A stretch of DNA of 64,000 bases from an uncultured Prevotellaceae bacterium. GTDB lineage: Bacteria > Bacteroidota > Bacteroidia > Bacteroidales > Bacteroidaceae. The notes beneath the pieces are model-generated. The model ran no database searches, was not told the origin of the DNA, and saw only the letters and a program-made list of their open reading frames with translations. Shown here one piece after another: positions 1 to 64,000 of the stretch. Made by a program: the position numbers and the translations under genes. Numbering within the stretch: position 1 is the stretch's first letter; each line of letters starts with the position of its first letter. The stretch lies in NCBI GenBank assembly GCA_900318995.1, contig ONMR01000008.1, forward strand, positions 1 through 64,000, written 5' to 3'.

Positions 1-197
1 AGCATCTGCCTGCCGTCATCATCCTTTGCAGCCATATCCCAAATAAGGTTTATCTCTTTTGCTGCGCTCTCCGGCAGGTCCTCTTTGATCAATTGTTCCA
101 CCTTCTTCCAGGCGCGGTCATACTTTTCCGCACTGGCAGTAGCTGTTGTCAGTGTCATAATGATAATCAGAAGTGTTATTTTTACAAGGTGTCTCAT
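1..197 (-). CDS. Alpha-2-macroglobulin family protein, N-terminal fragment
   Basis: Only the first 65 codons are in the window; the rest lies beyond base 1. The start MRHLVKITLLIIIMTLTT is a hydrophobic signal peptide ending near TASA, followed by EKYDRAWKKVEQLIKEDLP and a repeat-like helical stretch (SAAKEINLIWDMAAKDDDGRQM). This YDxxWKxVEx...DLPxxA opening is what I know from large Bacteroides alpha-2-macroglobulin (MG2/thioester) proteins of the cell envelope. The assignment rests on this opening alone, so another secreted protein with a TPR-like N-terminus remains possible. It follows ruvB in the same direction but has its own promoter. Confidence 0.55.
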   Translation of the reverse strand, partial: MRHLVKITLLIIIMTLTTATASAEKYDRAWKKVEQLIKEDLPESAAKEINLIWDMAAKDDDGRQM

Positions 198-217
198 AAG
201 CTGTTTATTAATGTCGT

Positions 218-235
218 CTGTCAAATATATGACAG
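218..235 (-). promoter_or_regulatory. Promoter -7 element inside a 6-bp inverted repeat
   Basis: On the minus strand TATATTTG (222-229) matches the Bacteroidetes -7 consensus TAnnTTTG and lies 25 bp upstream of the start at 197. It is enclosed by the perfect dyad CTGTCA-N6-TGACAG (218-235), which could be an operator. No clear -33 TTTG is seen. Confidence 0.5.
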
Positions 236-238
236 AAT

Positions 239-265
239 AACGCCTCGGTTAAGTCCGGAGGCGTT
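239..265 (-). terminator. Hairpin after ruvB
   Basis: AACGCCTC (239-246) pairs with GAGGCGTT (258-265) just downstream of the ruvB stop. The T-run is weak, so this may be an attenuating hairpin rather than a strong terminator. Confidence 0.4.
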
Positions 266-280
266 GCATTTCCGTTGCAT

Positions 281-1303
281 TCAATCAAAAAGGTCACCCG
301 ACATTGAAGCGTACCGTGAACGGCCGAGATGCCTGTATGCCAAATCGGTCACTTCACGTCCGCGCGGCGTACGTTTGAGGAAACCCTCCTGGATCAGGAA
401 CGGTTCATAAACATCCTCGATAGTGCCGGCGTCCTCACTTAGAGCGGTGGCAATAGTACCGATGCCTACCGGTCCTCCCTTGAACTTGTCTATGATAGTA
501 GTAAGGATACGGTTATCTATTTCATCCAGACCATATTTGTCTATATTGAGTGCCTCAAGAGCTATATTGGCGATGGAAACGGTAATTCTGCCGGAGCCCT
601 TGACCTGCGCAAAGTCACGCACCCGACGCAGCAATGCATTGGCTATGCGGGGCGTGCCGCGACTGCGTCCGGCAATCTCGGCTGCCGCATCCACATCGCA
701 TGGTATTCCCAATATACCGGCCGAACGGAGTATAATCTTCTGCAAGGTCCCGGCATCATAGTACTCCAGATGCATATTGATACCGAATCTGGCACGCAAA
801 GGAGCTGTCAGCAGACCGCTGCGCGTGGTGGCACCGATCAATGTGAACGGGTTCAGGTCAATCTGTATGCTGCGGGCGCTGGGACCCTTGTCTATCATAA
901 TGTCTATGCGGTAATCCTCCATGGCCGAGTAGAGGTATTCCTCCACTACGGGCGAAAGACGGTGGATTTCATCGATAAAAAGTACGTCTTTAGGCTCCAG
1001 CGATGTCAGGATTCCGGCCAGGTCGCCAGGCTTGTCCAGCACAGGGCCGGATGTGATCTTGAAACCCACGCCAAGCTCGTTGGCTATTATGTTGCTCAGT
1101 GTGGTCTTGCCCAGTCCGGGAGGGCCGTGAAGCAGGGTGTGGTCAAGCGATTCGCCGCGCTGGCGGGCCGCCTGCACAAAGACACGCAGGTTATCCACGA
1201 CCTTACCCTGTCCGGCAAAATCGTCAAAACTTAGCGGACGCAGAGCGTTGTCCAGCTCCTTGTCGCTCACCAACTGCTGTTGCCTTATATCGAAATCTTC
1301 CAT
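281..1303 (-). CDS. ruvB: Holliday junction branch migration helicase RuvB
   Basis: A 340-residue AAA+ ATPase that drives branch migration of Holliday junctions with RuvA and RuvC. Visible motifs are Walker A GPPGLGKT (residues 60-67), Walker B with DEIH (111-114), the sensor region [19 protein letters not shown], and a C-terminal winged helix ending [16 protein letters not shown]. Length is normal. It begins directly after the hisS stop (no gap), so the two are cotranscribed in the minus-strand run that starts near 5.7 kb. Confidence 0.97.
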
Positions 1304-2659
1304 TTATCTGATTGCTGATGCCAGCTCTGTTGCACTTATCAGATTCTGTTCGCCACTCTCCATATTCTTGAGAGTTACCTTACCTTCGGCCAATTCGTTG
1401 CTGCCTACGATTGCCACGTAAGGAACCTGCAAGGCGTTGGCATAAGCCATCTGTTTCTTCATCTTGGCGGCATCGGGGTAAATTTCCGATGGAATGCCCG
1501 CCTTACGCAACTGCGAGAGCAGTCCCATGCAGAATGCGGCCTCCTGATCGCCCAGATTGAGGAAAATTACCTTCACGCCTGTCTGAGTCTCCTTGGGATA
1601 GAGGTCCAGCTGATTGAGTACGTCGTAGATGCGGTCAGCACCGAAAGATATTCCCACGCCGCTCACACCCGGAAGTCCGAATATGCCGGTCAGGTTGTCG
1701 TAACGGCCGCCGCCGCTTATGGAGCCTATCTCCACATCAAGCGCCTTTACCTCAAAGATGGCGCCGGTATAGTAGTTGAGACCACGGGCCAGAGTCAGGT
1801 CAAGTTCCAACTGGTTGTTAAGTCCAAGTTTGGCAGCGCCTTCCAGGATGAAGCGGCACTCCTCCACACCCTTGAGTCCGGTCTCGCTGCCTGCCAGAAC
1901 GGTTGCTATGGTATCCAGTTTCTCACTGTTGGAGCCGGTCAGTTTTATTATGGGCTGCAGTTTGTCTATGGCATCCTGCGGCAGACCTTTCTCCGCAAGC
2001 TCTGCGTTCACGCCGTCCAGACCTATCTTGTCCAGCTTGTCAATGGCTACGGTTATATCCACAATCTTATCGGATTGACCGATGGATTCTGCTATTCCTG
2101 CCAGAATCTTGCGGTTGTTCAGCTTGATGGCCACACGCACGCCAAAACGGCTGAATACCATATCTATCATCTGTATGAGCTCTATCTCATAGAGCAGCGA
2201 GTCAGAGCCCACTACATCGGCATCGCACTGGTAGAACTCGCGGTAACGTCCCTTCTGCGGGCGGTCGGCACGCCATACGGGTTGTATCTGGAACCTCTTG
2301 AAGGGGAACTGCAGCTCCTCGCGGTGCATCACCACAAAGCGGGCAAACGGTACCGTGAGGTCATAACGCAGGCCTTTCTCGCAGAACTTTGAGGCCAGGC
2401 GGAGGCTGTTGCGTGACAGCAGCTCCTCATCGGTCAGCCCGCTCATGTAATCACCGGAGTTCTGTATCTTGAAGAGGAGTTTGTCGCCCTCCTCGCCGTA
2501 CTTGCCCATAAGGGTGGAGAGGTTCTCCATGGAGGGGGTCTCTATCTGGCTGTAGCCGAACAGGCGGAACACTCCGCGAATGGTATCAAAGATATAGTTA
2601 CGGCGCGCCATCTCCACCGGAGTGAAGTCACGCGTGCCTTTGGGAATTGACGGTTTCAT
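1304..2659 (-). CDS. hisS: Histidyl-tRNA synthetase
   Basis: A 451-residue class II aminoacyl-tRNA synthetase that charges tRNA-His. Motif 2 is seen around [23 protein letters not shown]; the histidine-specific signatures [13 protein letters not shown] and [14 protein letters not shown], and motif 3 [10 protein letters not shown], are intact. The C-terminus carries the HGTP anticodon-binding domain ([13 protein letters not shown] to the end). It is separated by 6 bp from the upstream peptidase gene and abuts ruvB. Confidence 0.97.
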
Positions 2660-2665
2660 AGTGTA

Positions 2666-3373
2666 TCAGCGTCTTCTTGACATATAAATCATAATGTAAT
2701 AAATAAGTGTTCCCAGAGAACTGATAGCCGCCACCACATAGGTGTATGCAGCAGCTTTAAGAGCATCCTGGGCAGCTGTCATGGTCTGTTTGTCCGATGA
2801 AGTGGTCTGTTTGAGCCAGGCCAGCGCACGACGGCTGGCATCAACCTCGACCGGCAGGGTGATGAAACTGAACAGGGTGGTCATGGCAAACAGTACTATG
2901 CCGGCAAGAAGGATTCCGGGGAATGCCTCAACCATAATAATTCCGGCCAGAAGCACCCAGGTAACTATCCTTGATGAGAACTGAACCACAGGGACCAGGG
3001 CCGAGCGCATCTGTACGGGGGCATACTGCCGGGCATGCTGTACTGCATGTCCGCACTCATGTGCAGCAACGGCGGCAGCCATCATTGTGCGGCCGTAATA
3101 GACATCCTTGCTCAGATTAACTGTGTTGTTCTCCGGATTGTAGTGGTCCGTCAGCTGCCCATCCACACAGGTCACCTTTACGTTGCTTATTCCATGATCA
3201 GAAAGCATACGGCATGCCACATCGTAACCGCTGCTGCCGTCACGGGTAGGTACCTTGGAGTACTTCTTGAACTTGCGGTTAAGATTACCCTGCACTGAAT
3301 AGCTCAGTATGGCTATAAAGATAAACAGGATCCAATATAACGCATACGGCGTCATCGGCTCAGTAACATTCAT
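2666..3373 (-). CDS. Membrane zinc metallopeptidase (YugP type)
   Basis: A 235-residue putative neutral zinc metallopeptidase of the YugP family. The zinc motif HECGH is at residues 105-109 in AAVAAHECGHAVQHA, with hydrophobic segments near residues 8-26, 125-170 and 210-230, so it sits in the inner membrane. The substrate is unknown for the family. Its ATG overlaps the purA stop by 4 bp, indicating translational coupling in the purA operon. Confidence 0.88.
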   Translation of the reverse strand: MNVTEPMTPYALYWILFIFIAILSYSVQGNLNRKFKKYSKVPTRDGSSGYDVACRMLSDHGISNVKVTCVDGQLTDHYNPENNTVNLSKDVYYGRTMMAAAVAAHECGHAVQHARQYAPVQMRSALVPVVQFSSRIVTWVLLAGIIMVEAFPGILLAGIVLFAMTTLFSFITLPVEVDASRRALAWLKQTTSSDKQTMTAAQDALKAAAYTYVVAAISSLGTLIYYIMIYMSRRR

Positions 3374-4647
3374 TTCTCACGAACTATTGTCTGGTGGCGG
3401 TCAGGACCTACCGATACTATTGATACCGGAGTCTCCAGATACTCCTCCAGGAAGGTTATGTAATTGTTGAACTCCTCGGGGAACTCATCCTCGTCCTTAA
3501 CCTTGGTAAGGTCTGTATGCCAACCGGGAAGTTCCTCATAGATGGGTTCCACACCCTCGCAGTCAAACGGGAACTCATCTGTCTGGGTTCCGTCGGGCAG
3601 CTTATAGGCTACGCAGGCCTTGATGGTGGGGAATGTGTCCAGAACGTCACTCTTCATGAGGATAAGGTCTGTAACACCGTTCAGGCGGACTGCATAACGC
3701 AGGGCTACCAGGTCTACCCAACCGCAGCGGCGGCGGCGTCCTGTAACTGCGCCGAACTCATGTCCACGGTCTGACAGAGCCTCACCATCCTTGTCAAAGA
3801 GCTCGGTTGGGAACGGTCCACTGCCTACGCGGGTGCAGTAGGCTTTCATTATGCCGTAAACACGGCCTATGTTGCGCGGAGCCACACCCAGTCCGGTGCA
3901 GGCGCCTGCACAGATGGTGTTTGATGACGTAACAAAGGGATATGAGCCGAAGTCAATGTCCAGCATGGTACCCTGAGCGCCCTCGCAGAGGATGGTCTTG
4001 CCCTCACTGAGGAGGTTGGCAACGTAATGCTCGCTGTCCACGAACCTGAACTCTTTCATATATGCTATTCCTTCACGCCAGGCGGCCTCGAGCGGAGCCA
4101 GGTCATACTCAAAACCAAGGCTCTTGAGCGTGCGCTCGTGAGCTGCGCGAGCAGCAGCGTAACGCTCCTCAAAGTCTGGGCGAAGCAGGTCTCCTACGCG
4201 TACACCTGTACGAGCCACCTTGTCGGTGTAAGTAGGGCCGATTCCTCGGCCGGTCGTTCCAACCTTGCCCGATCCCTTGGATGCCTCCAGCGCACTGTCA
4301 AGCAGACGGTGTGTAGGCAGGATCAGGTGCGCTTTCTTGGATATGAGCAGACGGTTCTTCAGGTCTATTCCGGCTGCCTCCAGTGACTCGGCCTCGGCCT
4401 TGAACAGGGCGGCGTCAAGCACCATTCCGTTACCGATGATATTCTGCTTGTTACCCTGGAAAACGCCCGATGGAATGGACTTGAGCACAAACTTCTTGTC
4501 ATCGAAAATCAGTGTATGACCGGCATTGGGACCGCCCTGAAAACGTGCCACGACGTCATAGCGCGGTGTGAGCACATCCACGACCTTACCCTTGCCTTCA
4601 TCTCCCCATTGCAGTCCCAGAAGGACATCAATCTTTTCTGTTTTCAT
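3370..4647 (-). CDS. purA: Adenylosuccinate synthetase
   Basis: A 425-residue GTP-dependent enzyme that converts IMP plus aspartate to adenylosuccinate, the first committed step to AMP. The N-terminus contains GLQWGDEGKGKVVDVL, then GGPNAGHTL, the IMP-binding GTTGRGIGPTYTDKVAR stretch and the GTP/base-recognition region near ITLILMKSDVLD. Length is typical. It overlaps both the Fur-like gene upstream and the peptidase gene downstream by 4 bp. Confidence 0.97.
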   Translation of the reverse strand: MKTEKIDVLLGLQWGDEGKGKVVDVLTPRYDVVARFQGGPNAGHTLIFDDKKFVLKSIPSGVFQGNKQNIIGNGMVLDAALFKAEAESLEAAGIDLKNRLLISKKAHLILPTHRLLDSALEASKGSGKVGTTGRGIGPTYTDKVARTGVRVGDLLRPDFEERYAAARAAHERTLKSLGFEYDLAPLEAAWREGIAYMKEFRFVDSEHYVANLLSEGKTILCEGAQGTMLDIDFGSYPFVTSSNTICAGACTGLGVAPRNIGRVYGIMKAYCTRVGSGPFPTELFDKDGEALSDRGHEFGAVTGRRRRCGWVDLVALRYAVRLNGVTDLILMKSDVLDTFPTIKACVAYKLPDGTQTDEFPFDCEGVEPIYEELPGWHTDLTKVKDEDEFPEEFNNYITFLEEYLETPVSIVSVGPDRHQTIVREK

Positions 4648-5138
4648 TTTTTGTCTTTATGTATTTTATTCAATCTGTTCTGTCTTCTTTTCAAATCAGC
4701 CGCACATCTGCTGCACATACCGTACATATTGAGGACCCAACTTGTAGCGTTGAACCTTCGGGTGGGCATCATCGCTATCTGACGGCGCACCTTATCGCTG
4801 TTCATCTCAGTAGTCTTGCCGCATCCTCCGCAAATCAGGCGGATAACGCCCTTGCTCCTGTCGGTACGCTCATACATCACCTTTCCGTTCAGGAACACCT
4901 TGCGTATCAGGCATGCATCCTCAAACAGTCTGAGGTTATTATAGACCGTAGCACGGCTTATCCTGAACCGGCTTGACCGGGACATCTCTTCGGACAGTTC
5001 ATCGGCCGATATAGCCGTATCCACAGAGTATATAGCCTCGAGAAGCTGGTTGCGCTCAGGAGTGTTCCGCTTGGACTTGAACCTCAGATAATCCGCAAGT
5101 TCCTGGCGGGCGGCGCTTATTGCATCTGCCTTATCCAT
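4644..5138 (-). CDS. Fur-family regulator lacking the usual metal-sensing histidines
   Basis: A 164-residue Fur-like protein. The N-terminal winged helix shows the family stretch RNTPERNQLLEAI and ISRATVYNNLRLFEDACLI. Both structural-zinc cysteine pairs are present (CGGC and CSRC). The histidine-rich segment usually placed just before the first pair reads SKGVIRLIC, and the histidine region before the second pair reads RFNATSWVLNMYGMC, so the regulatory metal ligands seem to be missing. The C-terminus is basic (KRRQNRLNKIHKDKK). It lies between the DNA-alkylation-like gene and purA with overlapping starts and stops. Its ligand is unknown. Confidence 0.85.
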   Translation of the reverse strand: MDKADAISAARQELADYLRFKSKRNTPERNQLLEAIYSVDTAISADELSEEMSRSSRFRISRATVYNNLRLFEDACLIRKVFLNGKVMYERTDRSKGVIRLICGGCGKTTEMNSDKVRRQIAMMPTRRFNATSWVLNMYGMCSRCAADLKRRQNRLNKIHKDKK

Positions 5139-5691
5139 TCTCTCCCTCCAGACGGCGCATCACGGCCCCGGCAGCCTGAGCGCACATAATATCCGCTCCG
5201 TTAATTGCGGCCTCGGCCTGATCCTTGAGTTCCTGAACATAACGCGGACCCATTTCGCGACCTCCACGCAGCATATGAGCCAACGTAAGAAAACCGCAGT
5301 AACGGGCCATGGAATTATCGGAGGCGATCCATCGGAATGATGCCTCCGAGGCTCCTTTCATCCGGCTGAACAGGTACATAGAACACACTTCGGCCAGATC
5401 CGGGAACGATATCTGTTCTATCCACAAGTCAGCCAGGTCAGGCAGGAACTTGTCTTCAGGATAGACAAGCGCTGCCAGAATCCTGCATTCACGTATATCT
5501 TCTTTCCAAAGAGCATCAGCCAATTCAACATTCTTTCCGGATTCAGATGCTATCTCCTTGAGTCGGGGAATCCCTACGCCGAAATTGAGTCTGTATTCTA
5601 TCCCGGCCTCTCTCATAGACCCGGATGCCACACCGTTCATGTTCAGTCTCAATTGCTGCTTTATATCCCTGATTTTCTCTTGGACTGTCAT
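5131..5691 (-). CDS. DNA alkylation repair (HEAT-like) family protein
   Basis: A 186-residue, mostly helical protein matching small DNA alkylation repair-like proteins of Bacteroidales: YRLNFGVGIPRLKEIA near the N-terminus, then helical repeats DIRECRILAALVYPED and SDNSMARYCGFLTLAHML. Family members recognise alkylated bases with HEAT-like repeats, but this short form could have another role. It is the first gene of the purA/hisS/ruvB run and overlaps the Fur-like gene by 8 bp. I see no catalytic residue I would vouch for. Confidence 0.7.
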   Translation of the reverse strand: MTVQEKIRDIKQQLRLNMNGVASGSMREAGIEYRLNFGVGIPRLKEIASESGKNVELADALWKEDIRECRILAALVYPEDKFLPDLADLWIEQISFPDLAEVCSMYLFSRMKGASEASFRWIASDNSMARYCGFLTLAHMLRGGREMGPRYVQELKDQAEAAINGADIMCAQAAGAVMRRLEGENG

Positions 5692-5719
5692 TTTATATTA
5701 TACTCCGGATGCTTGTCGG

Positions 5720-6145
5720 TTATTTGGAGAGATGACGTTTCTTGTACTGGTGGGGTGCTTCACCCTTCTCCTTGAAAAATGCGGCATAGAAAGACTGGCG
5801 GTTGGCAAAACCGGCTTTGATTCCGATCTCTTCCATGGTCATGTCCAGATAACGCTTGTCTGTAAGCATATTTGCCGCATCGCGTACTCTGAGTTCATTT
5901 ACCAGACTGGAATAGTTCATCCCGAATCTCGAATTGATCACTGCCGAAAGATACCTCGGGTTGGTCTTGAGGTCTTCGGCCAGTTTCTTTGCTGAATAGG
6001 CACTATCGCGGTACTTTTTCTGTGCCACGATAATTGTCAGAATGCCGTCATATAGTTCATCGGCTAGTTCTGCACGGATAAGGCCTCTGTAGCTAGCTTC
6101 CTTCTCGGCCTTTTCCTTGATTTTGTAAGGCTTGGTACTTTCCAT
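5720..6145 (-). CDS. Small AraC-type helix-turn-helix regulator
   Basis: The chosen start gives 141 residues beginning MESTKPYKIKEKAEKE; an upstream in-frame ATG at 6187 would add 14 residues with no family resemblance. The C-terminal two thirds is an AraC DNA-binding domain: YSAKKLAEDLKTNPRYLSAVIN forms the first HTH, and TMEEIGIKAGFANRQSFYAAFFKEKGEAPHQYKK the second. There is no separate ligand-binding domain. It is divergent from dnaG. Target genes are not evident. Confidence 0.82.
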   Translation of the reverse strand: MESTKPYKIKEKAEKEASYRGLIRAELADELYDGILTIIVAQKKYRDSAYSAKKLAEDLKTNPRYLSAVINSRFGMNYSSLVNELRVRDAANMLTDKRYLDMTMEEIGIKAGFANRQSFYAAFFKEKGEAPHQYKKRHLSK

Positions 6146-6266
6146 AATATTTCGGTTAGGTCTACAAAATAAATGCTTTTTCCCCAATTATCCGCGCTCA
6201 ATAAGTCAATATTATTTAAAAATATAACAAGAGGACTGTCCGTTCACCGCTACACTGTTTTTTTTG

Positions 6267-6274
6267 TAATTTTG
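6267..6274 (+). promoter_or_regulatory. dnaG promoter -7 element
   Basis: TAATTTTG fits TAnnTTTG and ends 22 bp before the dnaG ATG. No convincing -33 TTTG is present at the expected distance. Confidence 0.5.
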
Positions 6275-6296
6275 GCGTCAGCAACAGAAACGGGCA

Positions 6297-8330
6297 ATGA
6301 TAGACCAGTTGACCATAGAGAAGATACTTGATGCCGCCAACATTGTGGATGTGGTATCGGAATTCGTCACCCTGCGCCGGCGCGGAGTGAACTATGTGGG
6401 ACTCTGCCCGTTCCATAACGAGAAAACGCCTTCTTTCTACGTCTCACCATCCAAGGGGATATGCAAATGTTTCAGCTGCGGCAAGGGCGGCAACGTGATA
6501 CATTTCCTTATGGAGCACGAGCAGATGTCGTACTGGGATGCCGCAAAGTGGCTGGCCCGCAAATACGGGATTCCCTACAGCGAGCGCGAGCTGACAGACT
6601 CGGAGAAGGCGCTGCAGAACGAGCGCGAGTCATTGTTCATAACCAATCAGTTTGCGCTGGATTTCTTTAAGGACGCTCTGCTTAACACGGAGAAGGGCCG
6701 CGCCATAGGTCTGGCCTATTTCCGCAAGCGTGGATTCCGAGATGACATACTGGAAAAGTTCCATCTGGGTTACTGTCCCGATGAGCCCGATGCGCTGGCA
6801 CGTGCCGCGCTGGCCAAAGGTTACTCCAAGGAGAACCTCATCAAGACCGGCCTGTGCTATGAACGCGAGAATGACCATCAGCTGCGTGACCGTTTCCACG
6901 GCCGCGTGATATTCCCCGTCCACTCCATTTCGGGCAAGGTGGTTGCATTCGGTGGCCGCATAATGAACTCCGATGCCAAGGTGGCCAAGTACGTAAACTC
7001 GCCTGAGAGCGTGATATACTCCAAGAGCCGTGAGCTATACGGACTCTGGCAGGCCAAGCAGGCCATAGTACGCAAAGACCGCTGTTTCCTGGTCGAAGGT
7101 TACGCCGATGTGATCAGTATGTTCCAGTCGGGAGTTGAAAACGTGGTGGCATCAAGCGGCACCTCGCTCACCCCAGGTCAGATACGCCTTATCCACCGTT
7201 TCACCAACAACATCACCGTGCTCTATGACGGAGATAAGGCCGGTATAAAAGCCTCCCTGCGAGGTATAGACATGCTTCTGGCAGAGGGTATGAACGTAAA
7301 GGTGCTCCTGCTGCCCGACGGCGAGGACCCCGACAGCTTTGCCCAGGGACGCGGCGCCACCGCATTCCAGCAGTACATTGATACACACCAGGTGGATTTC
7401 ATCAAGTTCAAGGTCAACTTGCTTATGGAGGACGCCCAGGACGATCCGTACAGCCGCAGTGAACTTATCAAAAGCATAACGCAGAGCATATCGGTCATAC
7501 AGGATCCCATTGTGCGCTCCGTATACATAACGGAGTGCAGCCAGATTATGAAGATTGACGAGCGTCTGCTCATAAACGACGTTAACCGACGCCAGCGTGA
7601 GCAGACACAGGCAACCGCACAGCCCAGACAGCAGCAGGATACTCCCGAAACCGACCTGAAGTCACAAGAGCCAGACACGCCGGAGCAAACCGTATCAACC
7701 GATGAAAAGGCCACTCAGCCTCTGTTGTCGCCCGAGGACAAGCTGCGTCAGGATATCAGGGCACTCAAGCGTGAAGGCTTAGGCCCCATGATGGATAAGG
7801 AGCGTCTGTTGTCACAACTGATCGTAAGATACGGAGGCAAGGTAATGTGCACCTTCCAGAATGAGGAGGGACAGGAGCAGGATATGACCGTAGGGCAGTT
7901 CATAGTGGGCTCACTGCAGAATGACGGAATTGAATTCCGCCATCCGGTATACAAGCGTTTTGTGGAACTGATGGCCGAACATCTGGACGGGAAGGATTTC
8001 AACACGGAGAAGTTTTTCATGTCTCACCCGGAGACATTCGTAAGCCTGACTGCCGCCAGCCTGATGGAGGAGCGCTACCAGCTGAGCAAACTCTTCAAGG
8101 ACAATATGCCCACCGATGACGAGGCCCACCTGCTTAAACTTACCCGCCACATTATGGCCGATTACCAGATGGAGGTGGTTCGCCTGGAAATAAAGAAAAC
8201 AGAAAAAGAGATCCAGGAGGCCTCATCGGGAGCGGGCACTCTCGCATCTCTTCAAACCCATTACCAGCAACTACTCCAAGCCCGCTCCGAACTCTCCAAG
8301 ATACTGGGAGACCGCGTCATCACGTTATGA
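6297..8330 (+). CDS. dnaG: DNA primase DnaG
   Basis: A 677-residue replicative primase. The N-terminal CHC2 zinc finger is C37-x2-H40 ... C58-x2-C61 (LCPFHNEKTPSFYVSP, CFSCGKGGN). The TOPRIM core has EGYADV near residue 266 and VLYDGDKAG near 308. A polar low-complexity linker rich in Gln, Thr and Pro (about residues 435-485) joins it to the C-terminal helicase-interaction region. The stop codon TGA is the first part of a large palindromic repeat (8329-8415). Confidence 0.97.
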   Translation: MIDQLTIEKILDAANIVDVVSEFVTLRRRGVNYVGLCPFHNEKTPSFYVSPSKGICKCFSCGKGGNVIHFLMEHEQMSYWDAAKWLARKYGIPYSERELTDSEKALQNERESLFITNQFALDFFKDALLNTEKGRAIGLAYFRKRGFRDDILEKFHLGYCPDEPDALARAALAKGYSKENLIKTGLCYERENDHQLRDRFHGRVIFPVHSISGKVVAFGGRIMNSDAKVAKYVNSPESVIYSKSRELYGLWQAKQAIVRKDRCFLVEGYADVISMFQSGVENVVASSGTSLTPGQIRLIHRFTNNITVLYDGDKAGIKASLRGIDMLLAEGMNVKVLLLPDGEDPDSFAQGRGATAFQQYIDTHQVDFIKFKVNLLMEDAQDDPYSRSELIKSITQSISVIQDPIVRSVYITECSQIMKIDERLLINDVNRRQREQTQATAQPRQQQDTPETDLKSQEPDTPEQTVSTDEKATQPLLSPEDKLRQDIRALKREGLGPMMDKERLLSQLIVRYGGKVMCTFQNEEGQEQDMTVGQFIVGSLQNDGIEFRHPVYKRFVELMAEHLDGKDFNTEKFFMSHPETFVSLTAASLMEERYQLSKLFKDNMPTDDEAHLLKLTRHIMADYQMEVVRLEIKKTEKEIQEASSGAGTLASLQTHYQQLLQARSELSKILGDRVITL

Positions 8331-8415
8331 AAATGATACAATTGGGGACAGACCCCTTTTGTACCATTCTCACAAAATAGCACAAAAGGGGTCTGTCCCC
8401 AATTGTATCATTTTC
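8329..8415. repeat. Palindromic GGGGTC-family repeat, copy 1
   Basis: Two perfect 34-bp arms (8329-8362 and 8382-8415) surround a 19-bp loop. Each arm reads GAAAATGATACAATTGGGG then ACAGACCCCTTTTGT. The left arm overlaps the dnaG stop and the right arm contains the folE stop. The hairpin could act as a bidirectional terminator for these convergent genes. Related copies are at 26510, 54485 and 54584. Confidence 0.9.
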
Positions 8416-9001
8416 GGGCGATGAGGTTCATAAACTCCTCACGGGTCTTGGCGCGGTTGAATGCGCCGGTGAAATCGGATGTTGTTGTTACGGAATTCTG
8501 TTTTTCCACACCGCGCATCTGCATGCACATATGGCTGGCTTCTATTACCACCATAACACCAAGCGGCTGGAGCGTCTCCTGTATGCAGTCTTTGATCTGT
8601 GATGTCATGCGCTCCTGAACCTGCAGACGGCGGGCAAAGGCATCCACCACCCTCGCTATCTTGCTCAGACCGGTAATGTAGCCGTTGGGAATATATGCCA
8701 CATGAGCCTTACCGTAGAACGGCAGCATATGGTGCTCACAAAGTGAGTAAAAGTCAATATCCTTTACTATCACCATCTGACTGTAATCCTCCTTGAACAT
8801 GGCTGACTTCAGTATGGCGGAAGGGTCCATCTCATATCCGCTGGTAAAGTCAAGCAGCGTCTTGGCAACACGCAGAGGAGTACGAACCAGACCATCGCGG
8901 TCCGGATTAGGTTCTATCAGTCTGAGAATCTCTTCATAATGTTTCCTGAGGGCCAGAAACTTTTCTGACCCCTCATCTGAAAAAGGTATCAGCGAACTCA
9001 T
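8408..9001 (-). CDS. folE: GTP cyclohydrolase I
   Basis: A 197-residue enzyme converting GTP to dihydroneopterin triphosphate for folate synthesis. The zinc/catalytic motif [20 protein letters not shown] and the C-terminal [14 protein letters not shown] (second zinc Cys) are intact, followed by [10 protein letters not shown]. Its stop codon comes from the palindromic repeat. The start overlaps the SPOR gene stop by 4 bp, so it is the last gene of the DUF1599-DoxX-tpiA-SPOR-folE operon. Confidence 0.97.
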
Positions 9002-9459
9002 AACGGAATCTGGATCTCCTGATTAGGTAAGATGATTATGCCCTTGTAGGGAGTCTCCTTTGTCAGTTTCCTCATAACCTCATAGGCCTCTTCATAGTAC
9101 AAGAAGTCGCCTACGGTGCAAAGCCAACGCGGTGATTTGAATCCGGTGTAGACCGGCAGGTCCGGATAATTTGTACGCAAATATTTGTCTACCTCATTGG
9201 CGCGTTCCTTTGATGCGCGGGTATTGTTACCGGCAAATACCTGAACGCGATATCCTCTGGCTTTTATCATCGTACCTGACTGAGCCTCGGATACCGTCCC
9301 TATCAGACTGTCCAGACGGACATCCCCCTCAATGCGTATATGTCCTTTGCCGGGGATATCCCTCTCCAGCTCCTGTACCAGTGTCCTTTGCTGGGCACTG
9401 GCCAGAGCCGTAAAGAGAAGCAGGAAACTTAAAATTCCAAATTTTTTCACTTTTTCCAA
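8998..9459 (-). CDS. Secreted SPOR-domain protein
   Basis: 153 residues with a signal peptide ([22 protein letters not shown]) and a C-terminal SPOR domain: [25 protein letters not shown] through [20 protein letters not shown] domains bind denuded septal peptidoglycan, so an envelope or division-site role is likely. It overlaps the tpiA stop by 13 bp and folE by 4 bp. Confidence 0.85.
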
Positions 9460-10208
9460 GCGTCGATTATTCCCTTGAAATCGGCAACCTTCAATGAGGC
9501 GCCACCAATCAGACCACCGTCAATGTCAGGCTTTGCAAAGAGCTCACCTGCATTTGAAGGTTTGCATGAGCCGCCGTAGAGAATAGAAGTATCCTCGGCA
9601 ATCTGCTTGCCGTACTTGTCGGCTATGACAGAACGTATGTAAGCATGTATCTCCTCAGCCTGATCGGCAGTAGCGGTCTTACCGGTACCGATAGCCCAGA
9701 TAGGCTCATAGGCTATTGTGATATTCTTGAACTCATCGGCAGAGAGGTTGAATACAGAACCCTCAAGCTCAGCCTTTACAATCTGGTTCTGAATGCCCTT
9801 CTCGCGCTCGTCGAGTGACTCGCCGATGCAGAAGATAACCTTCAGGCCGTTGGCAAGAGCCAGCAGCACCTTCTCCTTGAGGATATCATATGTCTCGTGA
9901 TAATACTCACGGCGCTCTGAGTGACCCAGAATCACATACTCTGCACCGGTTGACTTTACCATAGCGGCCGATACCTCACCGGTATATGCACCTGATTCTT
10001 TGTCTGCGCAGTTCTCTGCAGAGAGGCCGATAACCTTGTGGTCAATGATATCAGAGATCTTTGCAAGATGTATGAACGGCGTGCCGATGATAACATCGCA
10101 ATTGGGTTTGTCAGCAGCCAACACCTCATTCAGCTCTTTTGCAAGAGCAATACCTTCCTGGAGAGTCTTGTTCATCTTCCAGTTTCCGGCAACAATTTTC
10201 TTTCTCAT
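9447..10208 (-). CDS. tpiA: Triosephosphate isomerase
   Basis: A 253-residue TIM-barrel enzyme interconverting DHAP and glyceraldehyde-3-phosphate. It has the NWKMNKT phosphate/Lys motif, catalytic His in [11 protein letters not shown], catalytic Glu in [13 protein letters not shown] and the C-terminal phosphate loop GGLIGGASL. Length is standard. It follows the DoxX-family gene by 21 bp. Confidence 0.97.
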
Positions 10209-10229
10209 TTCAAACAGTATTAAAAAATG

Positions 10230-11366
10230 TTATTGAATCAATCCGTTAAGTTTGTCTATAAGTACCACCATCAGAAGCGGAAGTATAAACAGCAGTGCCA
10301 CTGCCCAAGGTGTTCTCATAGGATTGGGAGCAGGCATGCATCCTACAGGTATCTCTTCAAGGGGAGCTCTGAGGATTTCGTCCGATGGAATGCGTGAGTA
10401 ACTCCATTTGTTTACAATTACGCCGTCCTTAAGAAGCACCAGGCCCGGATTGGACCTGACCATAGTCTGAAGAGGGATTTCATCGCAGAAAAGGAAACGC
10501 AGCTCTGCACCTGCGTTTTCGGTCCACTGCCTTACGGTTTCACTTCCGGATGATGTCACTCCTATCATTTCATACCCCCAATAGCTGCAATAATCAAACA
10601 GGTCATCTATCAGGTCCAGACCGTTCTCGCCTGCATCTTCCAGATGCGGTGAAACCAGCAGGAAAGTATACCCGGGATTTGAAAGAATATCGGCTGTCAC
10701 ATCGTTCATCTGACCATCCATCAGCGAGAAATCTGTCATAGCCGGATTCTTCGGACTGCCCAGGACCTCGCCGCGTAAGTCTGTCCCCACCTTATATGGC
10801 CTGAAATCCAATACCGGAAGGCCGGAGATGTTACCCGTCATGAACCTGATTGCCACCAGTGTCACAATAACTGTAATGGCCCAATATCTCTTCTCTTTCA
10901 TAAACGGGACAATCAGACTCCGCTTTATGAAAACTATCAAGGACAGCACCAGCAAGAATACATTCTTGCCGAAAGTCTGCCAATTGGTCAATATAACCGC
11001 ATCACCGAAACAGCCGCAGTCCTCAACCGGATTCTTTATAGCCAGATACAGGGTAAACGGAGTAAGTACGGACATGATCAACAGCACCAGGAAAGATGAA
11101 CCCCGGCTGAAAACACCGACGGTCAGATAAGCTCCGAGCAGGATTTCAAATCCGGCCAGAAGGCAGGCTAGGATTAGCAGGGTTGAGTCCAGCATCATAC
11201 CACCCATGCCGAATGCATAAAGATAATCCGACAACTTTATCTGAGTGCCCACCGGATCTATTGCCTTGGCTATCCCAGAAAACATGAATGTCAAACCCAA
11301 AAGCACCCGGCAGGAATTTACCAGGACCTTTAGTGGCAATTGGTTCTTATTGACTTCGTTTTCCAT
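10230..11366 (-). CDS. DoxX-family membrane protein with a thioredoxin-fold-like tail
   Basis: 378 residues. The N-terminal half has four hydrophobic segments of DoxX/MauE type (VLLGLTFMFSGIAKAIDPVGTQ, then helices to about residue 175, with the DCGCFGDA loop seen in MauE-like proteins). Residues about 200-350 resemble a TlpA-like thioredoxin fold, but where a CxxC would stand the sequence is FLLVSPHLEDAGENG, so no redox-active pair is present there. A last transmembrane helix follows near residue 355. It sits between DUF1599 and tpiA, a conserved Bacteroidales order. Function is unknown. Confidence 0.75.
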   Translation of the reverse strand: MENEVNKNQLPLKVLVNSCRVLLGLTFMFSGIAKAIDPVGTQIKLSDYLYAFGMGGMMLDSTLLILACLLAGFEILLGAYLTVGVFSRGSSFLVLLIMSVLTPFTLYLAIKNPVEDCGCFGDAVILTNWQTFGKNVFLLVLSLIVFIKRSLIVPFMKEKRYWAITVIVTLVAIRFMTGNISGLPVLDFRPYKVGTDLRGEVLGSPKNPAMTDFSLMDGQMNDVTADILSNPGYTFLLVSPHLEDAGENGLDLIDDLFDYCSYWGYEMIGVTSSGSETVRQWTENAGAELRFLFCDEIPLQTMVRSNPGLVLLKDGVIVNKWSYSRIPSDEILRAPLEEIPVGCMPAPNPMRTPWAVALLFILPLLMVVLIDKLNGLIQ

Positions 11367-11372
11367 TGTAAA

Positions 11373-11942
11373 TCAGTCCTTTTGTGATTGCTCTATTATC
11401 TTAATCAGCCCAAATACCGCATAATTGATCATATCCATATAATTGGCGTCAATACCTTCGGAAACCACCGTCTTGCCTTGATGGCTTTCAATTTCCTTAG
11501 TGCGGTTTATCTTGGTCAGAATAAGGTCCGTATATGATGTAGGCCGCATTCCGCGCCATGCCTCATCATAGTCGTGATTTTTTTTCTTCATCAGCTCCAA
11601 CGCTGCAGATGAGTATTTGTCATACTCCTTGAGAGCCCAATCGGCATCCTTGTCAACTGTATCGGAAAAACCGTGTTCCAACTGTATCAGAGCGATGATT
11701 CCATAATTAACAATGCCGATGAGTTCGGAACGGATACCCTCGTCAATGAGCGATACTCCCTTGGTCTCAATACTGCGTATCCGTTTTGCCTTGATGAAAA
11801 TCTGGTCAGTCAGAGACTCAGGACGCATTATGCGCCATGAAGCGCCGTAGTCCTGGAGCTTCTTGACATACAATTCCCGGCACATCCTGATAACCTCTTC
11901 AAACTGTCTGTTTGTATCCGGCATATTCCTGTTGTTACACAT
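11373..11942 (-). CDS. DUF1599 protein with two internal repeats
   Basis: 189 residues (182 if translation starts at the second Met, base 11924). Two repeats of about 65 residues align: KKLQDYGASWRIMRPESLTD...VNYGIIALIQLE and KKNHDYDEAWRGMRPTSYTD...INYAVFGLIKI. This is the nucleotide modification-associated DUF1599 family, common in Bacteroidetes; I cannot assign a reaction. It is the first or second gene of the tpiA operon, 10 bp from the M23 peptidase gene. Confidence 0.85.
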   Translation of the reverse strand: MCNNRNMPDTNRQFEEVIRMCRELYVKKLQDYGASWRIMRPESLTDQIFIKAKRIRSIETKGVSLIDEGIRSELIGIVNYGIIALIQLEHGFSDTVDKDADWALKEYDKYSSAALELMKKKNHDYDEAWRGMRPTSYTDLILTKINRTKEIESHQGKTVVSEGIDANYMDMINYAVFGLIKIIEQSQKD

Positions 11943-11952
11943 ATTCCTTAAG

Positions 11953-12786
11953 TCAATTAACCCTCAATGTCTGTCCAACCTTGATCACGGAATTCCTTGT
12001 AATACCGTTCAGCTTGCATATATTAGCCACTGAGGTCTCGTTCTTCATCGCTATGCCTATCAGAGTATCACCCTTCTTGACCTTGTAATACACCTCCTGG
12101 GTATTCTTCTGATAGACAAAGTAATCCGTCGTAGCCTTCTGATTCTGAAAATCAAACAGTTTGGCGGGGTTGACGGCATGGCCCAGTATCCTGGTCTCAA
12201 AATGCAGATGCGAGCCCGTGGAACGCCCGGTATTACCGCCCAGTCCGATAGGATCTCCCGCATGGACAATATCATTCTCCGATACCAACTTCTTTGACAG
12301 ATGTCCATATACAGTCTCCAGACCGTTAGGATGTCTGATGACCAGATAATGCCCGTAGCCGCGGCGCTCATATCTCGATATACGGACCTTACCGTCAAAA
12401 GCCGCCCTTATGGTATCTCCTGTCAGGACCTTGACATCAATTCCCAAATGCAGTCTTCCTCTGTTCTGGCGGTAGCCGTAGGTGTCTGTTATGCGGGTGC
12501 TGTCCGTAGGCATTACATATCCTTTCATTGATATCACTACAGAGTCTGGCAACTCAACTTCTTCAAACTTATGAACATACACATTGCTCCACTCGGGATA
12601 GAGATATGACGCCGGATTCTCCAAATCCACCGACAAACCGGGATTGAGATGGGCTGGTATTGAGACATGTTCCATAGCTGATACCAGCCTTACTTTTGCC
12701 GGAACCATATCCTGAGAGCACACCCCGACTGACATCAGGAGTGAAACAATAAGAAATACAAATCCCAGCTTCGGTTTAAGGGTCAT
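11953..12786 (-). CDS. Secreted M23 peptidase with LysM domain
   Basis: 277 residues. After a signal peptide (to about residue 24) there is a linker, then a LytM/M23 domain with the zinc motifs HLGID and GSHLHFE, and a C-terminal LysM (YYKVKKGDTLIGIAM...IKVGQTLRVN). It should cleave or bind peptidoglycan in the periplasm. Gene order M23-DUF1599 is consistent with one transcript from upstream of 12786. Confidence 0.92.
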   Translation of the reverse strand: MTLKPKLGFVFLIVSLLMSVGVCSQDMVPAKVRLVSAMEHVSIPAHLNPGLSVDLENPASYLYPEWSNVYVHKFEEVELPDSVVISMKGYVMPTDSTRITDTYGYRQNRGRLHLGIDVKVLTGDTIRAAFDGKVRISRYERRGYGHYLVIRHPNGLETVYGHLSKKLVSENDIVHAGDPIGLGGNTGRSTGSHLHFETRILGHAVNPAKLFDFQNQKATTDYFVYQKNTQEVYYKVKKGDTLIGIAMKNETSVANICKLNGITRNSVIKVGQTLRVN

Positions 12787-12828
12787 TAATATTATTTTAT
12801 TTTTACAATTGGCAAAAATAGTAAAATA

Positions 12829-14925
12829 TCATGATATAGACGACCAGTCATATTCACTTTTCTTCAATCGGCGGAGAACCCTCGCCATAATAGAGTTCTC
12901 AGGGTTTGCAAGGTCGGGGTCACCGGCCACAATCTGTTTGGCTATCTCACGTACGTGTTCAATCAAAGCACCGTCACGTGCCAGGTTTGCAATCTTCAGG
13001 TCAAACGCCATACCGCTCTGCTGGGTTCCCTCCAGGTCGCCGGGACCACGCAGCCTGAGATCCGCCTCGGCTATCTCAAAGCCGTCACATGTGGCAGTCA
13101 TGATCTCAATCCGCTTTCTGGTATCCTCCGATAACTGATAAGGGGTAATAAGCAGGCAGAATGACTGGTCAGCGCCACGGCCCACACGACCGCGCAACTG
13201 ATGTAGTTGTGACAGGCCGAACCTGTTGGCGTTCTCTATCACCATAATGCTTGCATTCGGAACATCCACCCCGACTTCAATCACAGTCGTAGCTACCAGG
13301 ATCTGTGTATCGTTATTCTTGAAACGCAGCATTTCAGCGTCCTTTTCGGCCGGTTTCATGCGACCGTGAACCTTACTCACACTATATCCGGCAAACCTCT
13401 CACATACTATCTTGTAACCATCTTCCAAATTCTTCAGGTCTATCTTTTCGCTCTCCTCAATCAAAGGATAGACTATATATGCCTGACGTCCTTTCTTTAG
13501 TTCACGTTCCAGAAAAGCATATACCGCAGTATGGTTTCCGTCATAATAGTGGTCTGTATGTATGGGCTTACGGCCGGGAGGCAGTTCATCTATGATTGAG
13601 ACATCCAGATCACCGTATAGAGTCATAGCCAGAGTCCTCGGTATGGGTGTGGCGGTCATGACCAACACATGGGGCGGCATCTTGCTCTTGCTCCACAGGC
13701 GGGCTCTTTGGGCAACGCCAAACCGGTGCTGTTCATCTATGACCACAAAACCCAGGTGATAGAACTCAACAGGGTCCTCAAGCACGGCATGAGTACTTAC
13801 CAGAATATTTATGCTGCCGTCTTTAAGGCCTTGCAGGACAGACTCCCTTCGCTTACCCTTGATACTTCCGGTCAACAGTTCAACTCTCAGGCCAAGCCCT
13901 TCTATATATCGGCTGATATTGGAATAATGCTGCTCCGACAGTATTTCAGTAGGAGCCATGATGCATGCCTGATAACCATTGTCTATGGCAATCAGCATTG
14001 TCATCAGCGCCACCATCGTTTTGCCGCTGCCTACATCTCCCTGCAGAAGGCGGTTCATCTGGCGGCCGCTGCCCATGTCGTTGCGTATCTCACGTATCAC
14101 ACGCTTTTGGGCATCAGTCAGGCTGAAAGGCAGTTTGGTATTGTAAAAAGAATTGAATTTCTCACCGACTCTGGCAAACACAAATCCTTTGAAACGGCGC
14201 TGACGGTCACTTGCGTAACGCGCCAGGTTCAGTTGCACATAGAACAGCTCCTCAAACTTGAGCCTGAGCTGGGCCAGACGCAATTCCAGCGGAGTACGCG
14301 GATTATGGATCACCTTCAGGGCATCTGTAAGGTTCATCAGATGTTCTTTTTCACGAATCCAGTCAGGGAGTGTCTCCGGGAGCGGCTCGACTATCAGAGA
14401 CAACAGATTTGCAACCAGTTTGCGTATGGCGGCAGAGTTCAGACCCGCCTTTTTCATACGCTCGGTAGTATTGTAATAGGGTTGCATCCCCATCTCAGAC
14501 AGGTTAATGTTGGCCTCCGGATCTATCTCAGGATGAGCCAAGTTAACCCGGCCTCCAAATATGGTAGGCTTGCCGAACACCACATATTCCACTCCCGGCC
14601 GGTAACGGTCAAGAATGAACTTAATACCGCTGAACCAGACCAAATCCGCCACCCCTGTTCCATCGGTGAAATGGGCAACCAGACGTTTTTTGCGTCCCTC
14701 GCCTATCTGTTCAAAGCCAAGTATCTTGCCTTTAAGTTGGATATAGGGCATCGTGCCGTCAATCTCCTTTATCAGGAAAACTCGGCTACGGTCAATATAT
14801 TTGTAAGGAAAATTGTAAAGCAGATCCTGAAGCGTGCTTATCTGGAGCTCTCCTTTAAGAAGGGCTGCTCTTGCCGGACCTACGCCGGGCAAATACTTGA
14901 CGTCACGCTGATCAAGATCAAGCAT
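12829..14925 (-). CDS. recG: ATP-dependent DNA helicase RecG
   Basis: 698 residues, the usual RecG length. An N-terminal wedge/OB domain (LKGKILGFEQIGEGRKKRLVAHF) precedes SF2 helicase motifs: Walker A LLQGDVGSGKTMVA, DEQH box VVIDEQHRFGV, TATPIPRTLAMTLYGD, and QLRGRVGRG (motif VI). RecG remodels stalled forks. Its ATG touches the DJ-1 gene stop. Confidence 0.97.
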   Translation of the reverse strand: MLDLDQRDVKYLPGVGPARAALLKGELQISTLQDLLYNFPYKYIDRSRVFLIKEIDGTMPYIQLKGKILGFEQIGEGRKKRLVAHFTDGTGVADLVWFSGIKFILDRYRPGVEYVVFGKPTIFGGRVNLAHPEIDPEANINLSEMGMQPYYNTTERMKKAGLNSAAIRKLVANLLSLIVEPLPETLPDWIREKEHLMNLTDALKVIHNPRTPLELRLAQLRLKFEELFYVQLNLARYASDRQRRFKGFVFARVGEKFNSFYNTKLPFSLTDAQKRVIREIRNDMGSGRQMNRLLQGDVGSGKTMVALMTMLIAIDNGYQACIMAPTEILSEQHYSNISRYIEGLGLRVELLTGSIKGKRRESVLQGLKDGSINILVSTHAVLEDPVEFYHLGFVVIDEQHRFGVAQRARLWSKSKMPPHVLVMTATPIPRTLAMTLYGDLDVSIIDELPPGRKPIHTDHYYDGNHTAVYAFLERELKKGRQAYIVYPLIEESEKIDLKNLEDGYKIVCERFAGYSVSKVHGRMKPAEKDAEMLRFKNNDTQILVATTVIEVGVDVPNASIMVIENANRFGLSQLHQLRGRVGRGADQSFCLLITPYQLSEDTRKRIEIMTATCDGFEIAEADLRLRGPGDLEGTQQSGMAFDLKIANLARDGALIEHVREIAKQIVAGDPDLANPENSIMARVLRRLKKSEYDWSSIS

Positions 14926-15473
14926 CAGGCACGGCCGAACATCATCTTTTCACAAACCGAGGCCATTACCTCGTCACCGCGAAGCAGGCTGATGATAGCC
15001 TTTGCAAAATCCACTGCTGCTGCGGGACCGCATGCGGTAATCAGATTTCCGTCCTTTTCAACGAATGATTCCTTGCAGTCCGCCCCTTTTAGCATACCCT
15101 CGCATCCGGGATAGCATGTAGCCTTGCGTCCTTGCAGCAATCCATGCTTGCCCAGCACTGTGGGAGCGGCGCAGATGGCACCTACAGGCAGGTTCTTGGA
15201 CATAGCCTCACGCAACAGAGCCTCCAGACCCTTGTGCTTGCCAAGATTGGTTGATCCGGGCTGTCCACCGGGCAGTATCAGCATCTCCGCATCGCTGAAA
15301 TCAGTGTTCTCAAACAGGTCATCGGCCTGAACGGGAATACCCTGACTGCTCTTGACCAGGAACTCATCGGATATGGATATGGTGTTGACCTCTATTCCGG
15401 CACGGATAAGCATATCCAGCGGAGTTATGGTCTCTATGGCTTCAAAGCCTTCGGCAAGAAAGATGTATACCAT
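14925..15473 (-). CDS. DJ-1/PfpI family protein
   Basis: 182 residues with the DJ-1 fold. The conserved Glu is in LAEGFEAIE, the nucleophile-elbow Cys in GAICAAPTVLGKHG, and the glycine turn ILPGGQPGS is present. Family members act as glyoxalase/deglycase-like or chaperone proteins in the cytosol; this sequence is of the YajL/ThiJ type. It shares its stop with the recG start. Confidence 0.9.
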   Translation of the reverse strand: MVYIFLAEGFEAIETITPLDMLIRAGIEVNTISISDEFLVKSSQGIPVQADDLFENTDFSDAEMLILPGGQPGSTNLGKHKGLEALLREAMSKNLPVGAICAAPTVLGKHGLLQGRKATCYPGCEGMLKGADCKESFVEKDGNLITACGPAAAVDFAKAIISLLRGDEVMASVCEKMMFGRA

Positions 15474-15494
15474 TATTAAACGTCGCTTCGCTCC

Positions 15495-15539
15495 GGCTGT
15501 TGGCTGTTAGCTGTTGGCTATTGGCTTCCATCCGGATGG
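15495..15539. repeat. Degenerate GGCTGTTGGC-type repeat
   Basis: The DJ-1/tonB gap contains GGCTGTTGGCTGTTAGCTG repeating in 7-10 bp steps and then CCATCCGGATGG, a short palindrome. The same words (TTAGCTGTT, CCGGATGG) recur in the argD-argC gap (20596-20665). Confidence 0.55.
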
Positions 15540-15543
15540 GTTA

Positions 15544-16353
15544 TTATTTTAGTTTGAAGTAGTAGGTTATGGTACCGGTCTGGTTGTTAAGGACATCGGA
15601 ACGCTGGAACTTGGCTTTTCTGGCCGCCTCCTCTGAAATTCTTCTCAAATTAGCATCACTTGTATTTGTCCTACTAAGATTTATACTCGTATTAATGACA
15701 TTTCCTTCAGGTGAAACAGTTATGACTACCACTACACGTCCCTCTACAGGAATATCTTGATATGCGGGACGCGGAAGTCCTCCAAGAATATCACGTCCTC
15801 CCAAATCAAAAGTTCCGTAACTGCCTTCGCCTGTTAGTTTGCCGGAATCACTATTTCCACCAGGAGAACCAGGTGTTTCCTGAACGTCGGTGTTGTTCTC
15901 GGTGGGTGCGCTGGCCTGCAGGGTACTGCTTCGGCCGAATGCATTGGCCAGCAGATTGTTGGCCTCTTCGGCAGCCTGACGCTCCTGCTCAGCGCGAATC
16001 TCCTCGGGAGTGGGTTGACGTGGAGTCTCTACGGGCTTGACGGGCTTCTCCTTCTCGCCGGTCTCAATGGCTACCGTCTCCTCAAGATTCTGTGTTATGG
16101 CGGGCTCGGCCTGAGGCGCTACGGGAGCCGGAACAGAAGCAGCCGCAGGAGCCGGCATGGAAGACACCTCAGTAAATTCATAGTCGGTATCCAGATTACC
16201 CATATTGCCAAGCATCACGGGTACGCCGCTCTCTGCCTGCACAGCCGGCTTGTTAAGATGGAGCAACAACAGCAAACATATCACCGCCACATGAAGAAGC
16301 AGTGTCCACAACAATGAGAATATGTTGAAATCCTTCTTTTCTTTCTTATCCAT
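15544..16353 (-). CDS. tonB: TonB-like energy transducer
   Basis: The chosen start MDKKEKKDFNIFSLLW gives 269 residues; an ORF extension to 16410 would overlap exbD and lacks family similarity. There is one N-terminal membrane helix (FSLLWTLLLHVAVICLLLLL), a Pro/Glu-rich periplasmic spacer (residues about 60-150), and a C-terminal TonB fold (LPRPAYQDIPVEGRVVVVI...SEEAARKAKFQ...GTITYYFKLK). It couples proton-motive force to outer-membrane receptors. It lies 4 bp after exbD. Confidence 0.88.
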   Translation of the reverse strand: MDKKEKKDFNIFSLLWTLLLHVAVICLLLLLHLNKPAVQAESGVPVMLGNMGNLDTDYEFTEVSSMPAPAAASVPAPVAPQAEPAITQNLEETVAIETGEKEKPVKPVETPRQPTPEEIRAEQERQAAEEANNLLANAFGRSSTLQASAPTENNTDVQETPGSPGGNSDSGKLTGEGSYGTFDLGGRDILGGLPRPAYQDIPVEGRVVVVITVSPEGNVINTSINLSRTNTSDANLRRISEEAARKAKFQRSDVLNNQTGTITYYFKLK

Positions 16354-16357
16354 AAGA

Positions 16358-16771
16358 TCACTTCCTGTCAGGGCGTCTGGTAGCCAGGACAACCTTGAAC
16401 TGGTTCTCATTAGCTATGTTGAGTACCTTGACAATCTCCTTGTAAGGTACGGACTCATCGGCATAAAGAGCCACGTACATATCAGGTTCCTTCTGAGAAC
16501 AGTCTATAAGGAAATCAGTCAACTCCTCAAACACAATGGGCATTTCGTCATCGTTTCCGAACGCCGTATAGTAGTTCAGGTCTCGGTCTATGATGACGCG
16601 GGTCAGCGGTTTGGCCGATGTCTGCTGCGAGCTCTGCGGCAACAGCACCTTGATGGCGTTGGGGCTGACCATGGTAGATGTTATCATAAAGAATATCAGC
16701 AGCAGGAATATGATGTCGGTCATGGACGACATGCTGAACTGCGGCGATACCTCGTTACGTCTCTTCAGCAT
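16358..16771 (-). CDS. exbD: ExbD/TolR biopolymer transport protein
   Basis: 137 residues with a short cytosolic start (MLKRRNEVSPQFSMSSMTD), one transmembrane helix (IIFLLLIFFMITSTMV) with the conserved membrane Asp just before it, and a periplasmic domain ending DRK. It forms the proton channel with ExbB. It is 1 bp from exbB and 4 bp from tonB. Confidence 0.92.
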   Translation of the reverse strand: MLKRRNEVSPQFSMSSMTDIIFLLLIFFMITSTMVSPNAIKVLLPQSSQQTSAKPLTRVIIDRDLNYYTAFGNDDEMPIVFEELTDFLIDCSQKEPDMYVALYADESVPYKEIVKVLNIANENQFKVVLATRRPDRK

Positions 16772-16772
16772 A

Positions 16773-17474
16773 TCACTTGTCCAGATTTACGGTGAAATCC
16801 TGAATAAAGGATTCCATCTCATTTGCAATACCGTCAACTCTGGCCACCAGGTAGTTGTAAGCGAACAGGGCTATGATGCCCACAATCAGACCGCCTACAG
16901 TGGTGATCATAGCCTCATATATTCCGCTTGAGAGCAGGGATACATCAATGTTGTTGCCTGCGTTTGCCATCTCCCAGAAGGCGCGTACCATACCTATCAC
17001 AGTACCGAGGAAACCTATCATGGGAGCGGCGCTGGCTATGGTTGAAAGGCCCTTCAGACCCTTCTCCAACTTGGCTATCTCTACATTGGCTGCATTCTCC
17101 ATTCCCAACTGGATATCCTTGACGTCATGATCGGACAGACCTACGCCCTTCTCAACTATGCGGCTCAATGGTGATGCGGTTGCCTGGCAGAATATCTGGG
17201 CCGACCTGACCTCACCGCTCTTCATGTAGTCGTTGATACGGTCCATGAAATGGGGATCCTTGATGGCAGCCTTACGGTAAACTGCTATACGGTTAAAGAA
17301 AATGTAGAAACAGAGAATGGACAACAAAAGCAGGATAAGCATGATCCATCCTCCCTTAAGGGCCATATCAAAAAGGTTAATCTTGTCGGCGCTCTCTTCG
17401 GCCAACTGTACGGCAACCGGGCTCTGAGCCAGAGAGTCGCCTAATGCCTGTGCAAGTGTTGATTGTAAGAACAT
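16773..17474 (-). CDS. exbB: ExbB/TolQ/MotA proton channel protein
   Basis: 233 residues. A long N-terminal periplasmic part precedes three transmembrane segments: ILLLLSILCFYIFFNRIAVY, then the conserved ASAAPMIGFLGTVIGMVRAF stretch and TVGGLIVGIIALFAYNYLV. It energises TonB with ExbD. The gene abuts pdxJ, an order I know from other Bacteroidales. Confidence 0.93.
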   Translation of the reverse strand: MFLQSTLAQALGDSLAQSPVAVQLAEESADKINLFDMALKGGWIMLILLLLSILCFYIFFNRIAVYRKAAIKDPHFMDRINDYMKSGEVRSAQIFCQATASPLSRIVEKGVGLSDHDVKDIQLGMENAANVEIAKLEKGLKGLSTIASAAPMIGFLGTVIGMVRAFWEMANAGNNIDVSLLSSGIYEAMITTVGGLIVGIIALFAYNYLVARVDGIANEMESFIQDFTVNLDK

Positions 17475-17475
17475 A

Positions 17476-18192
17476 TTATTTAATGCAGTTTTTATATTCG
17501 CTTATTGTCTTTTCAAGTCCCAGATAGAGTGCATCGCACACAAGTGCATGCCCAATTGAAACCTCATCCAGCCAAGGAATCTGCTGTTTCATGTACTTAA
17601 GGTTAACCAGGCTAAGGTCATGCCCTGCATTCAGTCCCATCCCGCACTCCTTTGCCCTGCGGGCGGCTTCCACGAACGGCTTTATCGCAATCTCCGGCCC
17701 CTTTAGGATATAGTCCGATGCATATGGTTCAGTGTATAGTTCAACCCTGTCAGCTCCGGCCTTTGCAGCCAGTTCTACCATACGGACATCGGCATCCACA
17801 AATACCGATGCACGGATGCTGTTACGTTTAAGTTCACTAATTATGTCTACCAGAAAATCCTGATAGCTCAGGGTGTTCCATCCGTGGTTTGAGGTTATCT
17901 GCTCAGGAGAATCGGGCACAAGCGTAACCTGCGCGGGCTTAACTTTTGTAACGAGTTCCATGAAATCGGGAGCGGGATAACCTTCAATGTTGAATTCAGT
18001 GGTAAGTACCTCCTTAAGGTCATATACATCCTGACGGCGTATGTGTCTTTCATCCGGTCTGGGATGAACCGTTATGCCGTCGGCCCCGAACCTCTCACAG
18101 TCAAGAGCTGTCTTGACAACATCAGGATTATTGCCTCCGCGGGCATTCCTGAGAGTTGCTATCTTATTGATATTTACACTTAATCTTGTCAT
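17476..18192 (-). CDS. pdxJ: Pyridoxine 5'-phosphate synthase
   Basis: The start [20 protein letters not shown] at 18192 matches the family; the upstream Met at 18204 adds only MMGL. 238 residues, TIM barrel. It contains [17 protein letters not shown], the [18 protein letters not shown] loop and the C-terminal [11 protein letters not shown]...VSIGHAL. It condenses aminoacetone phosphate with deoxyxylulose phosphate. First gene of the pdxJ-exbB-exbD-tonB operon. Confidence 0.96.
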
Positions 18193-18219
18193 AAGTCCCA
18201 TCACTTGAATAAAAAAAAC

Positions 18220-18268
18220 TATCTTTGCGCCGAGCAGAACAATAGTTTTTGCTCAATCAGCAAAGTTA
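18220..18268. promoter_or_regulatory. Overlapping divergent promoters of nadK and pdxJ
   Basis: TATCTTTG (18220-18227, plus) and TAACTTTG (18261-18268, minus strand) both fit TAnnTTTG. They face away in crossing order, so the two transcripts would overlap over about 40 bp and may compete. Confidence 0.55.
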
Positions 18269-18290
18269 ACGAATTTATTCGATATAACGT

Positions 18291-19163
18291 ATGCGTTTCG
18301 CGATATTCGGAAATACGTCACGTGACAAGTTTTGCGGCCATGAGCAGCAGTTCTTCAATCTGCTCCGATCACTCGGTGACATCATATCTGTGGACCGTCC
18401 CTACTATGAGTTCCTGACCCGCACAATGGGGCTGGAGATACCTTATGACAACTTGTTTGAAGGTAATGATTTTACTGCCGATGCTGTGATAAGCGTCGGT
18501 GGCGACGGCACTTTCCTTCGCACTGCCACCCGTGTGGGCAGCAAAGGCATACCTATGGTAGGTATCAACACCGGCCGTTTGGGTTTCCTGGCCGATATCA
18601 CCACAGACCGCATCACCGATGCCATCACCCGCATACATAACGGTGATTACACGCTCGAAGAGCGCAACCTGCTTCAGGTCCGTATGGAAGGTCTGCCCGC
18701 AGGCCACACACCCTATGCCCTGAATGACATCGCCATCCTGAAACATGACATTTCATCGATGATTTCAATAGCCACCAGCGTAGGCGGCACCCCCATGATC
18801 ACCTATCAGGCCGACGGTCTGGTAGCAGCGACGCCTACCGGCTCCACCGCCTACTCCCTGAGCGTGGGCGGCCCCATAATCGCTCCCGGCACCAACGTGA
18901 TCTGCCTTACCCCGGTTGCTCCGCACAGCCTGACCATGCGTCCGCTGGTACTCCCTGCCGATGAGACCATCCGCCTGGACGTAACCAGCCGCAGCCACAG
19001 CTTCCTGGTTTCAATTGACGGTAACAGTTTCAGCTGCCCCGAGCACACCGCCATAGAAATCAGCCGCGCCCCCTTCCGCATCAGCGTCATGAAACCCGCC
19101 AAGGGAGACTTCTTTGCCACCCTCCGCGCCAAAATGCTCTGGGGCACCGACTCCCGAAAATAA
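18291..19163 (+). CDS. nadK: NAD kinase
   Basis: 290 residues; phosphorylates NAD to NADP. The ATP-binding GGDGTFLR motif follows DAVISVGG near residue 65, then GINTGRLGFLADI, the ATPTGSTAYSLSVGGPI substrate loop and the C-terminal SIDGNSF region. Start at the ATG 64 bp after the plus-strand -7 element. It converges on argD across a structured repeat element. Confidence 0.96.
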   Translation: MRFAIFGNTSRDKFCGHEQQFFNLLRSLGDIISVDRPYYEFLTRTMGLEIPYDNLFEGNDFTADAVISVGGDGTFLRTATRVGSKGIPMVGINTGRLGFLADITTDRITDAITRIHNGDYTLEERNLLQVRMEGLPAGHTPYALNDIAILKHDISSMISIATSVGGTPMITYQADGLVAATPTGSTAYSLSVGGPIIAPGTNVICLTPVAPHSLTMRPLVLPADETIRLDVTSRSHSFLVSIDGNSFSCPEHTAIEISRAPFRISVMKPAKGDFFATLRAKMLWGTDSRK

Positions 19164-19180
19164 TTCCTGCAGTTTTTCAA

Positions 19181-19459
19181 GGGGAACAGAAGGGGATATA
19201 GTCTCTGAAACTACTCGCCACCGAACTGTCTGTTTGGGGAGACGACGTTCCGTGGCTACTCCGACCCCCTCCAGACCCTAAACGTCGAACTCGTCCTCAT
19301 AGTCCCCTACGGGGCCTAACGTTCCTCAAACATGCGCCGTTCTTAACGGGATCTTCCAGGGGTCTACGCTTAACGCCACTGCACTGACGCTCCCCAAACA
19401 GACAGTCCGGTTGGCTACTGCAAATAGCAAGTTTCTGAGACTATATACCCCGGTCCCGT
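19181..19459 (-). repeat. Structured repeat element, copy A (about 280 bp)
   Basis: This fills the gap between nadK and argD. Read on the minus strand it aligns over most of its length with 50751-51025: GGGGTATA-type ends, a core containing CCCGTTAAGAACGGCGCATG, GCCCCGTAGGGG and GAGTTCGACGTTTAGGGTC, and a GTAGTTTCAGA near the far end. A 21-bp internal stem pairs 19221-19241 with 19390-19410 (one G:U). No ORF is apparent. Ends are less perfect than in copy B. Confidence 0.85.
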
Positions 19460-19463
19460 TTGA

Positions 19464-20588
19464 TTAATTTATAATCTTGGAATAGGATTCAAGGAAGCGG
19501 TCGGCATCCTGTTTGGTGATGCAGAGGGGCGGGAGGAGGCGGATTACGTTGGTTCCGCTTACTCCGGTGAATATGTGCTCCTCCATGAGCAGGCGCTGAC
19601 GGATCTCCTTGATGGGCTGGTCAAACTCCATTCCTATCATGAGGCCTCGGCCGCGTACCTCCTTGGGTCCGGGAATCTGCTTGAGCTGCTCCAGCAGGTA
19701 AGAGCCTACTGTGGCCGCATTCTCTACCAGATGCTCGCTCTCCATCACATCGAGCACGGCGTTTGCGGCGGCGCATGCCAAATGGTTGCCGCCGAATGTG
19801 GTACCCAGTTGGCCGATGACGGGCTGGAACATTGGGCTGATGAGCAGACCTCCGCAGGGCAGGCCGTTGGCTATACCCTTGGCTACGGTGATAAGGTCCG
19901 GCTTGATGCCGTTGTACTGGTGGGCAAAGAACCTGCCGCTGCGTCCGTAACCGCTCTGGATCTCATCCAGAATCAGCACTGTGCCGTGGGCAGTGCAGGC
20001 CTCGCGGATTCCGTGCATATACTCATCGGTGGGAACCTGAATTCCACCTACGCCTTGTATACCTTCAATTATCAGGGCAGCCACATCACCCTTGGCAAGC
20101 TCGGCCTTTGCAGCCTCCAGGTCTCCCCAAGGCAGATAGGTCACATGACCGCATGCGTTGATGGGAGCTATGATCTTGGGGTTATCGGTCACCTCGACAG
20201 CCAATGAAGTACGGCCGTGGAATGCTTTCTTAAGGGAGAGCACGCGGCTTCGGCCGGTATGGAACGATGCCAGCTTGAGAGCATTCTCATTGGCCTCGGC
20301 TCCGCTGTTGATCATGAAGAAACTGTAATCCTCATAACCGCAGACGCGGCCCAGATGCTCTGCAAACTGCTCCTGCAGACGGTTTATCACGGAATTTGAA
20401 TAGAAGCCCAGAGTAGCCACCTGACGGCTCACGGCCTCCACGTAATGCGGATGTGCGTGGCCGATGCTTATAACTGCGTGACCACCGTAAAGGTCCAGGT
20501 ACTCCTGGCCGTTCTCATCCCACACTTTCTGTCCCTGTCCCTTTACGATATTGACCGGGAACAGGCTATATACTGGAAATAATTTCAT
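19464..20588 (-). CDS. argD: Acetylornithine (or succinylornithine) aminotransferase
   Basis: 374 residues, class III PLP aminotransferase. It shows SGAEANENALKLA, the PLP-binding ILDEIQSGYGRSGRF and the lysine in LITVAKGIANGLPCGG. It makes N-acylglutamate semialdehyde into N-acylornithine. Last gene of the argR-GNAT-argG-pspC-argC-argD set. Bacteroides fragilis uses N-succinyl rather than N-acetyl intermediates, so the acyl group here is uncertain. Confidence 0.94.
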   Translation of the reverse strand: MKLFPVYSLFPVNIVKGQGQKVWDENGQEYLDLYGGHAVISIGHAHPHYVEAVSRQVATLGFYSNSVINRLQEQFAEHLGRVCGYEDYSFFMINSGAEANENALKLASFHTGRSRVLSLKKAFHGRTSLAVEVTDNPKIIAPINACGHVTYLPWGDLEAAKAELAKGDVAALIIEGIQGVGGIQVPTDEYMHGIREACTAHGTVLILDEIQSGYGRSGRFFAHQYNGIKPDLITVAKGIANGLPCGGLLISPMFQPVIGQLGTTFGGNHLACAAANAVLDVMESEHLVENAATVGSYLLEQLKQIPGPKEVRGRGLMIGMEFDQPIKEIRQRLLMEEHIFTGVSGTNVIRLLPPLCITKQDADRFLESYSKIIN

Positions 20589-20595
20589 TATTTAC

Positions 20596-20665
20596 TTTGG
20601 CTTTGGCATTGGCGTTAGCTGTTAACACACCGGATGGCGGCCAAAGCCAACGCCAACGCCAACGT
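20596..20665. repeat. Palindromic GGCTTTGGC repeat between argC and argD
   Basis: TTTGGCTTTGGCATTGGCGT on one side is answered by GCCAAAGCCAACGCCAACGC about 25 bp later, giving an imperfect hairpin that occupies the whole gap. Shared words with 15495-15539 suggest one dispersed repeat type. Confidence 0.6.
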
Positions 20666-20668
20666 TAT

Positions 20669-21637
20669 TTAGAAACCGGATGACTTAAGAATCAAACCGG
20701 TAGTTTCTTTAAGATTGAACAAGAGGTTCATGTTGTGCACAGCCGTGCCGCTGGCGCCCTTGAGCAGATTGTCTATGCAAGAGACAATAAGCAGTTTGTC
20801 ATCATGCTTCTCCAGATGGATGAGGCACTTGTTGGTGTTTACCACCTGCTTAAGGTCTATCTGCTCCTCAACCACATGAACAAATGAATCCTCCGCATAA
20901 TACTCGCGGTATATACGGTACAACTCTTCAATATCGACTGCATTCTTGACAACCACGGTAGCGAATATGCCGCGGGTAAAGTCGCCTCGATAGGGAATGA
21001 AGTTGATATCGGAATCAAAGCTGCTCTGCAGGTGCTTTATGGACTGTATTATCTCGGGCAGATGCTGATGGGTGAACGGCTTGTAGATGCTGATATTGTT
21101 GTTACGCCAGCTGAAGTGGGTGGTTGCACCCGGTTTTACGCCTGCACCCGTGCTGCCTGTGATGGCATTCACGTAGATATCATCGTTGAGCATCAGGTTG
21201 CGGGCCAGAGGCAGCAGTGCCAGCTGGATGGCAGTGGCAAAGCAGCCGGGATTGGCTACGTACTGGCTCTTGCAGATGGCGCGACGGTTCAGCTCGGGCA
21301 GTCCGTATATGAACGGATTGTCTTCGGCCTCCAGGCGGTAATCCATGGAGAGGTCAATCACCTTCAGGCCTTCAGGCAGAGTGTTGGCCTCCATGAACTT
21401 GCGGGTATCGCCATGAGCGGTGCAGAAAAACAGCACATCGATGGTATCCAGCGGCAACTGATCGGTGAAAACCATATCGGTTTCACCCATCAGTCCCTCA
21501 TGCACTGCGCTCAGCTTGTTGCCGGCGTTGCTGGTGCTGTTCACAAAAACAATCTCGGCATCGGGATGCCCCAGCAGTATGCGTATTAGTTCACCGGCGG
21601 TATAACCGGCACCTCCTATGATTCCTACTTTTATCAT
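20669..21637 (-). CDS. argC: N-acetyl-gamma-glutamyl-phosphate reductase
   Basis: 322 residues. N-terminal NADP fold [21 protein letters not shown]; catalytic Cys in [28 protein letters not shown] and the late motif HQHLPEI are present. It reduces N-acylglutamyl phosphate. Its ATG overlaps the stop of the PspC gene by 4 bp. Confidence 0.96.
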
Positions 21638-21825
21638 TTCTTCTCAGGCATTACCAAAGCGCAGATAAGGTAAGCCAGCAGGCCACCTCCGGCACAAAGA
21701 AGTAATACGAGGAAAATGATGCGCATTATTGTCACATCGACATCGAAATACTCGGCAAAACCGCCGCATACACCAAGAATCTTTCTATCGGTCTTGGACC
21801 TGTAGAGTTTCTTTGCTTCTGACAT
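21634..21825 (-). CDS. Small PspC-domain membrane protein
   Basis: 63 residues: [55 protein letters not shown] is a complete PspC domain with one membrane segment. PspC proteins are linked to envelope stress. It is placed inside the arginine operon between argG and argC, overlapping argC by 4 bp, which is odd for its function. Confidence 0.88.
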
Positions 21826-21874
21826 AATTCAAATCTTTAAAATTGTTTGTAAACAAGGGTAAATATACAAAATT

Positions 21875-23077
21875 TTATCTCTCCTCATCCGGATGAACGC
21901 TGTAATAAGCGCGCAACGGGGTAGAAGTGATCTTGATGAATCCTTTGGCGTCATCGGCCGTCCAGGCCTTGGCACCCTCACCGTACTCACCCAGCTTGTT
22001 GTGTACCAGATCATCGGGAGTATCGCAACCTACGGTCTGGAAGCTGTACGGACGGAGTTCCAGGGTTACGGTGCCGTTCACGTTACGCTGTGAGCTGGCC
22101 AGCATTGCCTCGATATCGGGCATTACGGGCTCCAGATACTGGCTCTCATGCAGGAACATTCCGTACCAGTTGGCCACCTGATCCTTCCAGTACTGCTGCC
22201 ACTTGGACAGGGTGTACTTCTCAAGGAAACGGTGTGCGCCGATGATAAGCATCGGGGCGGCAGCCTCAAAGCCCACGCGGCCCTTTATGCCGATGATGGT
22301 GTCACCCACGTGGCAGTCACGACCTATTGCGTATGCGGCACCTATCTTCTCAACCTCCTGTATGGCCTTGATGCGGTCACTGAACTTCTTGCCGTTAACG
22401 GCTACCAGCTCGCCCTTCTCAAAGCCCAGGCTCAGAATCTCCGATCCTTCCTTGGTGGGATGCTTAAGATATGCGCTCTCGGGCAGACCCTGTTTGCTGT
22501 CCAGGATCTCACCGCCGCAGATTGATGTGCCCCATATACCTACGTTGTATGAGTATTTGAGCTTGGTAAAGTCGGCGCTGAAACCGTTGGCGTTCAGGTA
22601 ATCTATCTCCTCCTTGCGGCTCAGGTTGCGGTCACGGGTCAGGGTTATTATCTCCACACCGGGGGCTTTTACCAGGAATGTCATGTCAAAACGTATCTGG
22701 TCATTACCTGCACCGGTAGATCCGTGTGCTATTGCATCGGCACCAATCTCATTGGCGTACTTGGCAATTGCCAGAGCCTGGAAGATACGCTCTGATGAGA
22801 CGGATATGGGATAGCAATTGTTACGCAGAACATTGCCGAAAACCATATACTTGAGTGATTTTTCATAATACTCCTGAGTCACGTCAAGCGTTACGTACTT
22901 GACTGCACCCAGCTTATAGGCGTTCTCCTCATTCTTCTTGAGCTGCTCGGGGCTGAAGCCGCCGGTGTTGGCGCATGCGGCATAGACCTCATAACCCATC
23001 TCACGGGTCAGATACATCACATTGTAGCTTGTATCCAGACCACCCGAAAAAGCAACTACTACTTTCTTCTTAGCCAT
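21875..23077 (-). CDS. argG: Argininosuccinate synthase
   Basis: 400 residues. The ATP-pyrophosphatase P-loop VVVAFSGGLDTSYNVMYL opens the protein, followed by AHGSTGAGNDQIRF and SICGGEILDSKQGLPESAY. It joins citrulline and aspartate. It is 4 bp from the GNAT gene. Confidence 0.96.
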   Translation of the reverse strand: MAKKKVVVAFSGGLDTSYNVMYLTREMGYEVYAACANTGGFSPEQLKKNEENAYKLGAVKYVTLDVTQEYYEKSLKYMVFGNVLRNNCYPISVSSERIFQALAIAKYANEIGADAIAHGSTGAGNDQIRFDMTFLVKAPGVEIITLTRDRNLSRKEEIDYLNANGFSADFTKLKYSYNVGIWGTSICGGEILDSKQGLPESAYLKHPTKEGSEILSLGFEKGELVAVNGKKFSDRIKAIQEVEKIGAAYAIGRDCHVGDTIIGIKGRVGFEAAAPMLIIGAHRFLEKYTLSKWQQYWKDQVANWYGMFLHESQYLEPVMPDIEAMLASSQRNVNGTVTLELRPYSFQTVGCDTPDDLVHNKLGEYGEGAKAWTADDAKGFIKITSTPLRAYYSVHPDEER

Positions 23078-23081
23078 ATTC

Positions 23082-23681
23082 TTATTTATTACTTTCTATT
23101 TCCTTTATTCTTTTCAGTACATCGTCCGATATCTTGGCGGGCAGATACTCCTCCGGGTCATACAACATTCCGGTGCAGATGCAGTACTTTCGGCCTGTCC
23201 GATGCAGTATGTCCACGTTTACGCAGCCCTCGCAGCCTTTCCAGAACGCCTCATCCTGGGTAAGGTCGGCAAAAGTCACGGGTTTGTAGCCCAACTGTGT
23301 GTTCATGGCCATTACCGCAGCACCGCTGGTAAGCGAGAATATTTTGGCGTGCGGCCAGCGTATGCGGGCCAGAGTAAAAGTCATGTCCTTGATACGTTTG
23401 GCAAGACCGCGACCGCGGTAATCAGGGTGAACAATCAGACCCGATGTGGTCACGTATTTCTTGTCCTGCCAGGTCTCTATGTAGCTGAAACCGGCAAATC
23501 TGTCACCATCGAGCGCTATGACCGCCTTGGCCTCACGCATTTTTTTCAACAAGTATTCGTGGGTACGCTTGGCTATGCCTGTTCCACGCACTTTAGCAGC
23601 TTCAGATATGGTTTCAAGGATGGTATCCACATACTTCTCGTGTGACTCATCCGCAACCACCACATCAATTCCGTTTTCCAT
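23082..23681 (-). CDS. GNAT acyltransferase in the arginine operon
   Basis: 199 residues. The acyl-CoA-binding motif A is HPDYRGRGLAKRIKDMTFTLAR; an additional Cys-containing C-terminal part (WKGCEGCVNVDILHRTGRKYCICTGM) follows. It lies between argR and argG. No argA/argJ is otherwise present in the cluster, so it may supply the N-acylglutamate that starts the pathway; this is inference from position. A different acceptor is possible. Confidence 0.75.
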   Translation of the reverse strand: MENGIDVVVADESHEKYVDTILETISEAAKVRGTGIAKRTHEYLLKKMREAKAVIALDGDRFAGFSYIETWQDKKYVTTSGLIVHPDYRGRGLAKRIKDMTFTLARIRWPHAKIFSLTSGAAVMAMNTQLGYKPVTFADLTQDEAFWKGCEGCVNVDILHRTGRKYCICTGMLYDPEEYLPAKISDDVLKRIKEIESNK

Positions 23682-23700
23682 TTTCCTCTAACAAAAAATA

Positions 23701-24180
23701 TTATAAGGATATGATAATAGGTTCCAACAGTCGTTTTATCTCCATACGGTTTGCACCCTCTGCAAGAACTATCAGCAGAGTGTCATCACCGGCAATTGTT
23801 CCCAATACACCTGGCAGATTATTGTTGTCAACATCATATGCAAGACTGCTTGCATAGCCGGGACGGGTTTTTATTACAGCCATGTTGCCCGAGAAATTCA
23901 GGGAAACAAATCCGTAGCGCGGCTGACTGGATGCAACCTCATCATAACTGCCGCTGCTTTTTTTCTGAAGCAATGCGTGGTTGGGCAGTACGTAGAGATA
24001 ATCCCCATATGTGTTTGCCACCTTGGAGATTTTCATCTTCTTAAGGTCACGTGAAAGTGTTGCCTGAGTAACCGAATAACCTCTGGAGTTAAGAACCTGA
24101 AGCAGTTGGTCCTGATTCTTTATGTCCTGCTCGGAAATAATGAGGCGAATGGCCTCCAAACGATTGTTCTTATTCTTCAT
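23701..24180 (-). CDS. argR: Arginine repressor
   Basis: Start MKNKNNRLEAIRLIISEQDI at 24180 (159 residues); an upstream Met at 24210 would begin inside the promoter. The N-terminal winged HTH (NQDQLLQVLNSRGYSVTQATLSRDLKKMKI) is the ArgR type, and the C-terminal oligomerisation/arginine domain contains GVLGTIAGDDTLLIVLAEG. It should repress the downstream arg genes and itself. Confidence 0.93.
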   Translation of the reverse strand: MKNKNNRLEAIRLIISEQDIKNQDQLLQVLNSRGYSVTQATLSRDLKKMKISKVANTYGDYLYVLPNHALLQKKSSGSYDEVASSQPRYGFVSLNFSGNMAVIKTRPGYASSLAYDVDNNNLPGVLGTIAGDDTLLIVLAEGANRMEIKRLLEPIIISL

Positions 24181-24207
24181 GTTGCATAAATATTCTCGTT
24201 TCGGGTG

Positions 24208-24231
24208 CAAAATTAGGAATAAATATTATTC
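24208..24231 (-). promoter_or_regulatory. argR promoter with adjacent ARG-box-like palindrome
   Basis: On the minus strand TAATTTTG (24208-24215) is a -7 element. Immediately upstream (24217-24231) GAATAA-ATA-TTATTC forms a perfect dyad similar to ARG boxes (TGAAT-n4-ATTCA). Placement fits autoregulation by ArgR. Confidence 0.55.
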
Positions 24232-24272
24232 ATTATACATTCGTACGAGAAATAATTATGCAAAAATCATTT

Positions 24273-24307
24273 AAAAAAATAAGGAGACGACCGTATGGGC
24301 CGCCTCC
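24273..24307 (-). terminator. Terminator after the inositol phosphate synthase gene
   Basis: On the minus strand GGAGGCGGCC pairs, with G:U wobbles, with GGTCGTCTCC around a 4-base loop, followed by TTATTTTTTT. Located just downstream of the gene ending at 24335. Confidence 0.75.
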
Positions 24308-24334
24308 CGTTATTGCATAATGTATATACCTTTA

Positions 24335-25660
24335 TTAATCAAGTTCCTGATCGGCCTCATATCCGCCCAACAGACGTATCTGGTTCTTGAGCATTGCAAA
24401 CTGCTGGAACAGGTCATGTACCGGACGCTCGTCATCATACGTCATAGGCTTCTTGACGTAAAACGACAGCCACTCCTGAACACCTGTAAGACCAGCCCTG
24501 AGAGCAAGGTCGGTGAATATGAGCAGATCCAGACAGATGGGCGCTGCAAGTATGGAGTCACGGCACAGGAAATTGACTTTTATCTGCATGGGATAGTTCA
24601 TCCAGCCGAATATATCGATATTGTCCCAACTCTCCTTATTGTCCTTGCGCGGAGGATAGTAGTTGATCTTAACCTTATGGTATATATCTGTGTACAGTTC
24701 GGGATATTCATCCTGCTCCAGTATCCACTCAATTGATGAAGCCTTGCTGATTCGCTTGGTCTCAAAGTTATCGGGGTGCTCTATCACCTGTCCGTCGCGG
24801 TTGCCCAGGATATTGGTCGAGAACCAGCCCTCAACACCCAACAGACGGGTGCGGAATATGGGAGCCATGGCGCTCTTCATCATGGTCTGGCCGCTCTTGA
24901 AGTCCTTGCCAACTATGGGCAGTCCCTGTTTCCTGGAGAGCTCAAACATCGCCGGTATATCAACGCACACGTTCGGAGCACCCATTATGAACGGGCAACC
25001 CTCCATCAGTGCGGCGTATGCATAAATCATGCTGGGCGAAATATGTTCACGGTCATCGGCCTTCATCGCAGCCTCAAAATCGCTCAGGCTTCCGTGAACC
25101 TTTTCGTTACGCGGGGTGTATTTCTCGGTGCTGGCAATCCAGAACACTATTACACGGCTGCAGCCGTTCTCCTTCTTGAAAGTCTGAATGTCATGGCGCA
25201 GGTTCTGGGCGTAGTTCCAGCGGGTATCGGCTGGCATTGCCCAAAGCGGATCGGGCACACGGCCGAACTGGGGATCAACCAGATTTCTGGCAAAGTCCGG
25301 GTCAAAGCAGGCCTTCATGGGCTTGATTCGCTCCAACTCGTCACGCACGGGCTCGATATCCTCCGGCTTAAGGACCTGACAGTATCTGGCACTCTCGTAT
25401 GCATTGTCAGTGAACACATCCCATGCGCCGAAAACTATATCATTAAGATTTACAAGAGGGACTATATCACCTACATGCTTATACTGTTTCTGGTCACCGC
25501 GTCCCACACGCATCTTGCCCAACTGCGTGAATGAGCCCACAGGGTTTGACAATCCTTTACGCACCATAAGAGTACCGGTGATAAGGGTTGTCGAAACAGC
25601 GCCCAGTCCCACACAAAGTACCCCAAGTTTACCCTTGGCCGTTTTTATATCTGTTGCCAT
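24335..25660 (-). CDS. ino1: Myo-inositol-1-phosphate synthase
   Basis: 441 residues. NAD-binding start GKLGVLCVGLGAVSTTLITG; then GDIVPLVNLNDIVFGAWDV, the conserved GAPNVCVDIPAMFELSR, GKDFKSGQTMMKSAMAPIF and SSIEWILEQDEYPE. It converts glucose-6-phosphate to inositol-1-phosphate. In gut Bacteroides this enzyme feeds inositol phospho- and sphingolipids. Here no lipid gene is adjacent: the neighbours are argR and a divergent aquaporin. Confidence 0.93.
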   Translation of the reverse strand: MATDIKTAKGKLGVLCVGLGAVSTTLITGTLMVRKGLSNPVGSFTQLGKMRVGRGDQKQYKHVGDIVPLVNLNDIVFGAWDVFTDNAYESARYCQVLKPEDIEPVRDELERIKPMKACFDPDFARNLVDPQFGRVPDPLWAMPADTRWNYAQNLRHDIQTFKKENGCSRVIVFWIASTEKYTPRNEKVHGSLSDFEAAMKADDREHISPSMIYAYAALMEGCPFIMGAPNVCVDIPAMFELSRKQGLPIVGKDFKSGQTMMKSAMAPIFRTRLLGVEGWFSTNILGNRDGQVIEHPDNFETKRISKASSIEWILEQDEYPELYTDIYHKVKINYYPPRKDNKESWDNIDIFGWMNYPMQIKVNFLCRDSILAAPICLDLLIFTDLALRAGLTGVQEWLSFYVKKPMTYDDERPVHDLFQQFAMLKNQIRLLGGYEADQELD

Positions 25661-25683
25661 TATATTCTCGTTTTAGTTAAAGG

Positions 25684-25712
25684 CAAATTTAACCCAAAAA
25701 ACCGAACAACAA
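25684..25712 (-). promoter_or_regulatory. ino1 promoter
   Basis: On the minus strand TTTG, an 18-bp spacer and TAAATTTG (25684-25691) form a near-ideal Bacteroidetes promoter 24 bp before the ino1 ATG. It is the best-formed promoter I see in the window. Confidence 0.7.
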
Positions 25713-25786
25713 ATGTCATCATTCAATAATTATTTCATAAATTAGCGATTCAAAAACAATTTTTATTAAACCAAACAAAGATATTT

Positions 25787-26452
25787 ATGAAAAAGTACTT
25801 AGCTGAAATGATCGGAACCATGGTTCTGGTTCTTATGGGTTGCGGCGCTGCTGTCAGCCTGGGTTGCACACCTGCAGGTATCGGAGTTCCCGGTGTAGTA
25901 GGAACTGCACTTGCTTTTGGTCTTGCTGTAATTGCTATGGCATACACAATCGGCGGAATTTCAGGTTGCCACATCAACCCCGCTATAACCCTTGGCGTAT
26001 GGCTTTCAGGCCGTATGAGCGGCAAAGATGCCATCATGTATGTTATCTTCCAGATAATCGGCGCCATTATAGGTGCAGCCATCCTGTTTGCCATCACTCC
26101 CGGCGGACTTGGTGAGAACGCTTGCCAGCAGGGCATCAGCACTGGCGTAGGTTTTGTTGCAGAGCTTGTATTCACATGCGTATTCGTCCTGGTTGTTCTT
26201 GGAACTACCGATGCCAAGAAGGGAGCCGGAAACCTGGCTGGACTTGCCATTGGTCTTACTCTTGTCCTGGTACATCTGGTTTGCATCCGCTACACCGGAA
26301 CATCGGTTAACCCCGCCCGTTCAATCGGTCCCGCTATTTTTGCCGGTGGCGCTGCCCTCAATCAGCTGTGGATATTCATAGTAGCTCCTCTTTGTGGTGG
26401 AGCAGTTGCAGCTGGCCTGTGGAAGATGATTAGCTGCGACAGCGAGAAATAA
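25787..26452 (+). CDS. aqpZ: Aquaporin (MIP family)
   Basis: 221 residues, six membrane segments. Both NPA boxes are intact: GCHINPAITLGVW (about residue 65) and TSVNPARSIGPAIF (about residue 178). The arginine after the second NPA and small residues near it suggest a water channel of AqpZ type. Divergent from ino1; followed by a terminator. Confidence 0.93.
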   Translation: MKKYLAEMIGTMVLVLMGCGAAVSLGCTPAGIGVPGVVGTALAFGLAVIAMAYTIGGISGCHINPAITLGVWLSGRMSGKDAIMYVIFQIIGAIIGAAILFAITPGGLGENACQQGISTGVGFVAELVFTCVFVLVVLGTTDAKKGAGNLAGLAIGLTLVLVHLVCIRYTGTSVNPARSIGPAIFAGGAALNQLWIFIVAPLCGGAVAAGLWKMISCDSEK

Positions 26453-26472
26453 TCTATCAACGCAAAATCATA

Positions 26473-26507
26473 AAAGGCGGTTCTGTCAAATCAGAATCGC
26501 CTTTTTT
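26473..26507 (+). terminator. Rho-independent terminator of aqpZ
   Basis: AAAAGGCGGTTCTG pairs with CAGAATCGCCTTTT across TCAAAT, one G:U, then a T-run. 20 bp after the aqpZ stop. Confidence 0.85.
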
Positions 26508-26509
26508 AT

Positions 26510-26548
26510 AAATGATACCATTGGGGTCAGGCCCCTTTGGTATCATTT
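26510..26548. repeat. Palindromic GGGGTC-family repeat, copy 2
   Basis: AAATGATACCA (26510-26520) mirrors TGGTATCATTT (26538-26548); the centre is TTGGGGTCAGGCCCCT. The right arm contains the BlaI-like gene's stop codon (AAA TGA), exactly as the copy at 8329-8415 does for folE. Confidence 0.85.
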
Positions 26549-26902
26549 CAGCTCACTGAGGAGCGCCATCAGGTCGCTGATATCGGACTCAGTGAGGTCG
26601 CTGTCGCGGATAAAGGTATTCAGAAGGGATTTGGCCGACCCCCCAAAGAGGCTGTCCTTCATGTGCTTTAGTATCCATCGGTTGTACTCAGGCTTTTCCA
26701 CAAGCGGATAAAAAATGAACTTCTTGCCATCACGCTTGTGGGCCAGGAATCCCTTCTCCTCCAGAATCTTCATGAAGGTCTGGATAGTATTGTAAGCAGG
26801 TTTGGGCTCAGGCAGACGCTGCAACACATCATCCACGCAGCAGTTGCGCACCTCCCAGATGACGTTCATCACCTCCTGCTCTCTTTCTGATAATGCTTTC
26901 AT
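26543..26902 (-). CDS. BlaI/MecI-family repressor
   Basis: 119 residues. The winged helix is LSEREQEVMNVIWEVRNCCVDDVLQRLPEPKPAYNTIQTFMKILEEKGFLAHKRDGKKFIFYPLV, followed by a helical dimerisation tail. Known relatives bind dyads until a BlaR1-type protease triggers their cleavage. It is 2 bp after the M56 gene and presumably cotranscribed. No beta-lactamase gene is close. Confidence 0.9.
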   Translation of the reverse strand: MKALSEREQEVMNVIWEVRNCCVDDVLQRLPEPKPAYNTIQTFMKILEEKGFLAHKRDGKKFIFYPLVEKPEYNRWILKHMKDSLFGGSAKSLLNTFIRDSDLTESDISDLMALLSELK

Positions 26903-26904
26903 AG

Positions 26905-29142
26905 TTATTCAATGTGTTTGTCGCTAACCCATATTCTTCTTGTGAGGGTGGTAACCCAATCCTCCATCTTTGAAAGAACCTTATCCATGAATGCCACTGA
27001 TACCGACTCATCATCTGTTGCTATTTCAAAAAGGACGATTGCCTTTCTCTCATCGCCGTCGGGGCAGTTCTCCCTGAAGTAAGGAACCAACTGATCAAAC
27101 TCTATCGGCCTCATATTTGATGGATCGTTACCCTTGCCCACGTATATCTGTCCGTCCTTGAATCCCATCCTGAAGAACTCCTCCTTATCTTTGTTGTCAT
27201 TATACCATTTCATATTCTTCACATGACGTGACCTGTCCCCGCGTCCATATCTACCAATAAGAATCTGTTTTATGGAATCCCGGCGGGTGGGCATGGGCGG
27301 ATAGATTCTGGTGGAACTTATTATTCTGACCTTATATTTATCTGTGAACGGTTCCTCTTTAAAGATATCATTCACCTCATTTTCCACCCGGGTGGCGCAG
27401 CGGGCATCAAATGTGACCATCCAGTACACCGGGTCACCGGTATCGGGATAAAGCCTCTTGAGTTCTCTCTTTAGTTCAACGGATGTACTGAAGGTCTTAG
27501 TTATCTCGGGAATTCTTAGAATAATTGTATTGTTGGACTTTATTTCCACATCTATGCTGTCCCTTTCTACAGTCACTTTCAAACCTTCAAGGGTAGGAAC
27601 TATATCTTGTGCGGAATTAAGCAAACGTGACACGTTATGGGCCGTCATAGTGATGTTGTTTTTCCTGTCTATCATTATCCTGACCCACTTGTCGGTTTCA
27701 TAATTGACATTATAAACGGTCTTAAAATCAGGACCGGTTGGTGGTGGCGGAACAGTTCTCTTATAAGGCAATGTAATCAGGAGAATCTTGTCATCGGAAT
27801 AACTTTTCTGAAGTTGCTTGATGATATTCTGAGCAATATCAAGATGTGCATCATTTGCGCAAGTCACAAAAACCAGGTCGGGACGGGCCACCTCAACCGT
27901 GCTTTCCTTTTTTAAGCGCTCAAACTCTGCTGCAAAGTTGTCAAGAGTTGCAGGATGGAATGTCTGTTCACCGTCCAGTGTAATCCAGATTCCTCCGTCC
28001 CATTCAACCTCCACAAAGATGTTAAGCTGTTTGATTTTCAAATCCTGATTTACCCCTAATCCGAATTTCTTCATGAATGCTGTATCCAACGGTTCAAGCT
28101 GGGAAACAGGCTGGTCAATATTGTCAGTTATTGACTCAGACGGAGCAGATGCAGTGTTATCCTGGCTGGCCTTAGGCTTGCAGGCCGATGCCATCAGGAT
28201 GATAACCAATACTACGGGCAGCATAATAAGTGCGCGTAGGCAAGCAAAAGGAGAAGATTGACTGCGTTTCATCATAGTTATACGTTTTTTGGTTGAACAA
28301 TCGGCAAAATTGCTGGTCACATACCCTATCCTGCCGTTTAAGGCGGCCTGGACAAGGCAGAGCTGATACTGGCGCTCGTTGAGTCCGTCGGCCAGCACGG
28401 CGGCATCGGCCTCATACTCATGCACCTCCTGTAGGCTACGCTTGAGTGCCCACGCGGCGGGGTTGAACCACTGCAGCGCGCATACCATCTGTGCCAGAAG
28501 CACATCGATCGAATGACGGTGGTGTATATGTGCCTGCTCGTGCTCAATTATCATCCTTGAGTTGTCCGATTCATAATCACTGCGGCTTATGATTATGGTG
28601 CTGCGCCAGCTGGTGGGCTGGAACTGGCCGTCACACACCAGCAGTTTGGAGCCGTCGGGCAATCGGCGTCCGCCCAGACGGCAAAGCGTCTCGGCACGGT
28701 TGACGCCAACAAGAAGCCTGATCATGAAGAACACCACACCCATCAGATATAAATAGGTAATGATTGTGATCCAGTCCATCTGGGTCAGCATCTCCGCCAT
28801 CTTTATGCCCGTGGTGACGCTGGTCCTGATATCGGGTTGGGATGCTACCGATGTCACTGCACCTACAGGTTCTTCCATCGGAGCAGGCTCGGAAATAATT
28901 TCCATTGGCACATACTCATCAGCATAAAGATATTGGGGAGCAGACTTTTCTGTGGGGGCATCGGCCACCTTATTCTTCAGATTCAGGCCATCAATCCTGA
29001 CAGCGGGCAGAACAGCCGACAGAACAAGAATCGAAAGCAGCAGGCTCCTGTTGAACCGGTGCAAGGTAGTGCGGCTCAAAGCCAACCGGTAAACCCCGTA
29101 AAGAAGGGCCAGGCAAACGGAGGATAAAACAAGGTAAATCAT
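26905..29142 (-). CDS. BlaR1-like M56 membrane metallopeptidase with long novel tail
   Basis: 745 residues. Hydrophobic N-terminal segments (from MIYLVLSSVCLALLYGVYRLAL) and the M56 motif MIIEHEQAHIHHRHSIDVL (HExxH), then WFNPAAWALKRSLQEVHEYEADAAVL. A further membrane segment lies near residue 310 (LIMLPVVLVIILMASACK). The remaining about 420 residues are not a penicillin-binding sensor; they contain repeated ExbD-like beta/alpha units (RIPEITKTFSTSVELKRELKR). The trigger is unknown. Forms an operon with the BlaI-like repressor. Confidence 0.85.
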   Translation of the reverse strand: MIYLVLSSVCLALLYGVYRLALSRTTLHRFNRSLLLSILVLSAVLPAVRIDGLNLKNKVADAPTEKSAPQYLYADEYVPMEIISEPAPMEEPVGAVTSVASQPDIRTSVTTGIKMAEMLTQMDWITIITYLYLMGVVFFMIRLLVGVNRAETLCRLGGRRLPDGSKLLVCDGQFQPTSWRSTIIISRSDYESDNSRMIIEHEQAHIHHRHSIDVLLAQMVCALQWFNPAAWALKRSLQEVHEYEADAAVLADGLNERQYQLCLVQAALNGRIGYVTSNFADCSTKKRITMMKRSQSSPFACLRALIMLPVVLVIILMASACKPKASQDNTASAPSESITDNIDQPVSQLEPLDTAFMKKFGLGVNQDLKIKQLNIFVEVEWDGGIWITLDGEQTFHPATLDNFAAEFERLKKESTVEVARPDLVFVTCANDAHLDIAQNIIKQLQKSYSDDKILLITLPYKRTVPPPPTGPDFKTVYNVNYETDKWVRIMIDRKNNITMTAHNVSRLLNSAQDIVPTLEGLKVTVERDSIDVEIKSNNTIILRIPEITKTFSTSVELKRELKRLYPDTGDPVYWMVTFDARCATRVENEVNDIFKEEPFTDKYKVRIISSTRIYPPMPTRRDSIKQILIGRYGRGDRSRHVKNMKWYNDNKDKEEFFRMGFKDGQIYVGKGNDPSNMRPIEFDQLVPYFRENCPDGDERKAIVLFEIATDDESVSVAFMDKVLSKMEDWVTTLTRRIWVSDKHIE

Positions 29143-29201
29143 ATCATTGGAGCATTAATTGGTTAATCTCTTGGACAAAGAAATACTCCAAAAATCCCAA
29201 A

Positions 29202-29261
29202 TCCTAACGTTTTAGGAGAAAAAGTCCTAAACTCTTAGGATTTTAACCTTTATTATTAGGA
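29202..29261. promoter_or_regulatory. Two TCCTAA-N4-TTAGGA dyads plus a half site
   Basis: TCCTAA-CGTT-TTAGGA (29202-29217) and TCCTAA-ACTC-TTAGGA (29225-29240) are two perfect 16-bp dyads with centres 23 bp apart; a further TTAGGA is at 29256-29261. They lie 60-120 bp upstream of the blaR-like gene. Position and symmetry make them good operator candidates for the BlaI-like repressor. Confidence 0.65.
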
Positions 29262-29279
29262 CTTGGGGTTCACCCCGCC

Positions 29280-29492
29280 ACCTTAGGGAAGAAAAATGGC
29301 CCGTACGCAGTATAGCTCCCTAAGGTCGGGGGGTGTTCAGCACATTTCCATTTTCCCCAGCCACCTTAGGGAGAAAAAATGGCCCGTACGCGATATGATT
29401 CCCTAAGGTCAAAGGGGTACGCAGGTACGAGCGTATTTCCCCGCCACCTTAGGGAGAAAAAATGTCCCGTACGCGATATGATTCCCTAAGGT
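29280..29492. repeat. Tandem 83-bp repeat, three copies of a 47-bp unit
   Basis: 47-bp units at 29280-29326, 29363-29409 and 29446-29492, each ACCTTAGGGA... to ...CCCTAAGGT with complementary ends, are separated by exactly 36 bp. The 36-bp parts share edges (GGGGGT near one end, TTTCC...GCC at the other) but vary inside. The rest of the 29143-29546 gap holds the dyads and promoter. The same unit recurs at 35132-35261. Confidence 0.9.
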
Positions 29493-29515
29493 CAGGGGGT
29501 GTTAAAGGAATTGAT

Positions 29516-29523
29516 TACTTTTG
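29516..29523 (+). promoter_or_regulatory. Promoter -7 element
   Basis: TACTTTTG fits TAnnTTTG, 23 bp before the ATG at 29547 of the DUF1648 protein. It rules against the GTG at 29499 as the start. Confidence 0.5.
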
Positions 29524-29546
29524 TAAAGAACTATAAGATTACTTCT

Positions 29547-29975
29547 ATGAAATGGCGTAAGTACGGATGGATGGTGCCGGTAATCATCATCATTGTGAAT
29601 GTGTGTGCAATATGGATAAGGTGGAGTGCCCTGCCCCATGTGCTTCCGGCCCACTTTGACCCCGCAGGCAATGCCAGTGGCTCCATGGACAGGACAACGC
29701 TGATATACTACCCCATTATCAGCCTCATGCTCTGCCTGGTTACATACGGTATTTATACCTTGGCCAACAACATGTTCAAACTAAAACCCGATGAAAAGGG
29801 CCTGCGCCTTTGCGGACTCCACGTGTTTGCATCGTGTCTGGCGCTCACCGTCCTGAGCTCAACACTCGTAACGCTCACCATGGGCACCAACCCGCTCTTT
29901 ATGTTTGCCGAGCCGGTACTCCTGCTGGCCGGAATAATCACATTAATAGTCTGCCTGATCAAAGCAAAGCACTAA
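29547..29975 (+). CDS. Small DUF1648-type membrane protein
   Basis: 142 residues from MKWRKYGWMVPVIIII. Four hydrophobic segments are visible. The sequence after the first helix, WSALPHVLPAHFDPAGNASGSMDRTT, is the DUF1648 signature (LPdxiPtHFnxxGxxdg). Function unknown; such proteins often neighbour small regulators. The start is supported by the -7 element; the earlier GTG would begin within the tandem repeat. Confidence 0.8.
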   Translation: MKWRKYGWMVPVIIIIVNVCAIWIRWSALPHVLPAHFDPAGNASGSMDRTTLIYYPIISLMLCLVTYGIYTLANNMFKLKPDEKGLRLCGLHVFASCLALTVLSSTLVTLTMGTNPLFMFAEPVLLLAGIITLIVCLIKAKH

Positions 29976-30026
29976 TTGTTACGCCCTTTGTTACGCTTTG
30001 TTCGGCCCTGTTCGGCATAATTCACC

Positions 30027-30034
30027 TACTTTTG
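30027..30034 (+). promoter_or_regulatory. Promoter -7 element
   Basis: TACTTTTG, 23 bp before the ATG at 30058, identical in sequence and spacing to the element before the preceding gene. Confidence 0.5.
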
Positions 30035-30057
30035 CCGTAAACAATTATATAGTCCCG

Positions 30058-31077
30058 ATGCAAGATATCACTACTTTGCTCAATGAGTGCTACTCCGCTT
30101 TCAGTCAGACCGAGGAGTACCGTATCCTCAAGACATACCGTACACGCGACAACCGCCTCACGTTCGATGAGCGCTTTGCAATTAACAAGAGTATCGAGCG
30201 CACGTACGCACCCGTGTTTGAACTCTTAAGGGCCGATGCCCCATCACTTACAGAATCGGACCTGTTCTTTTGCGCGCTCACATTCCAGCACATAGAAACC
30301 GTAGCCATAGCCGAGTGCCTGACCGTAACCAAGGATGCCATCCGCATGCGCAAACTGCGTCTGCGCGAGAAACTGCCCAACAAGTGGTTTGACCTGCTGT
30401 TCCCCGAACAGAAGCGTAACAGTTCGGATAGTGTTACGTCACAGAATTCCGCAGAGAAAACTGCCCCCATAACTTTGCCGACAGAATCAACAAAAAACGC
30501 AAAAGTTATGAAAGAAAAAATGTCATTCGGGAAAGCTATTGCAAACTGCTTTAGCAACTATTGCAACTTTAACGGACGCGCCCGCCGCTCCGAGTACTGG
30601 TATTGGGTCTTATTCCAAGCTATAATACGCATTACCATAGTAGTGGTATTGGCTTTGATAAAAACCTTTATACCCGATCCCAGCCAATTGGAGAACGCAG
30701 CGCCCATCAAACTGACAGTTCTGATAATACTAATATTGATACTCTTATTATATCTGGGGACTGTGCTGCCATACCTGGCCGTTTCAGTACGCAGACTGCA
30801 TGACCGTGATGATGCAGGATGGCTAATCATAATTCTTCTAGTATTGCCCGATTTGTTATTCCAGACTGCCAGCGTTCTCAAGGAAAACATTGTTAATCTT
30901 AGCACTTTATCATTCAACACCGGAGGCGATATAGACAAGACAATGGGGTTGGTGGCTTTCTATTATCTGGTCTCAACCATCATCAGGATAGTCATGTTCT
31001 GTAAATCAGGAACCGAAGGTCCCAATCAATACGGACCCGATCCCATCCGTATCATATCCACGTCAGACAAACAGTAA
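30058..31077 (+). CDS. DUF805 membrane protein with N-terminal helix-turn-helix-like domain
   Basis: 339 residues from MQDITTLLNECYSAF; an upstream ORF start at 29998 precedes the promoter and is rejected. Residues about 1-115 are cytosolic and end in ALTFQHIETVAIAECLTVTKDAIRMRKLRLREKLP, which looks like a sigma/LuxR-type HTH. After a polar linker, residues about 155-330 are DUF805: FNGRARRSEYWYWVLFQ, helices, and SVRRLHDRDDAGWLIIILL. A DNA-binding domain joined to DUF805 is unusual. Confidence 0.78.
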   Translation: MQDITTLLNECYSAFSQTEEYRILKTYRTRDNRLTFDERFAINKSIERTYAPVFELLRADAPSLTESDLFFCALTFQHIETVAIAECLTVTKDAIRMRKLRLREKLPNKWFDLLFPEQKRNSSDSVTSQNSAEKTAPITLPTESTKNAKVMKEKMSFGKAIANCFSNYCNFNGRARRSEYWYWVLFQAIIRITIVVVLALIKTFIPDPSQLENAAPIKLTVLIILILILLLYLGTVLPYLAVSVRRLHDRDDAGWLIIILLVLPDLLFQTASVLKENIVNLSTLSFNTGGDIDKTMGLVAFYYLVSTIIRIVMFCKSGTEGPNQYGPDPIRIISTSDKQ

Positions 31078-31090
31078 AATGTGAGCAGAT

Positions 31091-31729
31091 ATGAAAAAGA
31101 CTATATTATACACGCTCATAGTTCTTGTCTCTGTAGGGTTCCTATCAGCAATATGGTTAACCCTTAAACATAAAAATGATCCCAACTACTATCCCGACGG
31201 ATGGGTTGACCTTGGGCTCAGCGTCAAGTGGGAGTCAAAGAATCTGGGTGTCAAGTCACCCGAACAGGCAGGAGAACTGGTCAAGTGGATCATTCTCGGT
31301 CCTTTGAGTGAATATGAAACACGTGACAGTATCATCATGCATGCAGGTCTGGAAAACACCGTATCGGGTTCCGGTCAGGTAATTACCAATTTGGATCGGC
31401 CGGCAGGCTGGGGATTGCCTACCAGTGACGAGTTCAATGAACTGATTGAAAAATGCAGTTGGCAGTGGACCGAACTGGACGGAGTAAAAGGTTACCGCAT
31501 AACCAGCAATGTGCCGGGCTACACAACCCGTTCAATATTCCTGCCAGCTGCCGGATACAGGAATCCTGACAACAATGAGGTGAATGACTACGGAATAACA
31601 GGCGCCTACTGGACCGGTTCCAGAACAGGAAATGATTCCGGTTGTTGCCTGATATTTGACTCTACTCACCAGTTTGTTGACAACAGGAGCCTGTCCAGCG
31701 GATTATGCCTCCGCCTTGTCTGCAAGTGA
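31091..31729 (+). CDS. FISUMP-type secreted protein
   Basis: 212 residues. One N-terminal membrane/signal helix (TILYTLIVLVSVGFLSAIWLTL), then WVDLGLSVKWESKNLGVKSPEQAG, the Bacteroidetes FISUMP opening, WGLPTSDEFNELIEKCSW, FLPAAGYR and YWTGSRT, ending GLCLRLVCK. Function unknown, extracytoplasmic. 13 bp after the DUF805 gene; its stop is 2 bp from the converging GH97 stop. Confidence 0.8.
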   Translation: MKKTILYTLIVLVSVGFLSAIWLTLKHKNDPNYYPDGWVDLGLSVKWESKNLGVKSPEQAGELVKWIILGPLSEYETRDSIIMHAGLENTVSGSGQVITNLDRPAGWGLPTSDEFNELIEKCSWQWTELDGVKGYRITSNVPGYTTRSIFLPAAGYRNPDNNEVNDYGITGAYWTGSRTGNDSGCCLIFDSTHQFVDNRSLSSGLCLRLVCK

Positions 31730-31731
31730 TT

Positions 31732-33498
31732 CTATTTTGTCACGATTGCCACAAAACCACCACGAGCCGGGAGCGTCAGTTTACCGGCTCTTTCATTTTT
31801 CCGGATATCGAATCCCATGCCGGGTTTGTCACCCTTGTCGGTAATCAGCATTGACAGCGTTACATCCTGCCCTATCCTTGAAAAATCCGGCTCTAAAATA
31901 ATCTCACCCTCAGTGCCGTTGATGCCTGCAATGTACCAGGTATCACCGGAACGGCGCGCAATCACGGCGCTCTGTCCGGGGTATCCAGCCAGCAGGCGGG
32001 TATCGTCCCAGGCCGATGGCAGACCGGACAGCAGTTTTTTAACAGGTTCCGGCAGGTTCAGGTATGCCTCCGGGCGGTCGGCCATATGCTGCAGGCCGGA
32101 CTCAAAGAGTATGGGCAGGGCCAGCTCATGGCAATCTGTAGTGATATGCGGATTCTGGCTGTCAGTAAATGTGCACGGAGTGTAATCCATTGGGCCTATT
32201 ACATTGCGGGTAAAAGGCAGCGTGGCGTTGTGCGCGGCGGCGGCATTAGTCATGCGGCGGTTGTTGTTGTACCACTCGGCACCATAGACTGCCTCCATCG
32301 ACATCAGGTTGGGCCAGGTGCGGCTCCATCCGCGCGGAATGGTGCATCCGTGGAAATCAACCAACAGATGATGTCGGGCCGCATCCTCCAGGATATCCAG
32401 ATAGTAATCTACCATTTCGTGGCCGTCGGGCAGGAAAAAGTCCACCTTGATGCCGGTGGCACCCATCCGCTCCAGGCGGGTCATCTCACGCTCGCGGGCC
32501 TCACGGGTACGCAGACGGTCCTGCGGTCCGGGAGCGCCGGGACCTATCCACGATGTGCCGGAGTTGTACCACAGGTTCACCTTTACACCCTTCTCACGGG
32601 CGTATGCCATTGCATCCTCCAGATTACCGCCGTTAGCCATCTCATCCCACTCCCAGTCAATCAGGGTATAGGGCCAGCCCATATCGTGTGCCAGGTCAAT
32701 GTACTCCTTGACCTTCTGGAAATCCTTTGAGCTGTGGTTGTAAGCCCAATAAATCCACGACGATACGCCGGGCTTGATCCATGAATTATCAGTAACCGTA
32801 CCTCCGCCGGCCACATCGGTCACCAGCGTGGATTCAACGATATCGGCCAGAGAGCCCAGCATCAGGATACGCCACGCATGAGTATCGGTCTCATCATTGT
32901 CGGTATAAGTCACAGTGTAGCGGTCACCGCTGCAGGTCAGGTATGAGCAGCTGTTACCATGATTTATGCCCGACTCCGTTATCAGCCCAAACATGCCGTC
33001 GGCATATTCCACAAGTGCCGGATAGCTGTATTTGCCATTTGACGCCTGCGTGCTCTCAGGGTAGAATCCCTCATAATCAGTCTTTTGACGCTGCAGCCAG
33101 CGCCTGGTGCCGTCAGGGATCACGAACGATACCTGCTCATCGGCCCCGTTGAAACGGAACGCCACGCCGTCATTTGATACCCTTACAAGCAGGTTCTTGC
33201 CGTTGGCATCGCTGCATGACATCGCTCTGTATTTATAGGTGCATTCCCTGCGCTTGCCGGAGAGCATGGTGTATCTCTCCTCAACCGTCTCCACAATCCG
33301 GGAACTCTCAGTCCAAAAGTTGTCACCTATCCTGATGGTCTGCACCACCTTACCGCTGTACTTGACGGTCATTATGCTGTCCGATACCGACACCCTGATA
33401 TTCTTATCTGGTGAACTGATATTGGCAATCCTTGTATAACAACTCTCCAAAAACAATGCTCCCAGCAATGCTACGAATGAAAACAATCTGATTCTCAT
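31732..33498 (-). CDS. Glycoside hydrolase family 97, lipoprotein-like
   Basis: 588 residues with a signal/lipobox (LGALFLESCYTRI). N-terminal beta domain with ISSPDKNIRVSVSD, then the barrel: GWPYTLIDWEWDEMANGG, VKVNLWYNSG, GIKVDFFLPDG, LLVDFHGCTIPRGWSRTWPNLMSMEAVYG. GH97 contains inverting alpha-glucosidases (SusB) and retaining alpha-galactosidases; the Asp in VDFHG where SusB-type enzymes carry a Glu-containing stretch favours the retaining, alpha-galactosidase-like branch. That sub-assignment is from memory of the family. Confidence 0.9.
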   Translation of the reverse strand: MRIRLFSFVALLGALFLESCYTRIANISSPDKNIRVSVSDSIMTVKYSGKVVQTIRIGDNFWTESSRIVETVEERYTMLSGKRRECTYKYRAMSCSDANGKNLLVRVSNDGVAFRFNGADEQVSFVIPDGTRRWLQRQKTDYEGFYPESTQASNGKYSYPALVEYADGMFGLITESGINHGNSCSYLTCSGDRYTVTYTDNDETDTHAWRILMLGSLADIVESTLVTDVAGGGTVTDNSWIKPGVSSWIYWAYNHSSKDFQKVKEYIDLAHDMGWPYTLIDWEWDEMANGGNLEDAMAYAREKGVKVNLWYNSGTSWIGPGAPGPQDRLRTREAREREMTRLERMGATGIKVDFFLPDGHEMVDYYLDILEDAARHHLLVDFHGCTIPRGWSRTWPNLMSMEAVYGAEWYNNNRRMTNAAAAHNATLPFTRNVIGPMDYTPCTFTDSQNPHITTDCHELALPILFESGLQHMADRPEAYLNLPEPVKKLLSGLPSAWDDTRLLAGYPGQSAVIARRSGDTWYIAGINGTEGEIILEPDFSRIGQDVTLSMLITDKGDKPGMGFDIRKNERAGKLTLPARGGFVAIVTK

Positions 33499-33549
33499 GA
33501 CTGTACTAATGTAAACTGCGCCCTAAAATTAGATAATTTCTCATTATTA

Positions 33550-34494
33550 TCACTTCTTGACGGCTCTATATAATATCCAGACTGCTATGAGCAGCGGAAA
33601 CAAGCTGGTAAAAATGGTTATATCGCCCTCCTTGATATAATTGAATATGAATCTGCCGGCAAACAACACGATGCTTATTGCAAAACATACTATGGAAACC
33701 GGTCTGATCTTATGGGTCTTGAGCCTGAGTTGGTCTATAAACAAAGGAACCAATCCTATTATTCCGCCTAATATCATCAACGGAGATAATACCGTCCACC
33801 AATCAATACTCTTAAAGTTCAGGTCAGTATTCAGTTTGAAGAACGCAATGACATTCAGTACAAAGAAAGCCGAAAGTACCAATATGCAGAGGGCAAACAT
33901 GCCAAGCCTTGCAATATTGCCGATGCGCCAATAGATTGTAGGCTTGTTGTCAATCTTTCCCTGAAGTCCCTCCCTATAGGCTCTCAAAAAACTCTGATAG
34001 TATTGGGGTATAAACATCAAAGCATCCATTACAGTATAGATAACACCAAGAGTCAGACTTACAAACACGTATGCATAGACTGTCCAGAACAGCATCATTG
34101 CTGCCATAATTATCAGGTACGTCCTTCTGTACTTTCTCTCTTTGGTGAGCAACGTATTCAGGTCAAGTTCCACAATACTCTTCCTGCTTACCTTGCGCAG
34201 AAGGAATAGGGAAATAATCAGAAATACAAGGCCCGATATACCCGCAGTCCACAACGCCGGAACCGACAGCCCTCCGTTAAAATGAAAGAACATAGTCAGA
34301 AGCGGAAATCCCACAACACATCCCAATATCATCAGCTGTTTCAACTCCGTCTCAAGCAGTCCCACCTTCTCCATAGTAGCCGCGCGTATCTGATCGGGGG
34401 TTACAATCTCCTGGCTGTCCAGTTTCTCATCCATCAGTCTGAGAGTATTCTTGAACTCTTCAAGCTCATCAATCTTAATATTCTCACTAGTCAT
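33550..34494 (-). CDS. Polytopic membrane protein downstream of ECF sigma factor
   Basis: 314 residues, not recognised. A soluble N-terminus of about 55 residues (IDELEEFKNTLRLMDEKLD...AATMEKVGLLETELKQ) is followed by about eight hydrophobic segments. It is 12 bp after the sigma-factor gene, so by position it is the likely anti-sigma or sensor partner. The N-terminal helical part could hold the sigma factor; this is inference. Confidence 0.7.
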   Translation of the reverse strand: MTSENIKIDELEEFKNTLRLMDEKLDSQEIVTPDQIRAATMEKVGLLETELKQLMILGCVVGFPLLTMFFHFNGGLSVPALWTAGISGLVFLIISLFLLRKVSRKSIVELDLNTLLTKERKYRRTYLIIMAAMMLFWTVYAYVFVSLTLGVIYTVMDALMFIPQYYQSFLRAYREGLQGKIDNKPTIYWRIGNIARLGMFALCILVLSAFFVLNVIAFFKLNTDLNFKSIDWWTVLSPLMILGGIIGLVPLFIDQLRLKTHKIRPVSIVCFAISIVLFAGRFIFNYIKEGDITIFTSLFPLLIAVWILYRAVKK

Positions 34495-34506
34495 AGCACA
34501 AACATT

Positions 34507-34989
34507 TTAATTGTTAGACATTGATTTGAGCTGCTCCTTGATGCGGAACAGACGACTCGTAACAGCCTGGGTGCTTATACCCACAATGGCTGCAATCTCA
34601 TCATAACTCATGCTTTCAAGCCACAGAAGAATAATTGCCCTGTCAAAAACCTCCAGTTTGTTGATCCTGTCATACAGCATCTTAACCTGTCGGCCCACCT
34701 GGTCTTGCTCGCTGAACAGGTCCCTGTCGATGGCAAGCGGAACGGTTGGTACATTCCGGCTGTTCCTTTTCTGAATGGAGCAGCAGGTGTTAAGACTGAT
34801 TCGCCAGATCCATGTCTTAAGGCTGCTCTCGTTACGGAACTCAGGAAACCCTTTCCATAGATTAACCAACACCTCTTGGAAAAGGTCATCGACAACTGTC
34901 GGATTGTCAGAGAAGAAATAGCACACCGAATATATTGTCTTGCGGTGCTCTCTGACCATTTTTGTGAATTGTAATTCTAAGTCTTTCAT
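34507..34989 (-). CDS. ECF RNA polymerase sigma factor
   Basis: 160 residues from MKDLELQFTKMVREHRKTIY; a TTG extension to 35025 lies in the leader. Region 2 is PTVVDDLFQEVLVNLWKGFPEFRNESSLKTWIWRISLNTC, region 4 is LEVFDRAIILLWLESMSYDEIAAIVGISTQAVTSRLFRIKEQLK. It should direct its own operon with the membrane protein at 33550. Confidence 0.92.
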   Translation of the reverse strand: MKDLELQFTKMVREHRKTIYSVCYFFSDNPTVVDDLFQEVLVNLWKGFPEFRNESSLKTWIWRISLNTCCSIQKRNSRNVPTVPLAIDRDLFSEQDQVGRQVKMLYDRINKLEVFDRAIILLWLESMSYDEIAAIVGISTQAVTSRLFRIKEQLKSMSNN

Positions 34990-35044
34990 CTGCGTTTTGA
35001 AAACATCGTTTGTACATTTAGACAACGGTTTTCCGGATTCCTTT

Positions 35045-35108
35045 CAAAAATATCTCATTTTTTTCAAAAAGTGACGCAAAGGGGTCGTTTGACGCAAAGG
35101 GGTCGTTT
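35045..35108 (-). promoter_or_regulatory. Sigma-gene promoter and an 18-bp tandem repeat
   Basis: On the minus strand TATTTTTG (35045-35052) fits TAnnTTTG. Just upstream, GACGCAAAGGGGTCGTTT is present twice head to tail (35073-35090, 35091-35108). A duplicated site next to the promoter may bind a regulator. Confidence 0.5.
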
Positions 35109-35131
35109 AAGAATGCGTCATTTTTCCACGC

Positions 35132-35261
35132 ACCTTAGGGAGAAAAATGGCTCTACGTGCGTTACCGTTCCCTAAGGTCAGGGGGTAACGCTGGTGCACG
35201 CGTTTTTCCGGCGCACCTTAGGGAGAAAAATGGCTCTACGTGCGTTACCGTTCCCTAAGGT
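35132..35261. repeat. Tandem 83-bp repeat, two copies of the 47-bp unit
   Basis: Units at 35132-35178 and 35215-35261 are identical to each other (ACCTTAGGGAGAAAAATGGC... to ...TTCCCTAAGGT) and clearly related to the three at 29280-29492, with the same 47-bp length and 83-bp period. They lie in the 303-bp gap between the sigma gene and tRNA-Pro. Confidence 0.9.
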
Positions 35262-35283
35262 CAGGGGGTCGGGCGTTCGATTA

Positions 35284-35325
35284 TCAAAAAAAGTAAACGG
35301 AAGCTGATTTGTATCAACTTCCGCT
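35284..35325 (-). terminator. tRNA-Pro terminator
   Basis: On the minus strand CGGAAG (35318-35323) pairs with CTTCCG (35298-35303), followed by TTTACTTTTTTT. It begins 6 bp after the tRNA end. Confidence 0.75.
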
Positions 35326-35328
35326 CTA

Positions 35329-35404
35329 TGGTCGGAATGAGGCGACTCGAACGCCCGACCCCTACGTCCCGAACGTAGTGCGCTACCAACTGCGCTACAT
35401 TCCG
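35329..35404 (-). tRNA. tRNA-Pro (CGG)
   Basis: Acceptor CGGAATG/CATTCCG, D-arm GCGC...GCGC, anticodon stem CTACG/CGTAG with loop TTCGGGA (anticodon CGG), T-arm GGGCG TTCGAGT CGCCT-type, discriminator A and an encoded CCA. It reads CCG codons. Divergent from tRNA-Phe. Confidence 0.95.
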
Positions 35405-35529
35405 ATCCTTGCATAATTGCGGTGCAAAGGTACACCTTTTTTTGATGATATGCACTTTTTTGCCCTCAAAAACTTGCCGGAGTTAAAAAAGTGCGTATCT
35501 TTGCACCCGCATTTGAGACAAATGTTCTT

Positions 35530-35602
35530 GGTGTCATAGCTCAGTTGGTAGAGCAAAGGACTGAAAATCCTTGTGTCCCTGGTTCGATTCCCGGTGACAC
35601 CA
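35530..35602 (+). tRNA. tRNA-Phe (GAA)
   Basis: Acceptor GGTGTCA/TGACACC, D-loop AGCTCAGTTGGTAGAGC, anticodon stem AAGGA/TCCTT with loop CTGAAAA (anticodon GAA), T-arm CCTGG TTCGATT CCCGG-type, discriminator A. CCA is not fully encoded. Confidence 0.97.
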
Positions 35603-35611
35603 CAGAAAAAG

Positions 35612-35639
35612 AAGAGACGCATAAGCGCCTCTTTTTTTT
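35612..35639 (+). terminator. tRNA-Phe terminator
   Basis: AAGAGACGC, loop ATAA, GCGCCTCTT with one mismatch, then eight T. Directly after the tRNA. Confidence 0.85.
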
Positions 35640-35654
35640 GTGGTGTCATCTGAC

Positions 35655-38240
35655 TTATTTTGAAGCCATCTGCTTGAAGGCTTCACCAAAGATGTAGTAG
35701 CTGGTGTTGCCGGCTATAGTACCCTCGTTCTGGCCCCATAGGAATGGCCAATCGTCAAAGTTCTCAAAATGGTCGGGCTTGCGGAACAGCAGGCCGGGAG
35801 CCACGTTGCCGGGTATGAACGAGAAATCGGCGCGGTTGTTGCCGTAGAACACCTGCTTGGGACGTGCGGCACCCACTGCAGCTACCAATGAGTAGTTGTG
35901 GTACGGATGGCAGCCGAACATGAATGCGGCGGCGTTATAGGCGTATTTCTTATCGATGATATCCGGGAAGTAGAGGTTGGCAAACGCTGCGGTGGTACCG
36001 TAAGTTACCACGGCACCACTACCGGCCCAGTTACCTTCGCCGATAGGTACACCGTAAGGATTGTTATTAGATACCTGCTCCAGATAATCCTTATACTTTT
36101 CGGCATACGGACGCAGACGCTCCTTATAGGCTGCATCCATATAAGGTATGGCATCCATTGCCGTACGGATGGTGTTGTTCACGTTACGGTCCAGAGCCTG
36201 CCATATCTGCTGCTCAAACTGCTCAATGTATGATTTCTCGCCGGTTGCTATATAAAGCTGAAGGTTGGTAGCCATATTTCCGCCGCCACCACGGTTGCCG
36301 CCACCAAAATTCTGGCCACCAAAGCCCTGACCGCCCTGACGGTTACGGTTATTAGCCATGCGGCTCTGCTGGATCTGGGTAGCCTCGGCCTGCAGACGCT
36401 TGGACTGCTTGAGGCAGCGGGCCGACAGGTCATCATTGTAACCCTTGAGCACGCGGCTGGCTGCTGCGAACATATTGGCTGCGTTGATATCGCTATTGGG
36501 GTTGCGGTTGGTGAAAGCCCACATGTCATCGGGGGTTCCGCTGCGCTTGCCGTCGGCCGATTTCACATACTTGGGCAGGCTGGGATCATAGTGCAGACCG
36601 TCGGTGATAGCGGCTGCATCGCCCAGATGGTGGTAATTGTCCAGAACTGAGTTGGACAGGGTCGATGACATGAATCCTATGTTCTCGGCCTGGGCCAGCA
36701 GATTAAGCACACCATGCTCGATGTACTGCAGCAGGTCTGGTTTGCCGTCGGGACGGTGCAGGTCTACGTAACGCTGCTCCTCGCTCACGAATGTCTCGTC
36801 ACGCATGGGGTGGAACAGCTCCCAGGCGGCCACCATATTCTGAACCACGCTGATGTTTGATCCGGTCTCTATGTCAAAGTCACCGGCATCAAAGTAACCG
36901 CCCACGTTAAGGCCCGGGATAAGCTCATATGGTTTGTACTTGGTATTGGTCTGGGCGCCCTGTGAGTGCAGGTCAAAGTGGTCGCTCTGCGGAGCCTGCA
37001 GATAACCCTCCTTGAACGGCTCGCCGTGCCAGATGCGGTAGCCCTCGTTCACGGTCATGTGGTTCATGTGGATGGGAATCCATACATCGCTGGTGGCATC
37101 GGTGATCCAGTTATAGACCGAATTGTCAATTATAAAGTTACCGGTCTTGTAATCACCGTATTTAATATAATATACGCCCGGATCGCGGACATCGCTGAAG
37201 TCAAACTTCACGTAGTTGTACTTGTAGTAGACGCCCCAGACGTCGGTCTTGCCCTTGTAGGCCAGCTTCTCAGAGCCGTCATCCATGATTCTGTAAATCT
37301 CGGCGGTGGGCAGAGGCTTGTCCATCTTGTCTATCTCTATGACTGCGGTCTTGGGCTGTGAAGGCACGTATCCCACCTGTGAGAATCCTATATTGGGCTC
37401 ACGGATCCAGCCTGGTATGGCGTGCGGCTCAACAATCCATGTAACCACCTTGCCGGTCTTGCCTGCGGGCAGAACCGATCGGAGCACGAACCAGCCGTTC
37501 TGGGCAATCATACGGCCATCGTAGAGTTCCAGTGTGGCATCATCGGACGTAATCTTTATCATGCGCTCGGGGGCATCGGGAGCAATCAGTATGTTGTGAC
37601 CGGTCTCAAGTGGCATGGGGTCAACAAACTCGCCGGTTCCGCGGTCATCGTAGGTACGGAATCCCTTGAACTGGCGCGGCTTTTCATCGTTGGATACGGC
37701 CTGGGTCTGGCTCACTGCGTAACGCGGGAACCTGTTGGGACGGCCGTCCATGATGTAGGTCTTGCCCCAGTACTGTGAAGGCAGGAACTCCAGGTTGAAT
37801 CCGGCTTTTCCGGCCAGGAACTCGGGCACGGGCTTGTCCAGATATACCGCAATCTCCACGGCCTTACCCTTGGCTGTCACCACCACTCGGGAGTCAAAAT
37901 CATAATCGGCATAACGCATGGCCACCTCGATGGACTGGTTGACCGAGTCCACAACGCGACGGGGCGAGGCGGGCACCAGGTCCCACTGCTCAGGCGTCTT
38001 GTTAAGACGCACCGCACCACCCTGCACGGTACGCACGCCGTGATGGATGATCTCTATTCCGGAGTTCTTCTCATCGTTGAATCCGCCCGAGAATGTGTTG
38101 CTGAACACCAGGACGTTCACACCCTGCGTCTCAAAATACTCCTTGTCATTGAGTTTAAGGTCAGGAGCCTCCTTGGGGGCCTTGTCACACGCTGCAATCA
38201 AAAATGCAGCAAGTCCCATAAGGACAATAGTTCTTTTCAT
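35655..38240 (-). CDS. Glycoside hydrolase family 9 (cellulase-like) lipoprotein
   Basis: 861 residues from MKRTIVLMGLAAFLIAACDK (lipobox LIAAC); an upstream Met at 38309 is rejected. An N-terminal Ig-like domain (IGFSQVGYVPSQPKTAVIEI...GNFIIDNSVYNW) leads into the GH9 barrel with NVGGYFDAGDFDIETGSN (catalytic Asp pair region) and a late NNRADFSFIPGNVAPGLL ... GQNEGTIAGNTSYY, the probable proton-donor Glu. A Gly/Asn-rich insert (NRQGGQGFGGQNFGGG, coded at about 36274-36357) interrupts the catalytic domain. Beta-glucan or xyloglucan substrate likely. Confidence 0.9.
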   Translation of the reverse strand: MKRTIVLMGLAAFLIAACDKAPKEAPDLKLNDKEYFETQGVNVLVFSNTFSGGFNDEKNSGIEIIHHGVRTVQGGAVRLNKTPEQWDLVPASPRRVVDSVNQSIEVAMRYADYDFDSRVVVTAKGKAVEIAVYLDKPVPEFLAGKAGFNLEFLPSQYWGKTYIMDGRPNRFPRYAVSQTQAVSNDEKPRQFKGFRTYDDRGTGEFVDPMPLETGHNILIAPDAPERMIKITSDDATLELYDGRMIAQNGWFVLRSVLPAGKTGKVVTWIVEPHAIPGWIREPNIGFSQVGYVPSQPKTAVIEIDKMDKPLPTAEIYRIMDDGSEKLAYKGKTDVWGVYYKYNYVKFDFSDVRDPGVYYIKYGDYKTGNFIIDNSVYNWITDATSDVWIPIHMNHMTVNEGYRIWHGEPFKEGYLQAPQSDHFDLHSQGAQTNTKYKPYELIPGLNVGGYFDAGDFDIETGSNISVVQNMVAAWELFHPMRDETFVSEEQRYVDLHRPDGKPDLLQYIEHGVLNLLAQAENIGFMSSTLSNSVLDNYHHLGDAAAITDGLHYDPSLPKYVKSADGKRSGTPDDMWAFTNRNPNSDINAANMFAAASRVLKGYNDDLSARCLKQSKRLQAEATQIQQSRMANNRNRQGGQGFGGQNFGGGNRGGGGNMATNLQLYIATGEKSYIEQFEQQIWQALDRNVNNTIRTAMDAIPYMDAAYKERLRPYAEKYKDYLEQVSNNNPYGVPIGEGNWAGSGAVVTYGTTAAFANLYFPDIIDKKYAYNAAAFMFGCHPYHNYSLVAAVGAARPKQVFYGNNRADFSFIPGNVAPGLLFRKPDHFENFDDWPFLWGQNEGTIAGNTSYYIFGEAFKQMASK

Positions 38241-38295
38241 AACAATAAGGTTGTAAGTAATTGACTCGGTTAGTGTCCGTAAATATATACAATCC

Positions 38296-38327
38296 ATCTC
38301 AATTTTCAATTCTCAATTCTCAATTTT
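38296..38327. repeat. CAATTCT short-period repeat
   Basis: ATCTCAATTTTCAATTCTCA then ATTCTCAATTTT: a 7-bp pattern repeated. Nearly the same 30 bp fills the galE/galacturonokinase-like gap (44791-44821). Confidence 0.7.
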
Positions 38328-38346
38328 ATATAATTTCGCGGCCGAT

Positions 38347-39003
38347 ATGAACAAACTTGTGATATTTGACCTAGACGGAACGCTGCTCAACACCATCGAC
38401 GACCTGGGCACCGCCGCCAACCATACTCTGGCAGAACTTGGGCTGCCGCAGCACACTCTGGATGAATACCGCCTGATGGTGGGCAACGGAATGCGCAAAC
38501 TGATAATGCGCGCCCTGCCACAGGACAAAGCGTCCGATGATGCCTTTGTAGACAGTACCTTACAACAGTTCCTGGAGTATTACGCCGATCATATAGACGT
38601 CCATACCAAGCCCTATCCCGGAATTCCCGAACTGATAAACACCCTTTCCACCGCCGGATACCAGCTTGCGGTGGCATCGAACAAGATACAGGCAGGAGCA
38701 GAGAAACTGATAGAGAAGTTCTTTCCGGACATACCGTTTGTTTCCGTGATGGGCAACAGCCCGCTCTACCCGCTCAAACCCGATGCCGCAGTAGTGGAAT
38801 ACATAATGCAGAAAGCCGGCACTGACCGCGCCCACACCGTAATGGTAGGAGATTCGGGCACCGATATCCAGACCGCCCGCAACGCCGGCATCCCCATAAT
38901 CGCAGTGAGCTGGGGCTTCCGTCCGCGTCATGAACTGACATCGGCCGACTACATCGCTGACTCAACCGCCGCATTGGAGGCGTTTCTCTTTGAGTCGGTT
39001 TAG
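38347..39003 (+). CDS. gph: HAD hydrolase, phosphoglycolate phosphatase-like
   Basis: 218 residues. HAD motif I FDLDGTLLNTIDDL, motif II VASNKIQ, Lys region LKPDAAVVEYIM and motif III VGDSGTDIQTARNAGI, then SWGFRPRHEL as in Gph/PGP-like enzymes. A Ser/Thr/Asn pattern in the cap is ordinary. Exact substrate not provable. It converges with the DUF4249 gene with a 4-bp overlap. Confidence 0.88.
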   Translation: MNKLVIFDLDGTLLNTIDDLGTAANHTLAELGLPQHTLDEYRLMVGNGMRKLIMRALPQDKASDDAFVDSTLQQFLEYYADHIDVHTKPYPGIPELINTLSTAGYQLAVASNKIQAGAEKLIEKFFPDIPFVSVMGNSPLYPLKPDAAVVEYIMQKAGTDRAHTVMVGDSGTDIQTARNAGIPIIAVSWGFRPRHELTSADYIADSTAALEAFLFESV

Positions 39004-39905
39004 CGATTGCCGGGAAAGGTTCCGGGTCTGACATGGAAGGTACGGACAAATGAGTTGTAGCCGAACCAATATCCTCTGCCGCCTGTTATGTTGGTCGGAA
39101 TATCCCTGAAAGACGATCCGAACAGCAGATTGCTTAAGCTGCCGAAACTGCTGTTATTTGAATAACTAAACCAGAAATCATAGCTTTCCTTCCCAATTGC
39201 GCTCACCTTGATGCTGACAAGCGTATCATTTGGAAAGAACCTGCTTTGGTCTTCCTTATTGTCGTCCTTTACGCTTTTAAAGACAGGTATGACTATGGCA
39301 GAATCTGCCAGGGCATCGTCTACAATCCCAAGGTAAGCCGATGAAAACTGCTTCCTGTCAGAACCCTGCCTGAAGAAAACCTTATAGTACTCCTTCCTGT
39401 CCGGAATATTTGAGACATAAACCGTAACCGCCGAACTGGTATCGGTTGGAAGACTGGTACATACCACGCTGTCAACAGCCGGAGGGTAGAGCGGTATGGT
39501 GGTACTTGAAGTCAAAGTCTTTCCGTCAGTTTCAACCCTGAGAGTGTAAGTCCTGCCTGCCTCTCCCTTGAATCCGGTATCGGAAGTGGTATATATGAAT
39601 GACGGCAGATACCCGTTATCCACCTTTCCCGTAAGCAGCACACTGTCTGATCCGTTGGATACGGTAACCTTTGCCCACAGAACCACATAATCACTGATTC
39701 TGTTCAGGTTAACCTCCTGATCCTTAAGCCTTACCGGCAGTGAGCGCGTCAGCATGACTATGGGGAACTGACCCTCCTCTATCCAGCCCTCAACTATAAT
39801 CTCGTCGGTATCGGCCGGAATAAAACCTGCTCTGTCACAGGAATGACAGAAAAGTGCCGCACACGCACAAAGGACAACAGAAATACAGAATCTGAACGGT
39901 TTCAT
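39000..39905 (-). CDS. DUF4249 lipoprotein
   Basis: 301 residues with lipobox (CACAALFCHSCDRAG). The family stretch is IIVEGWIEEGQFPIVMLTRSLP, followed by beta-rich sequence with AGRTYTLRVETDGKTLTSSTTIP and RGYWFGYNS near the end. DUF4249 proteins accompany TonB receptors in Bacteroidetes; here it follows one by 5 bp. Surface exposure is likely but unproven. Confidence 0.85.
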   Translation of the reverse strand: MKPFRFCISVVLCACAALFCHSCDRAGFIPADTDEIIVEGWIEEGQFPIVMLTRSLPVRLKDQEVNLNRISDYVVLWAKVTVSNGSDSVLLTGKVDNGYLPSFIYTTSDTGFKGEAGRTYTLRVETDGKTLTSSTTIPLYPPAVDSVVCTSLPTDTSSAVTVYVSNIPDRKEYYKVFFRQGSDRKQFSSAYLGIVDDALADSAIVIPVFKSVKDDNKEDQSRFFPNDTLVSIKVSAIGKESYDFWFSYSNNSSFGSLSNLLFGSSFRDIPTNITGGRGYWFGYNSFVRTFHVRPGTFPGNR

Positions 39906-39910
39906 AATGA

Positions 39911-41944
39911 TCAGAACTTACAATAATAACTCAGAGAAGGGAGCGGGATAGTAATAAACGATACAGGGTGATAATAGAAATGCCTCTCATATACCTTGAG
40001 CCGATATCCCAGTTCGTTGTTCCTTCCAAGCACATTATACACGCTGAAATTGATGCCGTGAGACCTGAGCCGGCTGTTCCTGGGCACCTTCAGGCTATAA
40101 TTGACCGATAAATCCAACCGCAGATAAGGCTTTACCCTGTTGCCGTTGAAATCGCCGTATTTTACAAACAGTTTCCTGTCCAGCAGATAGAAATACTCCG
40201 GCGCAGTAAAAGGGGTACCTCCGGCTGCTACCAACACAACCGACGGTTCCCAGCGTCTTCCGGTCTTACATACTGCAGTCGCATCAAGTTCATACAGTCT
40301 CTCATGGCTGGCATTGTAATAACGGTCCATCCCTTCCCTGTCAAAACGTCTCAAGGCCCTGCCGTAGCTGTATGCTATCCAACCGGTCAGACTGCCTCCA
40401 TTCTTGGAAAGCATCATGTCGAAGCCATAGTTGTAGCCGTCACCTTTTATCAGGTGGTCATTCACCTCAAAGTCCGATGCAACCACGTCTATCAACGACC
40501 CGTAATACTCCAGCTGGTTGAACAGTTTCCTGTAATACAGAGATGCATTAAAAGTATATCCCGCATCAAAATCCTTCATACCAGACAATGTAATACCGTT
40601 CATGGACTGAGGCCTGTTGTCCTTGTCGGCAGGCATCCAGAACTCGGTAGGCAACCCCATGGCAGACAAACCGGTCTGGAACAGATACTGGTTACGCTGC
40701 GATACGCTGAGAGACACGCTCCATCGTCTTTCCGATCCGTAATACGTTGCCGTCAGCGAAGGGTCCAGCGAATGGTACTGCTTTCCCGAACAGTCAAACA
40801 GATTGGCTCTCACGCCTAACCTCACGCTAAGTCTGTCACGTATAAGGAATGAGTAATCATTGTACAGGGAGTATTCCCAGGCACTCTTCCGGGGAACAGT
40901 CGTATTGGTCTTATTGTATGTACCATCCAACAACGGAGCCTGTAGCTTAATATCGTGGTATAGCACATCGGCACCCAGACTTACTATCTTCCAACCTACC
41001 ATACCCTTGTATCCCAGGTCCGACACCGATGAGGGCGCGCTAAACCGGCCTCTATTATGAGAGATCGCCACATCATTAAAGAACGAAGACCTGTAAAGGG
41101 TCTGTTTAATCCTGAACCCGTTCTTACGCTCATGTATCCAATGAACCGACTCGGCATCGTTTCCCCATCTGCATGATATATCGGCAATGAACCCGGGCTC
41201 ATTTGCCCTGGCCTTGTCCTGTCCCCAGTATGTATCGGCCAGGATGGTATTCCTGTCATCAAGTTTACAGGACCATGTCAGGTTTGAATCAAAGAATGAG
41301 TATTTCATGGCCAGCTGGTCCATTGTAAGCCATCTGCTGTAAAGCATGTTTATGTAAGTATCCCTCAAAGATACGGTGAGAAGGGACTTTTTTCCGGTTG
41401 GAATCCTGAAAGTACCTTCCGAAAACAGCAGTCCCACCATGACATCACCCGACGGTTTTGCGTTCACATCCTCCATGAATGGCCTGAACTCCAGTTCTCC
41501 GCCCAGACGGTTTGGAGCACCGGCCCATTGAGGGTTCCTGTAGAGCGACATCGTACTGTAATGAGTGGGGATGAATGCCGAAAAGAACCCCAGCATATGA
41601 TTGACATTGTAAATGGGCACATCAAGTACCGATATCATATTATGCCCGTTCTCGCTGCCGTTTATGTGCAGGCTGCCGTTACCGTCGCTTGTGGTCTGTA
41701 CACCCGGCAGCAGTCTGGAGAAACTGATGGGATCCGTATTGCCCATTATCTTGGGCATGGCATCCAGAAGCGGCATATTGATCACTGCGTTCCCGTCCGT
41801 CATGGTCAAAACGGATTGACCGTCACGGAAAGACCTTACCGTCACAGTGTCAAGTACAACAACAGATTCATCTGTTCCGCGCTGCGCAAATGCAGGAAAC
41901 AGATGAATCAGGACAATAATCAGTATGGTACTGAATCTATTCAC
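39911..41944 (-). CDS. TonB-dependent outer-membrane receptor
   Basis: With the GTG at 41944 the protein has 677 residues and starts directly with a signal peptide (NRFSTILIIVLIHLFPAFAQ); an ATG at 41998 adds 18 polar residues and overlaps the upstream gene by 62 bp, so I prefer GTG. The plug contains VINMPLLDAMPKIMGNTDPI, LLPGVQTTSDGNGSLHING and the barrel ends SLSYYCKF with a terminal aromatic. No carboxypeptidase-like repeat and no SusD partner; DUF4249 follows instead. Ligand unknown, perhaps a sugar acid-linked compound given its neighbours. Confidence 0.85.
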   Translation of the reverse strand: MNRFSTILIIVLIHLFPAFAQRGTDESVVVLDTVTVRSFRDGQSVLTMTDGNAVINMPLLDAMPKIMGNTDPISFSRLLPGVQTTSDGNGSLHINGSENGHNMISVLDVPIYNVNHMLGFFSAFIPTHYSTMSLYRNPQWAGAPNRLGGELEFRPFMEDVNAKPSGDVMVGLLFSEGTFRIPTGKKSLLTVSLRDTYINMLYSRWLTMDQLAMKYSFFDSNLTWSCKLDDRNTILADTYWGQDKARANEPGFIADISCRWGNDAESVHWIHERKNGFRIKQTLYRSSFFNDVAISHNRGRFSAPSSVSDLGYKGMVGWKIVSLGADVLYHDIKLQAPLLDGTYNKTNTTVPRKSAWEYSLYNDYSFLIRDRLSVRLGVRANLFDCSGKQYHSLDPSLTATYYGSERRWSVSLSVSQRNQYLFQTGLSAMGLPTEFWMPADKDNRPQSMNGITLSGMKDFDAGYTFNASLYYRKLFNQLEYYGSLIDVVASDFEVNDHLIKGDGYNYGFDMMLSKNGGSLTGWIAYSYGRALRRFDREGMDRYYNASHERLYELDATAVCKTGRRWEPSVVLVAAGGTPFTAPEYFYLLDRKLFVKYGDFNGNRVKPYLRLDLSVNYSLKVPRNSRLRSHGINFSVYNVLGRNNELGYRLKVYERHFYYHPVSFITIPLPSLSYYCKF

Positions 41945-42887
41945 TTTTCCGTATCTTGGCCATAAAAGCGTCCAAGACCTCCTTACGTTGCCTTTCAAAC
42001 TTTATAGCCTCGGGTGAGCCCTGATTAAGTATGCGGTGCTGCATCATGCAGCGCACTTTTTCCGCCTCTTTCAGCAAAGGCCTTTCACTGTCGGCTAGTG
42101 CAAAATCCATAAAACGTTCAAAAATATAATCGGCTGCCTTGGCCGAGGGATGCATCATGTCATCGGCATAGAACCGGTAATCACGCAGTTCATCCATCAG
42201 GATCTCATATGCAGGGAAATAATGGGCATTTGGATAACGCTCCACCAGTTTCTGTATTCCCAGATGCAGAGTACTCTTGCTCAGCGTATTGGCATGCAGG
42301 CCATCTGCCAGATGGCGCACGGGACTTACGGTGAATATCCACTGACGCTGAGGGCGTGCCGCAACATACTGGCTAAGCGCATCATAGACCTGATCCGCAT
42401 CTATCATGGTCCGTTCAAAACGGTCAGCCGGCAGTTTGTGGCAATTTGCAACAACCATACCGGACTCCCTGTCAGTATAGATGAATGCTGTGCCCAAAGT
42501 TACAACCACCCAACCTTCTCTGTAATAGAACTCTGACGCATCGGCCAGCGCCTTGTTGGCATTGTCCAGGAATTCCTGCGGAGTTGGGCGGCAGAAACTG
42601 CCGTGATGATGAAAAGAGCCGAATCCTCCGGGGGTTTCAATCACATCCTCCGGTATGAAACTGCATTGCTCAGCATTGATTCCGTAACCTTCCAGCAGGC
42701 CCAGGCAGTCAGAGATGGAACATGGGTTGAACAGCACTCCGAACGGATTTACCAAAGTGTCAAAATAGCGTTCACTGCAACGCTGCTCCATCTCATCTGC
42801 AAAACAGGAGCCTATAAAAAGGATGCTGTCCCTGTAGGTGAGTCTCTTCTCTAACGGTTCTGTCTCAACGGGTGTAGTCAGTTTCAT
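41937..42887 (-). CDS. GSCFA domain protein
   Basis: 316 residues. The name-giving GSCFADEM motif lies at about residue 27, followed by VNPFGVLFNPCSI and WVVTLGTAFIYTDRESG, with SPVRHLADG and DDMMHPSAKAADYIF near the end (a SGNH-like fold with Ser, Asp and His). GSCFA proteins are thought to be carbohydrate/peptide esterase-like. Overlaps the nucleotidyltransferase stop by 4 bp. Confidence 0.88.
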   Translation of the reverse strand: MKLTTPVETEPLEKRLTYRDSILFIGSCFADEMEQRCSERYFDTLVNPFGVLFNPCSISDCLGLLEGYGINAEQCSFIPEDVIETPGGFGSFHHHGSFCRPTPQEFLDNANKALADASEFYYREGWVVVTLGTAFIYTDRESGMVVANCHKLPADRFERTMIDADQVYDALSQYVAARPQRQWIFTVSPVRHLADGLHANTLSKSTLHLGIQKLVERYPNAHYFPAYEILMDELRDYRFYADDMMHPSAKAADYIFERFMDFALADSERPLLKEAEKVRCMMQHRILNQGSPEAIKFERQRKEVLDAFMAKIRKSE

Positions 42888-43621
42888 TGGGTAATTCCCT
42901 TATACTCGGCACATACCTTATGATATGATTCCAGATTGCCGATGTCATAGCGGCGGCCGGGCATCTCCATCGCATAGACAGGTGTCTGCGTGCAGAGCCA
43001 GGCTATGTAACTGCCAGGAGCATCGGTACCGCATCCGGCGGCAATACCTGCCGGAACCAGACGCGCATCGGCCTTGGTGTAGTAATAGAACGGCGGACAG
43101 CACCAGTTTGACTTGGGCTGCGCCGGTTTCTCCTCCATTCCCAATATGCGGTCATCGGGAGCTACCTCAACAATACCGCACTTGACGAGACGCTTTGTGT
43201 CCGGTTCAAAATAACGCATTATGCATGATGTCTGCTTGGAGTGCGCATAACGGACAAACTTCTGCAGGCTGAAATCCAGCACATTGTCACCGGCAATGAC
43301 CAGCATGTCATCATCCAGCTTAAGGCTCTCTATGGCAAACTGGATGTCACGGACAGCTCCCAGGCGTGTCTCGTTGGTGCTGGTCCCGTCATCCACAACG
43401 GTAATCTTTACACTCTTGCCCTGAGCCCACTCACCAAAATGATGTGCGAACTTATGGTTTGAAATAACCACGTATTCATCGACCAGTCCGGCACCTTCTA
43501 TATCATCGATGAGCCAGTCCAGAATGGTCTTGTCGCCCACCTTGAGCAGGGGCTTGGGGAAATTCTCGGTCAGCGGATACAACCTGGTTGCATAACCCGC
43601 TGCAAGTATCAGGCACTTCAT
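42884..43621 (-). CDS. Sugar-1-phosphate nucleotidyltransferase
   Basis: 245 residues. CLILAAGYATRLYPLTENFPKPLLKVGDKTILDWLI is the NTP-binding signature; metal-binding Asp lies in VIAGDNVLDFSL; MEEKPAQPKSNW follows. The protein is the short single-domain type. Adjacent to the GHMP kinase with a 4-bp overlap, so it probably turns that kinase's sugar-1-phosphate into an NDP-sugar. Confidence 0.88.
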   Translation of the reverse strand: MKCLILAAGYATRLYPLTENFPKPLLKVGDKTILDWLIDDIEGAGLVDEYVVISNHKFAHHFGEWAQGKSVKITVVDDGTSTNETRLGAVRDIQFAIESLKLDDDMLVIAGDNVLDFSLQKFVRYAHSKQTSCIMRYFEPDTKRLVKCGIVEVAPDDRILGMEEKPAQPKSNWCCPPFYYYTKADARLVPAGIAAGCGTDAPGSYIAWLCTQTPVYAMEMPGRRYDIGNLESYHKVCAEYKGITQ

Positions 43622-44790
43622 AGTTTCAAGCCGTCGGCCGAATGACAGATGGTGGCCATATATTTGCCCTCAAGAGCTGGAAAAGACTTAAGGTACTCTT
43701 TGGATACTTTGTCTATTATACTCTCCCTGTAGGCAGGATCAATCAGAGCCATGCAGCAGCCCTTGAAACCGGCGCCGCTGAACCGGCCTCCATAGATACC
43801 ATCTGTGCGGGTCATAATATCATACAGGGTCTTGAGCTCAGGTGAACCGGTCTCCCAGTTGTAGATTGATGAGTTGCCCGACTGGAAACTCAGACGGCCG
43901 TACTCCTCAATGTCACCCTTGCGCCATGCCTCGGCACCTGCCATGACACGCTCCTGTTCCGTATACCAGTGCTCGGCACGCTTGCGCCAGTTGTCGGGCA
44001 GACGGTCCTTATAGGTATCGTATACATCACGCGGCACCATGCGGAAATAGGTCTCGCCAAACTTGCCGTACTCCATACCTGCGTATGCCAGCAGGGCATA
44101 AGCTGCACTGCGACACTCATCCACCCTCATATTGAACTTGCTGCCAGCCAGAGTACGCTCCACACCGCTGAAGAATATTGCTATCTCATACGGTTTCATC
44201 GTCGGTTTTGTGGGAATCAGCTCGTATGTATCGTCCTTGGTGTCCAGATAGAGCAGATGGTCTTTCCTGGAATACATCTCGCAGCTCTGGTCCAGCTTGC
44301 CGCTGTTCACACCCACGTAATTGTTCTCGGATGCCATTGCAATGGTAATCATCTCAAGCGCCGTCAGCTTTATACTGTTAACCTTACAAAGTGCCGACAG
44401 GAACACCAGACATACGGCAGCCGATGACGAGAGACCTCCAATGGGAAGCGTTCCCTCTATCACACCGCACAATCCTATTGACAATGTATATCGCTGAGCA
44501 AGGGCTATGGTCACGCCGCGAAGATAATCGGCCCAGTCATTCTGCTTGACATCGGCAATCTCACGGATATGGAACTGGGCGCGTTTGTCAAACTGCAGTG
44601 ACTGCAGCTCTATCACGCCGTTCTGTTTTGAACTGTAGGCAAAGTGTATGCCTCGGTCTATAGCCAGACCGGTAATACGGCCCAACTGATGATCAACATG
44701 AGCACCTATAGGACATATCCTGTACGGGCAGAACGCCACGTCCTCAGGGTCCTTCTTATACGTCTCCCGGAAAATCTCTTCGCACTTCAT
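43618..44790 (-). CDS. GHMP sugar-1-kinase, galacturonokinase-like
   Basis: 390 residues. GHMP motifs: PIGGLSSSAAVCLVFLSAL (ATP loop) and GGRFSGAGFKGCCMALID. The substrate motif is PYRICPIGAHVDHQLGRITG instead of the galactokinase GEHTDYN form. This GAHxDHQ version and the segments KRAEHWYTEQERVMAGAEAW and GVYGGRFSGAGFKGCC are what I recall from plant galacturonokinase. A role in phosphorylating galacturonate (or another sugar at C1) fits the neighbours; annotation as plain galactokinase would be the default alternative. Confidence 0.8.
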   Translation of the reverse strand: MKCEEIFRETYKKDPEDVAFCPYRICPIGAHVDHQLGRITGLAIDRGIHFAYSSKQNGVIELQSLQFDKRAQFHIREIADVKQNDWADYLRGVTIALAQRYTLSIGLCGVIEGTLPIGGLSSSAAVCLVFLSALCKVNSIKLTALEMITIAMASENNYVGVNSGKLDQSCEMYSRKDHLLYLDTKDDTYELIPTKPTMKPYEIAIFFSGVERTLAGSKFNMRVDECRSAAYALLAYAGMEYGKFGETYFRMVPRDVYDTYKDRLPDNWRKRAEHWYTEQERVMAGAEAWRKGDIEEYGRLSFQSGNSSIYNWETGSPELKTLYDIMTRTDGIYGGRFSGAGFKGCCMALIDPAYRESIIDKVSKEYLKSFPALEGKYMATICHSADGLKL

Positions 44791-44821
44791 ATCTCAATTT
44801 TCAATTCTCAATTCTCAATTC
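44791..44821. repeat. CAATTCT short-period repeat, second copy
   Basis: ATCTCAATTTTCAATTCTCA then ATTCTCAATT exactly fills the space between the kinase start and the galE stop, matching 38296-38327. Confidence 0.7.
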
Positions 44822-45836
44822 AAAACCCGTTGGGGTTTTTCTTCTGCCAGTTCCAACTGTCGCGCACCATCTCATCCAGTCCGTACTGCGCCTTCCAGCC
44901 CAGTTCACGCTCTGCCTTGGAGGGATCACTGTAGCATGTGGCTATATCTCCCGGACGACGGGGCTTGATGCTGTACGGAACCTTTACACCGTTAACTCTC
45001 TCAAATGCCTTGACCACATCCAGCACGGAATAGCCATGGCCGGTGCCCAGGTTGTAGAGTCCCAGTCCGCACTTGCGCTCAATTGCCTTGAGGGCGCACA
45101 CATGTCCGCGGGCCAGATCCACTACATGAATGTAATCACGTACGCCGGTGCCGTCAGGAGTATCGTAATCATTGCCGAATACTCCCAATTCATCGCGTTT
45201 TCCTACCGCAACCTGTGTCACGTAAGGCATCAGGTTGTTGGGTATGCCGTTGGGGTTCTCGCCTATCAGACCGCTCTCATGGGCGCCGATGGGGTTGAAG
45301 TAACGCAGCAACACCACGTTCCACTCCCTGTCGGCATACTGCATATCGGTCAACACCTGCTCAAGCATACTCTTGGTCCAGCCGTAAGGGTTGGTGCAGA
45401 CGCCTTTGGGGCACTCCTCGGTGATGGGGATTATCTGCGGATTGCCATAGACGGTGGCGCTCGATGAGAATATTATGTTCTTTACGCCGTGGTCACGCAT
45501 GGCCTGTACCAGCACCAGCGTACCGCTTATGTTGTTCTCATAATACTCAATGGGCTTGCTTACCGATTCTCCTACAGCCTTGAGCCCTGCAAAATGTATG
45601 CAGGCGTCAAACCTGTACTGCTCCAAGACCTTGTCCAGCCCCTTGCGGTCGCGTATATCGACCTTGTGGAAAGGTATCTCCGTTCCGCCCAATATCCTGG
45701 ATACACGTTTCAGACTCTCCGGGCTGGAGTTGCTCAGATTGTCCACAACCACTGCGGTATGACCCGCCTTGTAAAGCTCTATTATGGTGTGCGATCCTAT
45801 GAATCCCGCTCCACCGGTTACCAGAATATTCATCAA
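44820..45836 (-). CDS. galE: UDP-glucose 4-epimerase
   Basis: 338 residues, SDR fold. NILVTGGAGFIGSHTIIELY binds NAD; catalytic SSSATVYG and YGWTKSML (YxxxK); RYFNPIGAHESGLIGE is typical of GalE. It interconverts UDP-glucose/UDP-galactose. Its start overlaps the stop of the upstream hydrolase by 4 bp. Confidence 0.95.
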   Translation of the reverse strand: MMNILVTGGAGFIGSHTIIELYKAGHTAVVVDNLSNSSPESLKRVSRILGGTEIPFHKVDIRDRKGLDKVLEQYRFDACIHFAGLKAVGESVSKPIEYYENNISGTLVLVQAMRDHGVKNIIFSSSATVYGNPQIIPITEECPKGVCTNPYGWTKSMLEQVLTDMQYADREWNVVLLRYFNPIGAHESGLIGENPNGIPNNLMPYVTQVAVGKRDELGVFGNDYDTPDGTGVRDYIHVVDLARGHVCALKAIERKCGLGLYNLGTGHGYSVLDVVKAFERVNGVKVPYSIKPRRPGDIATCYSDPSKAERELGWKAQYGLDEMVRDSWNWQKKNPNGF

Positions 45837-46735
45837 TCAATCTTTTTCTTTTCTACTGTCCAATCCGGACGCTGCTCCAGGCCGCAGGGGTTTCCCTTAA
45901 GCATAGCTGCTGCCTCCTTGTCTCCCTTGAGCTGCCACTCAAGCCAAGCCAGCGCTGCAATTGAGAACTCACCGCCGTGAGGCTGGCCGTATGTGCCGCC
46001 GTGACCCACCGGATAGTTAACGGCAATGGCAGGAACATGATCGATTCGTTTGTAGTCGTCCATTCCGTTCTCATATGCTATATCGGTGGGACCACCCAGC
46101 AGATACATCACAGGAGTGTGAATCTTCTTGAGATCCTCCTTGGCCGGCATCGGCATTCCGGGTACTGCACCCGACGGATCGATGAACGAACCGCTGTTGC
46201 AGATCATGATGGCCTTGAGCCTGGGATCGGCTGCATTTACCAGTGTCTGCAGTCCGCCGCAAGACATTCCTGCAGCAGCTATGTTCTTGACGTCCAGCTT
46301 TCCGTAATACGGGCTGTTCTTATCGGCATTCTGAGCTATAGCCCAGTCCAGTCCCTCAATCTGCTGCTCTGCCTTGGACTGTGCTCCGCGGTAACGCTCG
46401 CCCTCTGCAGGCCAGTAACCTATGGCCACGACAAAGAATCCGTGCGATGCAATCTCGCTCAGGAAATTCTGATGCTCCCAGGGTGAGTTGGTGCAGGCAC
46501 CATTGCCCCATACCAGTATGGGGAGCGGATTGTTCTTACCGAACTTACTCAAATCTGCCGGGCGGAAAATGGTGTGTGCCTCCAGGCTTGGTTCCTCTAC
46601 CATGATTGCCTTGTATGGGCCGGTACCGCCATCCTCAACCGTACGGTTCTTGGTATAAGTCTCTGCCACCTGGGCCTTGCAGCCCGTCAAAAAAGCTGCA
46701 CCCAACAGCAAAAAAAGAATCTTTTTCATATTCAT
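45833..46735 (-). CDS. Alpha/beta-hydrolase lipoprotein
   Basis: 300 residues from MNMKKILFLLLGAAFLTGCK (lipobox LTGC); a GTG at 46765 lies within a repeat. Lipase/chlorophyllase-like fold: ILVWGNGACTNSPWEHQNFL (oxyanion side), nucleophile AAGMSCGGLQTLV (Ser in GMSCGG), late Asp in GGPTDIAYEN and His in NYPVGHGGTYG. Probably a secreted esterase acting on carbohydrate or lipid esters. First gene of the galE run. Confidence 0.82.
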   Translation of the reverse strand: MNMKKILFLLLGAAFLTGCKAQVAETYTKNRTVEDGGTGPYKAIMVEEPSLEAHTIFRPADLSKFGKNNPLPILVWGNGACTNSPWEHQNFLSEIASHGFFVVAIGYWPAEGERYRGAQSKAEQQIEGLDWAIAQNADKNSPYYGKLDVKNIAAAGMSCGGLQTLVNAADPRLKAIMICNSGSFIDPSGAVPGMPMPAKEDLKKIHTPVMYLLGGPTDIAYENGMDDYKRIDHVPAIAVNYPVGHGGTYGQPHGGEFSIAALAWLEWQLKGDKEAAAMLKGNPCGLEQRPDWTVEKKKID

Positions 46736-46767
46736 CATTGTTAATGTTAATATTTCCCGGTGCACAT

Positions 46768-46830
46768 AACTTTTGGGGGTATAGGGACCTGAAAGGTCCG
46801 TAGTTTCAGCTGCCTATACCCCCAAAAGTT
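46768..46830. repeat. Short 63-bp element with the A/B-type ends
   Basis: AACTTTTGGGGGTATAGG (46768-46785) and its perfect complement (46813-46830) enclose GGACC-TGAAA-GGTCC and CGTAGTTTCAG. The GTAGTTTCAG and the ends are shared with the full-length element at 50751-51025, so this looks like a deletion derivative. It lies between divergent genes. Confidence 0.8.
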
Positions 46831-46910
46831 CTTTCAAATTCACTTCAAAGATATGAAAAAAACACTTCATACAGGAATAAAGCATTAAATTAGCAACCTG
46901 AAACGTAGTA

Positions 46911-48155
46911 ATGAGAAGAGAAGATTTTGAGATAATGGCTCCGGTAGGCTCGTGGGAGAGTCTGGCCGCAGCTTTTCAGGCAGGTGCGGGATCCATCTAC
47001 TTCGGGGTGGAAAAGCTGAATATGCGTTCCCGCAGTGCCAGTCATTTCACCCTGGATGACCTTCGCGATATTGCATCACAGTGCAATGCACACGGTGTCC
47101 AGAGTTATCTGACCCTGAATACCGTAATGTACGGCGAGGACATCCCGCTGGTGCACGAGATTGTGGATGCTGCGTTGGCGGCGGGGATATCGGCCATAAT
47201 TGCGTGCGATATAGCCGTAATGACCTACTGCAACAAGGTCGGGATGGAAGTTCATCTGTCCACCCAACTCAATATAAGCAACATAGAGGCTCTCAAGTTC
47301 TACGCACAGTTTGCCGATGTGGTGGTCCTTGCACGAGAACTCAATCTGGACCAGGTGGCCGATATTCACAGGCAGATAATAGAGCAGGATATACGTGGAC
47401 CGAAAGGTGCTCTTATTCGCATTGAGATGTTCTGTCACGGAGCACTCTGTATGGCCATAAGCGGCAAGTGCTACCTGAGCCTGAATGAGATGAACGCCAG
47501 CGCCAACCGTGGGGCCTGCATGCAGATATGCCGCCGCGGATACATAGTCAAGGACCGCGAGACCGATATAGAGCTGGCCATCGAGAACCAGTACATAATG
47601 TCGCCCAAGGACCTCAAGACAATCCGCTTTATGGACCGGATGATAGAGGCTGGAGTGCAGGTGTTCAAGATTGAGGGTCGTGCCCGCGGCCCTGAATACG
47701 TACGCACCGTAACGGAGTGTTACAGCGAGGCAATCCAGGCTGTTCTGGACAGTCAATTCACCGATGAAAAGAAGGATATGTGGGACAAGCGCCTGGCTAC
47801 CGTATTCAACCGCGGATTCTGGGACGGCTACTATCTGGGTCAGCGCCTGGGCGAGTGGAACGATGTTTACGGATCACAGGCCACTGAGACCAAGGTCTAT
47901 GTGGGCAAGTGCACTGACTGGTTCTCGAAGATTGAGGTGGCGGAGTTCTCGATAGAGGCGGCACCCATAAGCGCCGGCGACAAGCTGATGGTAACCGGAG
48001 CCACTACCGGTTGCATCACTTTCAACCTGGATGATCCGCGCGTGGACCTCAAGACGGTAGAGACCGTACCGCAGGGAGTACGTGTATCGTTCAAGACCCC
48101 GGAGCGTGTGCGCCGCGGTGACAAACTGTTCAAAGTAATATCACGAACCAATTGA
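46911..48155 (+). CDS. Peptidase U32 family protein
   Basis: 414 residues. Opening IMAPVGSWESLAAAFQAGAGSIYFGVEKLNMR is the U32 start; MFCHGALCMAISGKCYLS and NRGACMQICRRGY carry the conserved cysteines, and FKIEGRARGPEYV closes the core. Recent members act in tRNA or rRNA hydroxylation (TrhP/RlhA type), rather than as collagenases. Promoter-like TAAATTAG lies upstream. 3 bp before GH51. Confidence 0.9.
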   Translation: MRREDFEIMAPVGSWESLAAAFQAGAGSIYFGVEKLNMRSRSASHFTLDDLRDIASQCNAHGVQSYLTLNTVMYGEDIPLVHEIVDAALAAGISAIIACDIAVMTYCNKVGMEVHLSTQLNISNIEALKFYAQFADVVVLARELNLDQVADIHRQIIEQDIRGPKGALIRIEMFCHGALCMAISGKCYLSLNEMNASANRGACMQICRRGYIVKDRETDIELAIENQYIMSPKDLKTIRFMDRMIEAGVQVFKIEGRARGPEYVRTVTECYSEAIQAVLDSQFTDEKKDMWDKRLATVFNRGFWDGYYLGQRLGEWNDVYGSQATETKVYVGKCTDWFSKIEVAEFSIEAAPISAGDKLMVTGATTGCITFNLDDPRVDLKTVETVPQGVRVSFKTPERVRRGDKLFKVISRTN

Positions 48156-48158
48156 AAT

Positions 48159-50744
48159 ATGAAAAATTTACTGACCATTGCCCTGTCGCTGCTGGCTGTA
48201 TCGGCCGGAGCACAGAATGAGTATGAGATTAAGGTTGAAAGCAAGCAGCCCAGCGGCATCATTGATGAGATGCTGTACGGACAGCTGTTTGAGCACATCT
48301 ACTTTAGCGCCAACAACGGTGTCTGGCAGGAGTTGATATACGGCCGCTCATTCGAGCCGGAGCAGTATCCCGGCATACCGCCGCGTGACGGCTATTTTGA
48401 CGGCTGGTACATGGATGATGACATGATACTGCACTCTCCCACACGTTACGAGCAGCCGTTGAGCATTGCCACCGTTGAGTCCGATGACTACGAAATCACC
48501 ATGGACCTTAACTGGCGCTCCTACAAGCTGGCCCGCCGTTCATGGAGCGGAGGCCTTATGGACATACGGTTTGCATTCGGTCAAAAGGCCGATGGAAGCG
48601 CATATTTTGCACGCATACACGACCCCTATTATGAGGGCCGTACATTCACTCCGGCACAGACCCAGTCACAGATAGACGCTGCCAACGAGGCCAATGCACG
48701 TGCCGCACTGCAGCAACAGAGCTCCACTGCCGATTTCTCAATCTGCGCCATGGAGGTGCGTGAGTCACAGGGATTCGGAGGCCGTCCCGGACGCCGCATG
48801 AATACGCTCTCTGCCTTGGCATCGGCCCCAGCCACAAAGGATCAGGTCAATGAGAACCAGGACTGGCACAAGCTGCGCATAAGCCGTAAGGGTGCCGATG
48901 TTACCATGTACTTTGACGACAAGGAGGTGGTAAAGTACAGCGGACTGGAGCAGACCGGTAAGAACGATTTGGTATTCTGGGTAAACTATACCGAGGCAAC
49001 ATACCGCAACATCACCGTAAAGAGCGGTGAGAAGACCGTTTTCAGCGGCACTCCCAAGGATGTGCAGATACCTGAGGTGGCTCCGGAATGGACCGCGTTC
49101 GGTGAGGGCAAGTATCGTCTTGTCAAGGACGATGCGGTGAACATGCGTTACTCACAGGAGATTACCGCCGGAAAGAAGGCTGAGGCAGGCATGGCACAGG
49201 GCCCACAGGACTTAAGTCCTTACGAGAAATATGTAGGTTCTATTTATGCTAAAGGTAAGGGTGAACTCATTGTAGGATTACGTGATTCAGAAGGAAATTT
49301 TGTGGCACGTAAGTCACTTGGCAAGGTAAGCAAAGAATGGAAGAAATATGACTTCACTCTTGTGCCTGGGTTTGGCGGACCAGGTAGTGAATCCTACAGC
49401 ATAGGCGACGGTTTAGTCAAAATGATTCATTTTAAGGGCGATTTTGCAGTTATGGTAAAAGGAGGTACAGTGCAGGTTGATATGGCCACCATGTCAACTC
49501 AGACCGGTAAGGACCTGGGCGGTTTCCGTCCCGACATTCTGCAGGCCGTAAAGGAACTGCATCCCACCTGTCTGCGCTGGCCGGGCGGCGGTTACGTGGC
49601 CCAGTATGACTGGCAATGGGGTATCGGTCCGCAGGAGAACCGTGAGCGCTGGGCACACTGGATGTGGATGGACTATGACCAGAACTGCTTTGGTACCGAT
49701 GAATTCATACGTTTTTGCCGTGAGGTCAACACCGAGCCTGTCATAGTGGTAAGCGTCAGGTTTGAGCGTCCGGCCAATGAATACGACCAGATCCTGCAGA
49801 ACGCCGTGAACTGGGTGCGTTACTGCAACGCTCCCGCCACTGATGAGTGGGGTGCAAAGCGTGCCGCCAACGGACACCCAGAGCCCTACAACGTAAAGTA
49901 CTGGGAGATAGACAATGAGATGTGGGAGATGGGTATTGACCGATACGAGAAATGCGTGCGTGATTTCAGCACCGCCATGCGAGAGGTTGATCCGTCAATC
50001 AAGATAATTGCTTGCGGCGGATTCGGCGAGGACGAGCAGTTTATTAAGCGCAGCGGTAATTATTTTGACTATCTGAGCCTGCACCACTACGAGCAGCAGG
50101 GCGGTTATGCCACCGGTCCTGTGCGTCTGGGACAGCAATATGACCGTTACGCCCAGATGATTGCAGCCGGTCCCAATCCCAACATCAAGCTCTTTATTTC
50201 AGAGTGGAACCTTAACAGCATTGATTGGCGCACAGGCCTCTTTGCCGGCGGATTCCTGAATATGTGCGAGGCCCGTGACGTTGTTGCAATGGGTGCAGCT
50301 GCCCTCTTTATACGCCGTACCGATGCCCCCGACTGGAACAACGCATTTATAAACTTTGACTATAAGGACCTGTTCAAGGCCCCCAACTGCCAGGTTACCG
50401 AACTCTGGTATGACCATTTCAGCAAGTATCGTCTGGCTTACAGCGGTGAGACCGGCAATGTGAGCGTAAGCACCACAATGTCAGAAAACGGAGCCGATGT
50501 AATAGTAAAGGTGGTCAACCCCACCGATGAGGCCGCCACCCTGCGCATCAAGGGAGACTGGGAAGGCGTAAGCAGCACCGAGTTCGAGTACTATGCCCCC
50601 GGCTCCCTGACCGTAGCCAACAGCATGGAGAACAAGAACGCAGTAGCGCTAAAGAAAACCAGCGCTTCCACCGATGGAAACGACGTAATCCTGAGCATCC
50701 CCGCACTTTCAGCAGGCGTCCTGACCATCACCAAAGCTTACTAA
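48159..50744 (+). CDS. Secreted GH51 alpha-L-arabinofuranosidase
   Basis: 861 residues with signal peptide (MKNLLTIALSLLAVSAGA). The family opening GIIDEMLYGQLFEHIYFSANNGVWQ is followed by an inserted carbohydrate-binding/jelly-roll region (about residues 80-440), then the barrel: CLRWPGGGYVAQYDW, acid/base YWEIDNEMWEMG (Glu near 586), nucleophile FISEWNLNS (Glu near 682). A GFGGRPGRR insert lies at about residue 205. Codons between about 49204 and 49465 are visibly AT-richer than the rest. Cleaves arabinose side chains of arabinoxylan or arabinan. Confidence 0.94.
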   Translation: MKNLLTIALSLLAVSAGAQNEYEIKVESKQPSGIIDEMLYGQLFEHIYFSANNGVWQELIYGRSFEPEQYPGIPPRDGYFDGWYMDDDMILHSPTRYEQPLSIATVESDDYEITMDLNWRSYKLARRSWSGGLMDIRFAFGQKADGSAYFARIHDPYYEGRTFTPAQTQSQIDAANEANARAALQQQSSTADFSICAMEVRESQGFGGRPGRRMNTLSALASAPATKDQVNENQDWHKLRISRKGADVTMYFDDKEVVKYSGLEQTGKNDLVFWVNYTEATYRNITVKSGEKTVFSGTPKDVQIPEVAPEWTAFGEGKYRLVKDDAVNMRYSQEITAGKKAEAGMAQGPQDLSPYEKYVGSIYAKGKGELIVGLRDSEGNFVARKSLGKVSKEWKKYDFTLVPGFGGPGSESYSIGDGLVKMIHFKGDFAVMVKGGTVQVDMATMSTQTGKDLGGFRPDILQAVKELHPTCLRWPGGGYVAQYDWQWGIGPQENRERWAHWMWMDYDQNCFGTDEFIRFCREVNTEPVIVVSVRFERPANEYDQILQNAVNWVRYCNAPATDEWGAKRAANGHPEPYNVKYWEIDNEMWEMGIDRYEKCVRDFSTAMREVDPSIKIIACGGFGEDEQFIKRSGNYFDYLSLHHYEQQGGYATGPVRLGQQYDRYAQMIAAGPNPNIKLFISEWNLNSIDWRTGLFAGGFLNMCEARDVVAMGAAALFIRRTDAPDWNNAFINFDYKDLFKAPNCQVTELWYDHFSKYRLAYSGETGNVSVSTTMSENGADVIVKVVNPTDEAATLRIKGDWEGVSSTEFEYYAPGSLTVANSMENKNAVALKKTSASTDGNDVILSIPALSAGVLTITKAY

Positions 50745-50750
50745 GCGAGC

Positions 50751-51025
50751 GAACTTTTTGGGGTATAGGTATCAGAAAACCTGCAACTTGTTGCAGCAGC
50801 CGAACCTTAGGTTTGACGAGCATTGGCGGAGGGCGTAAGCGGAGAGCCCACGGAGGATCCCGTTAAGAACGGCGCATGTCTGACGAACGTTAGACCCCGT
50901 AGGGGGCTATAAGGAGGAGTTCGACGTTTAGGGTCCGTAGGGGCTCGTAGTAGCCCGGAGCCGTTGTCTCGTCAAACCTAAGGTTCGGCGTGCGTAGTTT
51001 CAGATATCTATACCCCAAAAAGTTC
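50751..51025 (+). repeat. Structured repeat element, copy B (275 bp)
   Basis: Perfect 18-bp terminal inverted repeats GAACTTTTTGGGGTATAG (50751-50768; complement 51008-51025). Inside: hairpin CTGCAACTTGTTGCAG (50781-50796); a perfect 20-bp stem 50801-50820 with 50968-50987; and the core shared with copy A (CCGTTAAGAACGG hairpin, CCCCGTAGGGG, GAGTTCGACGTTTAGGGTC). No ORF. It fills the convergent GH51/dusB gap. Confidence 0.9.
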
Positions 51026-51030
51026 TCTTT

Positions 51031-52017
51031 CTAATACGAGCCCCATTGGGCAGTAATGCGGTCCATAATGGCAAACAGGTCGCTGACCGTTTCGGCCCGG
51101 AGCATCTCAATGCGGGTGTGGCGGAAATCCTCCAAACCTTTGAACAGGGGGCTGGCAGCCAGATGACGGCGAATGTGGACTATGCCGCGACGCTCGTCCA
51201 GACGCGCAATGCTGTCCAAGGTTTCCTGCTTGAGCACATCCATCTTCCACTGGAATCCCGGATCCTCCCAAAGCTGACCGGTCTCAAGATAATGCTTTAC
51301 CTCGCGGAAAATCCACGGCCGTCCGAAACTGCCGCGGCCTATCATGATGGCATCCACTCCATACCGGTCAAAACACTCCTTGGCACGCTCTGGAGTAGTA
51401 ATATCGCCGTTGCCGATGATTGGTATTTTGATTCGCGGATTATTCTTGACCTCACCTATCAGGGTCCAGTCGGCCTGTCCGGTGTACATCTGGGCACGGG
51501 TCCGCCCGTGAATGGTTAGTGCCCGGATGCCGCAGTCCTGCAGTTGCTCGGCCAGTTCAACAATAATCTTGCTCTCGTCGTTCCAGCCAAGACGGGTCTT
51601 TACCGTAACAGGAATCTTTACCGCATCCACCACGGCGCGCGTTATCTCAAGCATCTTGGGAATGTTCTGCAACATGCCGGCGCCGCCGCCCTTACCTGCC
51701 ACCTTCTTGACCGGGCAGCCAAAGTTAAGGTCCAGCACATCAGGGCCCGCAGCCTCAACCATCTTTGCGGCACCCACCATGGCATCGGTATCCTTGCCGT
51801 AAATTTGGATGGCCACCGGGCGCTCCTCATCACAGATGGTGAGTTTCTGCATGGAACGGTTCACCTCGCGTATCAGGGCATCGCTCGATACAAACTCGGT
51901 ATAGACCATATCGGCTCCGAACCGCTTGCACAGCAAACGGAAAGCCGGGTCCGTAACATCCTCCATCGGGGCCAGGAACACAGGTCTCTCCCCAAAATCT
52001 ATCTTTCCTATCTTCAT
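51031..52017 (-). CDS. dusB: tRNA-dihydrouridine synthase
   Basis: 328 residues, FMN TIM-barrel. It shows VFLAPMEDVTDPAFRLLCKRFGADMVYTEFVSSDAL, LDLNFGCPVKKVAGKGGGAGML (catalytic Cys), IHGRTRAQMYTG and IPIIGNGDITTPE, DAIMIGRGSFGRPWIFRE. It reduces uridines in tRNA. Divergent from GH95. Confidence 0.95.
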   Translation of the reverse strand: MKIGKIDFGERPVFLAPMEDVTDPAFRLLCKRFGADMVYTEFVSSDALIREVNRSMQKLTICDEERPVAIQIYGKDTDAMVGAAKMVEAAGPDVLDLNFGCPVKKVAGKGGGAGMLQNIPKMLEITRAVVDAVKIPVTVKTRLGWNDESKIIVELAEQLQDCGIRALTIHGRTRAQMYTGQADWTLIGEVKNNPRIKIPIIGNGDITTPERAKECFDRYGVDAIMIGRGSFGRPWIFREVKHYLETGQLWEDPGFQWKMDVLKQETLDSIARLDERRGIVHIRRHLAASPLFKGLEDFRHTRIEMLRAETVSDLFAIMDRITAQWGSY

Positions 52018-52076
52018 TTACAGTGCTAAATTACTGATTTCCCATACATCTGTGTCTATAGATTACAAAAAAAGAG

Positions 52077-52084
52077 TACTTTTG
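52077..52084 (+). promoter_or_regulatory. GH95 promoter -7 element
   Basis: TACTTTTG fits TAnnTTTG, 30 bp upstream of the GH95 ATG at 52115. It supports this start. Confidence 0.5.
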
Positions 52085-52114
52085 ACGATTATAAACAAAA
52101 CTAACCTGACCGAC

Positions 52115-54481
52115 ATGAAAAAATTTTTGCTTTCTGCTACAGTAGCCCTGATGTCACTCTCCTGTACTTCACAGAGCGGTGACCTCAAGTTATGGTATGA
52201 TGCTCCGGCGCGTCAATGGACCGACGCCCTTCCGCTTGGTAACGGACGTCTTGGAGCGATGGTATTCGGAACTCCCGCACAGGAGCGTATACAGATCAAC
52301 GAGGAAACCATCTGGGGAGGTGGCCCGCACAACAATGTGAACTATGCTGCCAAGGACGGACTGGATCAGATCCGTCAAGCCCTCTGGGAAGGCCGCCGCT
52401 CTGATGCTCAGGCTCTGTGCGACCAGTATATCTCATCCAAGAGCGCACACGGAATGCCTTACCAGACAGCCGGATCACTGATGCTTGATTTTAACGGAAT
52501 CACTGATTTCACCGACTATTACAGGGAGTTGGATATTGACCGTGCCGTTGCTATGACCCGTTTCAAGGCAAATGGTGTTGAGTACACCCGCGAGTGTTTC
52601 GTATCGTTTCCCGACCAGGTTATAGTAATGCGTCTGACCGCATCCGCCAAGGGTGCCCTCACATTCAAGGCCAGTTACAATCTGCCGTACCGCGAGGACC
52701 GCATCATAAGCCGCTCTGCCCAGGTTACCGGCAAGCAGGCCGTAATGACAGTATCCTGCAAGGGCGATGACCACGAAGGCATTGAGGGAAAGATCCGTTT
52801 CACCGACAAGACCCTGATAGTACCCGAGGGCGGACAGATGACGGCCGATGACAACACCATCGCAGTGAACGGTGCCGATGCCGTTACCATTTATATATCA
52901 ATAGGTACAAACTTTGTGAACTACCAGAGCGTAAGCGGCGATGAGAATCAGGTTGCCGACCGCTGGATAGAGCCGCTGAGCAAAGGCAAGAAAAAGTATG
53001 ACAAGATGCTGGCTGACCATATAGCCGCTTATCAGAAGCAGTTCCATACCGTAACCCTGGACCTTGGCACCAACGATCAGGCCAAACTGCCTACCGATCA
53101 GCGTGTGGCACAGTTTGCCCAGACCTTTGACCCGCAACTGGTTGAACTCTACTTCCAGTTTGGCCGATACCTGCTTATATGCTGCTCGCAGCCGGGCGGA
53201 CAGGCCGCAAACCTGCAGGGTATCTGGAACGAGAGCCGTCAGGCTCCCTGGGACGGCAAATATACCACCAACATCAACGTTGAGATGAACTACTGGCCCG
53301 CATTCGTATGCGGCATACCGCAGACATTCGATCCGTTCCTGCAGCTTGTCAAGGACTGCGCCGAGCACGGCAAGGAGACAGCTGCAATGTACGGATGCCG
53401 CGGCTGGACCCTGCACCACAACACCGATATATGGCGTTCAACCGGCGCAGTGGACGGAGCCTACAACGGAATGTGGCCCACCGGTGCCGCCTGGTTCTGC
53501 CAGCAGATCTGGGACGGCTACCTGTTCAATCAGGACCGCAAGTATCTGGAGGAGATCTATCCTATAATGAAGAGCGCCTGCGAGTTCTTCATCGACTTCC
53601 TGGTTGCCGAGCCCGTATCGGGACATAACTATCTGGTGATTGCTCCGTCATACTCGCCCGAGAACGCTCCGCACGTACAGGACGTACTGGGCAAGGGTAA
53701 CATAACCACCGTATTCGGCGCCACCATGGATAATCAGATGATGGCCGACCTCTTTGGCAATATGATCGATGCGGCCCAGCTGATGGGTGAGAAGGATGCT
53801 GAGTTCGTAAAGACCATCAAGGATATCAAGAGCCGTCTTGCTCCTATGAAGATAGGTAAGTGGGGACAACTCCAGGAATGGTTCGAGGATTGGGACGATC
53901 CCAAGGACAACCATCGTCACGTATCACACCTGTGGGGTATGTACCCCGGACGTCAGATTACTGCCGACGGTACCCCGGACCTCTTCAAGGCAGTACGTAC
54001 CAGCCTTGAGGCACGCGGTGATGAATCGACCGGCTGGTCAATGGGTTGGAAGGTTTGCCTGTGGGCACGCCTGCTGGACGGCAACCATGCCTACAAGCTT
54101 ATTCAGGATCAGATCAAGCCTGCCGGCGGACGCGGATTCGGCGGTCGCGGCGGCACATACAACAACCTGTTCGATGCTCATCCGCCATTCCAGATTGACG
54201 GAAACTTTGGCTGCACCGCAGGTATAGCCGAGATGCTGGTTCAGAGCCACACCGGTAAGGTGGTCCTGCTGCCCGCTCTGCCCGACGTATGGAAAGACGG
54301 ATCAGTAAAAGGCTTATGCTGCCGCGGCGGATTCGTACTGGAAGAGCTTACCTGGAAGGATGGCAAGCCCGCAACGGTTAAGGTACGCTCCACAGCAGGA
54401 GGCAAACTTGACATCGCATGGAACGGCAAGGACCAGAGCATTGAGACCAAGGCCGGAAAAGTGTACACAATCAACTTTTAA
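52115..54481 (+). CDS. GH95 alpha-L-fucosidase/galactosidase family lipoprotein
   Basis: 788 residues from MKKFLLSATVALMSLSCTSQ (lipobox LSLSC); a longer ORF from 51926 overlaps dusB and precedes the promoter. N-terminal beta domain opening LKLWYDAPARQWTDALPLGNGRLGAMVFG; barrel with TTNINVEMNYWPAFVCG, GWTLHHNTDIWRSTG; and the C-terminal hallmark DAHPPFQIDGNFGCTAGIAEML. A GGRGFGGRGG insert precedes the last motif. Inverting family acting on alpha-1,2-fucose or alpha-L-galactose ends; the substrate here is not determined. Confidence 0.93.
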   Translation: MKKFLLSATVALMSLSCTSQSGDLKLWYDAPARQWTDALPLGNGRLGAMVFGTPAQERIQINEETIWGGGPHNNVNYAAKDGLDQIRQALWEGRRSDAQALCDQYISSKSAHGMPYQTAGSLMLDFNGITDFTDYYRELDIDRAVAMTRFKANGVEYTRECFVSFPDQVIVMRLTASAKGALTFKASYNLPYREDRIISRSAQVTGKQAVMTVSCKGDDHEGIEGKIRFTDKTLIVPEGGQMTADDNTIAVNGADAVTIYISIGTNFVNYQSVSGDENQVADRWIEPLSKGKKKYDKMLADHIAAYQKQFHTVTLDLGTNDQAKLPTDQRVAQFAQTFDPQLVELYFQFGRYLLICCSQPGGQAANLQGIWNESRQAPWDGKYTTNINVEMNYWPAFVCGIPQTFDPFLQLVKDCAEHGKETAAMYGCRGWTLHHNTDIWRSTGAVDGAYNGMWPTGAAWFCQQIWDGYLFNQDRKYLEEIYPIMKSACEFFIDFLVAEPVSGHNYLVIAPSYSPENAPHVQDVLGKGNITTVFGATMDNQMMADLFGNMIDAAQLMGEKDAEFVKTIKDIKSRLAPMKIGKWGQLQEWFEDWDDPKDNHRHVSHLWGMYPGRQITADGTPDLFKAVRTSLEARGDESTGWSMGWKVCLWARLLDGNHAYKLIQDQIKPAGGRGFGGRGGTYNNLFDAHPPFQIDGNFGCTAGIAEMLVQSHTGKVVLLPALPDVWKDGSVKGLCCRGGFVLEELTWKDGKPATVKVRSTAGGKLDIAWNGKDQSIETKAGKVYTINF

Positions 54482-54484
54482 AAC

Positions 54485-54545
54485 AAAATGATACAAAAGG
54501 GGTCAGGCCCTACAAAAGGGGTCAGGCCCCAATTGTATCATTTTT
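54485..54545. repeat. Palindromic GGGGTC-family repeat, copy 3
   Basis: AAAATGATACAA mirrors TTGTATCATTTT; inside, TACAAAAGGGGTCAGGCCC occurs twice in tandem. It follows the GH95 stop by 3 bp. Confidence 0.8.
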
Positions 54546-54555
54546 GAAAGCCAAC

Positions 54556-54650
54556 AATACCTAAACGATAAAAAATGAAAATAGTACCAATGGGGTCTGA
54601 CCCCAATGGTACCACTTTTGAAAATACCTAAACAATAAATTAATGAAAAT
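54556..54650 (+). repeat. Copy 4 of the palindrome flanked by a duplicated leader and start codon
   Basis: The near-palindrome GTACCAATGGGGTC/TGACCCCAATGGTAC (54584-54612) is flanked by AATACCTAAACGATAAAAAA then TGAAAAT (54556-54582) and AATACCTAAACAATAAATTA then ATGAAAAT (54623-54650). The first copy opens an 18-codon ORF at 54575 (MKIVPMGSDPNGTTFENT, stop 54629) across the palindrome; the second is the porin start. Confidence 0.75.
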
Positions 54651-55869
54651 CAAGTCATTAGTGATGCAGGCTCTGATAGTCGGCCTGCTTCCCGTGAGTG
54701 TAAACGCACAGCAGAAAGCTACAATCGATTGGTACGGTTTTGTGGCCGCACAGTCCTGGATAAACACACATGAGAGTGTAGCCGGAGCCGAAGGTTTTCT
54801 CTATTTCTATCCCACAGACCGAGTTCAGGATCCTGTTGACCAGCACGACCAGAGAGCTGTCCCCCATGGTTCATGGTTCGGAACGATGGCCCGTTTAGGG
54901 TTTGTACTTCATGGTCCGCAGATATTCGGTGCCGCCAGCCGCGCCAAGGCAGAGCTTGAGTTCTCAGGGCACTCCGCACCCGGTAGCATACTCTACCGTC
55001 ATGCATTCATCGCACTGGATTGGGAAAAGAGCACACTTACCCTGGGTCAGACATGGCACCCCATGAACGACCTGTTCCCCAGCACCGTGGGCATAGCCAT
55101 CGGCTCACCTTTCAATGCCCTTAACCGCAGCCCGCAGTTGCGTTATGAGTATTTCCTGGGTGATGAAAAGAACATCAAGCTGACAGGAGCCGCAATATTC
55201 CAGGCTGCGAACGGTTCCTACGGTTATGCCACAGCCGGCAAATCTTATAATTACAACCGCTGGTCACTGATGCCTATGTTCTATGCAGGCGTTGACTTCA
55301 CTTTCGGTGATTTCAAGGTTGGCGGCGGAGTTGAATACAAGCGCACAACACCAACTATTGACTATACTGATGGCAATAAGAAGTATTATGTTGACGGACT
55401 TTGCGGTATGATCCAGGCTCAGTACAACAAGAATAAACTTGCCGTAAAGGCCAAGACCCTGATAGGTCACGACATGTCACATCTGGGCATCTGCTCAGGT
55501 TTTGGCCAGGTTGACCACCTTAATGCCGGTGATATACGCTTTGCTCCTCTTGCAGCCTCTTCATCTTGGGCTCAGATTCAGTGGGGCGGTGACCTCAAGT
55601 TCGGCCTTATGGGCGGATTCATGAGCAACTGGGGTGCCGGCAAGGACCTTATCCCGGGAACCATACGCGCTGCCGAGGGTGGAACCATCGACAACATGTG
55701 GCGTGTGGCCCCCAACGTCCAGTACACCGTGGGCAACATGAACCTGGGTGTAGAGTATGAACTTACCACCGTGGCTTACGGTACTACCATCGAGCCCAAC
55801 GGTACCGTTTCAGATACACACAACGTGAGCAACAACCGCCTGCTGCTCTCTGTAATGTACGCTTTCTAA
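54643..55869 (+). CDS. Outer-membrane porin-like beta-barrel protein
   Basis: 408 residues with signal peptide (MKIKSLVMQALIVGLLPVSVNA). The rest is Gly/aromatic-rich alternating sequence: TMARLGFVLHGPQIFGAASRAKAELEFSG, YRHAFIALDWEKSTLTLGQTWHP, ending NNRLLLSVMYAF with a terminal Phe, as in outer-membrane barrels. Not assigned to a named family. Between GH95 and xylulokinase, so sugar uptake is plausible. Confidence 0.75.
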   Translation: MKIKSLVMQALIVGLLPVSVNAQQKATIDWYGFVAAQSWINTHESVAGAEGFLYFYPTDRVQDPVDQHDQRAVPHGSWFGTMARLGFVLHGPQIFGAASRAKAELEFSGHSAPGSILYRHAFIALDWEKSTLTLGQTWHPMNDLFPSTVGIAIGSPFNALNRSPQLRYEYFLGDEKNIKLTGAAIFQAANGSYGYATAGKSYNYNRWSLMPMFYAGVDFTFGDFKVGGGVEYKRTTPTIDYTDGNKKYYVDGLCGMIQAQYNKNKLAVKAKTLIGHDMSHLGICSGFGQVDHLNAGDIRFAPLAASSSWAQIQWGGDLKFGLMGGFMSNWGAGKDLIPGTIRAAEGGTIDNMWRVAPNVQYTVGNMNLGVEYELTTVAYGTTIEPNGTVSDTHNVSNNRLLLSVMYAF

Positions 55870-55892
55870 CAGCAGGAGGCATCCCATAACAC

Positions 55893-55948
55893 CGGACGCT
55901 CCGACCAAGAGAATACGCATGCACGCGGGTTCCCGGTCGGAGCGTCCG
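55893..55948. terminator. 14-bp perfect stem after the porin gene
   Basis: CGGACGCTCCGACC (55893-55906) and GGTCGGAGCGTCCG (55935-55948) with a 28-base loop. No T-run follows. The rest of the 55870-56142 gap shows only the xylB promoter. Confidence 0.5.
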
Positions 55949-56083
55949 CTATTTACGCAGGTGCGGGCGTATTAATGGACGCTTGGGCTATGACAATACG
56001 TTCCCTCGCGGAAAACGTGTCGAAACGTCTACGCAACACCCAAAAAGAATTGCCCCAATTGTGCTCATTCCAGTACTTTTCAC

Positions 56084-56091
56084 TACCTTTG
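56084..56091 (+). promoter_or_regulatory. xylB promoter -7 element
   Basis: TACCTTTG fits TAnnTTTG, 51 bp before the xylulokinase ATG. Confidence 0.5.
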
Positions 56092-56142
56092 TTTGCCCTA
56101 ATGCAAAGCAAGGATAATTACAATCAATTATAAGGAATCATT

Positions 56143-57618
56143 ATGTATCTGTTAGGTTATGACATAGGCAGCTCTTCAGTCAAGTGCAGCCTTGTAGATG
56201 CCCAGAACGGCAGTTGCGTTGCAACAGCGTTCGCCCCCAAGAGTGAAGCACCCATTAAAGCAGTCAACCCGGGATGGGCTGAACAAAACCCAGAAGACTG
56301 GTGGTCATACCTGAAAGCCGCTACGGCCGATGTGATGTCGCAATGCCATATTGACGTAAAGGATATCAAGGCAATAGGTATCTCTTACCAGATGCACGGT
56401 CTGGTTTGTGTCGACAAGAACAAGAAAGTGCTCCGACCCGCCATCATCTGGTGTGACTCCCGCGCCGTAGGTATCGGCGAGGAGGCCTTCCAGGAACTTG
56501 GCCGATCACAGTGCCTTACACATCTGCTCAACACTCCCGGTAACTTTACGGCATCAAAACTGGCCTGGGTAAAGCAGAACGAACCTAAGATATTTGATAA
56601 GATCGACAAGATAATGCTCCCCGGTGACTATATCGCCATGCGTCTTACCGGTGAGATAGCAACAACCATATCCGGCCTCTCCGAAGGTATGTTCTGGGAC
56701 TTCCAGACCGGTGACGTAGCCGGATTCCTGCTTGACTACTACGGAATACCACGTACATTCATCCCCAGGATAGTTCCTACATTCGCCGAACAGGGAACCC
56801 TGACATCTGCGGCTGCCAGGGAACTCGGACTGGCCGAAGGCACTCCTGTCACATACCGCGCCGGTGACCAGCCCAACAACGCTCTGTCACTCAATGTGTT
56901 CGAGCCCGGTGAGATTGCATCTACAGCCGGTACTTCAGGTGTAGTCTACGGCGTGAACGGTGAGATAAGCTATGATCCCAAGTCAAGGGTAAACACATTC
57001 GCTCATGTCAATCACAAGACCGGATTCAACCGTCTGGGTATCCTGCTCTGCATCAACGGCACAGGTATCCTGAACGCCTGGATGAAACGCAACATAGTAC
57101 CCGAAGGCATAGGTTATGCCGAAATGAATGACCTGGCTGCCCAGGCTCCCATCGGTGCAGGCGGCGTATCTGTACTTCCTTTCGGAAACGGCGCAGAGCG
57201 TGTTCTTGAAAACAAGGAGCGCGGATGCAGTTTCAACGGAGTCAACTTCAATATCCACAACCGCTCGCACCTGTTGCGTGCAGCCCAGGAGGGTATCGTA
57301 TTCTCATTCAAGTACGGTATCGAAATAATGGAGGATATGGGAATGCCCGTCAACAAGATCCATGCCGGCAATGCAAACATGTTCCTCAGCCCGCTGTTCC
57401 GTGATACTCTGGCAGGTGTTACCGGTGCCACCATAGAGCTTTATGATACCGACGGCTCAATCGGTGCAGCCAAGGGAGCAGGCATGGGCGCACACCTATA
57501 CAATGACCACAACGAGGCATTCGCATCATTGCAGAAGATCCGCGTAATAGAGCCGAAGGCTTCCGATATGCCCGCCTACGATGAGGCCTACCAGCGTTGG
57601 AAATCATACGTACAATAA
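56143..57618 (+). CDS. xylB: Xylulokinase (FGGY family)
   Basis: 491 residues. ATPase-fold start YLLGYDIGSSSVKCSLVD, then NPGWAEQNPEDWW, YQMHGLVCVDK (MHG typical of xylulokinase), GDYIAMRLTGE, the catalytic Asp in YRAGDQPNNALSL and late GAAKGAGMGAHLY. It phosphorylates D-xylulose from xylose breakdown. No xylA lies inside the window. 20 bp before the GH8 gene. Confidence 0.93.
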   Translation: MYLLGYDIGSSSVKCSLVDAQNGSCVATAFAPKSEAPIKAVNPGWAEQNPEDWWSYLKAATADVMSQCHIDVKDIKAIGISYQMHGLVCVDKNKKVLRPAIIWCDSRAVGIGEEAFQELGRSQCLTHLLNTPGNFTASKLAWVKQNEPKIFDKIDKIMLPGDYIAMRLTGEIATTISGLSEGMFWDFQTGDVAGFLLDYYGIPRTFIPRIVPTFAEQGTLTSAAARELGLAEGTPVTYRAGDQPNNALSLNVFEPGEIASTAGTSGVVYGVNGEISYDPKSRVNTFAHVNHKTGFNRLGILLCINGTGILNAWMKRNIVPEGIGYAEMNDLAAQAPIGAGGVSVLPFGNGAERVLENKERGCSFNGVNFNIHNRSHLLRAAQEGIVFSFKYGIEIMEDMGMPVNKIHAGNANMFLSPLFRDTLAGVTGATIELYDTDGSIGAAKGAGMGAHLYNDHNEAFASLQKIRVIEPKASDMPAYDEAYQRWKSYVQ

Positions 57619-57638
57619 TTAAAGCCAATTACTTAAAA

Positions 57639-58922
57639 ATGAGAAAAATCAAGACAACCGCCATTTTTGTGGCAGCTATCTGCGCCCTGATGGCCATTAC
57701 AAGCTGTTCATCGACAAAGAAACTGGAGCCGGCCAAGAAAGGTTACATTGAGACCAAGAAGTACCGCAACTACCTCAAGGACCTGGGATTCTCAAAGAAG
57801 GAGATAAACGATAAGATCCAGGACATCTACTCCATCATCTTCGAGAAAGAGGGTGCCGCATACCACGACGTTGACGTTGAGGTGGACGGCAAGACCGTCA
57901 AGATGGGTTACATATCTGACGTAAAGAACAACGACGTTCGCACAGAGGGACAGTCTTACGCAATGATGGTTGCCGTACAGATGGACAAGCCCGAGCTGTT
58001 CAACAAGGTATGGCGCTGGTCAAAGCATTTTATGCGACACAATGAGGAGGGTCCCTCACACGGCCTGTTTGCATGGTCATGCCGCACCGACGGCCGCCGC
58101 ACATCACAGGGCTCAGCCAGTGACGGTGAGCTCTACTATGTAACTGACCTGCTGCTGGCATCCCGCCGCTGGGGCAGCTATGAGGAGTTTGACTACCTCA
58201 AGGAGGCTCAGGAACTGCTCAATGACCTATTCTCAAAGGACGGTACCGGTGGTGTGACCAACATCATCAACATGGACCACAAACTCATCAACTTCTGCCC
58301 CGATACCCGTTCCAACCTCTGGACAGACCCATCGTATCATCTGCCCGCATTCTATGAGATCTGGGCCGAGACCGCCAAGGACGGACGTGAGGAATTGTAT
58401 CGTGAACTGGCAGACAGCGCCCGTGCATATCTGCACCGCGCATGCGATCCCGTAACCGGCATCAACCCCGACCAGAGCCAGTTTGACGGAACCCCCAACC
58501 GCGGAAGCGAGTTCCACTATGACTCATGGCGTGTTCCCATGAACATAGCTATGGACTTTACTTGGTATCATAAGGATGCCCAGTGGCAGACAGAGTATGC
58601 ACAGAAGTTCCAGAAGGCTATCGTTGGCCGTTACGGAGTAACCGAATTCAAGGACCAGTTCGCACTGAACGGTGACGAGTCCAAGCGCCCGATGGGCGGT
58701 GGCCGCTGGCGTCCCAACCTGCGTCACTCAATCGGTTTTGTAGGCACCATGGCTACCACAGCCCTAATGTGCAACAGCGAGTACAATGAGGAACTGGTGC
58801 GTCATATGTTCTCGCTTAAGCACGAGCCTTATGAGGACGGATACTACGATATATACTATGACGGACTGATTTACCTGTTCGCCCTACTCCATCTGAGCGG
58901 CAACTATCGCATGAACTGGTAA
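57639..58922 (+). CDS. GH8 exo-oligoxylanase-like lipoprotein
   Basis: 427 residues from MRKIKTTAIFVAAICALMAI with lipobox (ITSCSS). (alpha/alpha)6-barrel: GYISDVKNNDVRTEGQSYAMMVAVQMDK contains the proton-donor Glu; WSCRTDGRRTSQGSASDGELYY the Asp; FHYDSWRVPMNIAMDFTWY follows. This resembles reducing-end xylose-releasing exo-oligoxylanase rather than cellulase-type GH8. With xylB just upstream it fits xylooligosaccharide use. Confidence 0.9.
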   Translation: MRKIKTTAIFVAAICALMAITSCSSTKKLEPAKKGYIETKKYRNYLKDLGFSKKEINDKIQDIYSIIFEKEGAAYHDVDVEVDGKTVKMGYISDVKNNDVRTEGQSYAMMVAVQMDKPELFNKVWRWSKHFMRHNEEGPSHGLFAWSCRTDGRRTSQGSASDGELYYVTDLLLASRRWGSYEEFDYLKEAQELLNDLFSKDGTGGVTNIINMDHKLINFCPDTRSNLWTDPSYHLPAFYEIWAETAKDGREELYRELADSARAYLHRACDPVTGINPDQSQFDGTPNRGSEFHYDSWRVPMNIAMDFTWYHKDAQWQTEYAQKFQKAIVGRYGVTEFKDQFALNGDESKRPMGGGRWRPNLRHSIGFVGTMATTALMCNSEYNEELVRHMFSLKHEPYEDGYYDIYYDGLIYLFALLHLSGNYRMNW

Positions 58923-58946
58923 CAGTATATATCCATTAACAATATG

Positions 58947-58987
58947 TGCGTCCGGGCAATCATACATTGGCCCGGACGCACTTTTTA
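58947..58987 (+). terminator. Strong terminator after GH8
   Basis: GTGCGTCCGGGC and GCCCGGACGCAC form a perfect 12-bp stem with a 12-base loop, then TTTTT. Confidence 0.92.
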
Positions 58988-59031
58988 TTTAAAAAAAGGT
59001 ATAAAATCATTATCATATATAAAAATATTAT

Positions 59032-59039
59032 TATCTTTA
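59032..59039 (+). promoter_or_regulatory. Candidate promoter of the fasciclin gene
   Basis: TATCTTTA differs from TAnnTTTG in its last base and lies 100 bp before the ATG. The leader between holds GTGTCC...GGGCAC, a possible hairpin. Confidence 0.35.
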
Positions 59040-59138
59040 CGCGCTATAACTACACATATTGTGTCCCCAAACCGTTGGGCACAAAGGTGATAGTATCAGC
59101 CAATAACCTGATAACTAAATAATTAATAACCAAACAAT

Positions 59139-61400
59139 ATGAAAATCAACTCAAGATTATTCAGCAAGTCAGTGCTGGTCGCTGCTGTAGCAGCTTTAAT
59201 GACCACATCATGTGCTGACCTTTGGAAAGAACAGCATCCCGGCACCTACTACACCAACAATGGTGAGACCATTGCCGACTACCTGGAAGGTAAGTTGGAG
59301 GACCACGGAAGCTTTAAGTATTTCAAGGAGATCCTTATCCAAGCCAATCTTTGGGGCCAGATGAGAACCTACGGAACATACACATGTTTCGCTCCGGTTG
59401 ACTCTGTTATTGAAGCTTATGTAAAGCAAAGATATGATGACGCCAAGGATCCAACAGAAAAAGCCAGATTTGCAGATATCAACACTGTTCTGTCTGATAA
59501 GGCTTTGTGTGATACCATAGCCAGGACACACCTTTTTGACAAGGCCATGTTCTCATCCGAACTTAGCGGCGATGGCGTTCTGGAATACCCCAACATGATG
59601 GACCGTTTCATCAACTACTATTCTGATAGTATTAAGGTCCAGGCTTATGATATTGACGGAAACGCCCTTAAGGCTGTAGACGGATCGGATTCACTGGTAA
59701 CCCGTCTGAGATACCTCATCAACATGCAGTCCATCATCACCAAGGCTGACGATACTGTGCAGAACGGTGTGGTACACAAGATTGACAGGGTACTCAGAAC
59801 ATCTACCAAACTCATTTACGGTATCATTCAGGAAGATCCGCAACTTACAATTTTCTACGATGCCCTTTTAAACACACATCTGCTTGACACCCTTGATAAG
59901 TATGTAATAGACCTTACATATCCCGGCGTAACATATGACTGGACCAAGCAGGCAGCCATCGAGGATGCACCGGACCATCATTGGCATGCAACTTCGGTAG
60001 AGAAGCATGAGCGTGAGGTAATGCCCGAGGAGCGTAAGTTCATGTTTACGGTATTCTGCGTCAAGGACTCTGTTCTTAAGGCCTATAACGATGACTATTG
60101 CGCAGCTGCCGGACTGACAAACGGTATCCAGGACTACTCTGATCTGGTCAAATATGCCGAGGCTGTATATCCCGAGGGTGCAGGATTACCTCAGGAGAGC
60201 AGAGCCAGCTCAATCAACAAGCTCATATCATATCACATTCTTCCTTACTTCCTCACATATGAGCAGTTCAACACCAGCGCCAGCGCTATAGTAAAGAAGT
60301 ACAATGCCGTATATACCAAGGTAGGTGAAAAGACTCCCAAATATCCGGTAGACGTAGAGGACTTCTTCTCAACCCTTCTGCCTCACTCAATCATGCGTAT
60401 CAGCACACCGTGGCAGGGAATGGATGGAACTCCTACCCGCAGAGGCGGTATATTCATCAACCGTAAGGGTATTGAGGGCGTTCAGGAAGTTTCACTTGAG
60501 TTCCCCGGTACAAGAATTGCAGAGAGCGGAGAGTACAATGTAGACAAGAAAGGAAATGCCAACTCTAACATAGCAATGAACGGTATTTATCATTATGTGG
60601 ACGGACTGTTGCTCTATGATGACAACATCAGGGAGAACGCCCTTTCCTGCAGAATGAGAATCATGTCCTGCACATTGTCACCCGACTTTGTCAACAGCGG
60701 CGGACGTGGCCGTATGAGAGATTCATACGATATAGTTTATTGCTACTATCCCGATTATTGTGAAAACTTTGACTGGGTAGAGGGACAGACCGGTCTGTAC
60801 GTACGTTACCGTGACGCCAACTTCGGCACACTGAATGGTGATGAGCTCAGTGTCATGTATAACTATGATATTTCAGTAAAGTTGCCTTCAGTACCTTCAG
60901 ACGGCACATATGAAGTACGTGTTTGGAATAACGCCATCAGCGGACTTGGAGAGGGTGCAGCTGACCGTGGTGTAGTTCAGTTCTACTTCCATGAGGGTAG
61001 CAATGCCGATGATTCCATTTACTGGCGCAACTGGGATTGGGAGCCCGAAGGTATTCCAGTAGACCTCCGTATCACCGGAGATGACGGCCGTATCGGAATG
61101 GTTCTTGATAACGACGCTGCTATCACCAATCTCCCTGAAAAAGAGCAGCAGGCCGAAATCGATGCCAATGACCGTGCAATGCGCAACCGTGGTTATATGA
61201 AGGCTCCGGATGCATGGGGTGGACTCCGCACTGACAAAAACTGCTATCGTAAGATTGTATCCCGCAGATATATGAGAGCTGACAACAACTACTACCTGCG
61301 TATGCGTCAGGTTTACACCAGCGGTACCGGTGTTATGCCGTTCAGCTTCGTGGAAATCGTTCCTAAGGATGTATATGATGGCAATGAAGACAAGCACTGA
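59139..61400 (+). CDS. Fasciclin-domain lipoprotein
   Basis: 753 residues with lipobox (LMTTSCADLW). The segment KYFKEILIQANLWGQMRTYGTYTCFAPVDSVIEAYV is the fasciclin fold opening (F-x-x-x-L...TCFAPxD), repeated in weaker form near residue 290 (KFMFTVFCVKDSVLKAYN). The C-terminal third is beta-rich and not recognised. Such proteins often accompany SusC/SusD systems at the cell surface, but none is adjacent here. Confidence 0.8.
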   Translation: MKINSRLFSKSVLVAAVAALMTTSCADLWKEQHPGTYYTNNGETIADYLEGKLEDHGSFKYFKEILIQANLWGQMRTYGTYTCFAPVDSVIEAYVKQRYDDAKDPTEKARFADINTVLSDKALCDTIARTHLFDKAMFSSELSGDGVLEYPNMMDRFINYYSDSIKVQAYDIDGNALKAVDGSDSLVTRLRYLINMQSIITKADDTVQNGVVHKIDRVLRTSTKLIYGIIQEDPQLTIFYDALLNTHLLDTLDKYVIDLTYPGVTYDWTKQAAIEDAPDHHWHATSVEKHEREVMPEERKFMFTVFCVKDSVLKAYNDDYCAAAGLTNGIQDYSDLVKYAEAVYPEGAGLPQESRASSINKLISYHILPYFLTYEQFNTSASAIVKKYNAVYTKVGEKTPKYPVDVEDFFSTLLPHSIMRISTPWQGMDGTPTRRGGIFINRKGIEGVQEVSLEFPGTRIAESGEYNVDKKGNANSNIAMNGIYHYVDGLLLYDDNIRENALSCRMRIMSCTLSPDFVNSGGRGRMRDSYDIVYCYYPDYCENFDWVEGQTGLYVRYRDANFGTLNGDELSVMYNYDISVKLPSVPSDGTYEVRVWNNAISGLGEGAADRGVVQFYFHEGSNADDSIYWRNWDWEPEGIPVDLRITGDDGRIGMVLDNDAAITNLPEKEQQAEIDANDRAMRNRGYMKAPDAWGGLRTDKNCYRKIVSRRYMRADNNYYLRMRQVYTSGTGVMPFSFVEIVPKDVYDGNEDKH

Positions 61401-61419
61401 TCAAGTGTAAGCCATAACA

Positions 61420-61460
61420 AATAATAATCGGGGCAACATCAAGTCGTCCCGATTATTATT
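61420..61460. terminator. Bidirectional terminator
   Basis: AATAATAATCGGG (61420-61432) and CCCGATTATTATT (61448-61460) form a perfect 13-bp stem between converging genes. Confidence 0.8.
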
Positions 61461-61482
61461 TTGTGTAAAGTATAAAAAAAAA

Positions 61483-62262
61483 TCAGCGATTATTGTCAGG
61501 ACCACCAAACTGGGGACCAAACTGCGGGCCGTACTGAGGACCGTACTGAGGAGCATACTGTGGTCCGTATTGAGGACCATACTGAGGAGTAAACTGAGGA
61601 GTGCCAAACTGTGGCTGAAGTCCTTGTGGACCAAGCTGCTCACGGCGTTGCTGCCATATGCTATCGCGCTCATGATAACGTCTGCGATTCTCCTCCATAC
61701 GGCGAATCATTGCGGTATCAGGCTCACCCCAGTTACGCCAGTAGTTTTCCCACCACTGCTGCTGCTGTTCATCAGCCTGCTGCATTTCATGCTGGCGGAA
61801 ACGCTGGAAATCATAGAAATGGGGCTGCATCATGAATTGAGGATTCATCTGGTTCCACTGACCCATCATCCTGAACTGACGCTCAGAATTCCGACGATTC
61901 TGGTCTGACCATTGTCCCCAAACTTTCTGGCCAAGTTCCCACTGAGCCACACCCACTTTCTGACGGGTTGAATCAGGCAGAGCTTTGTCCAGCTTTTTCA
62001 TATAATCATCGTTAATAGCCTGCCAGCGTTTCATGTAGTCACGAGACTCCGGCTTAAGCTCACGGTTCAACTTTGCCAACTGTTCATTATACTCAATATA
62101 CAGCTTGGCAAACTTGTCATACTCCTTCTTGGTGAGATTGGCGTTCTCCTTTATGAAACGAAGGGACGCATTGATCATCTGCTCATCCCTATCCTGCGCC
62201 TGTGACGTTTGCGAAAGGAATAAGCCTGCAAGAATGAACAATGCGGTCCACAACTTTCTCAT
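61483..62262 (-). CDS. Periplasmic Spy-like protein with QYGP repeats
   Basis: 259 residues with signal peptide (MRKLWTALFILAGLFLSQTSQA). NANLTKKEYDKFAKLYIEYNEQLAKL resembles the LTxxE helix of Spy/CpxP-type periplasmic sensors, followed by Arg/Gln/Trp-rich helices. The C-terminus is a run of PQYGP/PQFGP units (about residues 222-255), coded by near-identical 12-bp repeats. Third gene of the sigma/anti-sigma operon, 2 bp after it, so likely a stress sensor. Confidence 0.75.
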   Translation of the reverse strand: MRKLWTALFILAGLFLSQTSQAQDRDEQMINASLRFIKENANLTKKEYDKFAKLYIEYNEQLAKLNRELKPESRDYMKRWQAINDDYMKKLDKALPDSTRQKVGVAQWELGQKVWGQWSDQNRRNSERQFRMMGQWNQMNPQFMMQPHFYDFQRFRQHEMQQADEQQQQWWENYWRNWGEPDTAMIRRMEENRRRYHERDSIWQQRREQLGPQGLQPQFGTPQFTPQYGPQYGPQYAPQYGPQYGPQFGPQFGGPDNNR

Positions 62263-62264
62263 AA

Positions 62265-62591
62265 TCAGTTCCCGTAATAGTTACTCATCATAGAATAAAC
62301 ACCCAACTCATCGGCAGACATGTTCTGGAACAGTTCATCAACGCTTGCGCACTGTGAAATACTGTCATAGTCTGGGATATCCAGTCTGCTTCCAAACGGA
62401 TGCAGGAACAGCAGAGCAACGGCTGCAACACTGGCGGCACTGGCAAACAAGGCTATTATCCTGCCCTCCTTGTGCTTCTTGTTCTGCTTGCCAATCTGGG
62501 CTATGACACGCTCTGTCATGTCATCCAGGAAATGCTCAGGCATCTTGTAGGGCATTTCCCTGCTTAGTCCTTCCAGATCAAACTCTTTCAT
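62265..62591 (-). CDS. Small anti-sigma-like membrane protein
   Basis: 108 residues. A soluble N-terminus (EMPYKMPEHFLDDMTERVIAQIGKQNKKHKEG) is followed by one transmembrane segment (IIALFASAASVAAVALLFLH) and a short periplasmic tail. The layout and 4-bp overlap with the sigma gene indicate an anti-sigma factor; no known anti-sigma motif is recognised. Confidence 0.72.
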   Translation of the reverse strand: MKEFDLEGLSREMPYKMPEHFLDDMTERVIAQIGKQNKKHKEGRIIALFASAASVAAVALLFLHPFGSRLDIPDYDSISQCASVDELFQNMSADELGVYSMMSNYYGN

Positions 62592-63178
62592 AACTGATGT
62601 TCTAATATATAATCCTTTATCTTTTGTACTGCGTAGTGATAGTTTGTTTTAAGCGTATTGACGCTGTCACCTACTATCTGGTGTATCTCTTCATAACTCT
62701 TGTCATCATAGTAACGAAGGTTAAACACCATCTTCTGTTTTGCCGGCAGCAGAGCTATAGCCTCCTGCAGTAAAATCAGAGTTTCATCAGCATCCGGGCT
62801 GGCTTCCTCACGCACACTGTTCTTAAGCGAATCACCAAGATCATCCACAGAGAGCGTGAAACCGGACTTGTTCTTCAAGAGCTTAAGACTTTCGTTTGTA
62901 GCTATCTTGTAAAGCCATGATGATAACGGATACTCATTGGAGTATGTGCTCCTGTACTTGTATACGTTTATCATTGTCTCCTGAAGACAGTCCTCAGCAT
63001 CATCATGGGCCACCACCATTCGGCGGATATGCCAATACAGCTGTTCGCCGTATTTTTTCATGATGAGGCGTAAAGCCTCTTCTACGTGATTGTCATCACA
63101 TAGCAGACGGGCAATGGATTCATCGCTCACTGAAAGAGATCCTTGGCTGTTCACTATGTCACTACGATCACGATTCAT
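62588..63178 (-). CDS. ECF RNA polymerase sigma factor
   Basis: 196 residues from MNRDRSDIVNSQGSLSV; a TTG extension to 63202 is rejected. Region 2: HDDAEDCLQETMINVYKYRSTYSNEYPLSSWLYKIATNESL. Region 4: LLPAKQKMVFNLRYYDDKSYEEIHQIVGDSVNTLKTNYHYAVQKIK. A typical RpoE-like ECF factor, heading the operon with the anti-sigma-like and Spy-like genes. Confidence 0.93.
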   Translation of the reverse strand: MNRDRSDIVNSQGSLSVSDESIARLLCDDNHVEEALRLIMKKYGEQLYWHIRRMVVAHDDAEDCLQETMINVYKYRSTYSNEYPLSSWLYKIATNESLKLLKNKSGFTLSVDDLGDSLKNSVREEASPDADETLILLQEAIALLPAKQKMVFNLRYYDDKSYEEIHQIVGDSVNTLKTNYHYAVQKIKDYILEHQL

Positions 63179-63238
63179 CTCTATTATATCCGCCTGGCAC
63201 AAAAGTTAAACGATTATATCTTTTTAACTTTTAAGGAA

Positions 63239-64000
63239 TCAGTAAACGGCCTGATGGAAATAATCAAAATCTGCATAACCGCCGGCCTGTGTTGTAGCAA
63301 AACTGTAGAGACCTGTGCGGTATCCGGTAAAGTAATCAAGACTGAAACTCATCTGCAGGGTTGCATCTACATCCACCCAACTCTTACCGTCAAGAGAATA
63401 ACTCATAAATGCCTGGTCTGCACGCTCACCTTCCTGCTGAGGAGTGAACACATACCTGATCTTGAGCCAAACCTTGTCCTGAGTAAGAGGAATTCGAAGG
63501 GCCTCTGTGTCAGGGCTGGGAGCATTCTCTGCCTGCGGGCCGCGACGACGGCCCATATTGCGGTGAGTCATTGCTACCAGGCTCTTTGATCCGTCATCGG
63601 CTACCTCTACGCCTATTGTGCAGTAATTGCTCTGGAAAGCTATAATTCCTGCCTTATCGCCCGGTTTCATACCACTGGCATCCATCAGCACCTCACTGTA
63701 GCAACGGGGACCGACAGTACGCTGTGTCAGGGTGTTACGGGCATTCATTACGTTTGTTGCTATCTGACCGGTCTTTAGGCGAAGCCATCCCTTGCGGTCA
63801 GTAACGGACCATGCGCTGTTGTCAGGCTTGTGGTTCCACTGCCATACCAGATCCAGTTCATTCTTCTTATAGTTGAACTCATCGTTATCCCAGGTACGGT
63901 TCTTGCCACTCTCAGGCAGATTTACGGTGAACTGTTTTACAGGTTTGGTGTTGTCTCCCAAGATGGGCCAACCGTCAACCCACTTGACAGGCTGCAGAGT
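63239..64000 (-). CDS. GH43-type enzyme, C-terminal part
   Basis: The 3' 253 codons are in the window; the start lies beyond 64000. The first visible residues LQPVKWVDGWPILGDN are the end of the GH43 five-bladed propeller, and the remainder is the C-terminal concanavalin-like beta-sandwich (LVWQWNHKPDNSAWSVTDRKGWLRL, ADFDYFHQAVY) found in beta-xylosidase/arabinofuranosidase GH43. An NMGRRRGPQ insert is present. Catalytic residues are outside the window. Confidence 0.88.
   Translation of the reverse strand, partial: TLQPVKWVDGWPILGDNTKPVKQFTVNLPESGKNRTWDNDEFNYKKNELDLVWQWNHKPDNSAWSVTDRKGWLRLKTGQIATNVMNARNTLTQRTVGPRCYSEVLMDASGMKPGDKAGIIAFQSNYCTIGVEVADDGSKSLVAMTHRNMGRRRGPQAENAPSPDTEALRIPLTQDKVWLKIRYVFTPQQEGERADQAFMSYSLDGKSWVDVDATLQMSFSLDYFTGYRTGLYSFATTQAGGYADFDYFHQAVY

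What the first reader, a model, noticed from the sequence alone, without database searches (positions are those of the whole stretch)
19181..19459. Second copy whose long stem differs but stays paired (six compensatory changes)
Comparing the 20-bp stem of 50801-50820/50968-50987 with that of 19221-19241/19390-19410, seven positions differ on the left arm; at six of them the other arm carries the matching change, and the seventh gives G:U. Loop-side and core sequences stay conserved. Such covariation is what selection on RNA (or hairpin DNA) structure produces.
Basis: seen in the sequence. Interest (0 to 1): 0.88.

Follow-up and report, generated by a model that had tools for sequence, protein, structure and literature searches.

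The report
Dispersed structured-RNA repeat in rumen bacteria
The two matching stretches are copies of a roughly 200-base repeat, absent from the RNA family library searched, that is scattered through the genomes of a bacterial genus known mainly from rumens and is predicted to keep the same fold even as its letters change; its job is not yet known.

Summary
Both belong to a dispersed family with about 20 copies in this genome, matched in 27 of 37 genomes of the genus and in 13 of 393 sampled Bacteroidales genomes, this one included (lower bounds). Rfam gave no match. On 42 copies aligned by sequence alone, 14 of 18,721 column pairs covary beyond a tree-based null: 13 lie in predicted helices, one is a G·A/A·G swap. 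G:U outnumbers A:C 64:12, pointing to one folded strand. Copies are intergenic, in every orientation, without a recurring neighbour gene, often inside larger palindromes that hold other interiors in related species. Best reading: a non-coding, probably trans-mobilised repeat whose folded single strand (RNA more likely than ssDNA) is recognised by an unknown protein. Matched changes in the hypervariable long stem may owe part to replication template switching. Transcription, partner protein and function are not shown.

The parts
50796..50991 (+). copy 1 of the structured element (full-length model match)
   Evidence: cmsearch R2 193.1 bits; R1 186.9 bits
50800..50820 (+). P1, 5' arm of the long stem
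   Evidence: inverted repeat 50799-50820/50968-50989, 22 nt, 100%
50968..50988 (+). P1, 3' arm of the long stem
50890..50910 (+). apical hairpin TTAG-A-CCCC-GTA-GGGG-G-CTAT; the A·G mismatch is 50894·50906, swapped to G·A in the other copy
   Evidence: sequence; columns 103:116 covary, 22 GA / 19 AG / 1 gap of 42
50751..50778 (+). left arm of the outer palindrome in whose loop copy 1 lies
   Evidence: inverted repeat 50748-50778/50998-51028, 90% complementary
50998..51025 (+). right arm of that outer palindrome
19218..19414 (-). copy 2 of the structured element (the finding)
   Evidence: cmsearch R2 206.8 bits; R1 211 bits
19390..19410 (-). P1, 5' arm of copy 2
19221..19241 (-). P1, 3' arm of copy 2
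19300..19319 (-). apical hairpin of copy 2, with G·A (19315·19303) in place of A·G
   Evidence: sequence
19192..19212 (+). outer palindrome arm beside copy 2
   Evidence: inverted repeat 19192-19212/19430-19450, 90% complementary
19430..19450 (+). outer palindrome arm beside copy 2
46768..46830 (.). same type of outer palindrome holding only a short hairpin, no structured element

Best explanation
A family of dispersed non-coding repeats, each about 200 nt, one strand of which is predicted to fold into a long rod: a hypervariable but paired outer stem (P1), then short helices separated by conserved asymmetric internal loops (GCGTTAAGCGnAG opposite GGAGTAGC; GTTAAG opposite TA), then an apical domain with a tandem-purine step and a small hairpin. 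Shown: the family, its copies, covariation supporting the fold, the strand preference, the intergenic sites, and the lack of a fixed orientation or recurring neighbour. Inferred: it spreads and is exchanged as a non-autonomous mobile element, favouring palindromes between genes, and its folded single strand, more likely RNA than ssDNA, is what an unidentified protein supplied in trans recognises, so that copies which no longer fold are lost or overwritten.
For: About 20 whole or partial copies here; up to 24 per genome in the genus, a figure capped by the number of candidates scored. Covariation beyond a tree null and against shuffles and slides. G:U 64 against A:C 12 at Watson-Crick-dominant pairs; 35 against 7 in P1. 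43 genus copies, neighbours called by my ORF script: 12 with both neighbours on the element's strand, 11 between divergent genes, 9 with both neighbours on the other strand, 6 between convergent genes, 5 with one neighbour only. 96 of 127 neighbour proteins were scanned: 133 Pfam families, none in more than 3 proteins. Sequence conservation starts about 12 nt before the element and fades within about 10 nt after it in 41 copies, so the unit has edges. Homologous places may hold this element, another interior in similar arms, or nothing. In only 2 of 13 same-site pairs are the two copies each other's nearest relatives, which points to exchange between copies or repeated insertion.
Against: No transposase, target duplication or excision was found. 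Y1 transposase (16 of 27 genomes with the element, 7 of 10 without), reverse transcriptase (4 of 27, 3 of 10) and IS110 (5 of 27, 0 of 10) do not clearly track it (Fisher p 0.71, 0.36, 0.30). No own promoter was recognised: boxes of the recalled Bacteroidota type (TAnnTTTG) within 140 nt read away from the element (23 of 41 downstream, 15 of 41 upstream) far more than into it (2 of 41 upstream, 2 of 41 downstream), which is awkward for an RNA. No transcript data were available.
Confidence: 0.45

Rival explanations
1. A trans-acting or self-standing structured non-coding RNA, not mobile in itself, transcribed from many loci and kept by selection for the RNA's cellular function.
For: Strong covariation with G:U bias; 45 of 206 alignment columns invariant over 42 copies while flanks show almost no conservation; similar places are occupied in several species.
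Against: About 20 intergenic copies in every orientation, hardly any promoter-like box reading into them, and no match in 10 of 37 genomes of the genus (strict filters) are odd for an important RNA.
Confidence: 0.25
2. A single-stranded DNA hairpin element (in the manner of IS200/IS605 ends, REP repeats or folded recombination sites), the fold being used as DNA.
For: 32 of 42 apical loops are C(GNA)G triloops, recalled to be exceptionally stable in DNA and not in RNA; G·T is also better tolerated than A·C in DNA (recalled); copies sit in palindromes and outside promoters. DNA folding of either strand of copy 1 beats shuffles (z -7.18 and -7.53).
Against: Y1 transposase presence does not track the element, and the palindromes in four sampled Y1 loci differ in sequence. 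Near-invariant G:U pairs (41 and 39 of 42 at two pairs) look RNA-like.
Confidence: 0.2
3. The matched stem changes are mainly mutational: replication template switching copies one palindrome arm onto the other, with no need for selection on a folded product.
For: In P1, 68 matched doubles against 9 tolerated singles over 13 same-site pairs; by reading, the outer arms beyond the element also vary in a matched way. Mechanism described in PMC8794818.
Against: It should erase conserved mismatches and asymmetric internal loops (inference) and gives no reason for G:U over A:C or for a G·A/A·G swap. Outside P1 doubles and singles are closer (49 against 32 tolerated and 15 breaking).
Confidence: 0.1

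Closest known systems
Flavo-1 RNA motif (Rfam RF01705)
   Same: A structured motif of Bacteroidota in tens of dispersed copies in some genomes (up to 34 matches in a genome); reported as lying sense or antisense to transcripts without clear role (PMC9723704, passages seen; listed for Bacteroidetes in PMC2864571, passages seen).
   Different: 76 model positions with a different sequence; R2 finds nothing in 13 Flavo-1 loci, and RF01705 finds nothing in this genome.
REP/REPIN palindromes mobilised by RAYT (Y1) transposases
   Same: Short intergenic palindromic repeats, perhaps mobilised in trans; G-T pairing noted in stems (PMC3733652, abstract and passages).
   Different: Several times longer, complex conserved interior, no link with Y1 genes in the genus; palindromes in the four sampled Y1 loci differ.
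Structured RNAs of mobile elements: HEARO/OMEGA RNAs, IS110 bridge RNA, group II introns
   Same: Large structured RNA tied to a dispersed element (recalled).
   Different: No protein-coding part seen in the copies, no Rfam match, no link with IS110 or reverse transcriptase genes, and one TnpB-type gene over the cut-off in the genus.

Membership tests
Flavo-1 (RF01705) | match to the Rfam covariance model | tested here: not met
   0 matches in G000; none in the window; R2 gives no match in 13 Flavo-1 loci
Flavo-1 (RF01705) | dispersed multi-copy, orientation-free lifestyle | tested here: met
any Rfam 15 family | match at gathering score (window) or up to E 10 (copy 1 region) | tested here: not met
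   (two tRNAs elsewhere only); 13 related loci also without a match at E up to 1
REP/RAYT repeats | presence tracks a Y1 transposase gene | tested here: not met
   16 of 27 against 7 of 10 genomes (Fisher p 0.71)
REP/RAYT repeats | the same repeats flank the Y1 gene | tested here: not met
   four Y1 loci examined; their palindromes have other sequences
IS110 bridge RNA | IS110 transposase gene in the genome | tested here: not met
   own genome 0, genus 5 of 37, all five with the element
TnpB/OMEGA RNA | TnpB-type gene | tested here: not met
   1 of 37 over the cut-off, in a genome without the element; 5 more, own genome included, at E <= 0.001 but below the cut-off. IscB was not searched
group II intron or retroelement | intron-type RNA core and reverse transcriptase | tested here: not met
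   no Rfam match; reverse transcriptase in 4 of 27 genomes with the element, own genome included
cis-regulatory leader or riboswitch | fixed position and orientation before one gene class | tested here: not met
MITE-like non-autonomous mobile element | terminal inverted repeats and target-site duplication | tested here: inconclusive
   palindromic arms yes; no duplication recognised by reading places with and without the element

The most novel reading that the evidence does not exclude
The element is an RNA-centred selfish repeat: a roughly 200-nt RNA that directs or catalyses its own insertion into, and exchange between, intergenic palindromes that act as interchangeable docking sites, so that one site carries different RNA interiors in different species.
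Probability: 0.1. Interest if true: 0.9.

Novelty: new variant of a known kind. Interest (0 to 1): 0.6.

Why it matters
It adds a large folded RNA-like family, without a match in Rfam 15, found in tens of copies per genome in gut and rumen Bacteroidota. It offers a large natural series of variants of one fold, in which selection on RNA structure and template-switch mutation of palindromes could be told apart, and a test case for how non-coding repeats without a recognised transposase persist and are exchanged.

Tried and rejected
Rfam at gathering score on the window, at E up to 10 on the copy 1 region, and at E up to 1 on 13 related loci: nothing but two tRNAs elsewhere in the window. Flavo-1 as a relative: rejected. 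A fixed neighbour or cis-regulation: rejected. Partners Y1, reverse transcriptase, IS110, TnpB: no clear link; IscB/HNH not searched. Plasmid and phage records: no match for copy 1. A viral-contig pattern from the core: 0 stretches. An own promoter in the conserved TTTCC.TTTGCA: considered, not supported. Integron attC-like sites and a kink turn at the apical purine step: considered from memory, not tested.

Papers: sequence strings gave 0 papers and no relevant one among the 20 shown of 164. Topic searches listed no paper whose title or shown abstract describes this family: 15 of 18 shown, 12 of 29, 4 of 4, 1 of 1, 10 of 91. The human-microbiome RNA survey PMC8040213 was seen in passages only and its supplementary motif list was not opened, so an unnamed earlier prediction of this family is possible.

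Rows dropped: L017, L019 and L024 (interrupted or partial copies) were left out of A1, A2 and A5. A5 holds 42 of the 53 rows of A3; dropped were L017, L019, the distant forms L129-L133, and L030, L032, L146, L147 (the same as, or close to, rows kept). One search used 41 of 43 copies. The Pfam scan took 96 of 127 neighbours. P-values treat related sequences as independent. Three of the 13 same-site pairs share the trio L009/L108/L125; two pairs (L005/L126, L010/L116) have flank similarity on one side only; in L007/L118 and L119/L135 the sequence just outside the element differs, so these may be separate insertions nearby.

Full report
Check of the observation. The seven stem differences between the two window copies were recomputed and are as described: six compensatory, one G:U, none broken. 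The copy in the finding is on the minus strand (window 19218-19414), the other on the plus strand (50796-50991); the covariance model R2 finds these two and nothing else in the window at E up to 10. Both fold well below shuffled energies; the opposite strands do so too, somewhat less.

The family. A DNA search of the window's own genome (G000, 2.5 Mb in 42 contigs, 87% complete) returned 25 matches, of which 20 are whole or partial copies and 5 are arm matches (sorted by reading). A model from 17 copies (R1) found 20 in this genome, matched 27 of 37 genomes of the genus and 1 of the 64 others (28 of 101 in all). A wider model that includes distant forms (R2) matched 13 of 393 Bacteroidales genomes and 3 of 395 phylum-wide; both counts include G000 and G041, which contributed to the model, so the phylum search adds one genome, G753. 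Only 6 candidates per genome were scored in those two searches. That the RUG series is from rumen is recalled.

Structure. With 42 genus copies aligned by sequence only (A5), RNAalifold gave 64 pairs. My tree-null test (FastTree tree, G-test with average-product correction, 60 simulated alignments that keep the parsimony number of changes per column) left 14 column pairs at E <= 0.05 of 18,721; 13 are predicted pairs and one is the mismatch 103:116, G·A in 22 and A·G in 19 copies. Thirteen of the 14 exceed every null value; the last has E 0.05. This is a simplified stand-in for R-scape, and the helices come from the same alignment. Independent counts: 96.7% of cells paired, 352 cells with double changes against 97 in shuffles. 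G:U 205 against A:C 12 over all pairs, 64 against 12 where a Watson-Crick pair dominates, so the strand given as plus for copy 1 is probably the folded one. 88 of 2,676 cells are not standard pairs.

Distant forms. In other genera the core stays recognisable: GCGTTAA(A/G) facing TTTTAGC, and an apex TGTYTGA(C/G)...(G/C)GAGTTC that is sometimes shortened to GTCTGAGCGNAGCGAGTT (read). In several of them a T-rich stretch and a palindrome such as TTTTTTGGTTACTTTTTTG...CAAAAAAGTAAC follow. An IMG/VR contig, L179, carries what reads as such a copy, with a weak model score (R1 16.1 bits, E 0.0089).

Sites. By my ORF calls the 43 genus copies are intergenic with all neighbour orientations, and 96 scanned neighbour proteins are unrelated. 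One distant form, L132, may lie at the start of a reading frame (not followed up). Boxes of the recalled Bacteroidota promoter type lie beyond the element and read away from it: 38 side-cases away against 4 into it, over 41 copies; part of this is expected of any insertion outside promoters. By reading, 12 of the 41 copies lie between arms of the GAAC...GGGG type (sequence varying) and four more (L009, L106, L108, L125) between arms of another palindrome. Downstream of the gene homologous to 48159-50744, R1 found the element in 3 of 80 loci (L030, L032, L033). Of 14 of those loci read, these three hold it, four hold another interior beside similar arms (L031, L034, L038, and L037 with its right arm not seen), two keep traces of arms (L027, L092) and five show none; the downstream gene is not the same in all. 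Downstream of the homologue of 19464-20588, 30 loci were read for 420 bases and L137-L155 scanned with R1: three hold the element (own, L146, L147), four hold another interior in similar arms (L137, L138, L139, L152), the rest other palindromes or none. L033 against copy 1 shows one compensatory change and two G:U-type changes.

Evolution at shared sites. Thirteen pairs of copies with similar flanks (ten on both sides, two on one side; L033) show 117 matched doubles, 41 tolerated singles, 29 breaking singles and 15 breaking doubles. In 2 of the 13 pairs each copy is the other's nearest relative; ranks run from 1 to 38 of 41. Either copies overwrite each other or the same place is hit again. 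Parts can be exchanged separately: L005/L126 share most of P1 but differ in core type, L013/L109 share the apical domain but not P1 (alignments).

How it most likely works. Shown: covariation behind the fold, strand bias, dispersion, intergenic sites, exchange-like pattern. Inferred: mobilisation in trans and recognition of the folded strand. RNA against ssDNA is open: near-invariant G:U pairs and the G·A swap favour RNA; the C(GNA)G triloops (32 of 42; their DNA stability is recalled) and the near absence of promoter-like boxes reading in favour DNA. Template switching probably adds matched changes in P1 (PMC8794818, abstract and start of the introduction seen) but does not by itself explain the core.

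Novelty. No Rfam match and no paper found in the searches named in Tried and rejected. The lifestyle is that of Flavo-1, so the kind is known; the fold, size, nesting in palindromes and exchange differ, hence new variant of a known kind.

Noticed in passing
46768-46830: An outer palindrome of the same type (AACTTTTGGGGGTATAGG...) that encloses only a short hairpin, i.e. the docking palindrome without the structured element.
   Followed up: partly
8329-8415: A 34-bp palindrome (GAAAATGATACAATTGGGGACAGACCCCTTTTGT) with a 19-base loop; loosely similar GGGGACGGTTC palindromes occur beside Y1 transposase genes in this genus (L233, L234).
   Followed up: partly
L031, L034, L038, L137-L139, L152: A second interior (GGGAGGGGCCCG...GGGAGGGATA, or its reverse) occupies similar palindromic arms at homologous places; it looks like another structured element, not characterised here.
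   Followed up: partly
L177, L180, L182, L184: The short apex GTCTGAGCGAAGCGAGTT occurs on small stems in viral contigs without the rest of the element.
   Followed up: no
L017, L019: Two copies are interrupted by another repeat (TTTTGCGTAGCAAAATAAAACAAGGCTGGGCTACGCG).
   Followed up: no
L188, L190, L193, L211, L133: Distant copies are followed by a T-rich palindrome (TTTTTTGGTTACTTTTTTG...CAAAAAAGTAAC or TTTTCTTTTGGTTC...CAAAAGAAAA), perhaps an end or a terminator of the element.
   Followed up: partly
L132 270-465: A divergent copy with a long perfect outer palindrome near what may be the start of a reading frame, unlike the otherwise intergenic copies.
   Followed up: no
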